Origin: Ilex aquifolium
Lineage: Eukaryota > Streptophyta > Magnoliopsida > Aquifoliales > Aquifoliaceae
Assembly: GCA_951799425.1 (NCBI GenBank)
Contig: OX637392.1
Coordinates: forward strand, 34,680,093-34,744,092
Reading direction: 5' to 3'
DNA length: 64,000 nt
Below the pieces are notes generated by a model. The model saw only the letters and a program-made list of their open reading frames with translations. It did no database searches and had not been told where the DNA came from. Shown one piece after another: positions 1 to 64,000 of this stretch (the first letter of the stretch is position 1; each line of letters opens with the position of its first letter). The position numbers and the translations under genes were made by a program.

Positions 1-2257
1 TTAGTATTTTTCTGTATGGAAGATGTTATGCATTGGAGCAAATTAAAAAAAAAATTACATAGTTCAGGAGTGAGGTGAGACAACTTTCACCAAATTATAA
101 TGAATGTTAATTAGTGAGATGTTATGAGAATAATAACCATAAATAATGGTGTAATGTGACAAACGTGCTAGTTGAGGGTGCAATGTAAAACAGAGATCTT
201 AGTTGAGGAAATCAAAGTGTAATTCTCCTCATTCTAGATAGGACTTATTCACACTTGAAGTTGCTTTCACAGCATACGTGAATATTCTTCTTTAGATGTC
301 GTGTGCAAAAATTTGCTTTATAGGAATTGTCAATTTGATCTCCGTTAACAGATGGTGTCAGGAAAAGTGGATTGGCCGATCTGGAGTAATGCTATGCTTA
401 TCAAAATATTTATTAAAAAATATTTTTATCAAATGAGTTGACAGTTCTATATTTAATCAAAATATTTTTGATCAGTGTTTTGTTGGTGCAAGAATGATAT
501 GAAGCTACTAACTCATTTGTTAAAAACACTTTTTGATAAAATTTTTGGTATACATGACATTTTTCTTATTTGAGTGAGTGCCATAAAAGAGAGAGAAAAA
601 TGTTTATGTAGAATTTTTGATAAAGAATAGAGAGAGAAAATAAAAGTAGCAATTTTATACCTGTTAAGACGTTTCTTTCCTTAAGCATTTTCATTCCTTT
701 TCATGACTTCTCCCCAGTGTGATAGAAAAGGAGAAGAAGAAGAAGAAAGGAAAGTGGTTACACCTTGCTTCTTTCTCATGCATTTTTCGAGCGATTTGGT
801 TTCCTTTAGTCTGTTTTATGGAAATCAAAGATAGTGCCTCTTCCAAACCTTGTAACCACAATTTTTTTATTTTTTATTTTTCAATTTCATTGCGTTAGGA
901 AGAGAGTATAATGATTTTGTCTCAAATACCATTACTCCAAAAAAAAAGGAAGACTTTTAATCTGGGAGAATTACTAAGACTTCAAGCTCTAATCATGTAA
1001 AGAAATTTAACAATGGAACAGTTTTTAAGGAGTTATTGATTTATTGTTTTTGCTTTTTGAATACGGTTTCTAAGCAAAGATTGTTCTTGCATATTTGTTG
1101 TATTTTTCTTTTTCTTATTTGGGCTCACTTACTTTTCTCAAACTTAGTCACATGTAAAATAGTATACAAATGTAAAATTACAAATATATTATTTGATTCA
1201 TAAAGACTACATTAAATAAATAATACACATTTTTTTCCTTAGGATGAAATTACCTTTTCTTGCTTTAAAAAGTTGTTTAAAAAATAGTTACCAAACTCAA
1301 ATGAAATCTAAAAAATTGCAGCCGAAATGTATATCACATTTTGGATGAGTGGGTTCCATCAACTTTTTCAATGGGACCTATTCATCCAACACTGATATAG
1401 GGAATGATATGTATTTGAGTTGCACTTTTTGGGTTTCATTTAAGTTGTGTAGTATTTTCTTTTTTTTTAAAAGAAAAAAAAGTCATTCCATGATCACCTG
1501 CACCGGAAGACCCTGAAGTCGGTCCCCCCTTTTAGAATAAAATGGTCTCTACCTACTTTGTTATTTTCCTAACGGCTGTTTTTGAATCACGTAAAGTTGC
1601 TCCATCTATCATTTTTTATTTTTGAAAAACATGTCCCAAGTTCAAGATATATAGTTATATAGACGTCCGAGTTGACTAACCGTTTTCGCCGTAGGAAGGA
1701 ATCCAAATTTCTAATTTTGAGAGGAGCAATGACATATTCAATTTTTGAAAAAAATCTTGTCCATGGAAGTGGATTGATTAAATTTTTTATAAGTTTCTAG
1801 ATGAGCAAAAAATTCTATTACACCTCAAGGGATGTGATCGTCTCGTCCACCTCTAGATCCGTCATTGTTCTCTTGATTACTACCCTCTTCCGTGTGTAAA
1901 GGATCCAAAATCAACTAACTCATAGAAAACCTATTTCCTTGTAGAAATTTGAATCCTTAGATAGGGAAAGATGTCCTTATATGCATATTCAATCAGACAA
2001 GGTTGGCACCATCATTGAAAATGAGCTTCTAAATCAGATATGTAAGTGAATGGTCACAAACGAATGAACAAGATTAGTCTGACTGACTATATTCTTTTCC
2101 AAAATGACACATGATGACGTCATTATGCTGTAATATTTGGAAGGCACGTAGGGTCTCTGTTGCTTGGGCTTGAGCCCCAAGCCCAAGCCCAAGCCCAAGC
2201 CCACTATAAATTTTTTTAAGCTATGACTAAGACCAAGTATGATCGTGGAAATTGCAG
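1..2257. other. AT-rich flank or intron, no gene seen
   Basis: No coding region, RNA gene or transposon terminus is recognisable here. If the LBD exon that follows is live, this is its intron, because no first exon with the family's CX2CX6CX3C zinc-finger block is visible in these 2.2 kb. Minor features are a GAA-rich purine run near 728-748 and a short CCCAAG hexamer repeat at about 2174-2202, just upstream of the exon. Confidence 0.5.
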
Positions 2258-2593
2258 GAGTTGCCCGAGCACCATCGAGGAGATGCGGTTAGTAGCATGG
2301 TGTATGAAGCCAATGCTCGAGTTCGAGACCCAGTGTACGGATGTGTCGGGGCCATATCATCTCTGCAACATCAGATTGATGTGCTTCAGACCCAGTTGGC
2401 TATAGCTCAGGCCGAGGTGGTGCACCTCCGGGTGCGTCATGCCGCATCAGGCCAAGCCATTAGCCCAACAAGCAGTGGCTCACCCTCTTCTAAGGTTATG
2501 GGTTCAGAAAGCAGGCCCATCTTTGACATGGATATGGTAGTAGACCAGGTCAGCTTGGGAGAGTCATTGTGGTCATGTCAGCTTAATGGCTAG
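2258..2593 (+). CDS. LBD: LOB-domain (LBD/AS2 family) transcription factor, last exon
   Basis: This is the C-terminal exon of a class I LATERAL ORGAN BOUNDARIES-domain protein, a plant-specific nuclear DNA-binding factor acting in organ boundary and vascular or meristem patterning. The frame opens right after an intron-like ATTGCAG acceptor preceded by a CTAAG branch-like site. It reads ELPEHHRGDAVSS, then ARVRDPVYGCVG (end of the GAS block) and a heptad region with LQHQIDVLQTQL and AIAQAEVVHL that forms the family's coiled coil. The tail has an SPTSSGSPSS stretch, ends at WSCQLNG and stops with TAG at 2591. LBD genes commonly have one intron just before this ELP block, which fits the acceptor. 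By eye it is closest to the LBD3/LBD4 type. The first exon (zinc finger) is not in the window, so this is either a gene with an intron longer than 2.2 kb or an orphan exon. Domain assignment is firm; whether the gene works is not known. Confidence 0.85.
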   Translation, partial: ELPEHHRGDAVSSMVYEANARVRDPVYGCVGAISSLQHQIDVLQTQLAIAQAEVVHLRVRHAASGQAISPTSSGSPSSKVMGSESRPIFDMDMVVDQVSLGESLWSCQLNG

Positions 2594-3014
2594 TCCTTAA
2601 ATTACCCTTCTGTCCTTTCCTATATGTTTCACTCCTAAAATTTTTACTAATACGTTTCCACATGCAAGAGCAATGGTGTAGCAACGTGGTGGCCCTGTTG
2701 GTAGCAATAGTAGTGTGAGCCGTGGCGGAGGCCATTCACGTATGATATGAAGAGAGTCTCTGCAATTGACAATATTGTATATATATGGCTTTAGCTTTAT
2801 ATAGAGGGCGTTTATATAGTAGTTTTTGTACGAGAGACCAAGTATTACAAGGATTTTCTAGTAAGGTTAATTCATATGAAAATACTACGGACAGCAATGA
2901 TTGATTGTGTGGGTGGAATTTTTTTATTTTTTATTTTTAATTTTGGGAGGAGGGTAGGTAGGTTGGGAGGGGCATTTTGCCATTTCTAAAGATTTAAATG
3001 ATTCATCTTATACT
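2594..3014. other. 3' flank of the LBD exon
   Basis: Non-coding DNA between the LBD stop codon and the first transposon sequence. It is likely 3' UTR and downstream spacer; no polyadenylation site can be assigned with certainty. Confidence 0.4.
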
Positions 3015-5254
3015 AACCTTAACTATTGGAATTGCCTAACGTACGGATCTTCGATCACGATTATATACGAGAAATCACTTGCACAACTACAAATTTATAA
3101 CCTAATCACCTCAATTACCAAGTTAATTAATCAATGAAGTATTTGAACCCTTTTTACCCACTTCATTAACAATCTCTCATAAATGACTGGATGATATGTG
3201 TATGCAATAAACACACCCAAAAATCCAATCAATCAATCCTCCGACCCCTCAAACAAGTCAACTTCCACAAACCGAATTTGATGAAGAAATTGAATAAATT
3301 AATTGAAGTGTCAATTCATCTAATGTAGTGTGTGCAATTGCAAGTGTGTGTGTGCGCGTGTGTGCAAAATTAAAGCAAGAATAAGAACATCCATAATACA
3401 ATCAATTTTTATACAGAAATCCTCTCGGGAAAAACCGTGAAATTGACACCCCGTTCACATAGCTCAATTCACTACTAGAAGTCAATTTACAAGTATTCGA
3501 TGTTATACCTCAATCAATTCATCAATGGTTAGATGCTCATTTCCTTGTCAATCTATCATCCAGATATCACCCACTGAAATCTTGAGTAGCTTTACTTGGA
3601 TGTGCTCACCGCGTTATAACCTCTAGGTCTCGAGCAATCTTCAAAGATCATTTTCCAAGACTCTCGATATGCACACAACCATTGTGGGTTTTGTAGAACA
3701 CCAAGCAAGATCTCATTTTTCAATGTGTGAAGTTGAAGTGGAAGAATCAAGATAGTTTGTCCTTTGCATCATAGGGATCTAGGGTTATTCTTGGTTCTCT
3801 AAAGATTTAAGATGCTATTTTGAGGCTTACAATAGAGATCCCTTGGCTTGAAAAAATTTCTTTAATTAATTATATCTTTGAAATTCAATTTATTAAGCAC
3901 TAAAGAGTGTTGCCCAAATAAGATCCGATACATGATTCATTCTATGTTTTCAAAATACATTTTGATGCTTAGAAAAAAAATTTCATGAAAAACCTAAGAG
4001 TCATTTGTGGATATTCCTAAATCCAATTCTATTAACCTAATGAGCTAAAATTTAAAATTAAGGGAAAATTTAAACCACACATCTTCTAGTTTATCATATC
4101 TTCAAAGACACTCCCTCTATTTTCTGAATCTTCAGTGACACCCCCTGTCAGATTAAAAATATTAACTAGAATGCAATTTTATTAAATTGCCCATGATAAA
4201 TTTGAGGAGAAACTTCATCCACAACCCCTCTAGGTTAGTATATCTTCAATGAGACCCTCTCTAGATAAGCATATCTTCAATGAGACCCCATCTGTTTTCT
4301 TATTTTTTTTACGTATTAAAATTCGAGTGAATTAAAATTTGATTCAAGCTAATTAAAATTTATTTTTTTACATATTAAAATTTGAGCCAATTAACAATTA
4401 TATTTTTTACGTATGAAAATTTGGGCTAATTAAAATTCTATTTGAGCCAAATAAAAATTATTTTTAATCGACTCAAATCAAATTTTAATCAACTCGTATT
4501 GAATTTTAATCAGCCCAAATTTTAAAACATAAAAAATATAAATTTTAATTGACTCAAATTTTAATAAATCGAATTTTAATTGCCACAAATTTTAATAAGT
4601 AAAAAAATATAAATTTTAATCGACTCGAAAACAAATTTTAATCGGTGCTAACAACTCGGGTAGAGTTCAAATCGACTCAAATTTTAATATATAAAAAATA
4701 AATTTTAATAGGCTCAAGTTTTAATACGTTAAAAAAAATAAAATTTATTCAGCTTCAATCGAATTTTAATTGGTTCAAATTTTAATATGTAGAAAAATAA
4801 ATTTTAATCGGCTCCAATTTTAATAAAATTTTATGTATAAAAATTACTTGAGGTTTATGTATGGGCATTTTTGGTATTTTAGATTAATTTTTTTTGTTAG
4901 AAATGATAGTTTAATGGTAGGGGGTGTTAGTGATGTTTAAATATAAACTAGAAGGGGTGTCAGTAATGTTTTTGATAATAGAGAGGGTGTCCTTGAAGAT
5001 ATAGTAAACTAGGAGAGGTGTGGCTGAAATTTTCCCTAAAATTAAACAAAGCATTCTTAGGTATCTAGTTTAGTACCTTTGTCCTAAGCTCTTTAAGGTG
5101 CATTGGAGACCTCTTGACTCGGGTTTGAAGTTTGAACTCTTCCTTTCCTTGAAGCTTGCGGAACTTGATCTTTAAAGTATTATGGCCATGGACTTAAGTT
5201 GAGATTTACAACAAGACTTTAGAAAATTAGTCAATTATAATCTATTTCCTAACA
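3015..5254 (-). mobile_element. SIRE-like Ty1/copia LTR (3' LTR, minus strand), with MITE inside
   Basis: On the minus strand the LTR begins TGTTAGGAAATAG at 5254 and lies beside a degenerate purine tract (5255-5270). Without the 977-bp insert it is about 1.25 kb, close to the related LTR at 25076-26252 (1177 bp). Both share long stretches, for example the block containing AGTCATTTGTGGATATTCC in this copy and the matching block at 25980. The left end is approximate, placed by alignment with 25076. Confidence 0.6.
4061..5037. mobile_element. MITE-like element with about 65-bp inverted repeats
   Basis: The ends are inverted repeats starting AGGGAAAATTT at 4061 and ending AAATTTTCCCT at 5037; the match continues inward for about 65 bp with mismatches, through CACAC, CTAGTTTA and TATCTTCAA blocks. 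The insert is flanked by the 7-bp direct repeat AAAATTA (4054-4060, 5038-5044). The related LTR at 5515-6021 has the uninterrupted site TCTAAAATTAAACC, which shows the ancestral empty state. The interior is very AT-rich, with many copies of a TTTTAATCGACTCAAATTTT-like phrase. There is no coding capacity. A 7-bp duplication does not point clearly to a superfamily. Confidence 0.75.
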
Positions 5255-5514
5255 ATATTCCTCTTTGATAATTTCATGACAAAATACAAGAGTAAGAAAT
5301 TCAATATTACAATTGGAAAACCAGAAAGAACAAAACTAATTATAAAATGACCTCAACGCTCAAGTACAATTCTCAAAATCTCAAATCTATGTACACATTA
5401 TCTTCTGATATTCCTTTGAAGATGCACACAACAACTCAACCACTACCTCATGAAAAATATCATATATGTAAATGGCATAATATAATCACAAGTTAGTGTA
5501 GGGAAAGATAAGCC
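5255..5514 (-). mobile_element. SIRE-like copia 3' internal region, truncated
   Basis: This stretch matches 6022-6270, which also lies next to a copia LTR start (shared phrases CACAACTCAA, CATAATATAATCACAAG). It is non-coding sequence upstream of the 3' LTR, cut off at about 5514 where a second partial LTR begins. Confidence 0.5.
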
Positions 5515-6021
5515 ATCTATTGGTCTCCACCTGGTTCTCCAACTTTGTCTCCCTAAGTGTTTCAAAAATGTTCTAGCGAAGGCTAGTGAATATAGAGTGA
5601 TTCAAACTGACTTTTAAGCTATAAACCAAGCAAAAACTTGACCTATTGAGTGTTAAAGGGTGTTGATCAAGTAGGGTCCGATAAATGACTCATTCTATCT
5701 TTTCAAAACACATTTAAGATTTAGAAAATATTTTCAACGGAAAATCTTAGGATTCATTTTTTGATATTCCAAATTCCATTTTGTTCTCCTTAACCATTCT
5801 AAGTCTAAAATTAAACCAAGGAATCTAGGTCTCTAAGGTCATTACATTTGTCTTAATCTTGAAGGTGCATCTAAGTAGTCTTGATGTAGCATTGTAGCTT
5901 GAGCTCCTTCCCTTATTTTGTCGCTTACGGATCTTGATCTTTGAAGTTTGATAACCATGGATTTTGGTTGAGATTTATATGGACTTCATGAAATTAGCCA
6001 ATTATAAATATATACCTAACA
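5515..6021 (-). mobile_element. SIRE-like copia LTR, partial second copy
   Basis: Minus-strand LTR start TGTTAGGTATATATTT at 6021, followed in the element by the purine tract GCCAAAGAAGGAGAT (plus 6022-6036), the classic copia polypurine tract next to a TGTTAG terminus. Only the first 500 bp or so of the LTR remain; the rest is lost at the junction near 5514. Confidence 0.6.
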
Positions 6022-8458
6022 ATCTCCTTCTTTGGCAATTTCGTCACGAAATAATTAAGAAATTAAAGATTACAACTCGAACATCACTGAGAATAAAATG
6101 AATTGTAAATTAATCTCAACACTCATGTACAAGTCCTAAATCTCAAAACTAAGTATCAGAACTATATTTTTTATGAAAGTTTTGAAGATTATAGTCTTGC
6201 ACACCACAACTCAAACCACTACTTTTTGAAAAGCATCATATGTATGAAAGACATAACATAATCACAAGTATGAAAATCATCGAGATAAGCATATAACACA
6301 TGTTAACATAATGCAAGTGAAAATATGTAAAATATGTAAGAACTACTTTGTCCAATATGTTTAAGAACCTATAGATGTATCATGACAATGCAATCAATTA
6401 CTCCCTCCTTAGTTGGTGTTTACAATTAAAATAACAAGTGTAAAATAAATAAAACAAAATAGGTAACTTCATGTCAAGCTTGTTAATTTATTTCCCTTGA
6501 GTATTAGAACAAACTCCTACTTACTAAGTACATATGCAACATACTTAGGCTAGTCAAGAGTAAATCTCCCCAATTCCTCTCATAAGTACCTAAAATATTC
6601 TCCCCTTTTTTGTCACAAATGTCAACCCCATAATAACATATGATCAGCACGGTACAAAATCAAGTTACCCAACATATTCTTTCCTTATTTGCTATAAATG
6701 CCAACCCAATGATAACATATAACAAGCATGATATAGAATCATGGTATAATAAGAAGGTATAAATACATAAAAACTATCTAAATCAAGCATGTAAAGTAAG
6801 CTAAGGACAAATAAGACATATACATCAAAGTCAAATATGATAAATCATCAATAAATAAGACTAAAAGTATTGTCACAACATACAAAAATTAACTAAACAA
6901 ATAAAAGTCAATAAAATGGAAAAGTAAAAAAAAAAAAAGAGTATTCTAGTACATACCATGAATGAATAATAAACACTCAAATCTCCCATATGGCTCTATA
7001 CTATAAAGTCTCCTAAGTAGCTCCTGTACCTGCATCATCTCCATTGTTACCATAGTGAGGAACCTCTAGCCATCATTCCTAGCCTTGGTCTAAGCCTTTT
7101 AGCACAATAGGTGATGGATATGGTTATGAGGAGTTTGATTCATATTAAAAGGAAAAGGCACCAAAAAAAATTGAATATAGAGTCCTATTGCTTATTCTTC
7201 AGGGAGACCGCTCAAGCCATGCCTTAGGCCACTCGAGCGGTCCCTGAAGCTTGTTTGTCCAATTGAAAGATCAGCTCTTCAGCTCACCAACGGATTGCTA
7301 GACTCCTCCTCTTCTCCTCCTATCAACTCAATGAGCTTCCAAATCATGCATGTATGAATGTAAAATGCAACTAAATGCACATGCATAGATGGAATTAGGA
7401 ACTAACATGTATGCAACTCTCAAATTTAACTTTAGAATGAACAAAGTCATCAATAAAGAAAATAACATATGTTCAAGACATAGCAACTCCATCCAAATTT
7501 GATCATCGCATTACATTACTCTATGGCATATTAAAGAATATTGAACTCAATTTCATGCATCCTACAACAATCTCCCTTCACTTAGGTTGATTTCACTCAC
7601 ACGTGATCAAATTTTGTTCATCTTGATCAATTCATGTGTAATGGGTGTGAAACAAAACTCTGACACCATTAAGATTCCATGTAGGTCAAGTCATAAAGTT
7701 CTGCATGAAATCCAATTGTATCATCAAAGTGACTACGTAGCTAGTTAGTGAGTATCCTATTCAAAATTTTTGTTTAACAACTCCCCCTATCTTTTATCCC
7801 TTTTACTCATTATGACCTCAATTAGTACGATTGTTTATTCCGTATTTTACATGGTATGCTTCTAAAAGTGTTTAGCTTTAACTCTTTGAGGTTTACATGT
7901 AAGCAATGACATTAAGCATATAGTACTTTCAACAATTCAAGTGAAATTGACACCAGCCATTTATTTTTATGCCTTACCATTTAATTGGCCTCATTGGGCT
8001 CTTTTCTCACATTTGACTCTTTGACATCTTTTAAGGGATTGAGATTTTACTAACCTTTAGCTATGTTTCTACCTATCACTAACACTTAGAGTCATGTATA
8101 GTCATTAATCATTCAAACTAGCAAGACTCCTAAGTATGAAGGTGAATGGTTCAACCTGCACTTGATATTATGAATTTTGTCAAGACTTGCAAAATCTAAG
8201 CACGCAAAGGTGAAAGAAATTTTGGTTTAAGGATCAAGCATTAGGACTTATAACCACTAAGTTCTTTATCCTTTAATATGACTCATAGTAATGCACTTTG
8301 CAACTTTTCCTTAAGGATGAAAAAGTTGTGACCCGAATCAAAGAGTGTTTTACCATGATCAACTGCAAAAGAAAATCTTTTTAAACTTTCTCCTTTTTCA
8401 ATGTTTGTGAATTTTTCATAAATAACCTAAAAACAATAAAGAAAAAATAAAGCATTTA
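6022..8458 (-). mobile_element. Internal non-coding region of SIRE-like copia element
   Basis: 2.4 kb between the 3' LTR piece and the solo LTR that interrupts it. No protease, integrase or reverse transcriptase frame is visible on either strand. It resumes after the solo LTR (13307) and leads into a gag remnant, so the element seems to have lost pol or to be a non-autonomous derivative. CT-rich phrases such as CTCCCCCTATC recur. Confidence 0.4.
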
Positions 8459-8592
8459 TGTAACACCCCAAAACACACCCTGTACGGCATTACATTCTAA
8501 AACATTCATATCATGAGAGCACTAATATAATTCCATCAATAAGAAAATTTTTCCATTCATCATCCATAGAATTTACAAGATCATCCCAAAAG

Positions 8593-11232
8593 TGTGAAAC
8601 CCGGGAAAATTTGAACTTTTTCTGAAAAAGGGCAAAATGGTAATTTGCCATTACTGCACGTATTTGAAATACATATGTTCTAGACCTTGGATGAGGAAAC
8701 GGAGTGCGTCGTTGGATTCGCAACGCGAAATCTAGTGACCACCAGAAATTTCGTTGAATTCCGAGATAGTCGGATTTTGCACGTAGTTCGAGACGACTGC
8801 GTGGCGATTGACCTTTTAAAGGTCCCCAAAAACGAGAAATATTAAAATTCCTTATAATTGGATTAATGTGCCAATAAAATTTATTTGGACTTAATCCGGG
8901 ACTTAATGAGTCGTTTCGGGACGAAAAACGGACCCGAAAGTAATAAACGAGCGGTGCGATGTAGACCACACATTTAAAATTATAAATAGGGGCCGAAATA
9001 TCTGAAAAATCAGATTTTCTTCTTCTCTTGGCCGGCTGAGCTCACACGTTGGAGAGAAAAGAGAAACCTAATTTTCTACCCTTCTTCTTCAAGACCCACC
9101 AAGTTCCTTTGGTTGGAAGGCTATAGTCCAAGAGTTAAAGTTCGTCTACTCGTCGAGGGCTTCGACTACGTACCAAGAACAAGGCGTTTCACCGAATATT
9201 CAAAGGGAGAAATTTTGGAAATCAAAGACTTTGGGTTGGTTTTGGTGCATTGAGGTTGCCTACATCTCTATTGAGGTAGGATCTTTCCTACTTGGGATTA
9301 TTCTTACCTTAGGTGTTAGTAGACTAAGGGTTAAAAGTTATATATGCATATGTATTGAATTATATATATGTCTATAGTTATGGTAATGGAAAAGGGAGCA
9401 TAGAGTTGACCTAGGCTAACTTCTAGCTTGATTTTATTACATAGGAGTTCCATGTGGTTCCTCTTATAACTTGGTGAAATTTGAGCTATATGGTTGCTTG
9501 GAATGTGTTATGTGAAAACATGACTTTAATGACTACTAGGTGTTTGATAAAATGCCTAGGTGAAAATGGTGTGTGTTACTTGCATGATGCTATGTTATAA
9601 CATGCTTGGGTGATTGTGAAATCATATGCTTAGGATATGGTTGTTGGATGAAGAGTGTTGTTGATATATGCATGAAATGATATATTGAACATAATGAGAT
9701 ATGGTAGTTATGTGCTTTTGATATAATTGCCATTGATGTATTGGAAATGTTTATATGTTTGTCATGAGCATATTGAGCATTATTCTGTGTGCAATGGAAC
9801 ATCACATTGCATTTGCACGGGGATATCGCATCTATAGATATGAGTGGGTGTGTGTGCATGTTATACATGATTAATCAATCACCATTCTTGGTGCTTGGTG
9901 GATGGGCTCGGGAATGTTGGAACGAAGTTTCGACTGAGTCGCATGGTTGCATGGAAAAACTTGTGTCGGGTGTAGCAAGTAGGGCTAGACACTCCCTCGG
10001 GTGAAAAACCCGGAACCACTTGGTTCAGTCACTTGCCGGCGGTGCAATTCCAGAAAAGTGACACGGTGTACGGGACCGGCGGTGTGATTCCGAAGATCCG
10101 TTGCCCAACAAAGACACAAGGGTTTTGTTATAAAAACACCCATTCAATGGGTAGCTTCCAACAATGATCCGGTTTTGAGAAAACATGATTTCTTTTCAAA
10201 TGATCATTGGAAGGTTTTTCTCCGTCAATAGACGGGTCATCACACATTGGCATTGCATTGTGTTGAGGGAGTCGGTGAGGACTCGGAATGGGTTGCATGA
10301 ATGAGTTTTCATCTCATTTCATTGCATGGCATTGTTGCATTCCAACATTGAATGCATAGTGTGTGTGGAATGATTGATTACATGTTGTATGTGAATATTA
10401 CATGAGCATGAGCATCTAGGGGGGAGTAACCTCCGTAGGAAGTTTTTTACTGGGCGTTGTGCTCACCCTATACGGGAAACAATTTCAGGTGTCGGGTTTA
10501 CACCGGCGATTGGCTCCCATGGAGAGCATCAAGGGTGAAGGGGGCCTAAGTGCGGCCTTATCTCAAGATTTTTGTAAACCTTTTGTTTTACAATGGTTTA
10601 TGACATGTAAAGTTTGTATAAACAAACTTATTTCATTCCCTTTTTGAATTATATTTGTATGAGATAGATTGTAATGGTCGTGTATGGATTTTGTGCAAAA
10701 TGTAAAAATATAGTTGTACATGTCTTGGATGATGTGGAATTGAGTTAGGATGAATTGGAAATGAAAAATGGAGCAAGAAAGCAAATCTGGGCAGCAACTA
10801 CCGGTAGTCAATGGGTAACTACCGGTAGTCGACTGTCCAGTGTGTATTGGCTACCGGTAGACAACAGGTAGTCGTAACTCCAGAAGGTTTCGGCTACCGG
10901 TAGACAACAGGTAGTCGTAACTCCAGAATGTTTCGGCTACCGGTAGCCGATAAACAGCTACCGGTAGCCAGTCCAAAAATCTGAAATTTTTTAAATGTGT
11001 TGCCAAATCTTTGGGCTTTGAATTTCCTTCCTTTAAATGATTAAAGTGGACCCTAATGGGGTACAAACCACGGTGTATGAGACTTTAAATGAATGTTAAA
11101 CCGAATTTTCATTATGGGTTATAATCCCGGCTTAAAGATATTCTTGATGTGGTGTCGGGTTGAGCGATATCCACGGATGTTTCCGCAGGTTGATGGGTTA
11201 TCAACGGGACCCCCGGATTTTGGGGCGTCACA
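8593..11232 (+). mobile_element. Solo LTR of gypsy family A, nested
   Basis: Begins TGTGAAACCCGGGAAAATTT and ends GATTTTGGGGCGTCACA, flanked by the duplication AAAAG (8588-8592, 11233-11237). It is 2640 bp long. It matches the 3' LTR at 16847-18969 (same first 60 bp, same final GGGGCGTCACA), which ties the family to chromovirus pol. A TATA box TATAAATAG lies at 8981. The palindrome cluster at 10798-10967 is near its 3' end. Confidence 0.85.
10798..10967. repeat. Cluster of six CTACCGGTAG palindromes
   Basis: Six perfect copies of the 10-bp palindrome CTACCGGTAG start at 10798, 10819, 10851, 10894, 10937 and 10958, with half-site variants ACAGGTAGTC between them. The lead-in GCAAATCTGGGCAG is at 10782-10795. 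The cluster is inside the family A solo LTR, about 265 bp from its 3' end. Confidence 0.9.
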
Positions 11233-11780
11233 AAAAGAATAAGTCAAGCAATGACATTTACATCTCAAAAATTAATTAAAGTTGCACAACGGAATAAACA
11301 AAAGAAACTAGACTACACAATGTTCCAAAAGAATGTCCTAGTCTAGTACAAAAGGGAAGGAGGTTGCTCTATGCGTCCACCTAGGGATCCACACTCCCGT
11401 CAAGTGGAGTCTCCCAAGTAGCGGGCTCCTCGACCCTTACGTCCTCCTCAAGCGGGTAATTTGAAAAATGTTAGCGGTAGGGGGTGAGCACGAAGCTCTG
11501 TAGAAAAATTCTCTCAAACCCATACAAGGTTTAGAAAAGCATTTAAAACGGTCGGTCTCATTTCACAAATATCATATATAACTTTTGAAATAAAAACCAG
11601 GACATTTAATAGATCTCAAGTTTAAGGAACAACAGTAATTGAATGAATAAGTGAAACCACTATACAGTTAGCAAATCGTTTTCAAATATAATCCAGTCCA
11701 CCATACACAATTTCCAACAATTCTTTCGGTAGGTGGCATACTTTAGGGTAACCTCCACCCCCGTTTAGGTCATCTTTGAT

Positions 11781-12011
11781 TCCCAAGCATCCTTATAAGG
11801 AACCTCTTGGGAAGGGGTGAGCATCCTTATAAGGAACTTCTCACACATCATTACATGGCTTCCCAAGCATCCTTATAAGGAACCTCTTGGGAAGGGGTGA
11901 GCATCCTTATAAGGAACCTCTCACACATCACTACATGGCTTCTCAAGCATCCTTATAAGGAACCTCTTGGGAAGGGGTGAGCATCCTTATAAGGAACCTC
12001 TCACTCATGTG
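11781..12011. repeat. 80-bp tandem repeat carrying six CCTTATAAGG boxes
   Basis: About 2.9 copies of an 80-bp unit start at 11781, 11861 and 11941. Each unit holds two copies of GCATCCTTATAAGGAAC, so the palindrome CCTTATAAGG occurs six times. CC(A/T)6GG is the consensus CArG box bound by MADS-domain proteins. The array lies in the transcribed half of the solo LTR B. The corresponding part of the related LTR near 58330-58560 lacks it. Confidence 0.85.
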
Positions 12012-12574
12012 CATCACAAACAACCCAACCAAGCTTACAATTCCAATATTGATTTCAATTCACAATCATCTATCCAAAATCCCCCAAAATATATCATGTA
12101 ATAATTCCACAACCAACAAATAAAATACATGAGATCACAATAACATCATTGTTCTACCCAACACAAAGCACTAAGGGTTCGAAAATCCATAATAAAGAAA
12201 GCATTTAAGAAAGAAATACATCACTCTCCAAAAATGAGGATTTTAAAACTAGAGAAGAGATTTCATGGGTATTAAACCCTAGCTTTGTTCAAAACATGTA
12301 ATCTTTGCCAAAAATCCTAAGAGAGGATGATTTCATAGCATATATATACCATTGATGGCCAAAACATACATATATAAATACCCTAACCTCAATGTAAGAG
12401 AGTGAGAGAAAACCCCTACCTTTCTTCTTCCTATGTGTTCTTGAAAACTTGAAGTTTTGATCTTCTTCAAGGTGCAAATCCTCCTTTGATCTTGTGTTTT
12501 CCCTTTCTTTCCTCCTCTCTAAGTCTTCCTAGGGTTTGAAATGTTGAAATGGGGCTAATGGGAGTGTCCTTAAG

Positions 12575-12582
12575 TATTTATA
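12575..12582 (-). promoter_or_regulatory. TATA box of solo LTR B
   Basis: TATAAATA on the minus strand within CACTATAAATACTT. The same phrase occurs at 57759 in the related LTR, just downstream of that copy's palindrome cluster. Confidence 0.6.
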
Positions 12583-12635
12583 GTGGAAGAAATGACCTCC
12601 TGTGCGCGATTCTGAAGTTCAGAATTCGCAAGTCA

Positions 12636-12783
12636 CGTTCGAACGTCATTGGCGTTCGAACGTCATTGGCGTTCGAACGTTCGTCACTCCCAGTACTTTT
12701 GTTTTTCCATCAGACAAAGAGTACTGGAATGCACTTTCGTTCGAACGTTTATTCACGTTCGAACGTCGATTCACGTTCGAACG
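12636..12783. repeat. Cluster of six CGTTCGAACG palindromes
   Basis: Six perfect copies of CGTTCGAACG start at 12636, 12653, 12670, 12738, 12756 and 12774. The cluster occupies the position directly upstream of the LTR's TATA box that, in the related LTR at 57035-59356, is occupied by CTACCGGTAG copies. Flanks on both sides are alignable between the two LTRs. Confidence 0.9.
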
Positions 12784-13306
12784 GAATTCCTGTTTCTGCT
12801 GCAACTTCCAGTGAAGTTTTGGCCTATTTAGAGATTGATTTGCAAAATTTTCGTGAAATACACTTTTGTAGCCCTAGATGTCTACTATCTACTGTAAAAA
12901 TTTTGGATCAATTGGAAATCAGGATAAAGAGTTATGATCAAAATACTAGGAAGTGTCCAAAATCCTTTCTACCCAAGTTTTCTCTTAAATGTGCTTCCAT
13001 TCCAAAAATCTTCCTAACTTCCAATATACCTCATATTACCTCTCCCAAGGTTGTTCGACCTTCCGGATTCAATGGACACCTTATTTTGACCTAAAAATAT
13101 TTAGAAATTCATCTAATCACCCTTTCCAAGTTTAAACGCCTTTGAAACTCAAACTTCCCAATCAATATGCATCTCTAGCATTTCTCTTACTATTGCAACC
13201 TATATAGTTCATTCTTACATCATTACACATATCCACATTTTTACTACAATTATTTACTATATATCTATATACATATATAAAAGAAAATGCGGGGTGTTAC
13301 AATTTA

Positions 13307-13680
13307 CCAATAAATCCTAAAGTATGCCCAACAAAGCATCAAAAATCTTTTTTTCATATACCAAAAGCATAGTAAATAGAAAAAGAGAAAATTATTTAAA
13401 ATGCATGAACCTAGGATATAAGATGTAATGCATGACTATGCACCTAGGTCCACACTCTCACCTCACGTACCTTTTAGGTGACTAAACCTCTTTGGTAGCT
13501 CTTGGGACTTCCAACTTAGTTGAGATGGTGAGCTTCTTAAGGTACTCACATGTCTACAACACTTTTTTTCCTCTTAGTATAGCTCAAAAAATGGGTGGAT
13601 TACTCTTTCTCTTAATTTCACCTTTTGAAGTTTCTCTCCAGGGAGGGTGAGCCTATTAAATCCATGAACTCTTCCTCATC
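13307..13680 (-). mobile_element. SIRE-like copia internal region, continued
   Basis: Continuation of the internal region interrupted by the solo LTR B, between its right target duplication and the gag remnant. No intact frame. Confidence 0.4.
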
Positions 13681-14371
13681 TTCTTGAGAGGAAATATTCT
13701 CACTCGTTGTCAACTCGGAGTCACTTTCTCTCCTCTCTATGGACAAATATTTCTTCTTCCGATTAGAACATTCCCAAGTCACATGTCCAAACCCTTTACA
13801 CTTGTAGTATTTAGGTCCTTGCCCTTCTTTATTTCCCCCCTTATTTTCTCCCCCTTCTTTGGTAAATTTAGGTCTACTTGACTTTCCTTTTGACCCTAAG
13901 GACTTAACTCCTCTGGTCTTGATATACTTCTTAAACTTTCTAGCAAATTCGTCTTGGTTCTATTTTCCCAAACAAGGTGACTTGGATTTATCTTCTTCTT
14001 CATATTGAGCTTAATATCATGCCCCTCAATTTTTTAGGCAATTGGAGATTCATCTCATAAGTCAAAATCAACTCAACTAGGTCTACTATTGACACCATCT
14101 CCAAATTGACTCTGGTTTCTAAGATCGTCACCTTAGCATGAAACCTCTTTGGTAAAGATCTAAACATTTTCTATTTGATCGCAGAGCCATCATACTTTGT
14201 ATCCAATGCAAAGGATGAATTTACAGTATAGCTCAATCTAGCATACAAATTGCTAAAATTTTCAACCTCAAAGTCTCGAACTGTGAGGTGTACCTTGAAA
14301 TAAAATATGTACCAAAGGTGTTCCTTCGTAGGAAACTTGTAAAATGTCTCATGCCTATTTGGAAGTATCAT
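13681..14371 (-). pseudogene. Degenerate SIRE-like copia gag
   Basis: Minus-strand reading gives a broken Gag: a stretch FPKRFHAKVT-like (SLPKRFHAKVTILE, about 14115-14160), TYEMNLQLPKK, and a zinc knuckle KCKGFGHVTWEC (13765-13815) followed by SNRKK. The first knuckle cysteine is replaced by tyrosine (YYKC instead of CX2C), and there are in-frame stops. Gag packages element RNA in cytoplasmic particles; this copy cannot do so. The type of knuckle and the preceding motif are those of SIRE/Maximus-type copia elements. Confidence 0.65.
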
Positions 14372-14389
14372 AACTGGAGATTGCTTGAT

Positions 14390-14785
14390 TGGTTTTCCCT
14401 AATCTCAAAACATGATCCCAGATTGTGTGTATATGGCTTATACGAGTTGGTGAGTGTCACTCTCTCTCGGGTTCAAATGCAAGAAATGGGGAAAATCGTG
14501 TGTGTGAACAAAAAAGTGTGCGTGTGTGCAAAAGTGCTCCCCAAGCGTAGAGAGACTTGCAAGGTCGTGTTTTACTTGGAATGTGCATTCCAAGGTCGTC
14601 TCCTCAGAGAAGGAAATGTCAAATGCTTTGAAGGGTGATTTGTGAAGGAAATGAAAATTGGGAAAATCTTGTAATTGGTGTTTTGGAGAGTTTTGTTTTA
14701 AGAAATATGCAACAAAACATGGTCGGCTAATCCATAGAGGTCATTCCAATTGGAATGCCAAATCGACTCAATTCATTCAACCAAT
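14390..14785 (+). mobile_element. Athila-type LTR (family E), left part before G insertion
   Basis: Matches the minus-strand LTR at 28073-30135: shared phrases GTGAGTGTCA, AAAGTGCTCCCCAAGCGTAG and GGTCGTCTCCTCAG, the last typical of Athila leader regions. The copy lacks U3 and TATA (5' truncated at about 14390). It is interrupted at 14785 by a gypsy element and resumes at 23341. Confidence 0.65.
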
Positions 14786-15557
14786 TGTCACACCCCATCC
14801 CAAGAGACCTATTTGGTATCCCGAAAATGGAAGTATAACTCGACACGTGATAATACCTGTGTCTGTAATACAAGAAATCATTTAAAACCAATAATACCAA
14901 CCAATAATCTCATAAAAGAGATAAACCATAAAACTCTATGACAGAGTATACAGCTCTGTAACTAAAAAAAATGCAAATAATTAGGGAATTCAACGCTTAC
15001 ATATACAAGGAAACAGACATTCTTGTACAATATGTACACAATCTGAGGAGAACGTCAAAATCAAAGTGTTTTCAACTCATTTTGAAATCTCATAATCACT
15101 GACAATATAAAAACATAATAAATAGTCCACATGTGCTATGAGCCACAACAACTTTTAAGCAATGTCAGGCTATCAACAACATTTAAGCAATGTTAGGTTA
15201 TCTACAACATTTAAGCAATGTCAGGCTGTCTCACGACAACTGCGCAGTGTCCAAATCAACAACATGTAGACCATGTCAGGCTATCAACAACTCTAGCACA
15301 ATTGATACTACTCAAATTACAAGCTTTTGAACAAAATATATTTGATCTATTATTTGCTCAACTCAACATAAATCAAGTCATCAAGTCATCAAAATATCAT
15401 TTCACATAGTGAAACAAGTCATAGTAGTCATATACTTTTATTTTCAATTATTATGAAGTAGTACACTTTACCTGTCACCGCCAACCAACACATCACTCAT
15501 GTTTATGCTCGATCCCTAGGTAGAACTGATGTAGTAGCCTCTGACCCAAATACTATC
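14786..15557 (-). mobile_element. 3' LTR of element G, truncated
   Basis: Aligns with 20704-21440 over its whole length (CAACAACATTTAAGC repeats, TCGATCCCTAGGT, GATGTAGTAGCCTC). It stops at about 15557, where chromovirus integrase sequence begins; the remaining 1.9 kb of LTR and the polypurine tract are missing. Confidence 0.75.
15147..15290. repeat. About 32-bp tandem repeat in LTR G
   Basis: Several copies of CAACAACATTTAAGCAATGT with AGGCTATC spacers. The same array, with small changes, is in the other LTR of the element at about 21040-21190. Confidence 0.7.
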
Positions 15558-16752
15558 GGAGTGGGATGAAGAGACACGTCGGAGATTTTGTTAGTCGATG
15601 TCTCACGTGTCAACAGGTCAAGGCTGAGCACCAGAGACCAACAGGGTTGCTCCAGCCTTTGGAGGTGGCTGAGTGGAAGTGGGAGCACGTCACGATGGAT
15701 TTTGTGACCCACTTGCCACAAACATCGCGAGGGCATGACGCGGTGTGGGTGATAGTGGACCGGCTTACAAAGTTGACACACTTTTTGGTGGTGCGGATGA
15801 CCTTCACACTGGAGGAATTCTGCAGGTTGTATATACGGGAGATTGTTCGGTTGCATGGGGTGCCTGTATCTATAGTATCGGATCGGGATCCCAAGTTCAC
15901 AACTCATTTTTGGGAGAGTTTCCAGCAAGTCATGGGGACACAATTGATGATGGGCACATCCTTTCATCCCCAGACAGACGTTCAATCGGAGAGGACCATC
16001 CATACATTAGAGGACCTGCTACGGGCATGTGTCCTAGATCTCAAGGGTAGCTGAGAAGAACATTTACCCTTAGTGGAGTTCGCCTACAACAACAGTTATT
16101 AGGCGAGCATACAGATGGCACCCTATGAGGCACTTTATGGGAGGCCGTGCCGTTCTCCGATTTGTTGGACAGAGGTTGGAGAGAGACCCTCTACGGGTCC
16201 GGAATTGGTTAGAGACACCTCGGAGAAGGTGGACTTGATACGGAAGCGTCTTATCACAGCTCAGAATCGGCAGAAGAGCTATGTTGAGAGACGACGGCAA
16301 CCTCTGGAGTTTGAGGTGGGAGATCATGTCTTCTTGAAGGTAATGCCTAAGGGAGGAGTGATTAGGTTCGACAAGCGGGGAAAGCTGTCGTCGAGGTATA
16401 TCGGGTCCTTCGAGATACTTGAGAGGGTTGGCACAATTGCTTACCAGTTGGCGTTGCCGCCAAATTTATCGGGTGTTCATGCGGTGTTTCATGTCTCTAT
16501 ACTCCAGAAATATACTCCAGATCCGACACATGTGGTGGATTGGGGTGAGTTGATTGTTGATGCGGATGAGACCTTTGAGGAGGGACCGGTGCGTATCACG
16601 GATAGCCAGGAGCAGGTTTTACGAGGCAAGACCGTGAGCTAGTGAAGGTGCTGTGGCAGCACCGAGGAGTGGAGGAGGCGACATGGGAGCGTGAGGACAC
16701 TATACGTATCAGTTATCCTTTCTTATTCAAGGATGGAGGTACATTCTTATAG
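15558..16752 (+). pseudogene. Chromovirus integrase and chromodomain fragment
   Basis: 3' end of a Ty3/gypsy pol. The frame begins at the integrase zinc motif (GMKRHVGDFVSRCLTCQQVK), then the catalytic core with MDFVTHLP and VSDRDPKFT, then APYEALYGRPCRSP. An SRYIGSFEIL module follows, and finally a chromodomain (LVKVLWQHRGVEEATWE). Integrase inserts the element's cDNA; the chromodomain steers insertion to marked chromatin. Stops at 16052 (TGA) and 16098 (TAG) and a frameshift near 16635 inactivate it. Everything 5' of the integrase zinc finger is lost. A purine tract and LTR follow directly. Confidence 0.85.
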
Positions 16753-16833
16753 TCATTTAGTATTATATGATTGTTGCATATGCATGTGGTTGTATGTGTA
16801 TGAATGTGTGAATTTCGGGGACGAAATTCTTTT

Positions 16834-16846
16834 AAGGGGGGAAAAA
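16834..16846 (+). promoter_or_regulatory. Polypurine tract of chromovirus A
   Basis: AAGGGGGGAAAAA directly before the LTR start TGTAAAACACGGG: the primer for plus-strand DNA synthesis. Confidence 0.8.
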
Positions 16847-18969
16847 TGTAAAACACGGGAAAATTTGAACTTTTTATAAAAAAAGGCAAAACGATAATTT
16901 GTCACTACGGTGCGGGTTTAGAACCATTATTTTTCTAGAGCTCGGATGACAAAATGGACCTCATCGTTGGATTCGTCTCGCGAAATCTAGTTACCCAGAC
17001 AAATTTCGTCGAATTCTGAGATAGTCGAATTTTTCACGTTTTACGAGGTGGTCGGATCTTGGGTGACCCCAAAAACGAAATTTTTATTAAAATTTTGAAA
17101 GTTGAAAAATAATTTAAATAAAGTTCATATAAAATATTTTGAGCTTAAACCGGTACAAAATTTAATCGTTTCGGGGCGAAAACAGACCCGGGAAAGGGGG
17201 AGCGTGTGGCACGACGTGGGCCAAACTTTAAAATTATAAATAGGAGGCAAAATATCTGATTTTTGGGGAGAACACTCTGCTGGTTCTTCTGGTTTCTCAC
17301 GTTGGAGTTGAAGAGAGGAAAAAAAGAGAAAACTTCTACATTCTCTTTACGATCTACGGAGTTCTAGCAGTCGAATCCACTCGGGCCAAGAACGAAAGTT
17401 GTTCTTCTCGTCAAGGGCTACGCCTACGTACCAAAAAAAGCTGATTTCACCAAAGTTTCCGAGACGGGAATTTGGGAAATCAAGAGTTTTGGACTTGGGT
17501 GATATTCTTGAAGGTTTTACCGTTGATTTTACGCTTCAAGAGGTAGGGTTTCATCCTAATTAGGTTTATTCTCAACCTAGAATGTTTATATGGAATGGGT
17601 GGGTAGGTTAGATAATTTTAACACTTGCCTATGGTGATGAGATTGGAGAAATGGGTATGAAAAATAAGTAGAATAAATTTCTTCTTGAATTGGGTATGTG
17701 AGATTAACCTAATGCGATTCTTGAGTTATGTGAATTGTGGGCATGTTATGTGTTTATGTTATGCCTTGATGAATTTAGTGTGTTGATAGCATGATTATGT
17801 GATAACACACTTTTGTAAATTGTGTTGTAGGAATTGTTGATATATATACATACTTGTGATATATTGGCATTGATGGGTTATGGAAATTATGTGCTTGGAT
17901 ATAATTGCCCATGGAATGTGTTGAAATAGTTCATTTGTCATTTATAGTATATTGAACATGATTGTTGTATTGCAAATGTACATTACATTGCATTATGCAC
18001 GGAGACATCACATTCATGAACATTGAGCATGAGTGGGGGTGTGTATGCATGGTTGTAATCAAACACCACATATGGTGAATGATGGGTGGGCTCAAAAAAG
18101 TTGGATTGAAGATCCGACTGAGTTGCACGGTTTGCATGGTAAATAGGGTCGGGGTTAGAAAGAAGGGCTAGAAAATCCCTCGGGTGCAAGACTCGGTAGT
18201 TGGGGTACGCACTCCCTAGGTTCGGTCCATAAAGTGTGTGGGTGTACGCGGAACCCTCGGTGGAAGTCCATAAATTTCATGTGGGTTGGGTTACCCTTGG
18301 TGTAAGTCCATAAATACCCACCCCAAGAAAGACTCGGAGATTTTAAAATGGTCATTGGATGTACAACATCTATGACGGGGCTTGGAATGTCCGGTTTTAA
18401 ATACATGACATGTCATGTGTTGTGGGAGCCAGTGAGGGCTCGGATTGAAGTTGCATGAGTGAGTCTCATCTCATTTCATGGCATGACATAGCAAATTCCA
18501 ACATTTAGTTGCATATTCTTAATTGGAATTGTTGTGGATGGTTGATTGTTGCATGTGAACATTTCATATGCATCTAGGTCGGGGAGTAGCCTCTTTAGGA
18601 GATATCCTATTGAGCGTGGTTCACTCTTTATGGGAAAATATTTCAGGTGTGGGTTCACACAGACGGATGGCTCCCGATTCGAGTCTCAAGGGTGAAGAAG
18701 GCCGACTTGTGGCTTTTATGACTCATTTTGTATAACTTTTGTAAAAACCTCATTTTGGCATGTAAATATAAAAAAATTGTAATCAAACTCATATAGACTG
18801 TTTTAATGAAAAAAAAATTGCATGTGGTTATAAGTTTACTTATAAATGGACCCGGTGTGGTCAATGTAGTATACTTGCACAGGTTGTGTTTTGGGTAAAG
18901 CTCCCCGTACAAAGGAGACTCTGCCCGAATTTTGTTAAATTAAGGATCCCTGATTTTTGGGGCGTCACA
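16847..18969 (+). mobile_element. 3' LTR of chromovirus A fragment
   Basis: Starts TGTAAAACACGGGAAAATTT and ends TTTTTGGGGCGTCACA. It shares its start, TATAAATAG box (17235) and end with the solo LTR at 8593-11232, but has no ACCGGT cluster in the corresponding 3' part (18700-18900). The matching 5' LTR is missing. Confidence 0.8.
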
Positions 18970-20110
18970 ATACACAAATATAACATCAACGAATATAGTA
19001 ACATATGAATCTAGTAAAATTGAGATACCCAATTTAGTCAATCCATAAAACAAATGTAGCATTTGTCACCCTCAATGACATCACCAAAAATACAAAATGG
19101 CCATCCCAGTTTGACAAACTATTTTCACAACATACCGCTTACTTCTTTTAAATAAGGATAACCTAACATAAGATCAATCTTACTAAATATTATAGCTCCT
19201 CACAACTGATCAAATAAACCATCTTTGTTGCTTATTGCTACCTTATTCAGTCGGTAATAACCAATGTAACATTTCATAATCTCATCATTTTCTTTACAAA
19301 CATGACATGAGCACCCCATGATAAATTATAAGGTTGAATAAATCCTCGGTCTAAAATATCTCAATTGAATTCCCAATTCCTCTTGCTCAGCACGAACCAT
19401 GATGTATGAAGTAATAAATATAAGTGAAGTACTCAAAAACTACTAACCCATAAACTCTACCACTCTTCAATGATAGTTTAGGCAACTCTTATTAGAATAC
19501 ATCTGAAAATACTCAAACCACAAATATATATCTTAACTGTATATTTCCCTCTTTAGTGTCCACCACATAAGTTAAGTACCCCAGCTTATCTTTGCCAGAG
19601 TACACTAAGCATTTGAAATTTCCTTTCTCGATCACCAAAAAAATCATATTTCATTTGGTAGGTGAAATATCATCTCATTTCTAAAAAAACCATAATAGCA
19701 TGTTATTTTAGCAACAATCATCTCAAGAATCATATCAACATCTAAGATATCCAGAGACATAAAATCAATAGATAAATCTCTAACTTCCATATTCAACACA
19801 CAACCTCTATCTATAGTCTCTATTAACATTATCCCTCCTACTAAAGTAGCAACAAATAAATTAGTATACAACAATGTCAATGACCAGTCCAATTGTATGT
19901 TATACAACGACTATGTGAATCTTAGGTATATCAAAACCCATGCAATCTTGACCAGAATTGGAGAATGTACTCGTGACAACCTCAGTAGTAGCTTGAGTAT
20001 CCTATCAAGTCATAGCAAATATGCTACATACAATAGTATTGGTAGTTTTTCTCCCAAAACCAATGTTACCGGTAATAATACCAACACTACTCTTTGCACT
20101 ACCCACTAAA
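18970..20110 (-). pseudogene. Degenerate gypsy protease and reverse transcriptase (element G)
   Basis: Minus-strand reading gives scattered but ordered pol motifs. A protease C-terminal region lies at about 19650-19900 (DILDVDMILEMIV, matching the family's FDVILGMDWL stretch). Then, at about 19130-19400, comes reverse transcriptase LDRGFIQPYNLSWGAHVMFV, a decayed YRLNKVAISNK and GLFDQL..GAIIFSKIDL. Many stops and frameshifts; catalytic YVDD, RNase H and integrase are absent. Orientation agrees with the primer site at 20687. Confidence 0.65.
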
Positions 20111-20686
20111 CATGTAAATAAATCAAGATACGCACCAACCAAAGGGACTTAAACATAGAAAACCTTGATTCGATTGAGGAAACTCTTGTATTAAATAAGA
20201 CAACATCCCATACCACTGACACACAAAGATGTCAAACTTCTATCTTCTTCAAATCCTTTACTCTCATGACTGAAAATTTTCTTTATTATATGTCACTCAA
20301 AATATCTTTTTCAATTAGTCTAGTGACATTTTCAACAACTCTTTTCATCAACCTCAATTGCTCATGTGCAACATTAAATTCACAATATATATTCTACGGT
20401 CTATTTGACCTTGTGGCACAGCTAAACCAGATGGAACAAATTATAATCCTTCAACAACATAGGGTAGTTTTTATTGCACTAAATCAATAAGAAAGTGCCA
20501 ATATATCAGTAAGAAAGTGCTAATATATAAAATAATATAGTGATGCATGACCACAACCTATAATCACTAGTCATTTTGATACTTGACTAACAACTGATAC
20601 ACCAATTCCACAAACTCAACAACATACATCTTACGGTCCACTACAGACACTAGACCACGACATGTCTACAGAATCTATAAACACTA
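20111..20686 (-). other. Presumed gag and leader region of element G, unreadable
   Basis: Lies between the protease remnant and the primer site, where gag belongs, but no zinc knuckle or Gag core can be read in any frame. Confidence 0.3.
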
Positions 20687-20698
20687 GCTCTGATACCA
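20687..20698 (-). promoter_or_regulatory. Primer binding site, initiator Met tRNA (element G)
   Basis: Minus-strand TGGTATCAGAGC, complementary to the 3' end of plant initiator methionine tRNA, 5 bp inside the 5' LTR. Confidence 0.85.
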
Positions 20699-20703
20699 AA
20701 AAC

Positions 20704-23340
20704 TGTCACACCCTATTTGGTATCCCAAATATGGAATTATAACTCGACACATGATAATACTTGCGTCTGTAATATGAGGAATCATTTAAAACCAATAATA
20801 CCAACCAATAATCTCATAAAAGAGATAAACCATTCAACTCTATGATAGAGTACACAACTCTGTAACTCAATATAACACAAAAAATTAGGGAATTCATCCC
20901 TTACATCAACAAGGAAACGAACATTCTTGTACAATATGTACACAATTGAGGAGAACGTCAAAATCAAAATGTTTTCAACTCACTTTGAAATCTCATAATC
21001 GCTGACAATATAACAACATAATAAATAGTCCACATGTGCTATGAGTCAACAACATTTAAGCAATGTCAGGCTATCAACAACATTTAAGCAATGTTAAGCT
21101 ATCGACAACATTTAAGCAATGTCAAGCTATCTCACGACAACTGCGCAGTGTCCAAATAAAAAACATGTAAGCCATGTCATGCTATCAACAACTCTAGCAC
21201 AGTTGATATTACTCAAATCACAAGCTTTTGAACAAAATATATTTGATCCATTATTTGCTCAACTAAACATAAATCAAGTCATCAAAACATCATTTCACAC
21301 CGTGAAATAACTCATAGTAGTCATATACTTTTATTTCCAATTATTATGAAGCAATACACTTCACCTGTCACCGCCAACCAACACAACACTTAGGTTTATG
21401 CTCGATCCCTAGGTGGAACCGATGTAGTAGCCTCCAACCCTAACAATTTGCATATGCACAAATGCAAATAAGCATCGACTTAAAAATAACTTAATTTATG
21501 CCAATAAATGCATATGAATATGCTTCCTTACGTTTTGTATTCACCACAACTTTACTTCAGTACCCAAGTCCGGAGACCAACTAGCCACTCAAGCGTTTAC
21601 AGACTCAATGAGTACCCTTTACAACCTTAAACAAGAATGTAAACCCTTTTTGCCACTCAATCTATGTGAAATTAAAATTTTTTGAAAAGGATTCCGCAAT
21701 CTCATTTTATATCGTCAAAATCATTGTTTCAGACCACTGTGTATTACCACACTCAAAACCATAATTCAGATCTGTGATTTCCAGCCCAAATTCAAAAATC
21801 CAATCATAAGTTTTAAAATATGCTAAAAATTCATATATAATGTAAGACATGATTTCAAAATGAATTTGAAAAGCTTCGACTGATTCGGAATTGAGAAACC
21901 CTACCCTACGATGGTTTTTGATCTGGAACAAACAAAAATAAAAAGATATTATTTTTCAATGAAATTTCATACACATACTCAATTTATTGACCTAAGGATG
22001 AATATAAAATTTATTTTCCAAAAATCACCCAAAAATTGGGTCGAATTGGCCCCAGGGGACAAAAAAGCCATTTTACTCCTCATTTTTATCCGACCGTTAA
22101 GGAACTTTTGGCACTGCCCAGAGGTCGATCAGACATTGGACGCGCCCTCACACGCTGTCGGGGTGTCCAGGGTCTCTTGTCCAACTTCATCTTCTTCCTC
22201 TAGCTTTTGAATCTCATTTCTTCACATTTTTACATGATTCAAAAGCTTAAATTATACTTCTCCACACCTATTTTGACATAAAAGTGTTGGTTTGCATCAA
22301 AATTTCTTTCAGTTTTCCAAAAATTGAGTCAAAGTAGGCTTAAGAGTCATAAAAATAGGTTGACTCTAACATGATTTTTCAGTCAATGAACCAACTTTGG
22401 ACGCCCATAACTCCATCGTTTCTCAAGATTTTTCAGTGATTCAACAGCCTAAATTGCTCTCCTAAAAACCTAGTTTTAAACCATATAAACCAAACCCCTC
22501 AAAGTTCCCTCAAACTCCACGAATTTGTGGTCAAAATTAGCTCAAAAATTGATTTTCAAAACAAGCCAGACCTGCAACTGACCATTTGACCCCTCAAACA
22601 ACCTTTGAATCCAATTATGAGGCCGGAAATGGATTCCTTGGGTCCAAATTAGCTAGACTCAAGCCCCTTTTCAAAACTTAATCAATTTTATCAAAAATCA
22701 AAAATTTAAAATTCAAACCCATGAGGGTTTCTTCATCCCACCACCACACACCATGGAAACCTGTAAAACCACCTTCAATCGTCATAAAAAACACCCAGAA
22801 ATCATTTACAAACCACAATTCAAGCTAAAACAAAACCAAAACTCAAACCCATTTCTATATCAACTAAAATTTGAAAATTTGAAAATGAAAATTGATTCTC
22901 AAACAGTGATCAAAATAGGTTTTAAGAATCATTAATGGACTCCTAGAACCCTAATTAGTCTAGAAACTTGCCCCTTGATACTCGAGTAAGCCTCGCCCAA
23001 AATTTGCTCCTCACACCTTCTCTTTCTCTCTCTAACTTCTCTATTTAGTTTCTCTCTCTTCCCACTAATTCTACCTGATCCACACACTTAGCAGAGCCCT
23101 TCAGTAGCCTCGCAATCCTTCTAGAGGGTTGCAGAGTGATAGGGAGCCTCCTGGTGTAGTCAGGTAGCAGCTTGGAAGGAAATGCCATGCAATGACATTT
23201 TCGTAAATACCTCAAATCCAATTTTTTTTAATTTTAATTTAATTTTTTTTATAATTACATACATATTAAAAGATACACTATAAATATAGTTTCCTAATTT
23301 TTTATATCCACGTACTATGCATGTATGCTCGGGTTTCACA
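20704..23340 (-). mobile_element. 5' LTR of element G
   Basis: On the minus strand it begins TGTGAAACCCGAGCATAC at 23340 and ends AGGGTGTGACA at 20704, with the primer site just beyond. Its right boundary is confirmed by the CCAAT duplication. Confidence 0.8.
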
Positions 23341-24664
23341 CCAATGGTGTCTCGGTGTTTGATTGATTCGTAGGAAGTGAGGGACTAATGTGGATGTGTT
23401 GGGCAAAAGTATACCCTGTGACATGTTTGTGGTGTATCAAGAGCCCACAACCACATCCGTACTCAACTTAATCAAACCAAACACTTTACACAACGAGGAA
23501 GAATGAAAGAGAGTCGATTCACATATCCAAGAGGAAATTCTCATTGGATTAGCCAATTAAAAGTCTAGTTACTCATAGTAAAGGCAAGAACAAACATAGT
23601 GTAAAGAGACATGGTAATGAAATGAAGCATGAAACTTGTATTGATGCAATAAAAGGTTTAGACTACAAGAGTAAAGTCATTCATGCCTAATTTACAAAAC
23701 TTGAAGAGAAAAATACCCAATTGTAGAAACGGAAATGTAGAAATACTTAACTAAGCTTGATTACAACTTAAATAAAAGAGTTTAGAGTGAAAGACGGAAA
23801 GACGGAAAGATTACAAGTAAAATAAAACTTACTACAATGAAAATGGTGAAGGAAATGTTAAAACCCAACTTTCTTTCTCTAAAACTTCATCTTCAACCTT
23901 AGAGCTTCTCACTCTAAAAACATGTAAAAACTGAATAATGGTGTAAGACTCTTCGTTTTCGTCCATACCCTCCTCCTTAGCCTGTGTGAACTGAATTCCA
24001 ATGAGTGGGGAAAGGTTGGACACTTCCACAAGCAAGTTTAGTCCAAGCATGGTCTTCACATGCTTCATCAACCACCCCTCTTATCTCTCTTTCTTCTTTC
24101 CAATCTTAATTTAGGGGTTAGGAGAGCATTATAGAGTGTCAAATATGTCAGTGTATGATTTGGATGAAAAGAGGTGAGCCCCCAGAGTAGGTGGAGTCGT
24201 GTAAATAGGTGTCTGGCAAATCTGGGCAAAACCTAGTGGTAGAACGTAAGAAAACCTACCGGTAGATTTTTTCCAGTAAGATTTTCTACCGGTAGGTTTT
24301 TGCATGGTTGAGGTAGAAGAATTCCAGTAGCATTTTCTACCGGTAGATTTTGAATCTTCTACCGGTAGGTTTTGATTGACTTCTACTGGTATATTTTGGT
24401 TAACTTCTATCGGTAGGTTTTGTCCTGCTTTGGGATTTTCTTGGTTCCTTGAGGTCCCGAGCCATCCGTTAAGCATTCCCTTATTCCCCATTGTCTTTGA
24501 GCACTTTATCAGAGGCTTTATTATACACGACCTTACCTGCTCTTTACCTATAATCACACGAATCTCCATCAATAGTGAATTTGAAAGCATTTTCCCCAAT
24601 TTTCACCACAAAACAAGTAATATGGGTGCAAAAGAGATACATGTTATGTAATATTCTACACTCA
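23341..24664 (+). mobile_element. Athila-type LTR (family E), right part after G insertion
   Basis: Continues the LTR begun at 14390. It matches, in opposite orientation, 28073-29110 and 54586-55882 (conserved GATTGATTCGTAGGAA, GATTAGCCAATTAAA-like and TGTAATATTC blocks). It ends TGTAATATTCTACACTCA. It contains the palindrome cluster at 24228-24420. Confidence 0.6.
24228..24420. repeat. CTACCGGTAG cluster in family E LTR
   Basis: Four perfect CTACCGGTAG copies (24256, 24286, 24337, 24359) with decayed copies CTACTGGTAT and CTATCGGTAG near 24380-24415. The lead-in GCAAATCTGGGCA is directly upstream (about 24208-24220), as at the clusters at 10798 and 57546. Confidence 0.85.
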
Positions 24665-25062
24665 TCAGAGATCCTCCGAAACTTGATAGGTGTCATGGTA
24701 TTGAATAACACATTCAAGCCTTTCGAGCTCCACCTTGTAGACTCACACTTAGTTTTTGATCAAGTCTTTAGGGATTTTGGTCCAACAATTGGCTCACCAC
24801 TTTCCACCAGAGTAGTGATCGTCGAAGGGGTCCATCCCTCTAGCACATACAAACACACTCGCTCATCCAGCGATTTTAGAAATGCCCTCATTCAAACTTT
24901 TCAATATGAAAATTTTGTACAATCAAAGAGTGGCGGTCGTGCTATCGAACCTCCTCCTTAATAACCCATCAGTAGTTATAGTAGATATCAAATCACAAAA
25001 ACTAGATCAGATAGACAAATATAAAATGAGTGCCTACACTGATTGCAATTCAAGGAAAACCT
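24665..25062 (-). other. Leader of copia element F3, no clear gene
   Basis: Lies inside the primer site of the copia LTR at 25076 and abuts the Athila-type LTR end at 24664. No Gag motif is visible, so I treat it as 5' leader sequence of the minus-strand element, cut at the junction. Confidence 0.3.
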
Positions 25063-25073
25063 CGCTTATACCA
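25063..25073 (-). promoter_or_regulatory. Degenerate primer binding site of copia LTR F3
   Basis: Minus-strand TGGTATAAGCG, two changes from the initiator-Met tRNA match TGGTATCAGAG, a few bases inside the LTR end CCTACA. Confidence 0.5.
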
Positions 25074-25075
25074 AT

Positions 25076-26252
25076 TGTAGGAAAAATACAACATGCCACG
25101 TTAAAGATCTTTCCACTCGATTATACATGAGGAATCAGAAGCTACACTTAGAGGGGGTAAATAAGTTTATTAATAATTATGATTAGGCAGACACTAAACA
25201 TTAAACACATAGTGCATGTGTGTGCATAAAATTGCAAGTGAGTAATATAAAATAATAAGGAACACAAGTAATTTGTTGACGTGAAAACCCTTGGGGAAAA
25301 ACTGTGGGGAACCTTCTCGGTTCACCAAAGCCTAATTCTCTAAACCCAAACTCAATCTACAAGTACTCTAGTCTTACACCTCAACCAATCCACAAGGCTA
25401 GATGTTACTTTCCTCCAATAGATCTCTCTATTGAAGTGCCTCTTCAACGTTGTGGGTAGCTTCACTTGGATTCACCTCCGCAAATGATCTTCTAGGTCTT
25501 AAACAATCTTCAAGGCTTCATACCCAAGACTCTAGGAATGCACACTCCTATAATGGGTTTTGGGTTTTCCAAGTAAGATCTTATTTTTCAATGTGTGATG
25601 TTGAATAGAAGAATCAAGATGGTTGGCCTTTGGTCTTAGGGATCTAGGTTTGTTCTTGAAGCTCTCTAGAAAGGGTTTGAGTCTTTTCCAGCTCATAGAG
25701 GCTTACCCTAGGTTTAAGACATAGCCCCAAGAAAACATAGATTCGCGTCGGCCGCTCGAGTAGTGGGACGGAGGTTAGTGGGCGGTGGCTTCTTGAGTGA
25801 CAGATAAGTTATTCTAGCGAACACAGAGCAATTTCTACTAGTTTTTATGCTAGAAACCAAGCAAAAAATTGACCTATAGAGCACTAAATGGTGTTGGTCA
25901 AATAGAGTCCGATAACTAACTCAAACTATCTTTTTAAAACACATTTAAGGTTTAGAAAACATTTTCAACGAAAAACCCTAGGAGTTATTTTCGGATATTC
26001 TAAATTCCATTTTGTTGAACTGAATCATCCTAAGTGTAAAATTAAAATAAGGGATCTGGTTTTGTAAGGTCATTACCTTTTGTCCTAAGTTTGAAGGTGC
26101 ATCGAAGTAGCGTTGATGTAGCATTGTAGCTAGATCTCCTTCCATTCCTTTGTCGCTTATAGATCTTGATATTTAAAACTTGATGAACATGAAATTTGGT
26201 TAAGATTTAAATTGACTTCACGAAGTTATCCAATTAAAAATATGATCTAACA
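25076..26252 (-). mobile_element. SIRE-like copia 5' LTR (minus)
   Basis: Begins TGTTAGATCATATTT at 26252 on the minus strand and ends TTTTTCCTACA at 25076. It is the best-bounded LTR of the family also found at 3015-5254, 5515-6021 and 26318 onward. Length is 1177 bp. Confidence 0.7.
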
Positions 26253-26317
26253 CATGGATTGCACTTCTATGATGGTAACATGAAAATGTTGTAGTACTTC
26301 TCTTGGTGATTTCTAAC

Positions 26318-27236
26318 TGTTAGATATATATTTGTAATTGGCTAATTTCATGAAGTCTTTTGTAAATCTCAACGTATTCTATTGTTATGATGCTACAACG
26401 CTGAAGATCAAAAAGTATTTAGAGTCCTAAGATCATCCTTGGGTTTAATATACTTAGAAGGACTAGTGTTAAAATGCAATCGGTACTTGATCCAAGTATG
26501 GCTCCTAGGTATTCTTCAAAGAAATACTGGACCAACTTTCAGCTACTTCAGTCCCACGTGTCGGTTGTAAATCTAACTCGAACTCGAAACCTTGCTTGGA
26601 AACATAGATTTAAGCCATTATCGGACCCCTTGTGAACAACACCCTTTAGTGTTCAAAAGGACAAATTTTTTTTTCTTGGTTTTAGACTTAAAAAAACCAA
26701 TTGAGGCCGCCTATGTTCGGTAGCCTTCGCTAGAGTGGTCTCTAAAGACTTAGGGAAAATTTGGGCAAAGGATAAATGGAGAAACAATAAGGGTCCCCCT
26801 CTGGGCTATTCGAGCGGTCTGCTTTTCCTAAGGCACAATTTGAATATTTTTTTAATTCTAGTGACCACCACCCTATGCCCTTCCACCGATAAAGCAGATG
26901 TTCATGAATTTGTGTTTTCTTGGTCCCCAAGACAAAACTTATTTTGAGGCTATAGATAGGGAGATGCCTTCCTAGCCAAGAGTAAGCTTCTTGAGAGATA
27001 ATTCAGCCTATCTTACACCTTGAAAGCTTGAGCAACAACCCTAGATCCCTAAATCCAAAGAGCTTGCTTGGTTGATGACTAACCCCATTGGCAAGTGTGC
27101 ATACTGAGGATCTTGGCAGAGAAGATCGCTCCAGGCGTAGAGGATCCATTACGGTGGAGAATCCAAGTGAAGCTATCTAAGACATCAGTGGGTGTATTCG
27201 GTGGATAGACTTATTACTTTCTCCTTAGGGTGGTAT
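26318..27236 (+). mobile_element. SIRE-like copia LTR copy (plus), diverged
   Basis: Starts TGTTAGATATATATTTGTAA. It matches the reverse complement of 25076-26252 and 5515-6021 (TCGCTAGA, AACACCCTTTAGTG, CCTTGAAAGC blocks). It is head to head with the previous LTR, 65 bp apart. The right end is approximate. Confidence 0.55.
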
Positions 27237-28072
27237 TAAATTAACAAGGAATTCCCAAGAGTAGGCAGGGGTATCATGTTTGTAACTCGGTCGATGTCAT
27301 CTCCTCAGGGAAAATGGTTGGGTCAAAGGGTGATAAGCAAAAGAAAATAAAAATCATGAATTTTGAGAGTTGTTTGGGAGAAAGTATCAACTATGAATTA
27401 ACAATTAAAGAAAAAAGAACTGGTTAATCGATAGAGATTATCTTACCTTGAACAAGAATTTTGACTCAAATTCTATAACTCATTTAAGATTGTACTCAAA
27501 TGAACTCAAACAGTAGGTATTCATTAAACTCCCAATTGAAAATAATAAATTTTTATTCAAATTAATTGATTTGATTTTGAATGAATTAAACCCATTTCGA
27601 TTGCAGTATTCTAAGAATTATCCATGTCAAGTCTTAGTTGCCTGCGGGTAAGCAATAAGATATACATATTGATAGTTTTTTCGAATTTAATCAATCAATT
27701 AATCCAAATAAATTAATCATTGAAAAACCCTAGTTTGAGTCAAAATCCCCAATTCATGGATGAGACTCCTTCATCCGATCAAACCAGAGTACGACTACTC
27801 ACTCATGACAGAATTGAAAATGAAAGCAAGTAAAGGAGGCATAATCATAATTGAAAAAAAAAAGAAAATTTGAGTTGAAAATTGTAAGAATTGAAATCAC
27901 GAGAATAGTAAATGCCTTGAATTGAATAGTAGTAATGTAATCGTTCACAAGAAGAATCAAAAGTAAATGCATTGCAGGTATGAAATACTTTAAATTAAAA
28001 AAAAATTAAAATTAAAAAAATGGAGAAAGCCTAAAAGAAGAAGGGAAGTTGAACAATGAATTGGAGATCCCT
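27237..28072 (+). mobile_element. Athila-like LTR remnant
   Basis: Contains GTCATCTCCTCAGGGAAAAT, the leader phrase seen in the family E and intact Athila LTRs, followed by AT-rich sequence resembling R/U5 of those LTRs. No end or duplication could be fixed. Confidence 0.35.
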
Positions 28073-28227
28073 TGATTAGCACAAATTATTGCACATCATT
28101 ACACATTTACACCCCTTTTAGACTTGTTTTGTGGTGAATATGGGAGGAATTGCATTATTTCTACAATTGATAAGGTTTCGGTATGTTTGCAGGTAAATGA
28201 TTGAAAATAGCGTGGGTTTGCCATCGA

Positions 28228-28241
28228 CCTACCGGTATGTT
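28228..28241. repeat. Single ACCGGT site in family E R/U5
   Basis: Only one CTACCGGTAT is left at the slot that holds clusters in the two other family E copies (24228-24420, 54828-55127). Confidence 0.5.
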
Positions 28242-29650
28242 TTGCTGAAAAATGCCTGAGGCCTGCAACTCAAGTTCTATGACTTGGGGGTCCCACCTAA
28301 GATTCTCCCACTTGTCCCCTGACATCCTTACACATCTACATGCTTCCCCACACCTAAGGTTGTACTTTGGAGGCTCAAGCATTTATGAGGAAGAGAGAGA
28401 AGATGGAAGCTTGGGAAGTTGCAGGCTAGGCTTGTCCTAGCCTGCCCAAGCGATCAACTCAGTCTCCTATGGATGAAAAGCCTGTGACACATGCTAGAAG
28501 ACCTCTATGGATGAAAATGCACCACACTACACATTATTCAGCATTGTAGAGCATTGTAGAGAGAGAAGTTCAAGGAGGAAGACATAGTTTTAGAGAGAGA
28601 AGTTAGATTTTTGCATTTCTTCTACCCATTTCACTTGTAATCTTCTGTAAGACACTTGTAAGCTTCATTTATTGCACTTAATGTCATTTATTTCAAGTGT
28701 GTTGCAAGTTTAGTCAAGCATCTTTCAATCTATCATTGTTGTATTGAGTTTTTCACTTCAAGCTTTTAAAATGGGTATTAAATGCACTTCTTCATAGTTT
28801 AACTTTTCTAGCATTAATTCAAGTTCCAACTTTCATTTCTTCACAATGTCTCTTTACTTTATGTATGTTCTTGCATTAAATATGAGTAGCTAAGCTTTAA
28901 GTTGACTAATCCAAGGGAGAATTCCTCTTGGGTATGCTAAATCAACTCTTTTTCATTCTCGTAGTGTAAGATGGTTTGGTTTTACTAGGTCGAGTGTGGA
29001 CATGGTTGTGAGTTCTTGATACACCGTAGACTTGTCACGGGGTATGCTTGAATCCTCACCTCCGTTTAGTCCCTCGCTTCCTACGAATCAATCGAACGTC
29101 TAGGCACCATTGGAAGAATGTCTTGAGTTGATTTGACATTCCTATTGGAATGAACTCTTTGGATTAGACAACACTTGTTTCCATTTCATTTCATGAAGAA
29201 CACAACTCACAAAAACACAAATTCAAAAGATTTTTACACTTTTCTATTTTCACAAAATCACCTTCAACATAATTCACCTTCCTTCCCTGAGGAGACGACC
29301 TTGGAATACCAATTCCAAGTAAAACACGACAATCAAAAGTCTCTACGCTTGGGGAGCACTTTTGTACATACACACACATATTTTATTCACACACCTGTTT
29401 TCCCATTTCTTGCATGATATCCGAGGGAGAATGACACTCACCTAATCCTATAAGCCACATACACATTAACGGAATCATGGTCGGAAATTAGGAATGACGG
29501 GATAAAACCCAAGCATCCCCCTCAAGTGGCTAGGCTTTGGTATTTATAGAGGATTTTATACTGAAAATCTTTTTTTTTTTCCATCCACCAATCAGGACCT
29601 TTTTATAATTAAGCTAAATCACTTTCCTTAGGTGTCTTCACTGCCAAAAA

Positions 29651-29889
29651 ACAGTAACCTACCGGTAGGAAGCAGAAAATGACCTATTGGTAGAATTGTT
29701 TACTATTTTACACGAACTAGTTGGCCTTCTCTTCTACTAGTAGAACACCTTTCTGTTTCAGACCTACTGGTAGAACAGTAGTCACCCACCGATAGAACAA
29801 CTCTGTATTTTACTTCTATTGGTAGGAATGAACTCTTATTGGCAAAACCAACTTCTACCCTCAGTTGTATCGGTAGAACACCTACCGGT
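29651..29889. repeat. Decayed CTACCGGTAG cluster upstream of TATA
   Basis: At least eight copies, of which only about one is perfect (CCTACCGGTAGG near 29651). Others read CTATTGGTAG, CTACTGGTAG, CACCGATAG, CTATTGGTAGG, TATCGGTAG and CTACCGGTGG. Changes are mostly C to T or G to A in the CCGG core. The cluster sits in U3, about 100-350 bp upstream of the TATA box. Confidence 0.7.
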
Positions 29890-30135
29890 GGAAATAATTT
29901 TTTCTTTAATTATGCTTACAGTGGCCTTGGCTTGAATTTTGAACCTCCTAGCTCATCCCCAAAGTCCTCCATGTCGTGAAATGATGTTCAAAACCTTGCT
30001 TTTACATATGTTCACATGCAAACACTAAATGCCTCCATAAAATACAAACCTAAACTAAATCAAAAGAATTAAGTAACTGACATAGTTAAAATATATGATA
30101 TGAGACCTATAATATACAATATTATACTCTTATCA

Positions 30136-30149
30136 CTCCCCCCTACTTA
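30136..30149 (-). promoter_or_regulatory. Polypurine tract of family E element
   Basis: Minus-strand TTAAGTAGGGGGGAG immediately before the LTR start TGATAAG. Confidence 0.7.
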
Positions 30150-30360
30150 AACTTTGATAGTCCCTTAGCAAACTAACGTAAACAAACATAAAAATCTATA
30201 ATAGTACACTATAAATTCCAAACCATACCCCATCACATGAATCGTGCTTTTGGGTACAAAAAGACAAAATGTAATTGCCCTTACCTAAGGATTCTTATTC
30301 CAGGCTATTAGTACCCAAAATAAAACAACTAAGGTTCTTCTAAAACCTATACACTAACTA

Positions 30361-30642
30361 TAGACAAAAGAAATAAAAAAAATTAATAAGAAGATAGAAG
30401 GGTAGGTCCACTGATATATCATAATCAGAAGAAGAAGCATCCTCCAAATCCTCATAATCACTCCCTTCATCCATCTCTTCAGAAGCATCCTTCTCCTCAT
30501 TATTCTCCGTAGCCACATTGAGAGGAGTGGCAACAATAGGATTAGATCCGGGCCCAGTAGTAGAAGGAGGAGTAGAAACAGAAGTAGGTACTGCAATCCT
30601 GCTTGGAAATGAATCTCTAGGGATAGCACCCTCGAACAACCT
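30361..30642 (-). pseudogene. Acidic C-terminal fragment of an Athila-type downstream ORF
   Basis: An open minus-strand stretch without a proper ATG reads a Pro/Thr-rich segment, then a strongly acidic tail (EEMDEGSDYEDLEDASSSDYD), and stops about 210 bp before the polypurine tract. In Athila-like elements the last ORF before the 3' UTR can end this way. No fold or function can be assigned. It is cut at its 5' side by the gypsy LTR starting near 30643. Confidence 0.4.
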
Positions 30643-30744
30643 TGTAAGACCTGTATATGCATTGCATGAAAATTTGTTAAATGTTGGGAGCTAATGCATA
30701 ATTTATGATAATTTGTGATAGTAATCTGGGGGTTAAATTATAGT

Positions 30745-30916
30745 TGTTAAGTGTAGAAGATTAACATAATATATTGGAGAGGAACAAAGAGAGGTCAAAA
30801 ACTTAACCTAGCTCTCATACATCACTTGTATTTATAGTTAACACACAATAATAAGAATTACACATACACCCTCTTACTATTAACAATTTACACATACTAC
30901 CCTAATATTCTTAACA
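30745..30916 (-). mobile_element. 3' LTR of copia element H
   Basis: 172 bp, TGTTAAG..CTTAACA. It matches 47970-48141 except for one A/G difference (GGAACAAAGAG versus GGAACAGAGAG). On the minus strand it is preceded by the purine tract GAGGAGGAG. Confidence 0.95.
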
Positions 30917-30926
30917 CTCCTCCTCA
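30917..30926 (-). promoter_or_regulatory. Polypurine tract of copia element H
   Basis: Minus-strand TGAGGAGGAG abutting the 3' LTR. Confidence 0.8.
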
Positions 30927-31509
30927 AGCTGGACTATATATATCATATAATCCAAGCTTGGAACAAATCCCTGTAAGACATGTACGACTCAATGCTTTGG
31001 TAAACATATCTGCAAGCTGATCTTCAGATTTCACAAATGGAGTTGTAATCTCCCCAGCTACTATCTTGTCCCGAATAAAGTGACAATCAACCTCAATATG
31101 TTTGGTTCTCTCGTGAAACACCGGATTGGCAGCGATATGGATAGCTGTCTGGTTGTCACACAACAACTGTAAAGGAAGTTGAACTAGAAACCCAATTTCT
31201 TGGAGGAAGTGTAGTAGCCAAGTCAACTCACTCGTCGTATGCACCATTACTATACTCAGCCTCAGCACCGGATCTTGCTACCACGGATTGTTTCTTACTT
31301 TTTCATGAGACAACGTTACCTCCTAAGAAAGTACAATAACCAGTGGTTGATCTCCGATCAGAAGGAGAGCCTGCCCAATCAGCATCTGAGAAATCTTCCA
31401 CTCTAAGATGTCCATTGGCTCGATATAACAGTCCAAGTCCAGGAGCACATTTGAGATATCGCAGAATACGAGTAACTGCCTCCCAATGTGGTACTCTAGG
31501 ACACCCCAT
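30924..31509 (-). pseudogene. Copia RNase H region, broken
   Basis: Reads MGCPRVPHWEAVTRILRYLK, then DADWAGSPSDRRSTTGYC, a TGA in place of the Trp codon near 31302, a frameshift near 31240, then TTSELTWLLHFLQEIG, LLCDNQTAIHIAANP and HERTKHIEVDCHFIRDKI, ending LGLYDIYSPA beside the purine tract. These are the usual RNase H motifs of copia pol, including the catalytic Asp of DADW and of CDNQ. RNase H removes template RNA during reverse transcription. A 1-bp loss near 31513 separates it from the reverse transcriptase frame. Confidence 0.85.
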
Positions 31510-31512
31510 GAA

Positions 31513-32343
31513 CTGACTACATAGGAAATATCCGGTCGAGTAATAGTGAGATAATTGAGCTTCCCAACCAATCTGCGATACCGACCCGGATTCTTAAATA
31601 GTGCATCATCATCCATCAAAAATTTCTGATTCGGATCCATAGGAACATCAATAGGTCTACCACCCAACAAACCTGCTTCCTCTAGCATGTCAAGTACATA
31701 TTTCCTCTGGGATAAGCAAATACCCTGTTTAGATCGAGCCACCTCAATACCTAAGAAATACCTGAGTTTTCCCAAATCCTTAGTATGAAATCGATCCTGC
31801 AAGAATATTTTTAACTTGGCAATCCCCTCAGAATCATTTCCAGTAATCACAATATCATCTACATAGACCACCAATAGAACATAACCAGCATCTGTCTGTC
31901 TATGAAACACAGAATGATCTGTCTGACATCGACGAAGACCAAACTCTAAAACTACATCTGAAAACTTACCAAACCATGCCCTCGGTGACTGCTTCAAACC
32001 ATACAAAGATTTCTTTAGCCGGCATACACTCTTACCATACTCCCCCTGAGCAGTAAACCCGGGTGGCTGCTCCATATACACCTCTTCAACCAAGTCACCA
32101 TGTAGGAAGGCATTCTTGACGTCTAACTGAAACAGGGGCCAATCAAGATTAGCAGCCAAAGAAATCAAGATACGAACAGAGGAAATTTTGGCAACAGGAG
32201 AGAAAGTCTCCTCATAGTGCCAAGTGGAGGACAATAAACAAGTGGAAGCAATACCTGATTGGGCAAAAGTAGCAGTGGAGGGAGATGGAACAGCCTGTTG
32301 CTGGGATAGAAATTGGGCATACTCATCTCGACCCAGTGTAATA
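31513..32343 (-). pseudogene. Copia gag-tail to reverse transcriptase in-frame fusion
   Basis: After the Athila insertion site the frame reads a Gag-type tail (TATFAQSGIAST). It then passes without a break into reverse transcriptase from the TFSPVAK motif: LDVKNAFLHGDL, VYMEQPPGF, LKKSLYGLKQSPRAW, catalytic YVDDIVITGN (31842-31868), DLGKLRYFLGIEV and KLNYLTITRPDI. The protease (DSG motif), the whole integrase and the first part of reverse transcriptase are missing at the junction near 32225, yet the frame is kept. A frameshift near 31513 ends it. It is inactive as read. Confidence 0.85.
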
Positions 32344-32348
32344 GTAAC

Positions 32349-34184
32349 TGACTTGATCCGAAATGTGTACACCCAAGTGCAGGCGGTCAAGTTGTAGTAA
32401 TAATCTGGTTTGAGTCCAGAGTCGAATCCTCAGGGAACTATGGTTGGTGTTCTTTGAAGTAAATAGTGAGAAAGACTTGTAACTGGAAATATTATGATTT
32501 TGAAGTTGTGGGAAGTTTTGGATAGAATGTAAAATTCTTTCCAATGGGTATTTTTCTAGACAAAATATAAGATGATTAAATGTAACAAACACTCTTTGGT
32601 TCGGGAATCAGAATATGTAGTTGATTATCCGGTGCATTATGTTTATGCTTTATAACTCAATTAACTCCCGTGTCAACGGCAAATTAATCGGAAGATAGGA
32701 ATGAAGTGCAATAATTGTGGACATTGAAAGTTTGTCATGAAGAGTTAGTTAGGGTACTTGCCTTGAATCAATGGATCTTTCCATGTAGGAGTCATCCATT
32801 TATCATAGAAAGATCCGTTGATTATACAAAGTACCTTTACTTTGCTAGGTGCATTCAATCACCCAAAAATCAAGTGGAGTATAGAACATTTAAGCATAAA
32901 TGTGATACACAAACATAATGTCCGGATTAATCTTTTACATATCTATCATCCCTTCCCAAAGAGTGAATGAGGACTACTCACCCTTCATAGCTATGGTAAA
33001 GCTAGAATGATGAATGGTACTCATCCCCAAAAGGTGTTACAAAGTAAAATGCTCAAGCACTAAAAGTGAAATGCTTTAAAGTAAAATAGCTAAACAAGGA
33101 GCCGATCTTCGACAAAGAATGAGTGAATCACGTTCCACCCTTCACGGCTTTGGTAAAGCTCTAGAAAAGTGGAAGAGTTTCACTCCTCTAAGGGGAAGAA
33201 GGAAGCTCCAACAATGGAAGTAAAAGAAAACAATACTTAAATTAAAAGAAAGCAATAAATACTTGGTGTTTAATCCACAACCAAGAGATGATAATACATA
33301 AAAGAAAACAACAACTTCTTGGTGTTTAATCCACAACCAAGATATAATAAAAACATAAAAGAAAACAATAACTTCTTGGTGTTTAATTCACAACCAAGAT
33401 CTAATAAAAAGAAAACAATAACTCAAGAAAGTAAATAAAGCAATAATACTTGAAAGATGATTCAAGAAAAAGAAAACAATAACTTCTTGGTGTTTAATTC
33501 ACAACCAAGATCTAATAAAAAGAAAACAATAACTCAAGAAAGTAAATAAAGCAATAATACTTGAAAGATGATTCAAGAAAAAGATTCAAGACCTTTGGAG
33601 TGTTTTCCACTAGGAAGAAATGTTCTTTACAAGAAAAATGAAACAAGAGAAGGATGCCCATTACAAGCCCCCAAGGGGGGTATTTATAGGCATCCAAATT
33701 ACAAATATCCTAAAAGATATTTATCCTAAAATATATTTAATTACAAATATCCTAAAAGATATTTATCCTAAAAGATATTTAATTACAAATATCCTAAAAG
33801 ATATTTATCCTAAAAGATATTTAATTACAAATATCCTAAAAGATATTTATCCTAAAAGATATTTAATTACAAATATCCTAAAAGATATTTATCCTAAAAG
33901 ATATTTAATTACAAATATCAAGAAGATCTTGATTTACACTTTGATCTCCCTTTGTTTTGAGCTTTAATAATTTACACCCTATGCTTTGATAAGTTGCTCT
34001 CCATGCTTTGATAATTGGCTCCCGTCGTTTTGACGCATAAAAACCTGAAAAGAACAACATTCAATGCATTATCCTTAATTCACACATTAACCCTAATTAG
34101 ATTTATTTTGACTAGTTTAACTTTATTTAATTACACAATTGACCTTTTAATTTAATTACATTTTGCATTAATTAGGGTTAATCA
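32349..34184 (-). mobile_element. 3' LTR of the Athila element
   Basis: 1836 bp, plus-strand ends TGACTTGATCC and GGGTTAATCA. It is 49 bp shorter than the other LTR; the difference lies in the repeat block 33240-33560 that contains CTTGGTGTTTAAT. Outside that block the copies look identical by eye. TATA box (minus) at 33681-33688. Confidence 0.95.
33699..33908. repeat. Five 42-bp tandem repeats in U3 (3' LTR)
   Basis: Exact 42-bp periodicity from 33699 to 33908. On the element's sense strand each unit has two AAATATC blocks, mostly in the form AAATATCTTTTAGGATA. The array ends about 10 bp before the TATA box, so it is in the promoter. Unit 1 carries the same one-base variant in both LTRs. 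Confidence 0.95.
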
Positions 34185-34196
34185 CACCCCCCAACC
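34185..34196 (-). promoter_or_regulatory. Polypurine tract of the Athila element
   Basis: Minus-strand GGTTGGGGGGTG immediately before the 3' LTR start TGATTAACCC; primer for plus-strand DNA synthesis. Confidence 0.9.
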
Positions 34197-34990
34197 TAAA
34201 CATTACTAGTCCCTAGTAATAAATAACAGCATAACAAAATCACTTTCGTAGATAACACGATTGCATTTAGCATATGCAATAAGCCGTTAAACCCCTAGGT
34301 GATTCCTAGTGGACGAGTTTTGTCTCGTGAAGGTTTTCAGTGAAGCTACCTACAAACTCCATTGTGAAAAAAAATGTGTATATGCATTAGCACCATGATA
34401 GTTGAAATTTTTTTTTTTTTTTTTTTTTAGAACATAGAACACTTCTCTGTCATTGGTACGTAATATACGCAAAAATAAACACTTGTTATATTGGTATTTG
34501 AAATTCCCTATGTAGTAAGAATGATCATTCTAGCAACAAGAATTGTTATATAACAAACACTCCACTTTACTACCTTCCATGGATAGCTTCGATTTCACAA
34601 ACCTCTCGTAGAATGCTCTCAGCAAAAATTCACTCCGATTATAGTGACTTGTCTCTCACGGGGCATGTGATCAGAAGGTGGCCAATCGAAAAATCACATG
34701 CACAATTAGGAAGGAAGTGAAGTTTACGGAAACAAACTAATCATGTTTGGCATAATCTCATGAAAGAATATTGATGCAATTTAAAGAAATACTATTTACC
34801 ATACCCCAATTTTGATTAACAACACACACATGTAACAGACTTGAGATCAATTAGGGCTTTTCATAGGTTGTAGCGTGGCCAGAGGTCAGTGGCTAATGAA
34901 ATGACGTCAGAGGTTTTCAAAAGCTATCTTTTCATTCTGTAATGTAGCACACTTCTTTCTAGCTTTTCGACATTTTGCCAAGAAATGATT

Positions 34991-35026
<36 letters not shown>

Positions 35027-35636
35027 CATTGATTCTCCTTATCATCGAAAAGTAATCTCCACAGTTTTCCCATTTCTTTGCATTTCTGTGTCATATTAAT
35101 TAATAAGAGTGTGCAAGAAAATTAGATAGCAATGGTGTGTCCAGTATGTTTTCTTGTGGCTTGGTAAATATTTGGGTTTATCAAAGAAGAAATCATACAT
35201 TGAGGGCTCAAACATGGCTGACTAGGGAAATAATTTTGCAGAAAAAATGGCTAAGGCTCAATATCAAATCAAAGATGGCCTAAAATCCTTTCTCAAGTAT
35301 GTGAACATGTATGTGTCGTATGAACAGATTTCTTGGGGATATGTCAACAGATTACCTTAGTTGCGTCAATCAAAGCAAATTTAATGAGATTATTCAAAAA
35401 TAGAGAATGAAAAACCTTACTTGAATAAATGTTAATTATCTCTCAAAAGTATGATAAGGCTCAAAACTTACCATGGTATTCTTTATCATCTCCACTGGTA
35501 ATGTCAGGTTTTTCATGGAATGTCGGTTATATACCGATTCTATTTTTGAGTCTGGTCATTCTTTACCTTAAGAATAACAAATAGCAATATACATTTGACA
35601 TTTAAGCATAGAGAAAATACCATTTTTCAAGGAAGT

Positions 35637-35678
<42 letters not shown>

Positions 35679-36000
35679 AACAAGAAAAATAAAATTCAAA
35701 ATTATAAACATACTCATTTATCTATGAAAATTGAAAGAAGACTAGATGCACCAATTAAACTTGAAAAACTATGGCGTCTCAGGATAAGTCCCTACCCACA
35801 CTACAGGTTGGCATTTTAGGACATTCCTTACTCCGCCCACATACTCATTTATCTATGAGAATTGAAACAAGATAAAATGCACAAATTGAACTTGGAAATT
35901 TATGGCGTCTCAGGATCAAATCCCTACCTACACTGTTAGTTGGTAGTTCGGGACGTTCCTTACTCGGCCCATATTTTTATTTCAACAACCAGACTTTGTA
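34197..36000 (-). other. 3' non-coding region of the Athila element
   Basis: No credible coding frame. It has long T runs on the plus strand (about 34410-34428, 34993-35026, 35640-35674) and the tandem duplication at 35708-35970. It lies between the second accessory ORF and the polypurine tract. Confidence 0.5.
35708..35970. repeat. 131-bp tandem duplication
   Basis: Two diverged units, 35708-35838 and 35839-35970, both starting ACATACTCATTTATCTATGA and sharing ATGGCGTCTCAGGAT and CCTTACTC.GCCC. Phrases in it resemble the C-terminal coding part of the accessory ORFs. Confidence 0.8.
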
Positions 36001-36084
36001 CAAAAATATTTTACAAAAGAGTTCAGACCCTTAACCTTCATTCCAAAACACATTTTTCCACAGCTTTGTTTTTATAGTTAAAAT

Positions 36085-36510
36085 CTAATCCGAGTCATCG
36101 CTTGGATCTATGTCATTATCAGTGACCCTTCCAACTTCTTGTCGCACATAACTTGTAAGTCCCGGACTGGCATAAGATGGTGTGTCAGGATAATCCTTAC
36201 TCAGCCCATACACTATCCAGTTTAATCGATCGGTTGCACGACCCGAAATTGGTTCAGAACACTGATTATGTTTTTTCATATGAAATATCCTGCCACAATG
36301 GTAACAAGCACCCAGTCGTTTGGAACGACGATGTTTAGCAAAATTGCTTCTGCCACACAATGGTTGTTGTTGTTTCTCTCGGATCTCAATTTTTCTCATA
36401 TCCCTTGCTTTTCTCATTATCACAGCATGCACATCAGATGGGAAAATGCGTAGAACTCCTAGACTAAACCAAAAAAGTTTAGGATCCATGCTTGCTAAGA
36501 CTAAAGACAT
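36085..36510 (-). CDS. Accessory ORF b: small basic Cys/His protein, second copy
   Basis: 141 residues, complete. It is similar along its length to accessory ORF a (roughly 70% identical by eye from the MD at residue 8). Order: hydrophobic N-terminus (LFWFSLGVLRIFPSDVH), a basic helix-like stretch (IMRKARDMRKIEIREKQ), PLCGRSNFAKHRRSKRLGAC with the first cysteines, the finger CYHCGRIFHMKKHNQC (C-X2-C-X4-H-X6-C), then the strongly conserved SEPISGRATDRLNWI and GLSKDYPDTP, and an acidic end DPSDDSD. The finger is two residues longer in its last loop than a Gag zinc knuckle. No signal peptide or clear transmembrane segment, so it does not look like an Env. Nucleic-acid binding is likely from composition; function is unknown. 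The layout recalls carlavirus cysteine-rich proteins (inference). Confidence 0.75.
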   Translation of the reverse strand: MSLVLASMDPKLFWFSLGVLRIFPSDVHAVIMRKARDMRKIEIREKQQQPLCGRSNFAKHRRSKRLGACYHCGRIFHMKKHNQCSEPISGRATDRLNWIVYGLSKDYPDTPSYASPGLTSYVRQEVGRVTDNDIDPSDDSD

Positions 36511-37013
36511 TCTATCTGGTTCTTTAACGTCTGCCAGTCACAAAGACAGTTGAAGCTGCATCCGATGTAATCATGAAATACAGGTACAAATACTAAAAAA
36601 AACGCGATCCAAAAAAAATAAATTTTTTTTTTTTTTTTTCAGATCTAAAACTAAAATTACAAATACGAAACTAGAGAAAGTATACCAAAATACAAGCGGA
36701 AGGAAGAAGATTTAGGATGAAACAAACAAATTAACGAAGAAGGAATAAACCCAGAATACATAGGATTGAGGAGGATTATTTGGCAAATTATCAGATCTTA
36801 CTGTAACAGCAATTACAACATAGTCATTGGAGGGCATAGCAAATTCACAAGGAATCTTATAAAGACAAATAGCCATGAGAATCACAAGCTGTAGATATCA
36901 AATTTCAAATATATATATAAATGAAATTACAAACAAGCAATACTTACAACACTAGCACTAGTGGGCTAGTGGAGATAAGGTTGTAAGGTACAGATCTGTT
37001 CATCTGCCGAAAC

Positions 37014-37015
37014 CT
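37014..37015 (-). promoter_or_regulatory. Candidate 3' splice site upstream of ORF b
   Basis: Minus strand TTGTATTTTGTTTGTAG followed by GTTTCGGCAGATGAACAGATCTG. The equivalent place upstream of ORF a has a T-run then GGTATAG and GTCATCGGCGATTGAACAGATCT, so tract, AG and following exon-like sequence are kept in both copies. Confidence 0.45.
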
Positions 37016-37339
37016 ACAAACAAAATACAACAATTACTCAACTCAAGGAATATCTGGGTTTCTCTGGAAACTCCTCATCCTAAGTGTGAGAACACAAAGA
37101 GCACCCAGGTACACATACAAACATATAAGACAAATTATTAAACAAAAGACTGGATCGTCGGCGTATATGGTCATGGATTTACAGGGGGTGAATTGTTTTT
37201 ACAGAGAACAGAAAGAACGACGACGAAGAAGAAGAGAAGAAAAAGAAAGAGAAGAAGATAAGGGAAAGAGAAAAGGGGGGAACCAACACCGGTGATGGTG
37301 GAAGAAAAAGAAAAAGGTGGAAGGCCTAATAAAGGCATT

Positions 37340-37660
37340 CCTCAGATTTTTTTTTTTTTTTTAATATAAGAAAGTGTCGGCAGGAGCTGGCAGGCAGAAG
37401 AAAAGAAAAAAAAGAAGAAGAAAGGCAGTGGGAGGCCCCCCCTTTTTTTTTTCTAACTTTACTTTCGGCAGTGTCGGCAGGCGCAATAATCGCAGCAGGC
37501 GCAATAATGGTGCATAGTAATAAAAATGAGTAGGGTAAGAGAACACCTCGCACTTGAGCTTTGACTCATGCACCAATATCTGAAACTAGGAACAACAAAA
37601 TTATACAACAAAAGAAAGTGATATGCAAAAGAGTTTGTACAGAACATAAAAAAATAAAAT
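37340..37660. other. Spacer between the two accessory units
   Basis: Low-complexity purine and T runs, and repeats of GTCGGCAGG and GGCGCAATAATNG-like words; similar in part to 38820-38870. This is the join of the duplicated units. Confidence 0.4.
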
Positions 37661-37737
37661 AAAATAAAATAAAATAAAATTTACAGACTCGGACCTTCAG
37701 CTCTCATTCCCAACCTCAGTACACTTTTCCACAGAGG

Positions 37738-38169
37738 TCAATCCGATTCCCCCTCCGTATCTGTGTAAAATGGACAACTAGTAACTCTCCCAACTTCCTC
37801 TCTCACAAATCGGTTAAGCACAGTACCGGAATAGCATGGCGTATCAGGGTAATCCTTACTCAGCCCATGTTTTATCCAGTTTAATCGATCGGTTGCGCGA
37901 CCGGAAATTGGTTCAGAACATTTGTTGTATCTTTTCTCATGAAAGTATCTGCCACACTGTTTACAGGCACCAAGTCGTGTAGCACGACGACGTTTAGAAT
38001 AACTGCTTCGGCCACAGAGGGGTTTCGCTTGTTTTTCTTTGATTTCAGCCTTCCTTACTAATCTTGCTTTTCTCATGATCATGGTATGTACATCAGATGG
38101 AAAAGTACGTAGGACTCCTAGACTAAACCAAAAAAGATTTACATCCATGATTGATACTCTATGACCCAT
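37738..38169 (-). CDS. Accessory ORF a: small basic Cys/His protein, first copy
   Basis: 143 residues, complete. It lies downstream of pol with its own leader of about 600 bp. Features: LFWFSLGVLRTFPSDVH (12-28), basic stretch IMRKARLVRKAEIKEKQ (31-47), PLCGRSSYSKRRRATRLG (50-67), the finger CKQCGRYFHEKRYNKC (69-84; Cys69, Cys72, His77, Cys84), SEPISGRATDRLNWI (85-99), GLSKDYPDTP (102-111) and an acidic tail TDTEGESD. Cys52 in the CGRS motif is also kept in copy b. It is not Gag, Pol or a membrane Env. The CGRS-x-aromatic, arginine cluster, then LGxCxxCGR order resembles the nucleic-acid-binding cysteine-rich proteins of carlaviruses (Pfam Carla_C4); I have not been able to test that. Retention of both copies without stops suggests selection. 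Confidence 0.8.
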   Translation of the reverse strand: MGHRVSIMDVNLFWFSLGVLRTFPSDVHTMIMRKARLVRKAEIKEKQAKPLCGRSSYSKRRRATRLGACKQCGRYFHEKRYNKCSEPISGRATDRLNWIKHGLSKDYPDTPCYSGTVLNRFVREEVGRVTSCPFYTDTEGESD

Positions 38170-38362
38170 TATCTGGTTTTTTTACGTCTTCCAGTCACAA
38201 AGACGATCAAAACTGACCCACAGATATTATCATTAATACAAGGTACATAATATGAACAGATACAACAATAAAAACAAAAAAAATTTACAGAAAATTTTAC
38301 GGGTTCAACCTGCGCAGATCAACTACTGTAAACTGCAGATCAACTATTGTAAACTGTAGATC

Positions 38363-38377
38363 TCACCCCCCAACCTA
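38363..38377 (-). promoter_or_regulatory. Internal copy of the polypurine tract
   Basis: Minus-strand GTCTAGGTTGGGGGGTGAG, nearly the same as GTTTAGGTTGGGGGGTGTG at the 3' LTR (34185-34201). It lies 5' of ORF a, about 4.2 kb from the true tract. Confidence 0.6.
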
Positions 38378-38468
38378 GACTGAACATTGTCCCCAATGTT
38401 TCGAGTTTTTCGGTTTGTAGAGCTTGAATACGCAGTTAACTGTGGAGATCTGTTCAATCGCCGATGAC

Positions 38469-38470
38469 CT
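38469..38470 (-). promoter_or_regulatory. Candidate 3' splice site upstream of ORF a
   Basis: Minus strand GTTTTTTTTTTGGTATAG followed by GTCATCGGCGATTGAAC; aligned with the site at 37014. A matching donor was not identified. Confidence 0.4.
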
Positions 38471-38796
38471 ATACCAAAAAAAAAACAGAGATTAAGCATC
38501 TTTGGGGTGGTCTGGGTTTTCATTGGGACAAAAACCCTTGATCATCAGTGCGGCCCGAAGAAGAACAGCCATAAGTAAATAATACAAACAAATGTAGATC
38601 ATGAGAAGGAGGATAGGGTCATCGAAAAATGCAGACATGGTACTGTTATGGGTTGGATCGTGGTACAGAAGACCAGATGCAGTGGAGAAGAAGAAGAAAA
38701 GAGAAGAAGCAGAAGAAGAAAAAGAAAAGAAAAGAGTAAAGGTGTGGTGAGGAAAAGAAAAAAAAGAAAAAAAAAAAAAAAAGCGATGGGAGCCTT

Positions 38797-38810
38797 ATAA
38801 AGGCAGTCCA
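38797..38810 (-). promoter_or_regulatory. Possible internal TATA box before ORF a
   Basis: Minus strand GCCTTTATAAGGCTCCC, followed by a long pyrimidine-rich leader. The copy before ORF b reads GCCTTTATTAGGCC (about 37327-37340). An internal promoter is a possibility only. Confidence 0.25.
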
Positions 38811-39106
38811 TCGTGTCGGGTGTCTGACTGACCCGACCCTTTTTTGTGTCGGCAAGCGTAATCTCCGGAGTGATATCCGGAGATACTTTCTGGATCCATT
38901 AAAAAAATGGTCTCCACATTTTGGACAAAATTCTCCACAAAGGGTTTTAATCTCTGACCATTGACGGTAAAAATGTTACCGTTTGATGGGTTCTCCACTT
39001 TTACTGCCCCATGTTCAAATACCTTTTTAACAATGTATGGTCCAGTCCATCTTGATTTCAACTTACCAGGAAATAGGCGAAGTCTCGAATTGAAAAGTAG
39101 AACCTT
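38798..39106 (-). pseudogene. C-terminal end of Athila integrase, cut off by one stop
   Basis: Same frame as gag-pol, directly after the stop at 39107-39109. It reads KVLLFNSRLRLFPGKL, SRWTGPYIVKKVFEHGAV (the GPY/F module of gypsy integrases) and NGQRLKPF, then an unrelated tail. The TAA is a single base from a Gln codon. Loss of this module would be expected to harm integration unless the stop is read through. Confidence 0.8.
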
Positions 39107-42100
39107 TTAATCAGGTTCAAAAGATTTTCGCACTATGTTCTTGTCATGAAAAATTTTCATCCTGGTTTTTGCAATCTTAGCATTTTCATATGCTTCATTT
39201 CTCAATTCCTCCAATTCATTAATCTGAAGCTTCCGTGACAGTCCAGCCTTGTCTAAGTCAAAATTCATTGCTTTAATAGCCCAGTATGCCCTATGTTCCA
39301 ATTCCACAGGCAAGTGACATGGCTTTCCATAGACTAATCGATAGGGAGACATGCCCAAAATTGTTTTAAAAGCAGTTCGGTATGCCCAGAGCGCATCAGT
39401 TAGTCTTAATGACCAATCTTTGCGATCTGGGTTCACCGTTTTTTCCAAAATTAATTTGATCTCCCGATTAGCTAACTCAGCTTGTCCACTGGTCTGTGGA
39501 TGATAAGGGGTTGCAATTTTGTGAAAAATCAAGTATTTTTTCATTAAATTCCAGAAGGGACGATTGCAAAAATGAGAACCCCCATCACTTATAATGGATT
39601 TTGGAATTCCAAACCGAGATAAAATATTTTCTTTTAAAAACTTGATCACTGTTTGATGATCATTATTTCGGCATGGAATTGCTTCAACCCATTTGGATAC
39701 ATAGTCTACGGCTACTAAAATGTATAGATAGCCAAAGGAGGGGGGAAATGGTCCCATAAAATCGATACCCCAACAGTCAAAAATTTCGATCACCAAAATT
39801 GGGTTTAAGGGCATCATGTTTCTTTTTGAAATGTTTCCCAACCTTTGACATCTATCGCAAGTTACGCAAAAAGCATGGACATCGTGGAAAAGTGTGGGCC
39901 AGTAAAATCCACACTGCAAGATTTTTGCAGCGGTTTTTCGAGATGAAAAATGACCACCGCATGCTTCTGAATGACAAAATGTAATTACCTGTCTACTTTC
40001 CTGAGCGGGGATGCAACGTCTTATGATCTGATCCTTACAGTACTTGAATACGTAGGGATCTTCCCAAAAGAAATTGCGGACCTCCCTCAGAAACTTCTTT
40101 TTGTCCATGGGAGTGAAAAATGGAGGAAGTGTTCCGGTAGCAAGGAAATTAGCAATATCAGCGTACCATGGGGTTTCATCAATCCTGAATAGTTGTTCAT
40201 CGGGGAATTTTTCATTGATTGGCAGTCCATCCTCATGAAATTCATAAGTTAATCTTGACAGATGATCTGCCACCACATTTTCCACACCCTTTTTGTCCTT
40301 AATGACTAAATCAAATTCTTGGAGCAAAAGGATCCATCTCAAGAGCCTTGGTTTGGCATCTTTTTTTGTAAGCAAAAATTTCAGTGCTGCATGGTCAGTA
40401 AATACAGTAACAGAAGAACCAACCAGATAAGATCGAAATTTTTCCAATGCAAATACTACAGCAAGTAATTCCTTTTCAGTTGTTGAGTAATTCATTTGGG
40501 CATCATTTAAAGTTTTACTTGCATAGTAAATCACATGTGGCTTCTTATCTTTTCTTTGTCCCAAAACAGCACCTACATCATAGTCACTAGCATCACACAT
40601 CAATTCAAAGGGTAGAGTCCAGTCAGGAGGTTGCATTATTGGGGCAGAAATTAACATGCCTTTGAGTTTGTCAAAGGATTTTTGGCACGCTTCATTCCAG
40701 TCAAAAATGACATCCTGACTCAAAAGATGACACATAGGTTTTGCTATGGTGCTGAAGTCTTTTATGAACCTTCTGTAGAATCCTGCATGACCTAAGAATG
40801 ATCGAACATCCTTTACAACCCTAGGAGCAGGAAGATTCCTTATCAAATCAATTTTTGCTTTATCAACTTTCATGCCTTCAGACGACACAATGTGACCCAA
40901 GACAATGCCTTGATTCACCATGAAATGACATTTCTCCCAGTTAAGCACCAGATTCGCCTCTTTGCATCTCATCAAAACTTTTTCTAGGTTAGCTAGACAC
41001 AAATCAAATGAGTCACCATATACCGAGAAATCATCCATGAAAATTTCCAAAAAATTTTCGACCATGTCACTGAACAAGCTCAGCATACATCTTTGAAATG
41101 TTGCAGGAGCGTTACAAAGTCCGAATGGCATCCTTTTGAATGCAAAGGTGCCAAATGGACATGTGAATGTGGTCTTTTCTTGGTCATTCAGAGCTATCTC
41201 AATTTGATTGTATCCGGAATACCCATCCAGGAAACAGTAAAATTCATGGCCTGCTATTCTCTCGAGGACTTGGTCAAGGAAGGGAAGAGGAAAATGGTCT
41301 TTTCTAGTCACCAGATTGAGTTTTCGATAGTCAATGCACATTCGCCATCCTGTGACGACTCGTGTTGGCACGAGTTCATTTGCATCATTTTTGACTACTG
41401 TGACTCCAGATTTCTTTGGTACAACTTGGGTTGGACTAACCCATTTGCTATCGGAGATAGGAAAAATTATCCCTGCATCCAGGAGTTTGAGCACTTCCAG
41501 TCTCACAACCTCTTTCATGTGAGGATTCAATCGTCGCTGCATTTGACGAGAGGGTTTTGAGTCCTCTTCAAGGTATATGGCATGATTACAAATTAACGGG
41601 CTTATACCTTTCAAATCAGCGATGGTCCACCCAATGGTGCTTTTGTGACTTTTAAGAACTTCAATTAATTGAGCTTCTTGCAAGTCTGTGATTTTTGAAG
41701 AAATTACCACTGGGTAAGATTTATCCTCACCTAAAAATGCATACTTGAGATCAGATGGGAGCGGTTTCAGTTCAGGCTTTGGTGGCCTGTCACTTGAAGA
41801 TAGTGGTTTTGTACCACTTGATGAAATTTCTTCAAATTTAGGAGCCCATGTCCCCACATTGAAGGTAGGACACTCAATGGAGTTTTGTTCCAGAGAGTCA
41901 GATGAGTCAGATTTTGACAAAGTTGATTCACTAAGATCCTCACAGAATGAGTCATTCAGATGTGCTTGTATTAATGACTCAATGAAATTTATTTCTCCTA
42001 CCTCCTCGTACTCTCTTGGGTGTTTTGCAATGTCAAAGACGTTCATTTCGAGAGTCATATCCCCAAAAGTCAATTTCATAATACCATTCCTGCAATTGAT

Positions 42101-44395
42101 TAGTGCATTGGAGGTTGCTAGAAAAGGTCGACCAAGAATGACAGGAATTGGAGTTTCTGAATGAACTTCTGGATGAGTATCTAGAACAATGAAGTCTACA
42201 GGGAAGACAAAATTATCCACTTGAACAAGTACATCTTCAACAATACCCCTAGGAATTTTTACAGATCTATCTGCCAATTGGAGTGTGGTGCAAGTGGGTT
42301 TCAGTTCACCTAAACCCAACTGCTGGTAGACAGAGAAAGGAAGCAAGTTGACACTAGCTCCAAGGTCTAACAATGCTTGCTCAATTTTGAAATTTCCAAT
42401 GACACATGACACAGTGGGGCATCCTGGATCTTCGCACTTTGAAGGAATTTTTTGTTGAAGTAGGGCACTGGCTTGTTCTGTGAAGAAGGCTCTTTTTTGA
42501 ACATTTTGGCTTCTTTTGACTGTGCACAAGTCTTTTAGAAACTTGGCATAAGCTGGAACCTGTTGGATTGCATCCAGAAGTGGGATGTTGATTTTTACTT
42601 GCTTGAAAAGCTCGTAAATTTCAGACTGATTGTTTGCTTTCTGTATGCTCTTGAGTCTATGAGGGAAAGGAGCAGGAATAGAACACGAGGGTTCTTCTTC
42701 CCTTGATGGCTCTGGTTCTTGTTCAATCATGGGATCACAGTCATTTTTTTTTTCAAGTTCTGGCTCACTTAATGGGTTGGCTGGAATTGAGACTGGTTTT
42801 GGGTCTGGAATCAGCATGTTTCTGATGGACTTGTCAATCTTTTTGCCACTTCTCAATGTGGTGACAGTTTTGGCTTGGTCTTGTGGAGTTTCCATAGTTG
42901 ATGGATTTCCCACCTGAAATTGGCCTTGTGGAGGCTTTGGTTGGGCAGGAAATTTTCCCTTCTCATGTGTGCTCATGGACTGGGTCAGCTTTTGAATGTG
43001 GCCTTTGAGATCCTCAAAAGATTGTGTGGTCTGGGCCTTGAAATCAATAAAAGCCTGAGTAGAACTATTGTTATAGCTCATTTGCGTTTGCATGAATTGA
43101 TTCAATGTATCTTCAAGGTTCCTTTTGTGTGGTGGTTGATATGGAGGATATTGTGGAGGTCCTTGAGGTGGTTGTGGTGGCCCTTGTGGATGAGGATATT
43201 GTGGAGGTCCTTGAGGTGGTTGTTGTGGACTTTGTTGCTGATTCATGGGGGTTGGTTGTGTGTTTCTCCAACTGAAATTTGGGTGGTTCCGCCACCCTGG
43301 ATTGTATGTTTCAGAGTATGGGTTGGAGTAAGGCTTGTTGAAATTGGAAATGGCATTTGTTTGTTCCAACAAAACTTCTTTGAATGCCGGAATGGTCGGG
43401 CATTCCCCAGTAGGATGCCCTGTTAGTGCACAAATCCCACACACTTGTTCTGTGGGAGGGACAACATCAACTTGATGGACCTTTTTCATCTCTAAAGCTT
43501 CAAGCTTTCGAGACAAAGTGGACATTTTTGCTCTAAGATCATCATCTTCTCTCAAGACATACTTACCCCCTTGGAAAGTAGGTGGTTTGGCTTCTACAGT
43601 GGTAGGAGATGCTGAGTCCCACATTTGAGAACTGTCAGATATGGTATCAAAAAAATTGAATGCCTCCTCCGGACTTTTTCCCATGAACTCTCCTTGAGCC
43701 ATCATTTCGACAAACTGTCGTAACCTAGTGGGCAAGGAGTCATAGAAAAATCCTACCAAAGTCCAATTTTCAAAAGCATGGTGTGGACAAGATTGGAGAA
43801 GATCTTTGAATCTCTCCCAGCTTTGATAAAAAGTTTCCCCTTCTTTGATCGAAAAATTCATGATTTGTCTTTTGAGTGTATTAGTGCGGTGCAGAGGAAA
43901 GAATTTTCTGAAAAATTCATTCTGTAGAGCCTGCCAATTAGGGATTGAAAGAGATTTTAAAGAATGTAACCATTGTTTGGCTTTATCCCTCAAAGAGAAA
44001 GAAAACAATTTCATTTTTGTCAATTCAGAATTGTCTTGAAATGTTCCACACACTTCTTCGAAGTCTTTGATATGCAGATACGGATTTTCTGCATCCGATC
44101 CATGAAACACGGGCAATAACTGCACTGTCCCCGGCTTTACAGTAAAGAGGGGAGCATTTTCAGGAAAAATAAAACAAGAGGGGACACTATTCCTTGTGGG
44201 ATGTAAGTAATCTCGCAATGTTCGAATGTTGGGTACTTCCCCCTCTCTCACATGATCTTCACCCTGCCTGTCAATATTTGCCATATTGAAGTTACAAGAA
44301 TCGGCTTCTGATTTGGGTGAAAGTGGTTCAAGTTGATTTACAGACCCAGAAGATTCAGCAGGCAAATTTTGAAAGAGGCGATTGGTGTCAGTCAT
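39107..44395 (-). CDS. gag-pol: Athila-type Gag-Pol polyprotein
   Basis: 1762 codons in one frame. Gag: core [20 protein letters not shown] (about 140-165), zinc knuckle [14 protein letters not shown] (about 318-331), Pro/Gln-rich spacer. Protease: [12 protein letters not shown] (about 670), the DLG variant usual in Athila. Reverse transcriptase: [23 protein letters not shown]-like and catalytic FMDDFSVYG (about 1119). RNase [17 protein letters not shown] (about 1268) and [10 protein letters not shown]. Integrase: HHCC finger ending CVTCDRCQR (about 1475-1515), catalytic Asp in GIDFMGP (about 1544) and SDGGSHF (about 1601), Glu in [10 protein letters not shown]. It copies and integrates the element. 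One stop (TAA, 39107) removes the GPY/F module; otherwise all catalytic residues are present. The start chosen is the first ATG after the leader; gag and pol are not separated by a frameshift. Confidence 0.95.
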
Positions 44396-44498
44396 AAAAC
44401 AAAATTATTCACAATAAGGCAAAAATATAAACAAAAAGAGAGGTTTTTTTTTTTTTTTTTGGTTCACTTTTTTTCTAAAAAAAACACCTTTTATGATT
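44396..44498 (-). other. Short leader of the Athila element
   Basis: About 100 bp between primer site and the gag start, with an A-rich run on the minus strand. No upstream ORF of note. Confidence 0.6.
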
Positions 44499-44515
44499 CC
44501 CCGGCAACGGCGCCA
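44499..44515 (-). promoter_or_regulatory. Primer binding site, tRNA-Asp
   Basis: Minus-strand TGGCGCCGTTGCCGGGG, complementary to the 3' end of plant tRNA-Asp (CCCCGGCAACGGCGCCA), 6 bp inside the 5' LTR. This primer is usual for Athila elements. Confidence 0.95.
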
Positions 44516-44521
44516 AAAACT

Positions 44522-46406
44522 TGACTTGATCCGAAATGTGTACACCCAAGTGCAGGCGGTCAAGTTGTAGTAATAATCTGGTTTGAGTCCAGAGTCGAAT
44601 CCTCAGGGAACTATGGTTGGTGTTCTTTGAAGTAAATAGTGAGAAAGACTTGTAACTGGAAATATTATGATTTTGAAGTTGTGGGAAGTTTTGGATAGAA
44701 TGTAAAATTCTTTCCAATGGGTATTTTTCTAGACAAAATATAAGATGATTAAATGTAACAAACACTCTTTGGTTCGGGAATCAGAATATGTAGTTGATTA
44801 TCCGGTGCATTATGTTTATGCTTTATAACTCAATTAACTCCCGTGTCAACGGCAAATTAATCGGAAGATAGGAATGAAGTGCAATAATTGTGGACATTGA
44901 AAGTTTGTCATGAAGAGTTAGTTAGGGTACTTGCCTTGAATCAATGGATCTTTCCATGTAGGAGTCATCCATTTATCATAGAAAGATCCGTTGATTATAC
45001 AAAGTACCTTTACTTTGCTAGGTGCATTCAATCACCCAAAAATCAAGTGGAGTATAGAACATTTAAGCATAAATGTGATACACAAACATAATGTCCGGAT
45101 TAATCTTTTACATATCTATCATCCCTTCCCAAAGAGTGAATGAGGACTACTCACCCTTCATAGCTATGGTAAAGCTAGAATGATGAATGGTACTCATCCC
45201 CAAAAGGTGTTACAAAGTAAAATGCTCAAGCACTAAAAGTGAAATGCTTTAAAGTAAAATAGCTAAACAAGGAGCCGATCTTCGACAAAGAATGAGTGAA
45301 TCACGTTCCACCCTTCACGGCTTTGGTAAAGCTCTAGAAAAGTGGAAGAGTTTCACTCCTCTAAGGGGAAGAAGGAAGCTCCAACAATGGAAGTAAAAGA
45401 AAACAATACTTAAATTAAAAGAAAGCAATAAATACTTGGTGTTTAATCCACAACCAAGAGATGATAATACATAAAAGAAAACAACAACTTCTTGGTGTTT
45501 AATCCACAACCAAGATATAATAAAAACATAAAAGAAAACAATAACTTCTTGGTGTTTAATTCACAACCAAGATCTAATAAAAAGAAAACAACAACTTCTT
45601 GGTGTTTAATCCACAACCAAGATATAATAAAAACATAAAAGAAAACAATAACTTCTTGGTGTTTAATTCACAACCAAGATCTAAAACATAAAAGAAAACA
45701 ATAACTTCTTGGTGTTTAATTCACAACCAAGATCTAATAAAAAGAAAACAATAACTCAAGAAAGTAAATAAAGCAATAATACTTGAAAGATGATTCAAGA
45801 AAAAGATTCAAGACCTTTGGAGTGTTTTCCACTAGGAAGAAATGTTCTTTACAAGAAAAATGAAACAAGAGAAGGATGCCCATTACAAGCCCCCAAGGGG
45901 GGTATTTATAGGCATCCAAATTACAAATATCCTAAAAGATATTTATCCTAAAATATATTTAATTACAAATATCCTAAAAGATATTTATCCTAAAAGATAT
46001 TTAATTACAAATATCCTAAAAGATATTTATCCTAAAAGATATTTAATTACAAATATCCTAAAAGATATTTATCCTAAAAGATATTTAATTACAAATATCC
46101 TAAAAGATATTTATCCTAAAAGATATTTAATTACAAATATCAAGAAGATCTTGATTTACACTTTGATCTCCCTTTGTTTTGAGCTTTAATAATTTACACC
46201 CTATGCTTTGATAAGTTGCTCTCCATGCTTTGATAATTGGCTCCCGTCGTTTTGACGCATAAAAACCTGAAAAGAACAACATTCAATGCATTATCCTTAA
46301 TTCACACATTAACCCTAATTAGATTTATTTTGACTAGTTTAACTTTATTTAATTACACAATTGACCTTTTAATTTAATTACATTTTGCATTAATTAGGGT
46401 TAATCA
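44522..46406 (-). mobile_element. 5' LTR of the Athila element
   Basis: 1885 bp, same ends as the other LTR. It has extra copies of the CTTGGTGTTTAAT-containing repeat (45430-45740). TATA box at 45903-45910 (minus), U3 about 495 bp. Confidence 0.95.
45921..46130. repeat. Five 42-bp tandem repeats in U3 (5' LTR)
   Basis: Same five units as at 33699-33908, including the variant first unit, so the array predates this insertion and was copied by reverse transcription. Confidence 0.95.
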
Positions 46407-46411
46407 GTAAC

Positions 46412-47368
46412 CGACCCAGTATCTGGTGGAGCTGACCGAGGTATAGAAGCAACAACCGAGGTGTCATCCTGATAGGAAGCCTGATTAGCAGCACCAGAAG
46501 GTTTTCCATGTAAATCCCAACAAAAATCAACAGTGTGCCCTCCACGGCCACAGTGAGTACAAGAACGAGGTCCACTACGACCCCCACGACCACTCGTACG
46601 ACCTCCTGTACGACCTTCTCGACTACCACGACCACCACGACCACCTCGATGACCATCACTGTGGCTATTAGGAACAACAAGAGCTGAGCGATCAGTGGGG
46701 ACACCATGATGGATGCCTGAAGCAGACAACATAGCACGCTGTACATGAGAGAAAACCTCAAGTAGTGAGGGAAGGCTAGAACCACCCAAAATCTGAGAAC
46801 GAATAGCCTCATATTCGGGTTTCAATCCTACCAGAAACCTAACAACACTCATGTCCTCATGTTGCTTCTTCCAAACTGCTGCATCAGTAGTAAACATATG
46901 GTAGGTCTTCATATCCTCACAGACTCCCCGAACATGAGAGTAATAATCCTCAACACTTAGAGTACTCTGTTCCAGCTGGAAGTACTCCTTGCACACCTTA
47001 TAAGCTCGAGTAAAATTACCTGTACCAGAATACATAGTAGCCAAGTGATCTCATATCTCCTTGGCAGTGTCAAGATAGAGCAAAGTAGAACTAATACTAG
47101 GCTCAATGCTATTTAATAGTAAAGAAATGATTTGCGCGTCCTCTTGTTCCCACTGATCATACCCAGGAGTATCTTCCTCGGGTTTTGGGTTCACCAGATA
47201 TTTCTTAAATCCTTTGCTTCGAAGAAAGACTTGAGCGGATCTGAACCATAAAGTATAATTGGTCCCATTGAGCTTAACAGAGGTCATAGGACCATTGATA
47301 ATAGTCGGAGGAGTAGAAGTAGGTGGCAAAGATGGAGTAAGGGACCCGATATCTTGCTTGGGGTCCAT
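46412..47368 (-). pseudogene. gag: Copia gag of element H, one stop
   Basis: Starts MDPKQDIGSL at 47368. Gag core: VKLNGTNYTLWFRSAQVFL, then a TGA at 47051-47053 in place of the Trp codon of the usual IWDHL motif, then ATMYSGTGN, LKPEYEAIRSQIL, a Gly/Arg-rich stretch, and the zinc knuckle CTHCGRGGHTVDFC. The frame runs into the Athila insertion at GSVTD. Gag forms the particle; this copy would be truncated at about 105 residues. Confidence 0.85.
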
Positions 47369-47958
47369 TATAGTTCAACAAATAGCAACCAAGAAGCTGT
47401 TGGACCGCTGAACCGGGCTGGAAAACTGGGCTGAAGCACTGAACTGGACCGGCTGGAGCTCCTAGACCACTGAACCGGACCTCTAAAGCTGCTGGACCGC
47501 TGAACCGGGTTGGAACACTGAACCGGACCGGCTGGAGCTCCTGGACCACTGAACCGGACCGCTGAACCTGCTGAACCGCTGAACCGGTCTGGAAAACCGG
47601 ATTAGAACTGGACTTAAAATCCTTACCGGACCGCTGAACTAGACTTAAAATGATTTAAGAGTCGGGCTTGACCCGATTTGATCCAGACCCGACTCCACGG
47701 GTTGGATCCTTCTTCTTCGTTAATTAGGGTTCCAGGGGAGTCCTCTGGTCTTCGACGGCGCAAGGCAGCAACACACCACCATAGCACACCACCACAGCAC
47801 ACCACCACCACACTCAATCACCACAATCGATCGCGACTAGGGTTTCCTGGTCTTCGACTGCACCTCCACAACCACCACCACTGTAGCTCCGTCGATCAAC
47901 AGTATACAAACCACAAATAGGATTAATTTATTCATAACATATTTAGGATTAAATCATG
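47369..47958 (-). other. Leader of copia element H
   Basis: Non-coding 5' leader between primer site and gag. It includes imperfect repeats of CTGAACCGG and CTGGACCGC (47400-47640); open frames across these are by-products of the repeats. Confidence 0.6.
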
Positions 47959-47969
47959 CTCTGATACCA
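47959..47969 (-). promoter_or_regulatory. Primer binding site, initiator Met tRNA (copia H)
   Basis: Minus-strand TGGTATCAGAG directly adjoining the 5' LTR. Confidence 0.95.
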
Positions 47970-48141
47970 TGTTAAGTGTAGAAGATTAACATAATATATT
48001 GGAGAGGAACAGAGAGAGGTCAAAAACTTAACCTAGCTCTCATACATCACTTGTATTTATAGTTAACACACAATAATAAGAATTACACATACACCCTCTT
48101 ACTATTAACAATTTACACATACTACCCTAATATTCTTAACA
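47970..48141 (-). mobile_element. 5' LTR of copia element H
   Basis: 172 bp, pair of 30745-30916; followed by the ATAGT duplication. Confidence 0.95.
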
Positions 48142-48514
48142 ATAGTTACATGAATTATGAAAGGGTGTTAAAATCTTGAATTATAACCTTAGGGGTTGAA
48201 TTTTTGTGATAAGATTCGTGTATGGGTATAAACCATATAAAAGGGGAAATTTTTTTGGGGTGTAATTTAATAAGAGTTGAGACTTATGTGGCTCATGTGT
48301 TAAAGGGAGAAACTAAAGGGGACCTAAGTTCAACTAGGTCAGAACTTTCTTTAGCTTTCCTCTTAAACGTTATATATACTTAGGGTATATATGAGTATAT
48401 ATATGCATATGTGTGTGTTTATGCGAGTTCTAGGGAAAGGGAGAGATAGAGATAGAGAAGGAAGTGAAGAGACAGAGAGAGAAGACTATTGGTTGGGAGG
48501 GTCCGGAGGGAAGG

Positions 48515-51150
48515 TGTGACGACCCAAAATCCAGGGATCCGTTCTTAAGTCGTTGATTACCCATCAACCTGCGGAATACCCGTGGTTACCGTATAACCCG
48601 ATACCACGCCTTACACCCCACTCGCTAGGATCGTAACAAAATGAAATTCAGCAGAGTCGCCTTTGTACGAGAGCACTACCCAACACATAACCTATTCACA
48701 TATTATTCATATGACAATTTCAAGGTCCAAACCCCAAAGTATAGGCTTAAAATTTAACCATTTACATCATCCAAATAAAATAATTCAAGATGTGAAGGCT
48801 CAACCATGTTATAGATCAAATTTCAATTTTTGGGAATAGGTACTAGTACCTTGGGTAAGTGGTACCGGTACCGGAGCCATCTGGTTGCTAGGTACCAGTA
48901 CCTATAAGACGTGGTATCAGTACCTAGGCCCCCCTGATAGTATGGTACCGGTACCTGTGAGCCTAGGTACCGGTACCTATGAGCATAGGTACTGATACTT
49001 GAGCTCTGTGGAGGCTAGGTACCTGTGAGGTACCGGTACCTAGAGCTCAGATTTCCCCCAAACTCTCAAAAATCCAAATTTTAACCAAATGAATCATACA
49101 ACACCCATTTCATTCATTTGTTTTACAAAAGAATAATGTACCCTTTACATGCCTTTGCCAAAAATACAAACTTTATACATAATTTACACAAGACCAAATC
49201 AAAATTATACATGAGATTACAAAATGTAATTTAAGAGCCATAATCCAGCTCTGTTATCAACATAGGCCCAAGTGAGGGTTGTTCATTGGAGCAATCCAAC
49301 ACCTAAAATATATCCCTACAAAGGGTGAACCACAGTTAATAGGGTATCAACTAAGGAGGCTACTCCCCAACTTAGATGTATATGAAATGTCACATGTAAG
49401 TCATCAAATCAAGCACCCATTTGAATACATACGTTTCATAAATGAATGCTACTCACCCATGCCATGTCATGAGATGGAACTCAAGCAAGAAGTGCAAACC
49501 CGATCCCTACACCGGCTCCCATAACAGATGTCATGCCATGCGTATGCATCGGGGTATTCCAAGCCCCCGTCATTTATGTTAGACATCCAATGACCATTTT
49601 ATAAAATTTTGTGTCTTTCTTGGGGTAGGTATTTATGGACTTCCACCAATGGTCACCTAACCGACATGACATCTATGGACTTCCACCAACGGTTCTGCAT
49701 ACACCGACACACTTTATGGACTCAATATCAATGGGAGTGCGTATCCAAAATTACCGGGTCTCTTACCCGAGAGAATCTAGCCCTTCTTGCTAACCCCGAC
49801 ACGTTTATTCAATGAAAATCCGTGTGACTCAGTTAAACCTTGGCCTAACCTTCCCAAGCCCACGTATCTACCCACCGAGGATGGTGTTTGATAAAAAAAC
49901 ATGCACACACCAACACTCATGAATGCCCGCGAATGCGATACTACTCGTATATATGCGAATGTAATATGAAATTATATTTCATATCATCATGCAAATAAAT
50001 TGTTTAATTGCAATTTATATTATATGCTCATCATATCTCAAGGCATATAATGAACATATCTAATTCCACAAATATTTCCAAATTCCTCAAATGTCAATTA
50101 TATCATAAAGCATATATTAACATTTCACACTATCACTAAGCATGTTATAGCATTTTCAATTCAAATAACATACTTGGGTTCCTAAACATTTTAACATACA
50201 TTTAGTATACAACATTATGTAAACACATATCATTCCCAAACAACACATTATCCATGAAATTCATATCAAGCAATTTCATCTAACCCAAATCAAACAAAAA
50301 TTGTTTTTAACATATTCTCATACCCAATTTTCATATTTTAACAACACTAGGTATGTGTTATACATGAGAATTCATTTCTAACACACTACCCATTTCATAT
50401 TTCAACCCTAGGTTAGAAATAAACCTAGATAGGAAAGGAACCCTAAATCTTGTAGCATATACCCACGTAGAAGAAGCCCCAAAGACCCAAAATTAAGATT
50501 TTAAAGCTTTATCCTAAAACTCCCATCTTTCAAATTTTGGTGAAACTCACGATCGTTGGTATGATTTTGTAGGTCTCGTTGTGTAGAACAACTTTTATTC
50601 TTGGCCTGAAGTAATCCAACGGTTGGATCTTCGTAGATTAGAGGAGGAAGGTTGGATAATGTTGATATTTCTCTCTCTTCTCTCTCTCTCTCTCTCTCTT
50701 TTCCGAAAGTGTTTGGTTGAATAATGGGGAAGAATGTCTGATTTTCTTTTTTTTTTTTATGCTCCTCAAACACTTGGCCCTCGTTGCGCCACACGTCTCA
50801 CTTCGTTTGGTCTAATTTTATCCCCGAGTCAATTAAAATCTCATCCCGCATTAATTTTAGTGTATTTTTAGTGAACTAGCTTTAAATTATTTCTCAAGTT
50901 TTGCAAATAAAATTTGATCGCGTTTATTTTAGTAACGCAACACCTGTTCGCCTAAAACGCAAAAAATTTGATTATCTCAGAATTCGATGAAAATTGATTG
51001 GGTAGCTAGATTTCGCGAGAAAAATCCAATGGCGAGTTCCATTTTGTCATCCAAGTTCTAGAAAAACTCAAGTTTTTAACCCGTACTGTAATGATTAATT
51101 ACCAAATTGTCATCCAAGTTCTAGAATTTTTTTTTTTTTTTAATTTTACA
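48515..51150 (-). mobile_element. Solo LTR of gypsy family A (third copy), minus
   Basis: Minus-strand start TGTAAAATTAAAA at 51150 and end TTTTGGGTCGTCACA at 48515, flanked by the duplication GAAGG (48510-48514, 51151-51155). It shares with 8593-11232 the end region (CAACCTGCGG, TCAACC phrases), a middle part with repeated GACTTCCAC-type phrases, and the TCATCCAAGTTCTAGA phrase near its start. It holds the GGTACCGGTACC cluster at the place where 8593-11232 holds CTACCGGTAG. Confidence 0.85.
48848..49040. repeat. Cluster of GGTACCGGTACC palindromes
   Basis: Four perfect 12-bp palindromes start at 48861, 48944, 48966 and 49029, with decayed forms GGTACCAGTACC, GGTATCAGTACC and GGTACTGATAC. 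On the LTR's sense strand the lead-in is GAAATCTGAGCTC. Confidence 0.9.
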
Positions 51151-51536
51151 GAAGGAAACTAGGAGAAGGAAATTCATTCTTTCGGTTCAGAATCGGCATG
51201 GAACAAACTAATTTCTTTGGTTTCTTTGATTTTAAATAGAGTTTATTGAAGAATTGGAAGATAGTAACTCTTGTTGGTAAGAAAATTCAGTTAATAATCT
51301 TTTTTTTTTGGTTGTTTAAAAGCATAGAAAAAGGGTTGGGTGTTGGTGTAGATAAATCATGGCTATGGGCATGGTTTTGATTATGGTTTTGGTTTATGGA
51401 TTTTGCATGTTGGGTTTATAAAAGATATAAAATAGCATGTGTTTGAAGATTATAATTGATGATATTTATGTTAGAATTTGTGGGGTTGAAAGAGAAAGAT
51501 TTGGGAAGGAGATGAGATGAAGAAGGGTTTTGGTCA

Positions 51537-51735
51537 GACTTCTACCGATAGGAAGTGGTGTTCTACCTATTGAACGACATTCTTTAAGAAGTTCTACTGG
51601 TAGGAAGTGATATCCTACTGGTAGAACGATGTTCTGTGAGGATTTCTACGGGTAGGAAGTAATATTCTACTGATAGAATGGCCTTTTGTGAGGTGTTCTA
51701 CCTATAGAACGATATTCTGAAATGATTTCTACTGG
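51537..51735. repeat. Decayed CTACCGGTAG cluster in LTR D
   Basis: About eight copies within TTCTAC..GGAAGT: CTACCGATAG, CTACTGGTAG (twice), CTACGGGTAG, CTACTGATAG, CTACTGGTAA. None is perfect; most differ from CTACCGGTAG by C to T or G to A at the central CG. Confidence 0.7.
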
Positions 51736-52824
51736 TAAAAACATGGAATTTTCACCGTTGTGCTGTAACGACTATAACTCGTTGTCCATTCAACGTCAAA
51801 CCTTTTTATAAACGCTTTAATGGGTTTGAATCAATTATAGTTGATCTTATTTACCTACAAGCACATCATTTAACCTAAGGGTTGGGAATGACATCGGCTT
51901 AAGCTCGATTAATCACTTGTGCATGTGTAGCATAATATCATTTGTTTTAAATGGTATTTATGTAATTTTTTTACAATGTTTGTTAGGTGCGGAGACGACG
52001 GTGCCAACGTAGGATTCACCTAAGGTATCATAGAGAAAGTGAAGTTTGGTTGATATTAGACTTAAGGTGAGTGTATTGTCGCATATTGACTAAAAATGAG
52101 TTTGAATATTATAAGCTATATTTTTATATTTGATTACAACCCAATTATGTGTGGAAGTATGTTGTATTGTGTGATGATGTTTGATATTGAATTGAGGAAT
52201 TATGTGAAAACTGTACTTTAAACTGCCGAGACTAATGAACATAAGTAGTAGCGAAATAATAGTTAACCCTGGGCTTAGAAGGTAGTGATAAAATTGTCGA
52301 GACTGTTGGGCAGAAATAGCACTATGAGATTGCAGAGACTCTCGGACGGAAACTGGTAGCATTAATTACTAATGGTTGGTTGGATAATAATATTTAATCC
52401 TAATATGTGGAATGTGTTGTTATTATGTTGTGTTTGAGTGTTTTCTTTCTATATGTTGCAAATATATTCGCTGAGTGTGTGGTTTTGCTTACCCCACCAT
52501 AGTTGTTTGTTTCAGGAACATAGGAAATAGAAGGTGCTCCATTAGGCGGTCTAGTTTGACGTAGAGGAGTTGTTGTCTGGATGTACAAAATGATATGTAA
52601 CATAATTATGTAATTTTTTATTTTTTTATCTAGAATTTAAAGGGTATGGTACCCTAGTTTGTTGTAAAACTATGTTTTTTAAATATCGGTTTTAACGTTA
52701 TGGGAAAAGAGTTAATTTTAATACTACACAGATTAGTTACTTTGATTTAATTGTGGAGTAAAGGTTAATGGGTTTTTAATTACCCACACCTTATCCCTCT
52801 TTCGGGATCGAGATTGACAATTTT

Positions 52825-52836
52825 TGGTATCATAGC
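52825..52836 (+). promoter_or_regulatory. Degenerate primer binding site of element D
   Basis: TGGTATCATAGC, one change from TGGTATCAGAGC, 5 bp after the LTR end GATTGACA. Confidence 0.65.
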
Positions 52837-52989
52837 TAGAGTTTGATAAGTTTTGTAGACTTATCGAGTCTAGATGTCTTAGTGGACCGTTAGGGGTGTA
52901 TTTGTCACATTTGGTTAGATGGCATTTAAAAATTTATTGGGTAGAGTGATGTTGTATAATTGTTTGTTCACTTACCCTAATTACTTGAC

Positions 52990-54585
52990 ATAAATAATTA
53001 TGGATCTTGTGAATTAGGAAAATATAGAGGGGGAGGCTTCTTCTACTTTTGTTGTAGAGAAGGAAAAAAGGTTGTAGGTGCAGGTTGAGCATGGTGAGTA
53101 GGCAACTAAATTTTATGAACAACAGATAATGAGATTGGAATCTTGGAGTACATAGTATGAACAATTTAAAAAGCTTGATCCTCCAACTTTAACTAGATTA
53201 TCCAATGCTATTGAGGTAAAGAACTGATAGAGTAGGATGGAGAAGATACTTAAAGTTACAAGTGTTACTAAATAAGAAAAAGTGATCTTCACTACTTTTA
53301 AGCTTGTGTATGAGGCTTAGTATTGGTGGAAAGCTACCGAGCGTTTATTGAATATTCTGAAAGTTGGAGCAACACTTAAAGCTGTATTGTGGAAACAGTT
53401 TGTTTAAGCTTTAGATAAAAATTATTTTTCTCCAATTTATCAGTATGAGAAAGAAAATGAGTTTATACATCTTAGGGGAATATGTCGATCATTAAATAAG
53501 AGTACAAGTTCACATCATTATCCTAGTTCATTCCATCTATTGTGAGTAATGAGGAGGAAAAATGTAAAAGGTTTCAAATGTGATTGGATTTCAGCATTCA
53601 ATCTCGAATTTCCACACAAGAGGTGTAATGATATCTTGAACTGGTTAACAAGATGTTAATCGCATAAGGAGATGTCCGAGAAGAGAGGGGGGAATAGTGA
53701 GCAATCGAAGAGGAGTAGATTTGACTAGGGAAGACAGAGCACTTTTAGTGGATGATACCCAAGTCAGAGTGGGAAGAATTTTTCAGCATCAAAGAGTCCT
53801 TCCAAAGGTCAGCCAGGATAGTTTATGCAAGGTAGAGGATAAGGTTTTGTTAGTCAACAATCTTCCTCTCAAGGCAGGGGTAGTTCTAGTGGCCGTAGTG
53901 TAGAGAATGTGTGTTATAGATGTGTTAAGGGAAGAAATTTTTCCAAAGAATGCACATCAGCTCAGATAGATGTTCCACAAAGATGCTTTACTTGTGGGCA
54001 GCCATGTCATATGCAACGTGATTGTCCACAGTTTGCAATTGTTATGTCGTCGGTGGGTAGTGTAACTACTGGTGGTAGAGGTTCTGTGAGAGGTTCCCGA
54101 GGTAGGGGTGATTGTTCTTCGAGCAAGTCAGAGACTGGAGGAAGGGTGTTTGTGATGACACAACGTAATACGTAGGCGACACCAGAGGTGGTTATAGGTA
54201 TGCTTTGTCTGCACGAGTACTTATAGATTTTGGTGCTAGAATTCATTTATATCATTATCATTTGCCATGCATGTAGACCGATCCTCTACCTATTTAGATT
54301 GTGGGTAAGGTAGTGGCAGTGGAGACTGTTTATAGGAGTTATATTGTGCATGTGGGTGATAGGGAGTTATCAGTGGATTTGTTACCATTAGATATCTAGG
54401 ATTTTTATTTGATCTTGGGTATGGATTGGTTATCCTCATATCATGCTTCCACAGATTGCTTCCGTAAGGAAGTAGAATTTCGTGTTCCACTTTTACCCGT
54501 ATTTCAGTTTTATGGTGCTTGTGCTACAGCTTCTACGAATTTGATCTCTATACTTAAAGTTAGGAAGTTGTTAAGGAAGGGGTGT
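52990..54585 (+). pseudogene. Degenerate gypsy gag and protease (element D)
   Basis: Plus-strand reading in shifting frames. There are two zinc-knuckle remnants, CYRCVKGRNFSKEC (His replaced by Asn) and CFTCGQPCHMQRDC (53909-54035), then a protease site read as LIDFGARIHLYH where the family has an Asp-Ser/Thr-Gly triad, so the active site is lost. The linker SILKVRKLLRKGC at the end is typical of the protease-to-reverse-transcriptase region. It is cut by the family E LTR at 54586. Confidence 0.65.
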
Positions 54586-55882
54586 TGAGTGCGGAATATT
54601 ACACATTTAATAGCCTTAGTACATCCGTTTAAATTAATTTTTGTAATGAATTGTTGGAAATTGGCTTAAATCAGAGATTAATGGAGAATTGTTTGATTGC
54701 AGGTGATTGGATGGTAAATACAAGTGTTAATCACTTTGCAACGTGATCGGGGACAACAAACAAGAAAGGAATTCAAGACGAATGGCTTGGGACCTTGAAA
54801 TGTAAAAAATTCAGAGAAGGCAAGGGAGGTACCGGTACCCACATCACTAGGTACTAGTACCCGGTACCTTACGTATCGGTACCTTACGTATCGGTACTTG
54901 ACACTTCAACCTCAACCTTTTGAAATGACGAAATGAAGTAGGTACCGGTACCTTTGTCACTTGGTACCGGTAGCTGAGCTTATTGGAATTGGGGTACCAG
55001 TACGGTGTACCTTAGCTTTTCAAAAATTAAAGAAATGAAGGAGGTACTAGTACCCTCATCACTAGGTACCAGTACTTGAGCCTACTGCTTGACGAGGTAC
55101 CGGTAGCTCATCACTTGGTACCGGCACCCAAAGCCCAGAAATCCCAGATGTTTTTCTCCACGGCTCCACATGCTACAAGGGCCTATTTCCTTTTATCTAA
55201 TCACATTTTTGACCACTTCAACACTCCACCCCAGTCTACATTTAGCCTTTTGCATGAAATAGTAGAAGGGGGCAATGATGAGATGATAGGAGAGAGAATG
55301 GTTGGGAAAGGAATGAGGACATACTTTGGACTGAATTTGGAAGCCTTTTTGGATAACCTCTTCCCAAAGCAACTGAGCTCTGCACACACAATAGTTGAGA
55401 AAGGAGGATGGACGAAAATTATGCCTGATTTTGGACACATTATTAAGCTTTTAGAGAGAGAAGCTCAAAGGAAGAAAAATGTAGTTCTTAAGAGAGAAAG
55501 CTAGGGTTTTTGCTTTTCCTTCACCATTTTCATTATTGTAAGCTTCAATCTGCATGTAAACCTTCTTTCTAGTACATTAATCTCATTATTTCAAGTTGTA
55601 TTGAGTTTTGTTAGGGTTTGCTAGTTCTATTGCTTGTTTTGGGTATGAATGCTAGTTATTTTGTAGTTTAAACTTCTTCTTACATTATTGCAAGTTCATG
55701 TTTGATTTCATTATCATGTTTTTCTCTTTCATGTTTGTTCTTGCCTTTAATATGAATAGCTAAACCTTTAGTTGGCTAATCCAAGGGGGATTTCCTTTTT
55801 GGTATGTAGAATCGACTCTCTTTCATTCTTACTCGTAGTGTAAAGTGTTTGATTTGACTAGGTTGAGTGTGGATGAATGTGG
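54586..55882 (-). mobile_element. Athila-type LTR (family E), truncated, minus
   Basis: Outer end TGAGTGCGGAATATTACA at 54586. It matches 23341-24664 and 28073-29020 (GCTAATCCAAGG, TTTGACTAGGT phrases). It stops at about 55882 inside the LTR, where another LTR fragment begins. A 142-codon open frame at 55076-55504 runs across it but has no support. Confidence 0.6.
54828..55127. repeat. GGTACCGGTACC cluster in family E LTR
   Basis: Perfect copies at 54828 and 54941, with partial copies (GGTACCGGTAGC, GGTACCAGTAC, GGTACTAGTACC) to 55127. The sense-strand lead-in GGATTTCTGGGC is a weak match to AAATCTGGGC. The sibling LTR at 24228 has CTACCGGTAG here instead. Confidence 0.8.
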
Positions 55883-56171
55883 TTACTAGAAGTCTACTAT
55901 CTACTATCCAAATTGCAGATCAAATGGACATTAGGGTAAAAAGTTATGGTCCAAATACTAGGCAGTGTCTTAAGTCCTTCCTACCCAAATTTATCAAAAA
56001 TGTGTTTTCACTCCGGAATACTTCCAAACTTCTACAACATACCCTATTACCTTAACTAACATTTTATTTCTACTCGTACAATCTACGTAGTAAATGCTTA
56101 CATTATCACATATATTAGCATTCATAAGATAATTACGTTGCTATATAAAGATAAGAAAGTGAGGGTTCACA
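55883..56171 (-). mobile_element. Chromovirus 3' LTR fragment (element J), minus
   Basis: Minus-strand start TGTGAACCCTCACTTTC at 56171, matching the first third of LTR B (CATAACTTTTT, AGTATT.CGGAGT phrases). Truncated at 55883, so its palindrome slot is lost. Confidence 0.7.
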
Positions 56172-56186
56172 ATCCACCCCCCTTAA
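56172..56186 (-). promoter_or_regulatory. Polypurine tract of element J
   Basis: Minus-strand TTAAGGGGGGTGGAT before TGTGAACCC; the same sequence precedes the 3' LTR at 63185. Confidence 0.85.
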
Positions 56187-56212
56187 AGAAAGTTTCGTCC
56201 TCGAAACTTACC

Positions 56213-57034
56213 TTAAGTAGAGAACAATTGAGGGTACTTCTCTCGCATCTCTAGCTCTGATTCCCAGGTAGCTTCCTCCACCCCATGATGTTGCCACAAG
56301 ACTTTCACCAGTTGGATAACTTTATTGCGAAGCACCTTCTTCTTGGTATCAAGAATCTTCACCGGTTGTTCTTCATATGTTGCTCCATCTTGAACTTCAA
56401 TATCCTCTAAAGCCAAGACATGCGTTGGATCCGATTGACATTTTCTTAACATTGACACATGGAACACGTCATGTACCCCTGACAACTGGGCTGGTAATCG
56501 AAGTTGATATGCCACTTTGCCCACCGCTTTGATCACTTCAAATGGTCCGATGTACCTTGGAGCTAATTTTCCTTTCTTGCAAAATCTAAACACTCCCTTC
56601 TTGGGTGACACCTTAAGGAACACATAGTCCCCCTCTTGGAATTTCAATGGTCTTTTTCTTCTATCCGCATAGCTTTTTTGTCTACTTTGTGCCGTGCGTA
56701 GTCTTTCCCGGATGAGTTGAATTTTCTCCATAGTCTCCCGAACAATCTCTGGCCCAAACAAGCTACTTTCTCCAGCTTCTAACCAACAAGTCGGGGACCT
56801 ACAGGGTCTCCCATACAATGCCTCATAAGGTGTCATGCCAATGCTAGATTGAAAACTATTGTTATATGCAAATTCCAACAACGGTAAATGATCACTCCAA
56901 CTTCCCTTGAAGTCCAACACACAAGCACGTAACCTGTCCTCCAAAATTTGTATCACCCTCTCGGATTGGCCATCCGTTTGAGGATGAAAGGCAGTGCTGA
57001 AGTGCAACCCTATCCCCATAGCTCGTTGTAGACT
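56213..57034 (-). pseudogene. Chromovirus integrase C-terminal half and chromodomain (element J)
   Basis: Open frame from the integrase core (FHPQTDGQSERVIQ with the catalytic Glu) through WSDHLPLLEFAYNNSF, PYEALYGRPCRSPTCW, KLAPRYIGPFEVI (GPF module), LSGVHDVFHVSML and the chromodomain VIQLVKVLWQHHGVEEATWE, ending YPQLFST. No stops in this part, so it decayed late. Its 5' side is cut at 57034 by the insertion of the next chromovirus in opposite orientation; the first codons of the open frame belong to that LTR. Confidence 0.85.
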
Positions 57035-59356
57035 TGTAACACCCCGCATTTTCTTTTATATATGTATATAGATATATATTAAATAATAGTTGTAAAAATG
57101 TGGATATGTGTAGTGATGGTAGGAAAAAAAAAATAAAAAAAAAAAACTAGAGATGCAAATTAATTTGGAAGTTGAAGTTTTGAAGGTGTGTAAGCTTGAG
57201 AAGAGGGATTAAGTAAGTTTCTAAATGGATTTAGGTCAAAATAAGGTTTCCATTGAGTCCGGAAGGTCGAAAAACCTTGGGAGAGGTGATATGGGGTGTA
57301 TTAGAAGTTAGGAAGTATTTTGGAGTTAAAACACATTTTAGAGAAAATTTGAGTATAAAGGATTTTGGACACTGTCTACTATTTCGATCATAACTTTTTA
57401 TTCCTAACTCCAATCGATCTGAAATTTGGAAAACAGATATTAGACATCTAGGTCTACAAAAGTGTGTCTCATGAAAATTCTCCAATTCGACCTCTAAATG
57501 GGTCAAAACTGCACTTGAAGTTGAAGCATAAAATCTGGGCAGTGACTACCGGTAGTCAACCGGTAGTCAATGGTCCAGTGTGCCCGAGCTACCAGTAGTC
57601 AACAGGTAGTCAAGTGCCCAGTGTACTCGGACTACCGGTAGTCAACAGGTAGTCGAGTGCCCAGAATAGTCGAACTACCGGTAGTCATAGTTTAACTACC
57701 GGTAGTCACTGTAAAAATCAGACAATTTTAGTTCGCGAACAGCCTGTTTTTCCCCCACTATAAATACTTCTTGCCATCCCCTTAGCCTTCATTACACACC
57801 TTAAAACCCTAGAAAACATTAGAGAGAAAGAGGGGAAGATAAAAACACAAGATCAAAGGTGAAAAACAAGGAAAGACAAAGGGTTCACAAGTGATTCAAG
57901 ACTCAAACCCTAGGTTTCTTCAAGAGCTTAAGGTAGGGGTTTTCTTCCATTCTTGTTCATTGATGTTAGGGTTATTATATATATATGTTTTGACTCCTAA
58001 TCATATGTATTTTCTATGGATTCATTGTTTCTTGGATTGCTTGCAATTGTTAACATGTTTTACACAAAGTTAGGGTTGTATACCCATGAAATCTCTCTTT
58101 TGTTTGAAAAACCCTAGTTTTCAAGAGTGATGGGTTTTCCTCTTGAACTCTTCCTTTATTCTTGATTTCAAAATCATAGTGTTTTGTGTTGAGTAATAAA
58201 ATGATATTGTTGGGATCTCTTGCATTTTCTTGGTTGGTTATTGAAAATGTCACATGCTTAAATTGGGGATTTTAAGATATCCTTGTAAATTGTGAAATGG
58301 GGTTTGGTATTGTATCTCTTATGAGTGTGGGAAGACCATGGGTGGCCTTTGACGAGATATCGTAGAGTGGGTAGACGTGTTGCTTGCCCCGTGTGGGTTG
58401 GCATTTCTCCTACCACTCGTAGTGGGGTTAGTGCTTTGGTAAGACTAAACCGCTATTGCTCACGTGTGCCGTGTAAGAGGGTTAGTATACTAATACCTGG
58501 GTTGGATACGTCACTGCCATGGGTATGGCATACGCCCTTCCTAAAGGATGGATATCTTTGATAAGATTTGTGTGGGTGTGTGTGGGCTAGATATTACTCA
58601 ATGTGTTGATTCATGGGGTTTGCCTTACATCATGTTTGAGATACACATACATATGGTTGTGGAATATTCAAGTTATGGATTATTGTATTATTGTGGAAAA
58701 CAGTTTCCTACAAGAACTTGTGGGAGTATGGGATTCCACAAGGTCTTGTGGGAAAATGGTTTATATTTCGGAAAATGGATATGTATTGGATCTTGGTTTC
58801 TTTTACTGTTCATTTGAATTACTGTTACTACTTAAACTTGAGATCCATTTTAAAATGTTCCTGTTTTACTTCAAAGATTATGTATGCTATTTGTAAAATG
58901 AGACCGACCATTTTATATGTTTTTATAAACCTTGTTCGAGTTTGGGAGGAATGTTGCTACGGAGCTTAGTGCTCACCCCCTACCGCTAACATTTTTCAGA
59001 TACGGTGCTAGAGGAGAACCTCGGAGTTGACGAGCAGGGGTATTGGGAGGCCCCATTCGAGGGAAATCTAGATCCCGAGGTGGACATATAGAGACATAGC
59101 TTCCTTTGTAATAGACTTGAGAATTTATTTTGAAATCATGTGAAGTTTAGTTTTCTTTTGTTATTCCGCTGCTAAGTTACGTTTGATCCTTTGAGATGTA
59201 AATGCCATAACTTGGCTTATTCTTTTGGGATGATATTGTAAATTTTATGGATGATGAATGGAAAATTTTTCTTATTGATGGAATTATATTAGTGCTCTCA
59301 TATTGTGAATGGTCTTAGAATGAAATGCCGTCCAGGGTGTGTTTTGGGGTGTTACA
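57035..59356 (+). mobile_element. 5' LTR of chromovirus B1
   Basis: 2322 bp, TGTAACACCCCGC to TTTTGGGGTGTTACA. TATA box at 57759-57766 (CACTATAAATACTT). Cluster of palindromes at 57546-57705 just upstream of it. Confidence 0.9.
57546..57740. repeat. CTACCGGTAG cluster in LTR B1 (5' LTR)
   Basis: Perfect copies at 57546, 57632, 57675 and 57696, one changed to CTACCAGTAG near 57589, and half-sites CAACAGGTAGTC between. Lead-in AAAATCTGGGCAG at about 57529-57541. A further CG-centred palindrome GTTCGCGAAC is at 57731-57740. TATA follows 19 bp later. Confidence 0.9.
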
Positions 59357-59360
59357 AAGT

Positions 59361-59372
59361 TGGTATCAGAGC
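59361..59372 (+). promoter_or_regulatory. Primer binding site of chromovirus B1
   Basis: TGGTATCAGAGC, matching initiator-Met tRNA, 4 bp after the 5' LTR. Confidence 0.95.
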
Positions 59373-59546
59373 TTAGGCTTTAGGTCTTACATGGGAGCTG
59401 TTGGTTATGGATTCTCACTAGAGAAGTATTAATAGGTCGGACGAAACTTTTGATCTAGATTTTACACGAGTTGTATACTTGAGATTAAATTGACTATTCG
59501 GAGGTCTTGTACATCAATGAAACTAAATTGTAAATTGATGTGCAGA

Positions 59547-60968
59547 ATGGACGGTGAACGTGTACGTGGACGAGGGCGTGGTCGTGGTCGTGGAGGTCAA
59601 ACAAACCCAGCACCGCCACCACCTCCCGATGCAATTAATGGCATCTATCAGTGTTTGAGGGAGCTCACCACTCTGGTACAACACCAGAATGGGAACAACC
59701 ATAATGGTGGGGCTCATCCACTAGCCCAAGTACCGGGCAACGGAGAGGAGAATAGGAGAATGGTAGTTCTCCGAGAGTTTCTAAGGCAACACCCGCCTAC
59801 TTTCCAAGGGAGCTCTAACCCCTTGGATGCGGATAAATGGATCCGCCGAGTGAAGAAGATATGTGATGGCATGGGGATAGCCGAGGATCTTCGGGTCGGC
59901 CTGGCGACTTATCTATTCGAGGGGGAGGCCGACCATTGGTGGGACTCAGTGAAAAGAAGGAGGACCACGGATGCACTCACTTGGGAGGAATTTGACCAAA
60001 TTTTCCAAGACAAGTACTTCCCGGAATCAGTAAGAGACAGAATGAAGGCCGATTTCCTTGCTCTCCGACAGGGCAGCAGGACGGTGATCGAGTACGAGAG
60101 GAGTTTCGATGAGCTATCCCGTTATGCTACATAGTTTATATCCACTGAGGCCAGCAGGGCCAAGCGCTTTGAGCAGGGCTTGAGGCATGCTATCCGGGAG
60201 AAGCTGGTGGCTCTCAAGATCCGGGAGTATGGGGACCTAGTTGACCGAGCTGCATTGGTGGAGAGAGATATAAAGGACAACCAGCAGCGACAGAGCTTCG
60301 CGAGAGGAGGTCCGATCAGGACGGACCCTAGCACCAGTGGAGTGCAGCGAGCAGCACCATACTGAAGTCCAAACCAGGCAGGTGGACAGAGACTTCTGAA
60401 AACTCGAGGAGATGAAGTGACTCAGACTAGAACAAGAACTGACCCGCGCCAATGCTTTGTATGCGGAGAGTATGGGCACTTCAAACATAGATGCCCCTCG
60501 TTTCCCCCAAGGACCAAACAAGCAACCGAGCAAGTACCAGCAAATAAGTCACCTCTACAAAGGCCAGCACAGCAGATACCTCAGATAGCTCGAGGAGGGG
60601 GAGGCGTACCAGAGAGAGTAGGCACGGATGCACGCCGATGCTTCGCTTGTGGCGGTGTTGGGCACTTCAAAGATAATTGTCCATTGCTTTCCACCAAGAC
60701 CAACCAAGTAACTGGGCGAGTGAATGCAAATAGGCCAGCGCTACGACAGCCACTACTACCACAGAGACCGTTACAAGCTCAAGCCCCCAGCCGCGCCAAT
60801 CAAGGAAGGGTTTTTGCTTTGACTCAACATGAGGAAGATGCCTCCAACGCCGCTGTGGAAGGTATTGTTCTTCTCTACCATTCTTGGGCCCGAATTACAT
60901 TAGATACCTATGCGACTTATTCTTTTCTACGTACTGTGTACGCTGTGGAATTGGGATTGAGTTTCTAG
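59547..60968 (+). pseudogene. gag: Chromovirus gag and start of protease
   Basis: Start MDGERVRGRGRGRG at 59547. Gag core PPTFQGSSNPLDADKWIRRV, YLFEGEADHWWDSV, FDQIFQDKYFPESVRD and FLALRQGSRTVIEYERSF. Stop TAG at 60132, same frame to a second stop TGA at 60363, then zinc knuckles CFVCGEYGHFKHRC and CFACGGVGHFKDNC (two, where many relatives have one). The protease begins with RVFALTQHEEDA, but its active site reads LDTYATYSF, with Gly replaced by Tyr in the DTG triad. The frame ends at 60968 and is inactive. Confidence 0.85.
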
Positions 60969-61040
60969 GGAATAGAACTTACTGTATATGTTAACTTGCC
61001 TACGGGAAAACAAGGGGATACCAGTAGGGTTTATTTATAT
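60969..61040 (+). pseudogene. Remnant of chromovirus protease
   Basis: A short continuation of the protease region (GIELTVYVNLPTGKQGD in frame) before repeat sequence takes over. Confidence 0.5.
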
Positions 61041-62420
61041 GTAATCTTTGACTCTAATTTATATCTACTTGCTATGGAATCATCATGTCTTGCCATTCTG
61101 GATAATACTACCTTGTCCCAAAATATATTATGGTGGGGTAAACCCTAAATCTTTTCTTATGCCTTCAAACCCTAGTTTACAAAGGAGATGTGTTTTTCTC
61201 TTGATTTCTCCTTTGTTCTTGATTCCCGAACTTAAATATTATTTGTTCTAAGCTATGTTATGGGTGGGTGACCACCAAATCCTTTTGGTATGCCCTTGAA
61301 ATCCTAGTTTTCAAGGGAGAGGTGTTTTCTCTTTATCTTGCCTCTGTCATTGATTTCAAACCTTGATAGTCGTTTGTTATCGATGCCAATACATGATTGT
61401 TACTTTATCTCTGATTCCAAGCTTGATATCCGTTGTTATTGATCTCGAGACTTGATTGTTTCCTTGTCCTTAACTTCCTAAGCTTAATGATCCATTTGTT
61501 CTTGGTATCAAAAATTTGATATTCATTTGTTATTGATTCTACCCTTGTGATTCAATTATTTTCAATATTCAATACTTGATATTCTTTATTCTTGGTTCCA
61601 AGATTTGAGTGTTCTTTTGGTCTTGATTTCTAAGCTTCATAATCCTTTGTTATTGATTACACACCTTGATAGTCGTTTGTTATTGATTTCCATACATGAT
61701 TGTTCCGTTAAATCTTAATTTCTCCTTTGTTCATGACTTTCAAGCTTGATACGTCTTGATTCTTGATTTTCAAGCTTAATATTCATTTGCTCTTGATAGC
61801 CAAATTTGATATTCATTTGATTGATTCTAACTATTGTAATTCATGTATTCTTGATATTCAATACTTGACATCCTTTGGTTCTTGCTTTCAAGACTTGGTT
61901 GTTCCTTTGTTTTTAATTTCCCCAGGCTTGATGATCCATTGGTTCTTGATAGCCAAATTTAATATTCATTTGCTATTGATTCTAACCCTTGTGATTCATT
62001 TATTCTTGATATTCAATACTTGATATTCATTGGTTCTTGATTTCAAGACTTGACATTCAATTGCTCTTGATTTCAATACTTGATTTCTCCTTGTCCTTGA
62101 GTTCAAAACTTGATACTCTTTAGTTCTTGGTTACAAAGCTTGATATGCATCTGTTATTGACTCCAAGACTCGATTGTTACTTTGTTCTTGATTTCAAGCT
62201 TTGATTGTTTCTTATTTTGATTCCAAAGCTTGATATGAGTTTCTTATGGAATTCGAGACTTGATTGTTCCTTTATTTTGGATTCCAAAAACTTGAGATTC
62301 GTTTGTTATTAATTTCAAACCTTGCTTGTTTGTTTGTTCTTGATTTCCAAGCTTGATAGCCATTTATTCTTGATTCCAAAGCTTGATTATTTATTTGCTC
62401 ATGAATTCAAAACTCTAGTG
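61041..62420 (+). repeat. Degenerate CTTGATT-rich repeat replacing pol
   Basis: 1.4 kb of irregular units of about 28-34 bp built on CTTGATATTCATTTGTT and TCTTGATTTCAAGCTTGAT. The first part (61041-61400) resembles LTR sequence at about 57985-58230: both have TTTGACTC.TAAT, TATGGA.TCAT and CCCTAGTTTTCAAG.G phrases in the same order. Reverse transcriptase, RNase H and the integrase front half are missing here. Confidence 0.75.
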
Positions 62421-62619
62421 ATTGGTAGTGACCACTAAAATGGTATTTTCGATGATATTATGTTAATTTTTCTTAAATTATTTCGTTGAAAAAAAAAATA
62501 AAAAATAAAAAATAAAAAATGGGAGGACAAGTCTGGTTAGGTTTCAACTGTAACCTTTGGTGGATTGTAATTTATATCAGAGTGCGCAGCGAACTAACGA
62601 AGTAAGGACTACAATGGGG
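62421..62619 (+). other. Junction between repeat and integrase remnant
   Basis: AT-rich, with an AAAAAATAAAAAATA run (62488-62520). No coding sequence recognised. Confidence 0.4.
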
Positions 62620-63143
62620 AAACTACGGAGAAGATTCAACTCATCCGAGAGAGGCTACGCACGGCGCAAAGTAGATAGAAGAGCTATGCGGACCACAGAC
62701 GAAGATCCTTGGAATTCAAAGTGGGAGATTACATGTTTCCCAAGGTGTCACACAAGAAGGGCGTGTTTCGATTCGGCAAGAAAGAGAAGTTAGCGCCAAG
62801 ATATACCGGACCGTTTGAAGTGATCAAAGCGGTAGGCAAAGCGGCGTATCAGTTGCGGTTACCAGCTCATTTGTCTGGGGTACATGACGTGTTTCACGTG
62901 TCGATGTTGAGAAAGTGTCGATCGGAGGCAACGCCGGTCGTAGACTTGGAAGATATTGAAATTCAAGATGGAGCCACCTATGAAGAACAACCGTTGAAGA
63001 TTCTCGATGCCAAAGAAAAGGTACTCCGTAACAAAGTCATCCGACTAGTGAAGATTTGGTGGCAACACCATGGAGTGGACGAAGCTACATGGGAACCGGA
63101 GCAAGAAATGCAGGAGAAGTATCCCTTTTTGTTCACTACTTGA
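62620..63143 (+). pseudogene. Chromovirus integrase end and chromodomain (B1)
   Basis: Begins at EKIQLIRERLRTAQSR, one TAG, then KSYAD, LEFKVGDYMFPKVS, KLAPRYTGPFEVIKAVG (GPF module), AYQLRLPAHLSGVHDVFHVSML and the chromodomain VIRLVKIWWQHHGVDEATWE, ending YPFLFTT. Very close to element J's protein at 56213-57034. Front half and catalytic core are missing. Confidence 0.85.
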
Positions 63144-63171
63144 GGTAAGTTTCGAGGACGAAACTTTCTTT

Positions 63172-63184
63172 AAGGGGGGTGGAT
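63172..63184 (+). promoter_or_regulatory. Polypurine tract of chromovirus B1
   Basis: AAGGGGGGTGGAT directly before the 3' LTR. Confidence 0.9.
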
Positions 63185-64000
63185 TGTAACACCCCGCATT
63201 TTCGTTTATATATGTATATAGATATATATTAAATAATAGTTGTAAAAATGTGGATATGTGTAGTGATGGTAGGAAAAAAAAAAAAAAAAAACTAGAGATG
63301 CAAATTAATTTGGAAGTTGAAGTTTTGAAGGTGTGTAAGCTTGAGAAGAGGGATTAAGTAAGTTTCTAAATGGATTTAGGTCAAAATAAGGTTTCCATTG
63401 AGTCCGGAAGGTCGAAAAACCTTGGGAGAGGTGATATGGGGTGTATTAGAAGTTAGGAAGTATTTTGGAGTTAAAACACATTTTAGAGAAAATTTGAGTA
63501 TAAAGGATTTTGGACACTGTCTACTATTTCGATCATAACTTTTTATTCCTAACTCCAATCGATCTGAAATTTGGAAAGAAGATATTAGACATCTAGGGCT
63601 ACAAAAGTGTGTCTCATGAAAATTCTCCAATTCGACCTCTAAATGGGTCAAAACTTCACTTGAAGTTGAAGCAGAAAATCTGGGCAGTGACTACAGGTAG
63701 TCAACCGGTAGTCAATGGTCCAGTGTGCCCGAGCTACCGGTAGTCAACAGGTAGTCAAGTGCCCAGTGTACTCGGACTACCGGTAGTCAACAGGTAGTCG
63801 AGTGCCCAGAATAGTCGAACTACCGGTAGTCATAGTTTAACTACCGGTAGTCACTGTAAAAATCAGACAATTTTAGTTCGCGAACAGCCTGTTTTTCCCC
63901 CACTATAAATACTTCTTGCCATCCCCTTAGCCTTCATTACACACCTTAAAACCCTAGAAAACATTAGAGAGAAAGAGGGGAAGATAAAAACACAAGATCA
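63185..64000 (+). mobile_element. 3' LTR of chromovirus B1, cut by window end
   Basis: Same sequence as 57035-57860 apart from a shorter A-run and a few substitutions. In its palindrome cluster the first copy is CTACAGGTAG (perfect in the 5' LTR), while the copy at 63734 is perfect where the 5' LTR has CTACCAGTAG. Confidence 0.9.
63692..63850. repeat. CTACCGGTAG cluster in LTR B1 (3' LTR)
   Basis: Perfect copies at 63734, 63777, 63820 and 63841, one changed copy at 63692. Lead-in AAAATCTGGGCAG just upstream. Confidence 0.9.

What the first reader, a model, noticed from the sequence alone, without database searches (positions are those of the whole stretch)
36085..38169. Tandem pair of an unrecognised Cys/His accessory gene in an Athila-type retrotransposon
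Seen: two complete ORFs (141 and 143 codons), clearly homologous, downstream of pol where Athila relatives may carry an env-like ORF. Both keep PLCGRS, an arginine-rich cluster, the finger C-X2-C-X4-H-X6-C, and SEPISGRATDRLNWI plus GLSKDYPDTP almost unchanged, while other positions vary. Neither has a signal peptide or clear transmembrane segment. Established: Athila-lineage elements can carry env-like ORFs, and Gag zinc knuckles are CX2CX4HX4C, so this finger is neither. Inference: the order CGRS, arginine cluster, LGxCxxCGR resembles carlavirus cysteine-rich nucleic-acid-binding proteins (Carla_C4), some of which are reported to suppress RNA silencing. A retrotransposon with two copies of such a gene could be carrying an anti-silencing module captured from, or shared with, plant RNA viruses.
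Basis: partly seen in the sequence, partly recalled or inferred. Interest (0 to 1): 0.87.

Follow-up and report, generated by a model that had tools for sequence, protein, structure and literature searches.

The report
Virus-type gene pair in plant retrotransposon
A young, high-copy plant retrotransposon carries two copies of a small zinc-finger gene of a family otherwise known from plant RNA viruses, where relatives bind nucleic acid and some block RNA silencing, so the element may carry a borrowed shield against host defence.

Summary
ORFs 37738-38169(-) (A, 143 aa) and 36085-36510(-) (B, 141 aa) lie between pol and the 3' LTR of a 14.06-kb LTR retrotransposon (32349-46406, minus strand, TSD GTAAC). 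Both match Pfam Viral_NABP (PF05515; E 7.3e-11 and 1.3e-12) and Carla_C4 (PF01623) above the curated cut-offs; 0 of 10 shuffles do. This is the nucleic-acid-binding cysteine-rich protein family of flexi-like plant RNA viruses. A and B diverged long ago (dS 0.75) under purifying selection (dN/dS 0.33, 0.20-0.51). All 20 other genome copies examined keep A then B with open frames; at least 150 genome matches to A are 99-100% identical. Fourteen outside relatives over 100 residues form an A-like clade, a weakly supported B-like set and a third, distant clade. Best reading: an RNA-virus NABP gene was captured by an Athila-type element, duplicated and kept as an accessory gene, most plausibly to counter RNA silencing. 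Homology and constraint are shown; capture direction, expression and function are inferred. Ten literature searches found no report of such a gene in a plant retrotransposon.

The parts
32349..46406 (-). whole LTR retrotransposon, 14,058 bp, Athila-type (lineage inferred, no RT tree made)
   Evidence: LTR pair, GTAAC duplication at 32344-32348 and 46407-46411, PBS, purine tract
44522..46406 (-). 5' LTR, 1885 bp
32349..34184 (-). 3' LTR, 1836 bp; differs from the 5' LTR only inside a tandem-repeat stretch
   Evidence: all 17 mismatches and gaps lie in alignment columns 717-814, apart from one boundary column caused by my start coordinate
44498..44515 (-). primer binding site TGGCGCCGTTGCCGGGGA, six bases after the 5' LTR, tRNA-Asp type (tRNA sequence recalled)
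   Evidence: tRNA-Asp PBS of the related Diaspora element in PMC1142308 (passages)
39107..44395 (-). gag-pol ORF, 1762 aa in this copy, ended by a private in-frame stop
37738..38169 (-). ORF A, 143 aa, Viral_NABP family
   Evidence: PF05515 42.9 bits, E 7.3e-11; PF01623 26.3 bits
36085..36510 (-). ORF B, 141 aa, Viral_NABP family
   Evidence: PF05515 48.7 bits, E 1.3e-12; PF01623 23.5 bits
38431..38500 (-). module upstream of A: T-rich tract, AG near 38470, then CGGCGATTGAACAGATCT; possible 3' splice site
   Evidence: matching module upstream of B; AG kept in 21 of 21 aligned copies, window included; no RNA data
36980..37046 (-). module upstream of B: T-rich tract, AG near 37014, then CGGCAGATGAACAGATCT; possible 3' splice site
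   Evidence: AG in 21 of 21; L038 has one change in GAACAGATCT; no RNA data

Best explanation
An ancestor of this Athila-type element acquired the nucleic-acid-binding (cysteine-rich) protein gene of a flexi-like plant RNA virus, probably by template switching during reverse transcription in an infected cell. The gene duplicated inside the element; both copies have been kept and have diverged. They are read in the sense direction after pol, possibly from spliced mRNAs with their own 3' splice sites. The small basic zinc-finger protein most likely binds RNA and dampens RNA silencing, helping the element to amplify. Shown: family membership, position, duplication, constraint, presence of both genes in all 20 other copies examined, recent amplification. 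Inferred: virus-to-element direction, template switching, splicing, RNA binding, anti-silencing action.
For: Viral_NABP and Carla_C4 profile hits above cut-off for both ORFs, 13 of 13 members of the first alignment matching both families at E up to 1, 0 of 10 shuffles. Purifying selection between the duplicates, dN/dS 0.33 (0.20-0.51) at dS 0.75. A then B in 20 of 20 copies, B without indel or stop in 20 of 20. At least 150 matches to A at 99-100% and LTRs differing only in a tandem-repeat stretch, so the carrier amplified recently. Finger complete in 14 of 16 proteins. Flexivirus NABPs rank first in both Foldseek searches, though not significantly. Relatives suppress silencing: citrus yellow vein clearing virus CRP (PMC12172455, abstract and passages), potato virus H CRP (PMC3689765, abstract and passages). 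Plants infected with a virus expressing the suppressor P19 yielded retrotransposon circular DNA (PMC12786186, abstract).
Against: No named viral sequence could be aligned, so the tree is unrooted against viruses and the direction of transfer is open. No expression, splicing or activity data. Models are poor (pLDDT 48 and 45) and no Foldseek hit reaches E 0.001. The finger spacing differs from the carlavirus example C-X2-C-X9-C-X4-C given in PMC3689765. Among young copies B shows no clear constraint on point changes: about 0.5% differences, like the spacer upstream of A, with 11 distinct nonsynonymous and 6 synonymous codon changes in 19 of 20 copies, L038 set apart. I could not test whether elements without these genes amplify as well.
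Confidence: 0.5

Rival explanations
1. A viral NABP gene was captured, but its retained job is another one: RNA chaperone or packaging cofactor, nuclear import of the pre-integration complex, or control of transcription.
For: Basic finger proteins fit all of these; PMC12172455 cites a carlavirus CRP as a viral transcription factor whose silencing suppression is independent of nuclear localisation (reference titles); PMC7264820 proposes accessory nuclear roles for extra ORFs.
Against: The tested relatives repeatedly show silencing suppression, and silencing is the main barrier to plant retrotransposons (general knowledge).
Confidence: 0.3
2. The gene is of plant or retroelement origin and the viruses took it from there; the homology is real but the capture ran the other way.
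For: Direction was not tested; the retroelement family is old enough to hold three groups. A 1991 paper linking viral cysteine-rich proteins to families of cellular nucleic-acid-binding proteins is cited in PMC3689765 (title in its reference list).
Against: Pfam describes both families as viral, and the gene turns up in several virus genera by hit names; sequence similarity to cellular proteins of known structure is weak (eL43 E 0.005 with one sequence; best 0.39, eL37, with the profile).
Confidence: 0.13
3. The ORFs are passengers without function that happen to stay open because the copies are young.
For: Captured gene pieces in retroelements are often passengers; among young copies nonsynonymous changes in B are common.
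Against: dN/dS 0.33 between the duplicates at dS 0.75, with residues 81-112 at pN 0.08; motifs conserved across 16 diverse proteins; no indel or stop in B in 20 of 20 copies.
Confidence: 0.05
4. The similarity to viral proteins is a false match of a basic zinc ribbon, for example of ribosomal eL43/eL37 or Gag-knuckle origin.
For: Single-sequence PDB search gave eL43 at E 0.005; one relative, P0004, is named L37AE/L43A by its source.
Against: Viral_NABP matches span about 110 residues at E 1e-11 to 1e-12; no ribosomal or zinc-knuckle family reached its cut-off in Pfam; the profile loses the eL43 match; shuffles give 0 of 10.
Confidence: 0.02

Closest known systems
Viral_NABP (PF05515) and Carla_C4 (PF01623): cysteine-rich nucleic-acid-binding proteins of flexi-like plant RNA viruses
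   Same: Profile match over about 110 residues above the curated cut-off; basic cluster followed by a Cys finger
   Different: Located in an LTR retrotransposon, present twice; finger is C-X2-C-X4-H-X6-C, whereas PMC3689765 gives C-X2-C-X9-C-X4-C for potato virus H
Env-like and other 3' extra ORFs of Athila/Calypso/BAGY-2 elements
   Same: Same place and sense, between pol and the 3' LTR (PMC7264820; PMC1142308)
   Different: No membrane segment, no match to Athila ORF-1 PF03078, small basic finger protein, in duplicate
Viral genes captured by LTR retroelements: paramyxovirus-like env of rotifer TelKA elements
   Same: An RNA-virus gene in an LTR retrotransposon, downstream of pol (PMC5408684, passages)
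   Different: Here a plant element and an intracellular nucleic-acid-binding gene instead of an envelope gene
[quoted passage not shown]
   Same: Extra domain in a plant gypsy element, of a kind also found in Alpha- and Betaflexiviridae (PMC9289625, passages and section 12)
   Different: Another protein family and function
VANC anti-silencing proteins of VANDAL DNA transposons
   Same: Transposon-encoded counter-silencing, which is the function proposed here (reference titles and a lecture summary in PMC13317346 and PMC12859917)
   Different: DNA transposons, no relation to viral NABPs known to me (recalled)

Membership tests
Viral_NABP (PF05515) | Score above the curated Pfam cut-off (23 bits) | tested here: met
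   48.7 and 42.9 bits; 0 of 10 shuffles match
Viral_NABP (PF05515) | Basic cluster followed by a Cys/His zinc finger | tested here: met
   present in A and B; all four ligands in 14 of 16 aligned proteins, P0011 and P0015 each lack one
Viral_NABP (PF05515) | Nucleic-acid binding and silencing suppression | not testable with these tools
   needs protein and plant assays
Viral_NABP (PF05515) | Place in a rooted tree with named viral members | not tested
   no named viral NABP sequence could be obtained; IMG/VR and GTDB gave no relative
Carla_C4 (PF01623) | Score above the curated Pfam cut-off (20.9 bits) | tested here: met
   23.5 and 26.3 bits; distant relative P0015 misses it with 15.6
Carla_C4 (PF01623) | Carlavirus finger spacing as in potato virus H, C-X2-C-X9-C-X4-C | tested here: not met
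   finger here is C-X2-C-X4-H-X6-C; spacing of potato virus H from PMC3689765
Athila lineage of Ty3/gypsy | gag-pol with RT before integrase, no chromodomain | tested here: met
   Pfam order gag, protease, RT, RNase H, integrase; no chromodomain match listed at E up to 10
Athila lineage of Ty3/gypsy | tRNA-Asp type PBS and 5-bp TSD | tested here: met
   PBS and GTAAC; complementarity to tRNA-Asp recalled, in line with Diaspora in PMC1142308
Athila lineage of Ty3/gypsy | Place in the RT tree | not tested
   no tree with reference elements was made
Athila env-like ORF / Athila ORF-1 | Membrane segment or match to PF03078 | tested here: not met
   Kyte-Doolittle maximum 1.25-1.26; PF03078 not among the Pfam matches at E up to 10

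The most novel reading that the evidence does not exclude
A plant LTR-retrotransposon lineage has domesticated an RNA-virus silencing suppressor, duplicated it into a specialised pair, and owes its recent burst to this borrowed counter-defence: one arms-race gene used by both RNA viruses and retrotransposons.
Probability: 0.4. Interest if true: 0.93.

Novelty: new variant of a known kind. Interest (0 to 1): 0.82.

Why it matters
Extra ORFs of plant retrotransposons are common, but their functions are unknown; a 2020 review says that antisense ones lack similarity to other TEs or viruses and that the roles of sense ones remain unclear (PMC7264820, parts 1 and 2 of 3). Here the kinship can be named by profile, and viral relatives have a tested activity. 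That turns the question of what such ORFs do into a simple bench test, and would tie the arms race of RNA viruses and that of transposons to one gene family.

Tried and rejected
Relatives in IMG/VR and GTDB by profile (22 and 55 pattern matches, none confirmed) and two degenerate IMG/VR patterns (0 matches). PDB by sequence: weak ribosomal zinc ribbons, best E 0.005 with one sequence and 0.39 with the profile. NCBIfam: only matches far below cut-off. AlphaFold models too poor to use as structures; the BFVD ranks are quoted only as a hint. Ribosomal or Gag-knuckle origin: rejected. Chance ORF: rejected. Further decayed NABP copies near 35700-35970: only short DNA matches of 17-31 bases and no profile hit there; left open. 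Prior reports: ten literature searches of open-licence PMC papers. Supplements could not be read, so a supplementary table or figure of PMC9289625 or PMC6317226 could already list the domain.

Not done for lack of answers: a genome-wide look for NABP genes outside this element, for elements without them, and for diverged subfamilies; the whole-genome search answered only once.

My first attempt to hand in this report had malformed fields and was returned; the facts were checked against the calls again before this one. Changes: the copy sample is now described as 20 of the 100%-identity rows, the insertion size in the A-B spacer is corrected, the splice-site position near B is corrected to about 37014, the review statement is limited to antisense ORFs, and missed rows are told.

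Full report
WHAT IS THERE. The window holds an LTR retrotransposon with both ends on the minus strand, 32349-46406, with 1885- and 1836-bp LTRs, a GTAAC target duplication on both sides, a primer site TGGCGCCGTTGCCGGGGA six bases after the 5' LTR and a purine-rich stretch before the 3' LTR. It lies between two 172-bp direct repeats, 30745-30916 and 47970-48141, 99% identical, together with ORFs that look Ty1/copia-like by eye (not tested), so it is probably nested in a copia element. [quoted passage not shown] In this copy it ends early at a private in-frame stop: 19 of 19 comparable other copies have none (L046 of the 20 could not be compared), and the frame runs 103 codons further. Between pol and the 3' LTR lie, in the same sense, ORF A (37738-38169) and ORF B (36085-36510).

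OBSERVATION. A and B are 65% identical in protein. In 200 mononucleotide shuffles of the region the longest ATG ORF on that strand was at most 138 codons, median 69.

IDENTITY. Against Pfam-A, B scores 48.7 bits (E 1.3e-12) and A 42.9 bits (E 7.3e-11) to PF05515 Viral_NABP (cut-off 23), and 23.5 and 26.3 bits to PF01623 Carla_C4 (cut-off 20.9). Ten shuffles of the two proteins hit neither family (0 of 10). All 13 members of the first alignment match both families at E up to 1. Three members of a more distant clade match PF05515 at 6.1e-07, 3.2e-11 and 5.6e-10; one of them, P0015, misses the Carla_C4 cut-off with 15.6 bits. The finger C69-X2-C72-X4-H77-X6-C84 keeps H77 and C84 in 16 of 16 proteins; P0011 lacks C69 and P0015 lacks C72, so 14 of 16 have all four. 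Structure prediction was poor (pLDDT 48 and 45). Even so, Foldseek against viral models ranks flexivirus NABPs first: for A, Grapevine virus D at 37% identity over 89 columns (E 0.084) and sweet potato chlorotic fleck virus third (E 2.3) of 12 hits; for B, a potexvirus, Garlic virus A and sweet potato chlorotic fleck virus at ranks 1, 2 and 5 (E 1.6 to 5.1) of 15. None is significant, and the other hits are unrelated or unnamed. A single-sequence PDB search gave ribosomal eL43 at E 0.005; the 16-sequence profile gives at best eL37 at 0.39.

EVOLUTION. A and B differ at dS 0.75 and dN 0.25, ratio 0.33 (bootstrap 0.20-0.51); residues 81-112 have pN 0.08. Three protein searches returned 15 proteins, P0001-P0015 (11 of 22 candidates, 13 of 794 and 6 of 6), on contigs of at most 3,026 bases whose hosts I do not know. 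The 14 longer than 100 residues (P0013, 73 aa, was left out) with A and B give an A-like clade of 7 (98/95), a B-like set of 6 whose support as a clade is low (41/16), and a distant clade P0012/P0014/P0015 (100/100). If those proteins come from other plants, the duplication is older than the split of those lineages; that they do is inference.

COPIES IN THE GENOME. A search of the 800-Mb home genome with A scored 150 of 4098 candidates; 150 of 150 are 99-100% identical over the full length without stops. This is a lower bound and biased to the best matches. All 20 hold A then B. A is identical in protein in 20 of 20, by choice of sample. B, which was not used for the choice, has 0 indels and 0 stops in 20 of 20; L048 has lost the first ATG but keeps the next one, where 11 of the 14 longer relatives begin their listed sequence. 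In 8 of 20 copies B starts 600 to 761 bases further from A than in the window, so the spacer carries an insertion. Point differences in B, L038 left out, are about 0.5%, like the spacer upstream of A, as expected for young copies; B then carries 11 distinct nonsynonymous and 6 synonymous codon changes, which by itself shows no constraint. L038's B has a run of A-like residues at 56-64, a sign of exchange between the two genes, and L046 has two A copies 620 bases apart. The window element's LTRs differ only in a tandem-repeat stretch (alignment columns 717-814; one further column is a boundary error of mine), so its insertion is very recent.

EXPRESSION. Upstream of each ORF a matching module is found: a T-rich tract, AG, then CGGC(G/A)GAT(T)GAACAGATCT. 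It looks like a 3' splice site; the AG is kept in 21 of 21 aligned copies, the window's included (L038 has one change inside the B module). Splicing to a 3' ORF is reported for the barley element Bagy2 (cited in PMC7264820). There are no RNA data here; this step is inference.

MECHANISM. The relatives are small basic zinc-finger proteins, described as nucleic-acid binding. The protein of citrus yellow vein clearing virus suppresses local silencing, and its finger and nuclear-signal motifs matter for infection (PMC12172455, abstract and passages). That of potato virus H suppresses local silencing (PMC3689765, abstract and passages). Plants infected with a virus expressing the suppressor P19 yielded retrotransposon circular DNA (PMC12786186, abstract and outline). 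A retrotransposon with its own NABP pair would gain most from silencing suppression. I give that about even odds; RNA chaperoning, nuclear import and transcription control are the main alternatives.

PRIOR KNOWLEDGE. A survey of plant LTR retrotransposons names plant mobile domain, Transposase_28 and Athila ORF-1 as the most prominent extra-ORF domains (PMC6317226, passages). A screen of 121 angiosperm genomes reports 15 extra domains; the section that I read names only some of them and no NABP (PMC9289625, section 12). The review of additional ORFs speaks of a lack of similarity to viruses, for antisense ORFs (PMC7264820, parts 1 and 2 of 3). A 2026 review of gene capture by plant transposons has no occurrence of 'viral' in its main text (PMC13317346, term search). 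A known plant insertion of a betaflexivirus gene is a replicase-like sequence in cucumber (PMC3136472, passages). Rotifer LTR elements carry a paramyxovirus-like env (PMC5408684, passages). Ten literature searches (listed under Tried and rejected) found no report of an NABP gene in a retrotransposon; supplements were not readable and most subscription papers are missing, so this is weak negative evidence.

VERDICT. It is a new variant of a known kind: sharing of a viral gene with an LTR retroelement, here an intracellular RNA-virus gene, in a plant, in duplicate. Function and direction remain to be tested.

Noticed in passing
35708-35970: A 144-base direct repeat (81% identical) whose units hold short matches (17-31 bases) to the GLSKDYPDTP-coding part of ORFs A and B; possibly remains of further, decayed copies. 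No profile hit there.
   Followed up: partly
35639-35674: A 36-base A run (in the sense of the element) about 410 bases after ORF B; another of 34 bases at 34993-35026. Whether either is a relic of a poly(A) tail is unknown.
   Followed up: no
L038:2681-3103: ORF B of this genome copy carries A-like residues at positions 56-64, as if by exchange between the two genes.
   Followed up: partly
L046:381-1429: Two full copies of ORF A 620 bases apart in one place of the genome.
   Followed up: no
L032, L035, L040, L042, L044, L046, L048, L050 (A-B spacer): In these 8 of 20 copies ORF B lies 600-761 bases further from ORF A than in the window; the inserted sequence was not identified.
   Followed up: no
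33613-34003 and 45835-46225: Each LTR holds a tandem array that is open as a repetitive 115-aa ORF in the antisense of the element; the LTRs differ only in a tandem-repeat stretch.
   Followed up: no
57034-57855 and 63184-64000: An 820-base direct repeat, 98% identical, around a gypsy-like gag ORF; probably another LTR element cut by the window's end.
   Followed up: no
P0004 and P0013: Both are listed with a longest contig of 2941 bases, one a full A-like protein and one a broken copy, so the tandem may exist there too; the contig could not be read.
   Followed up: no
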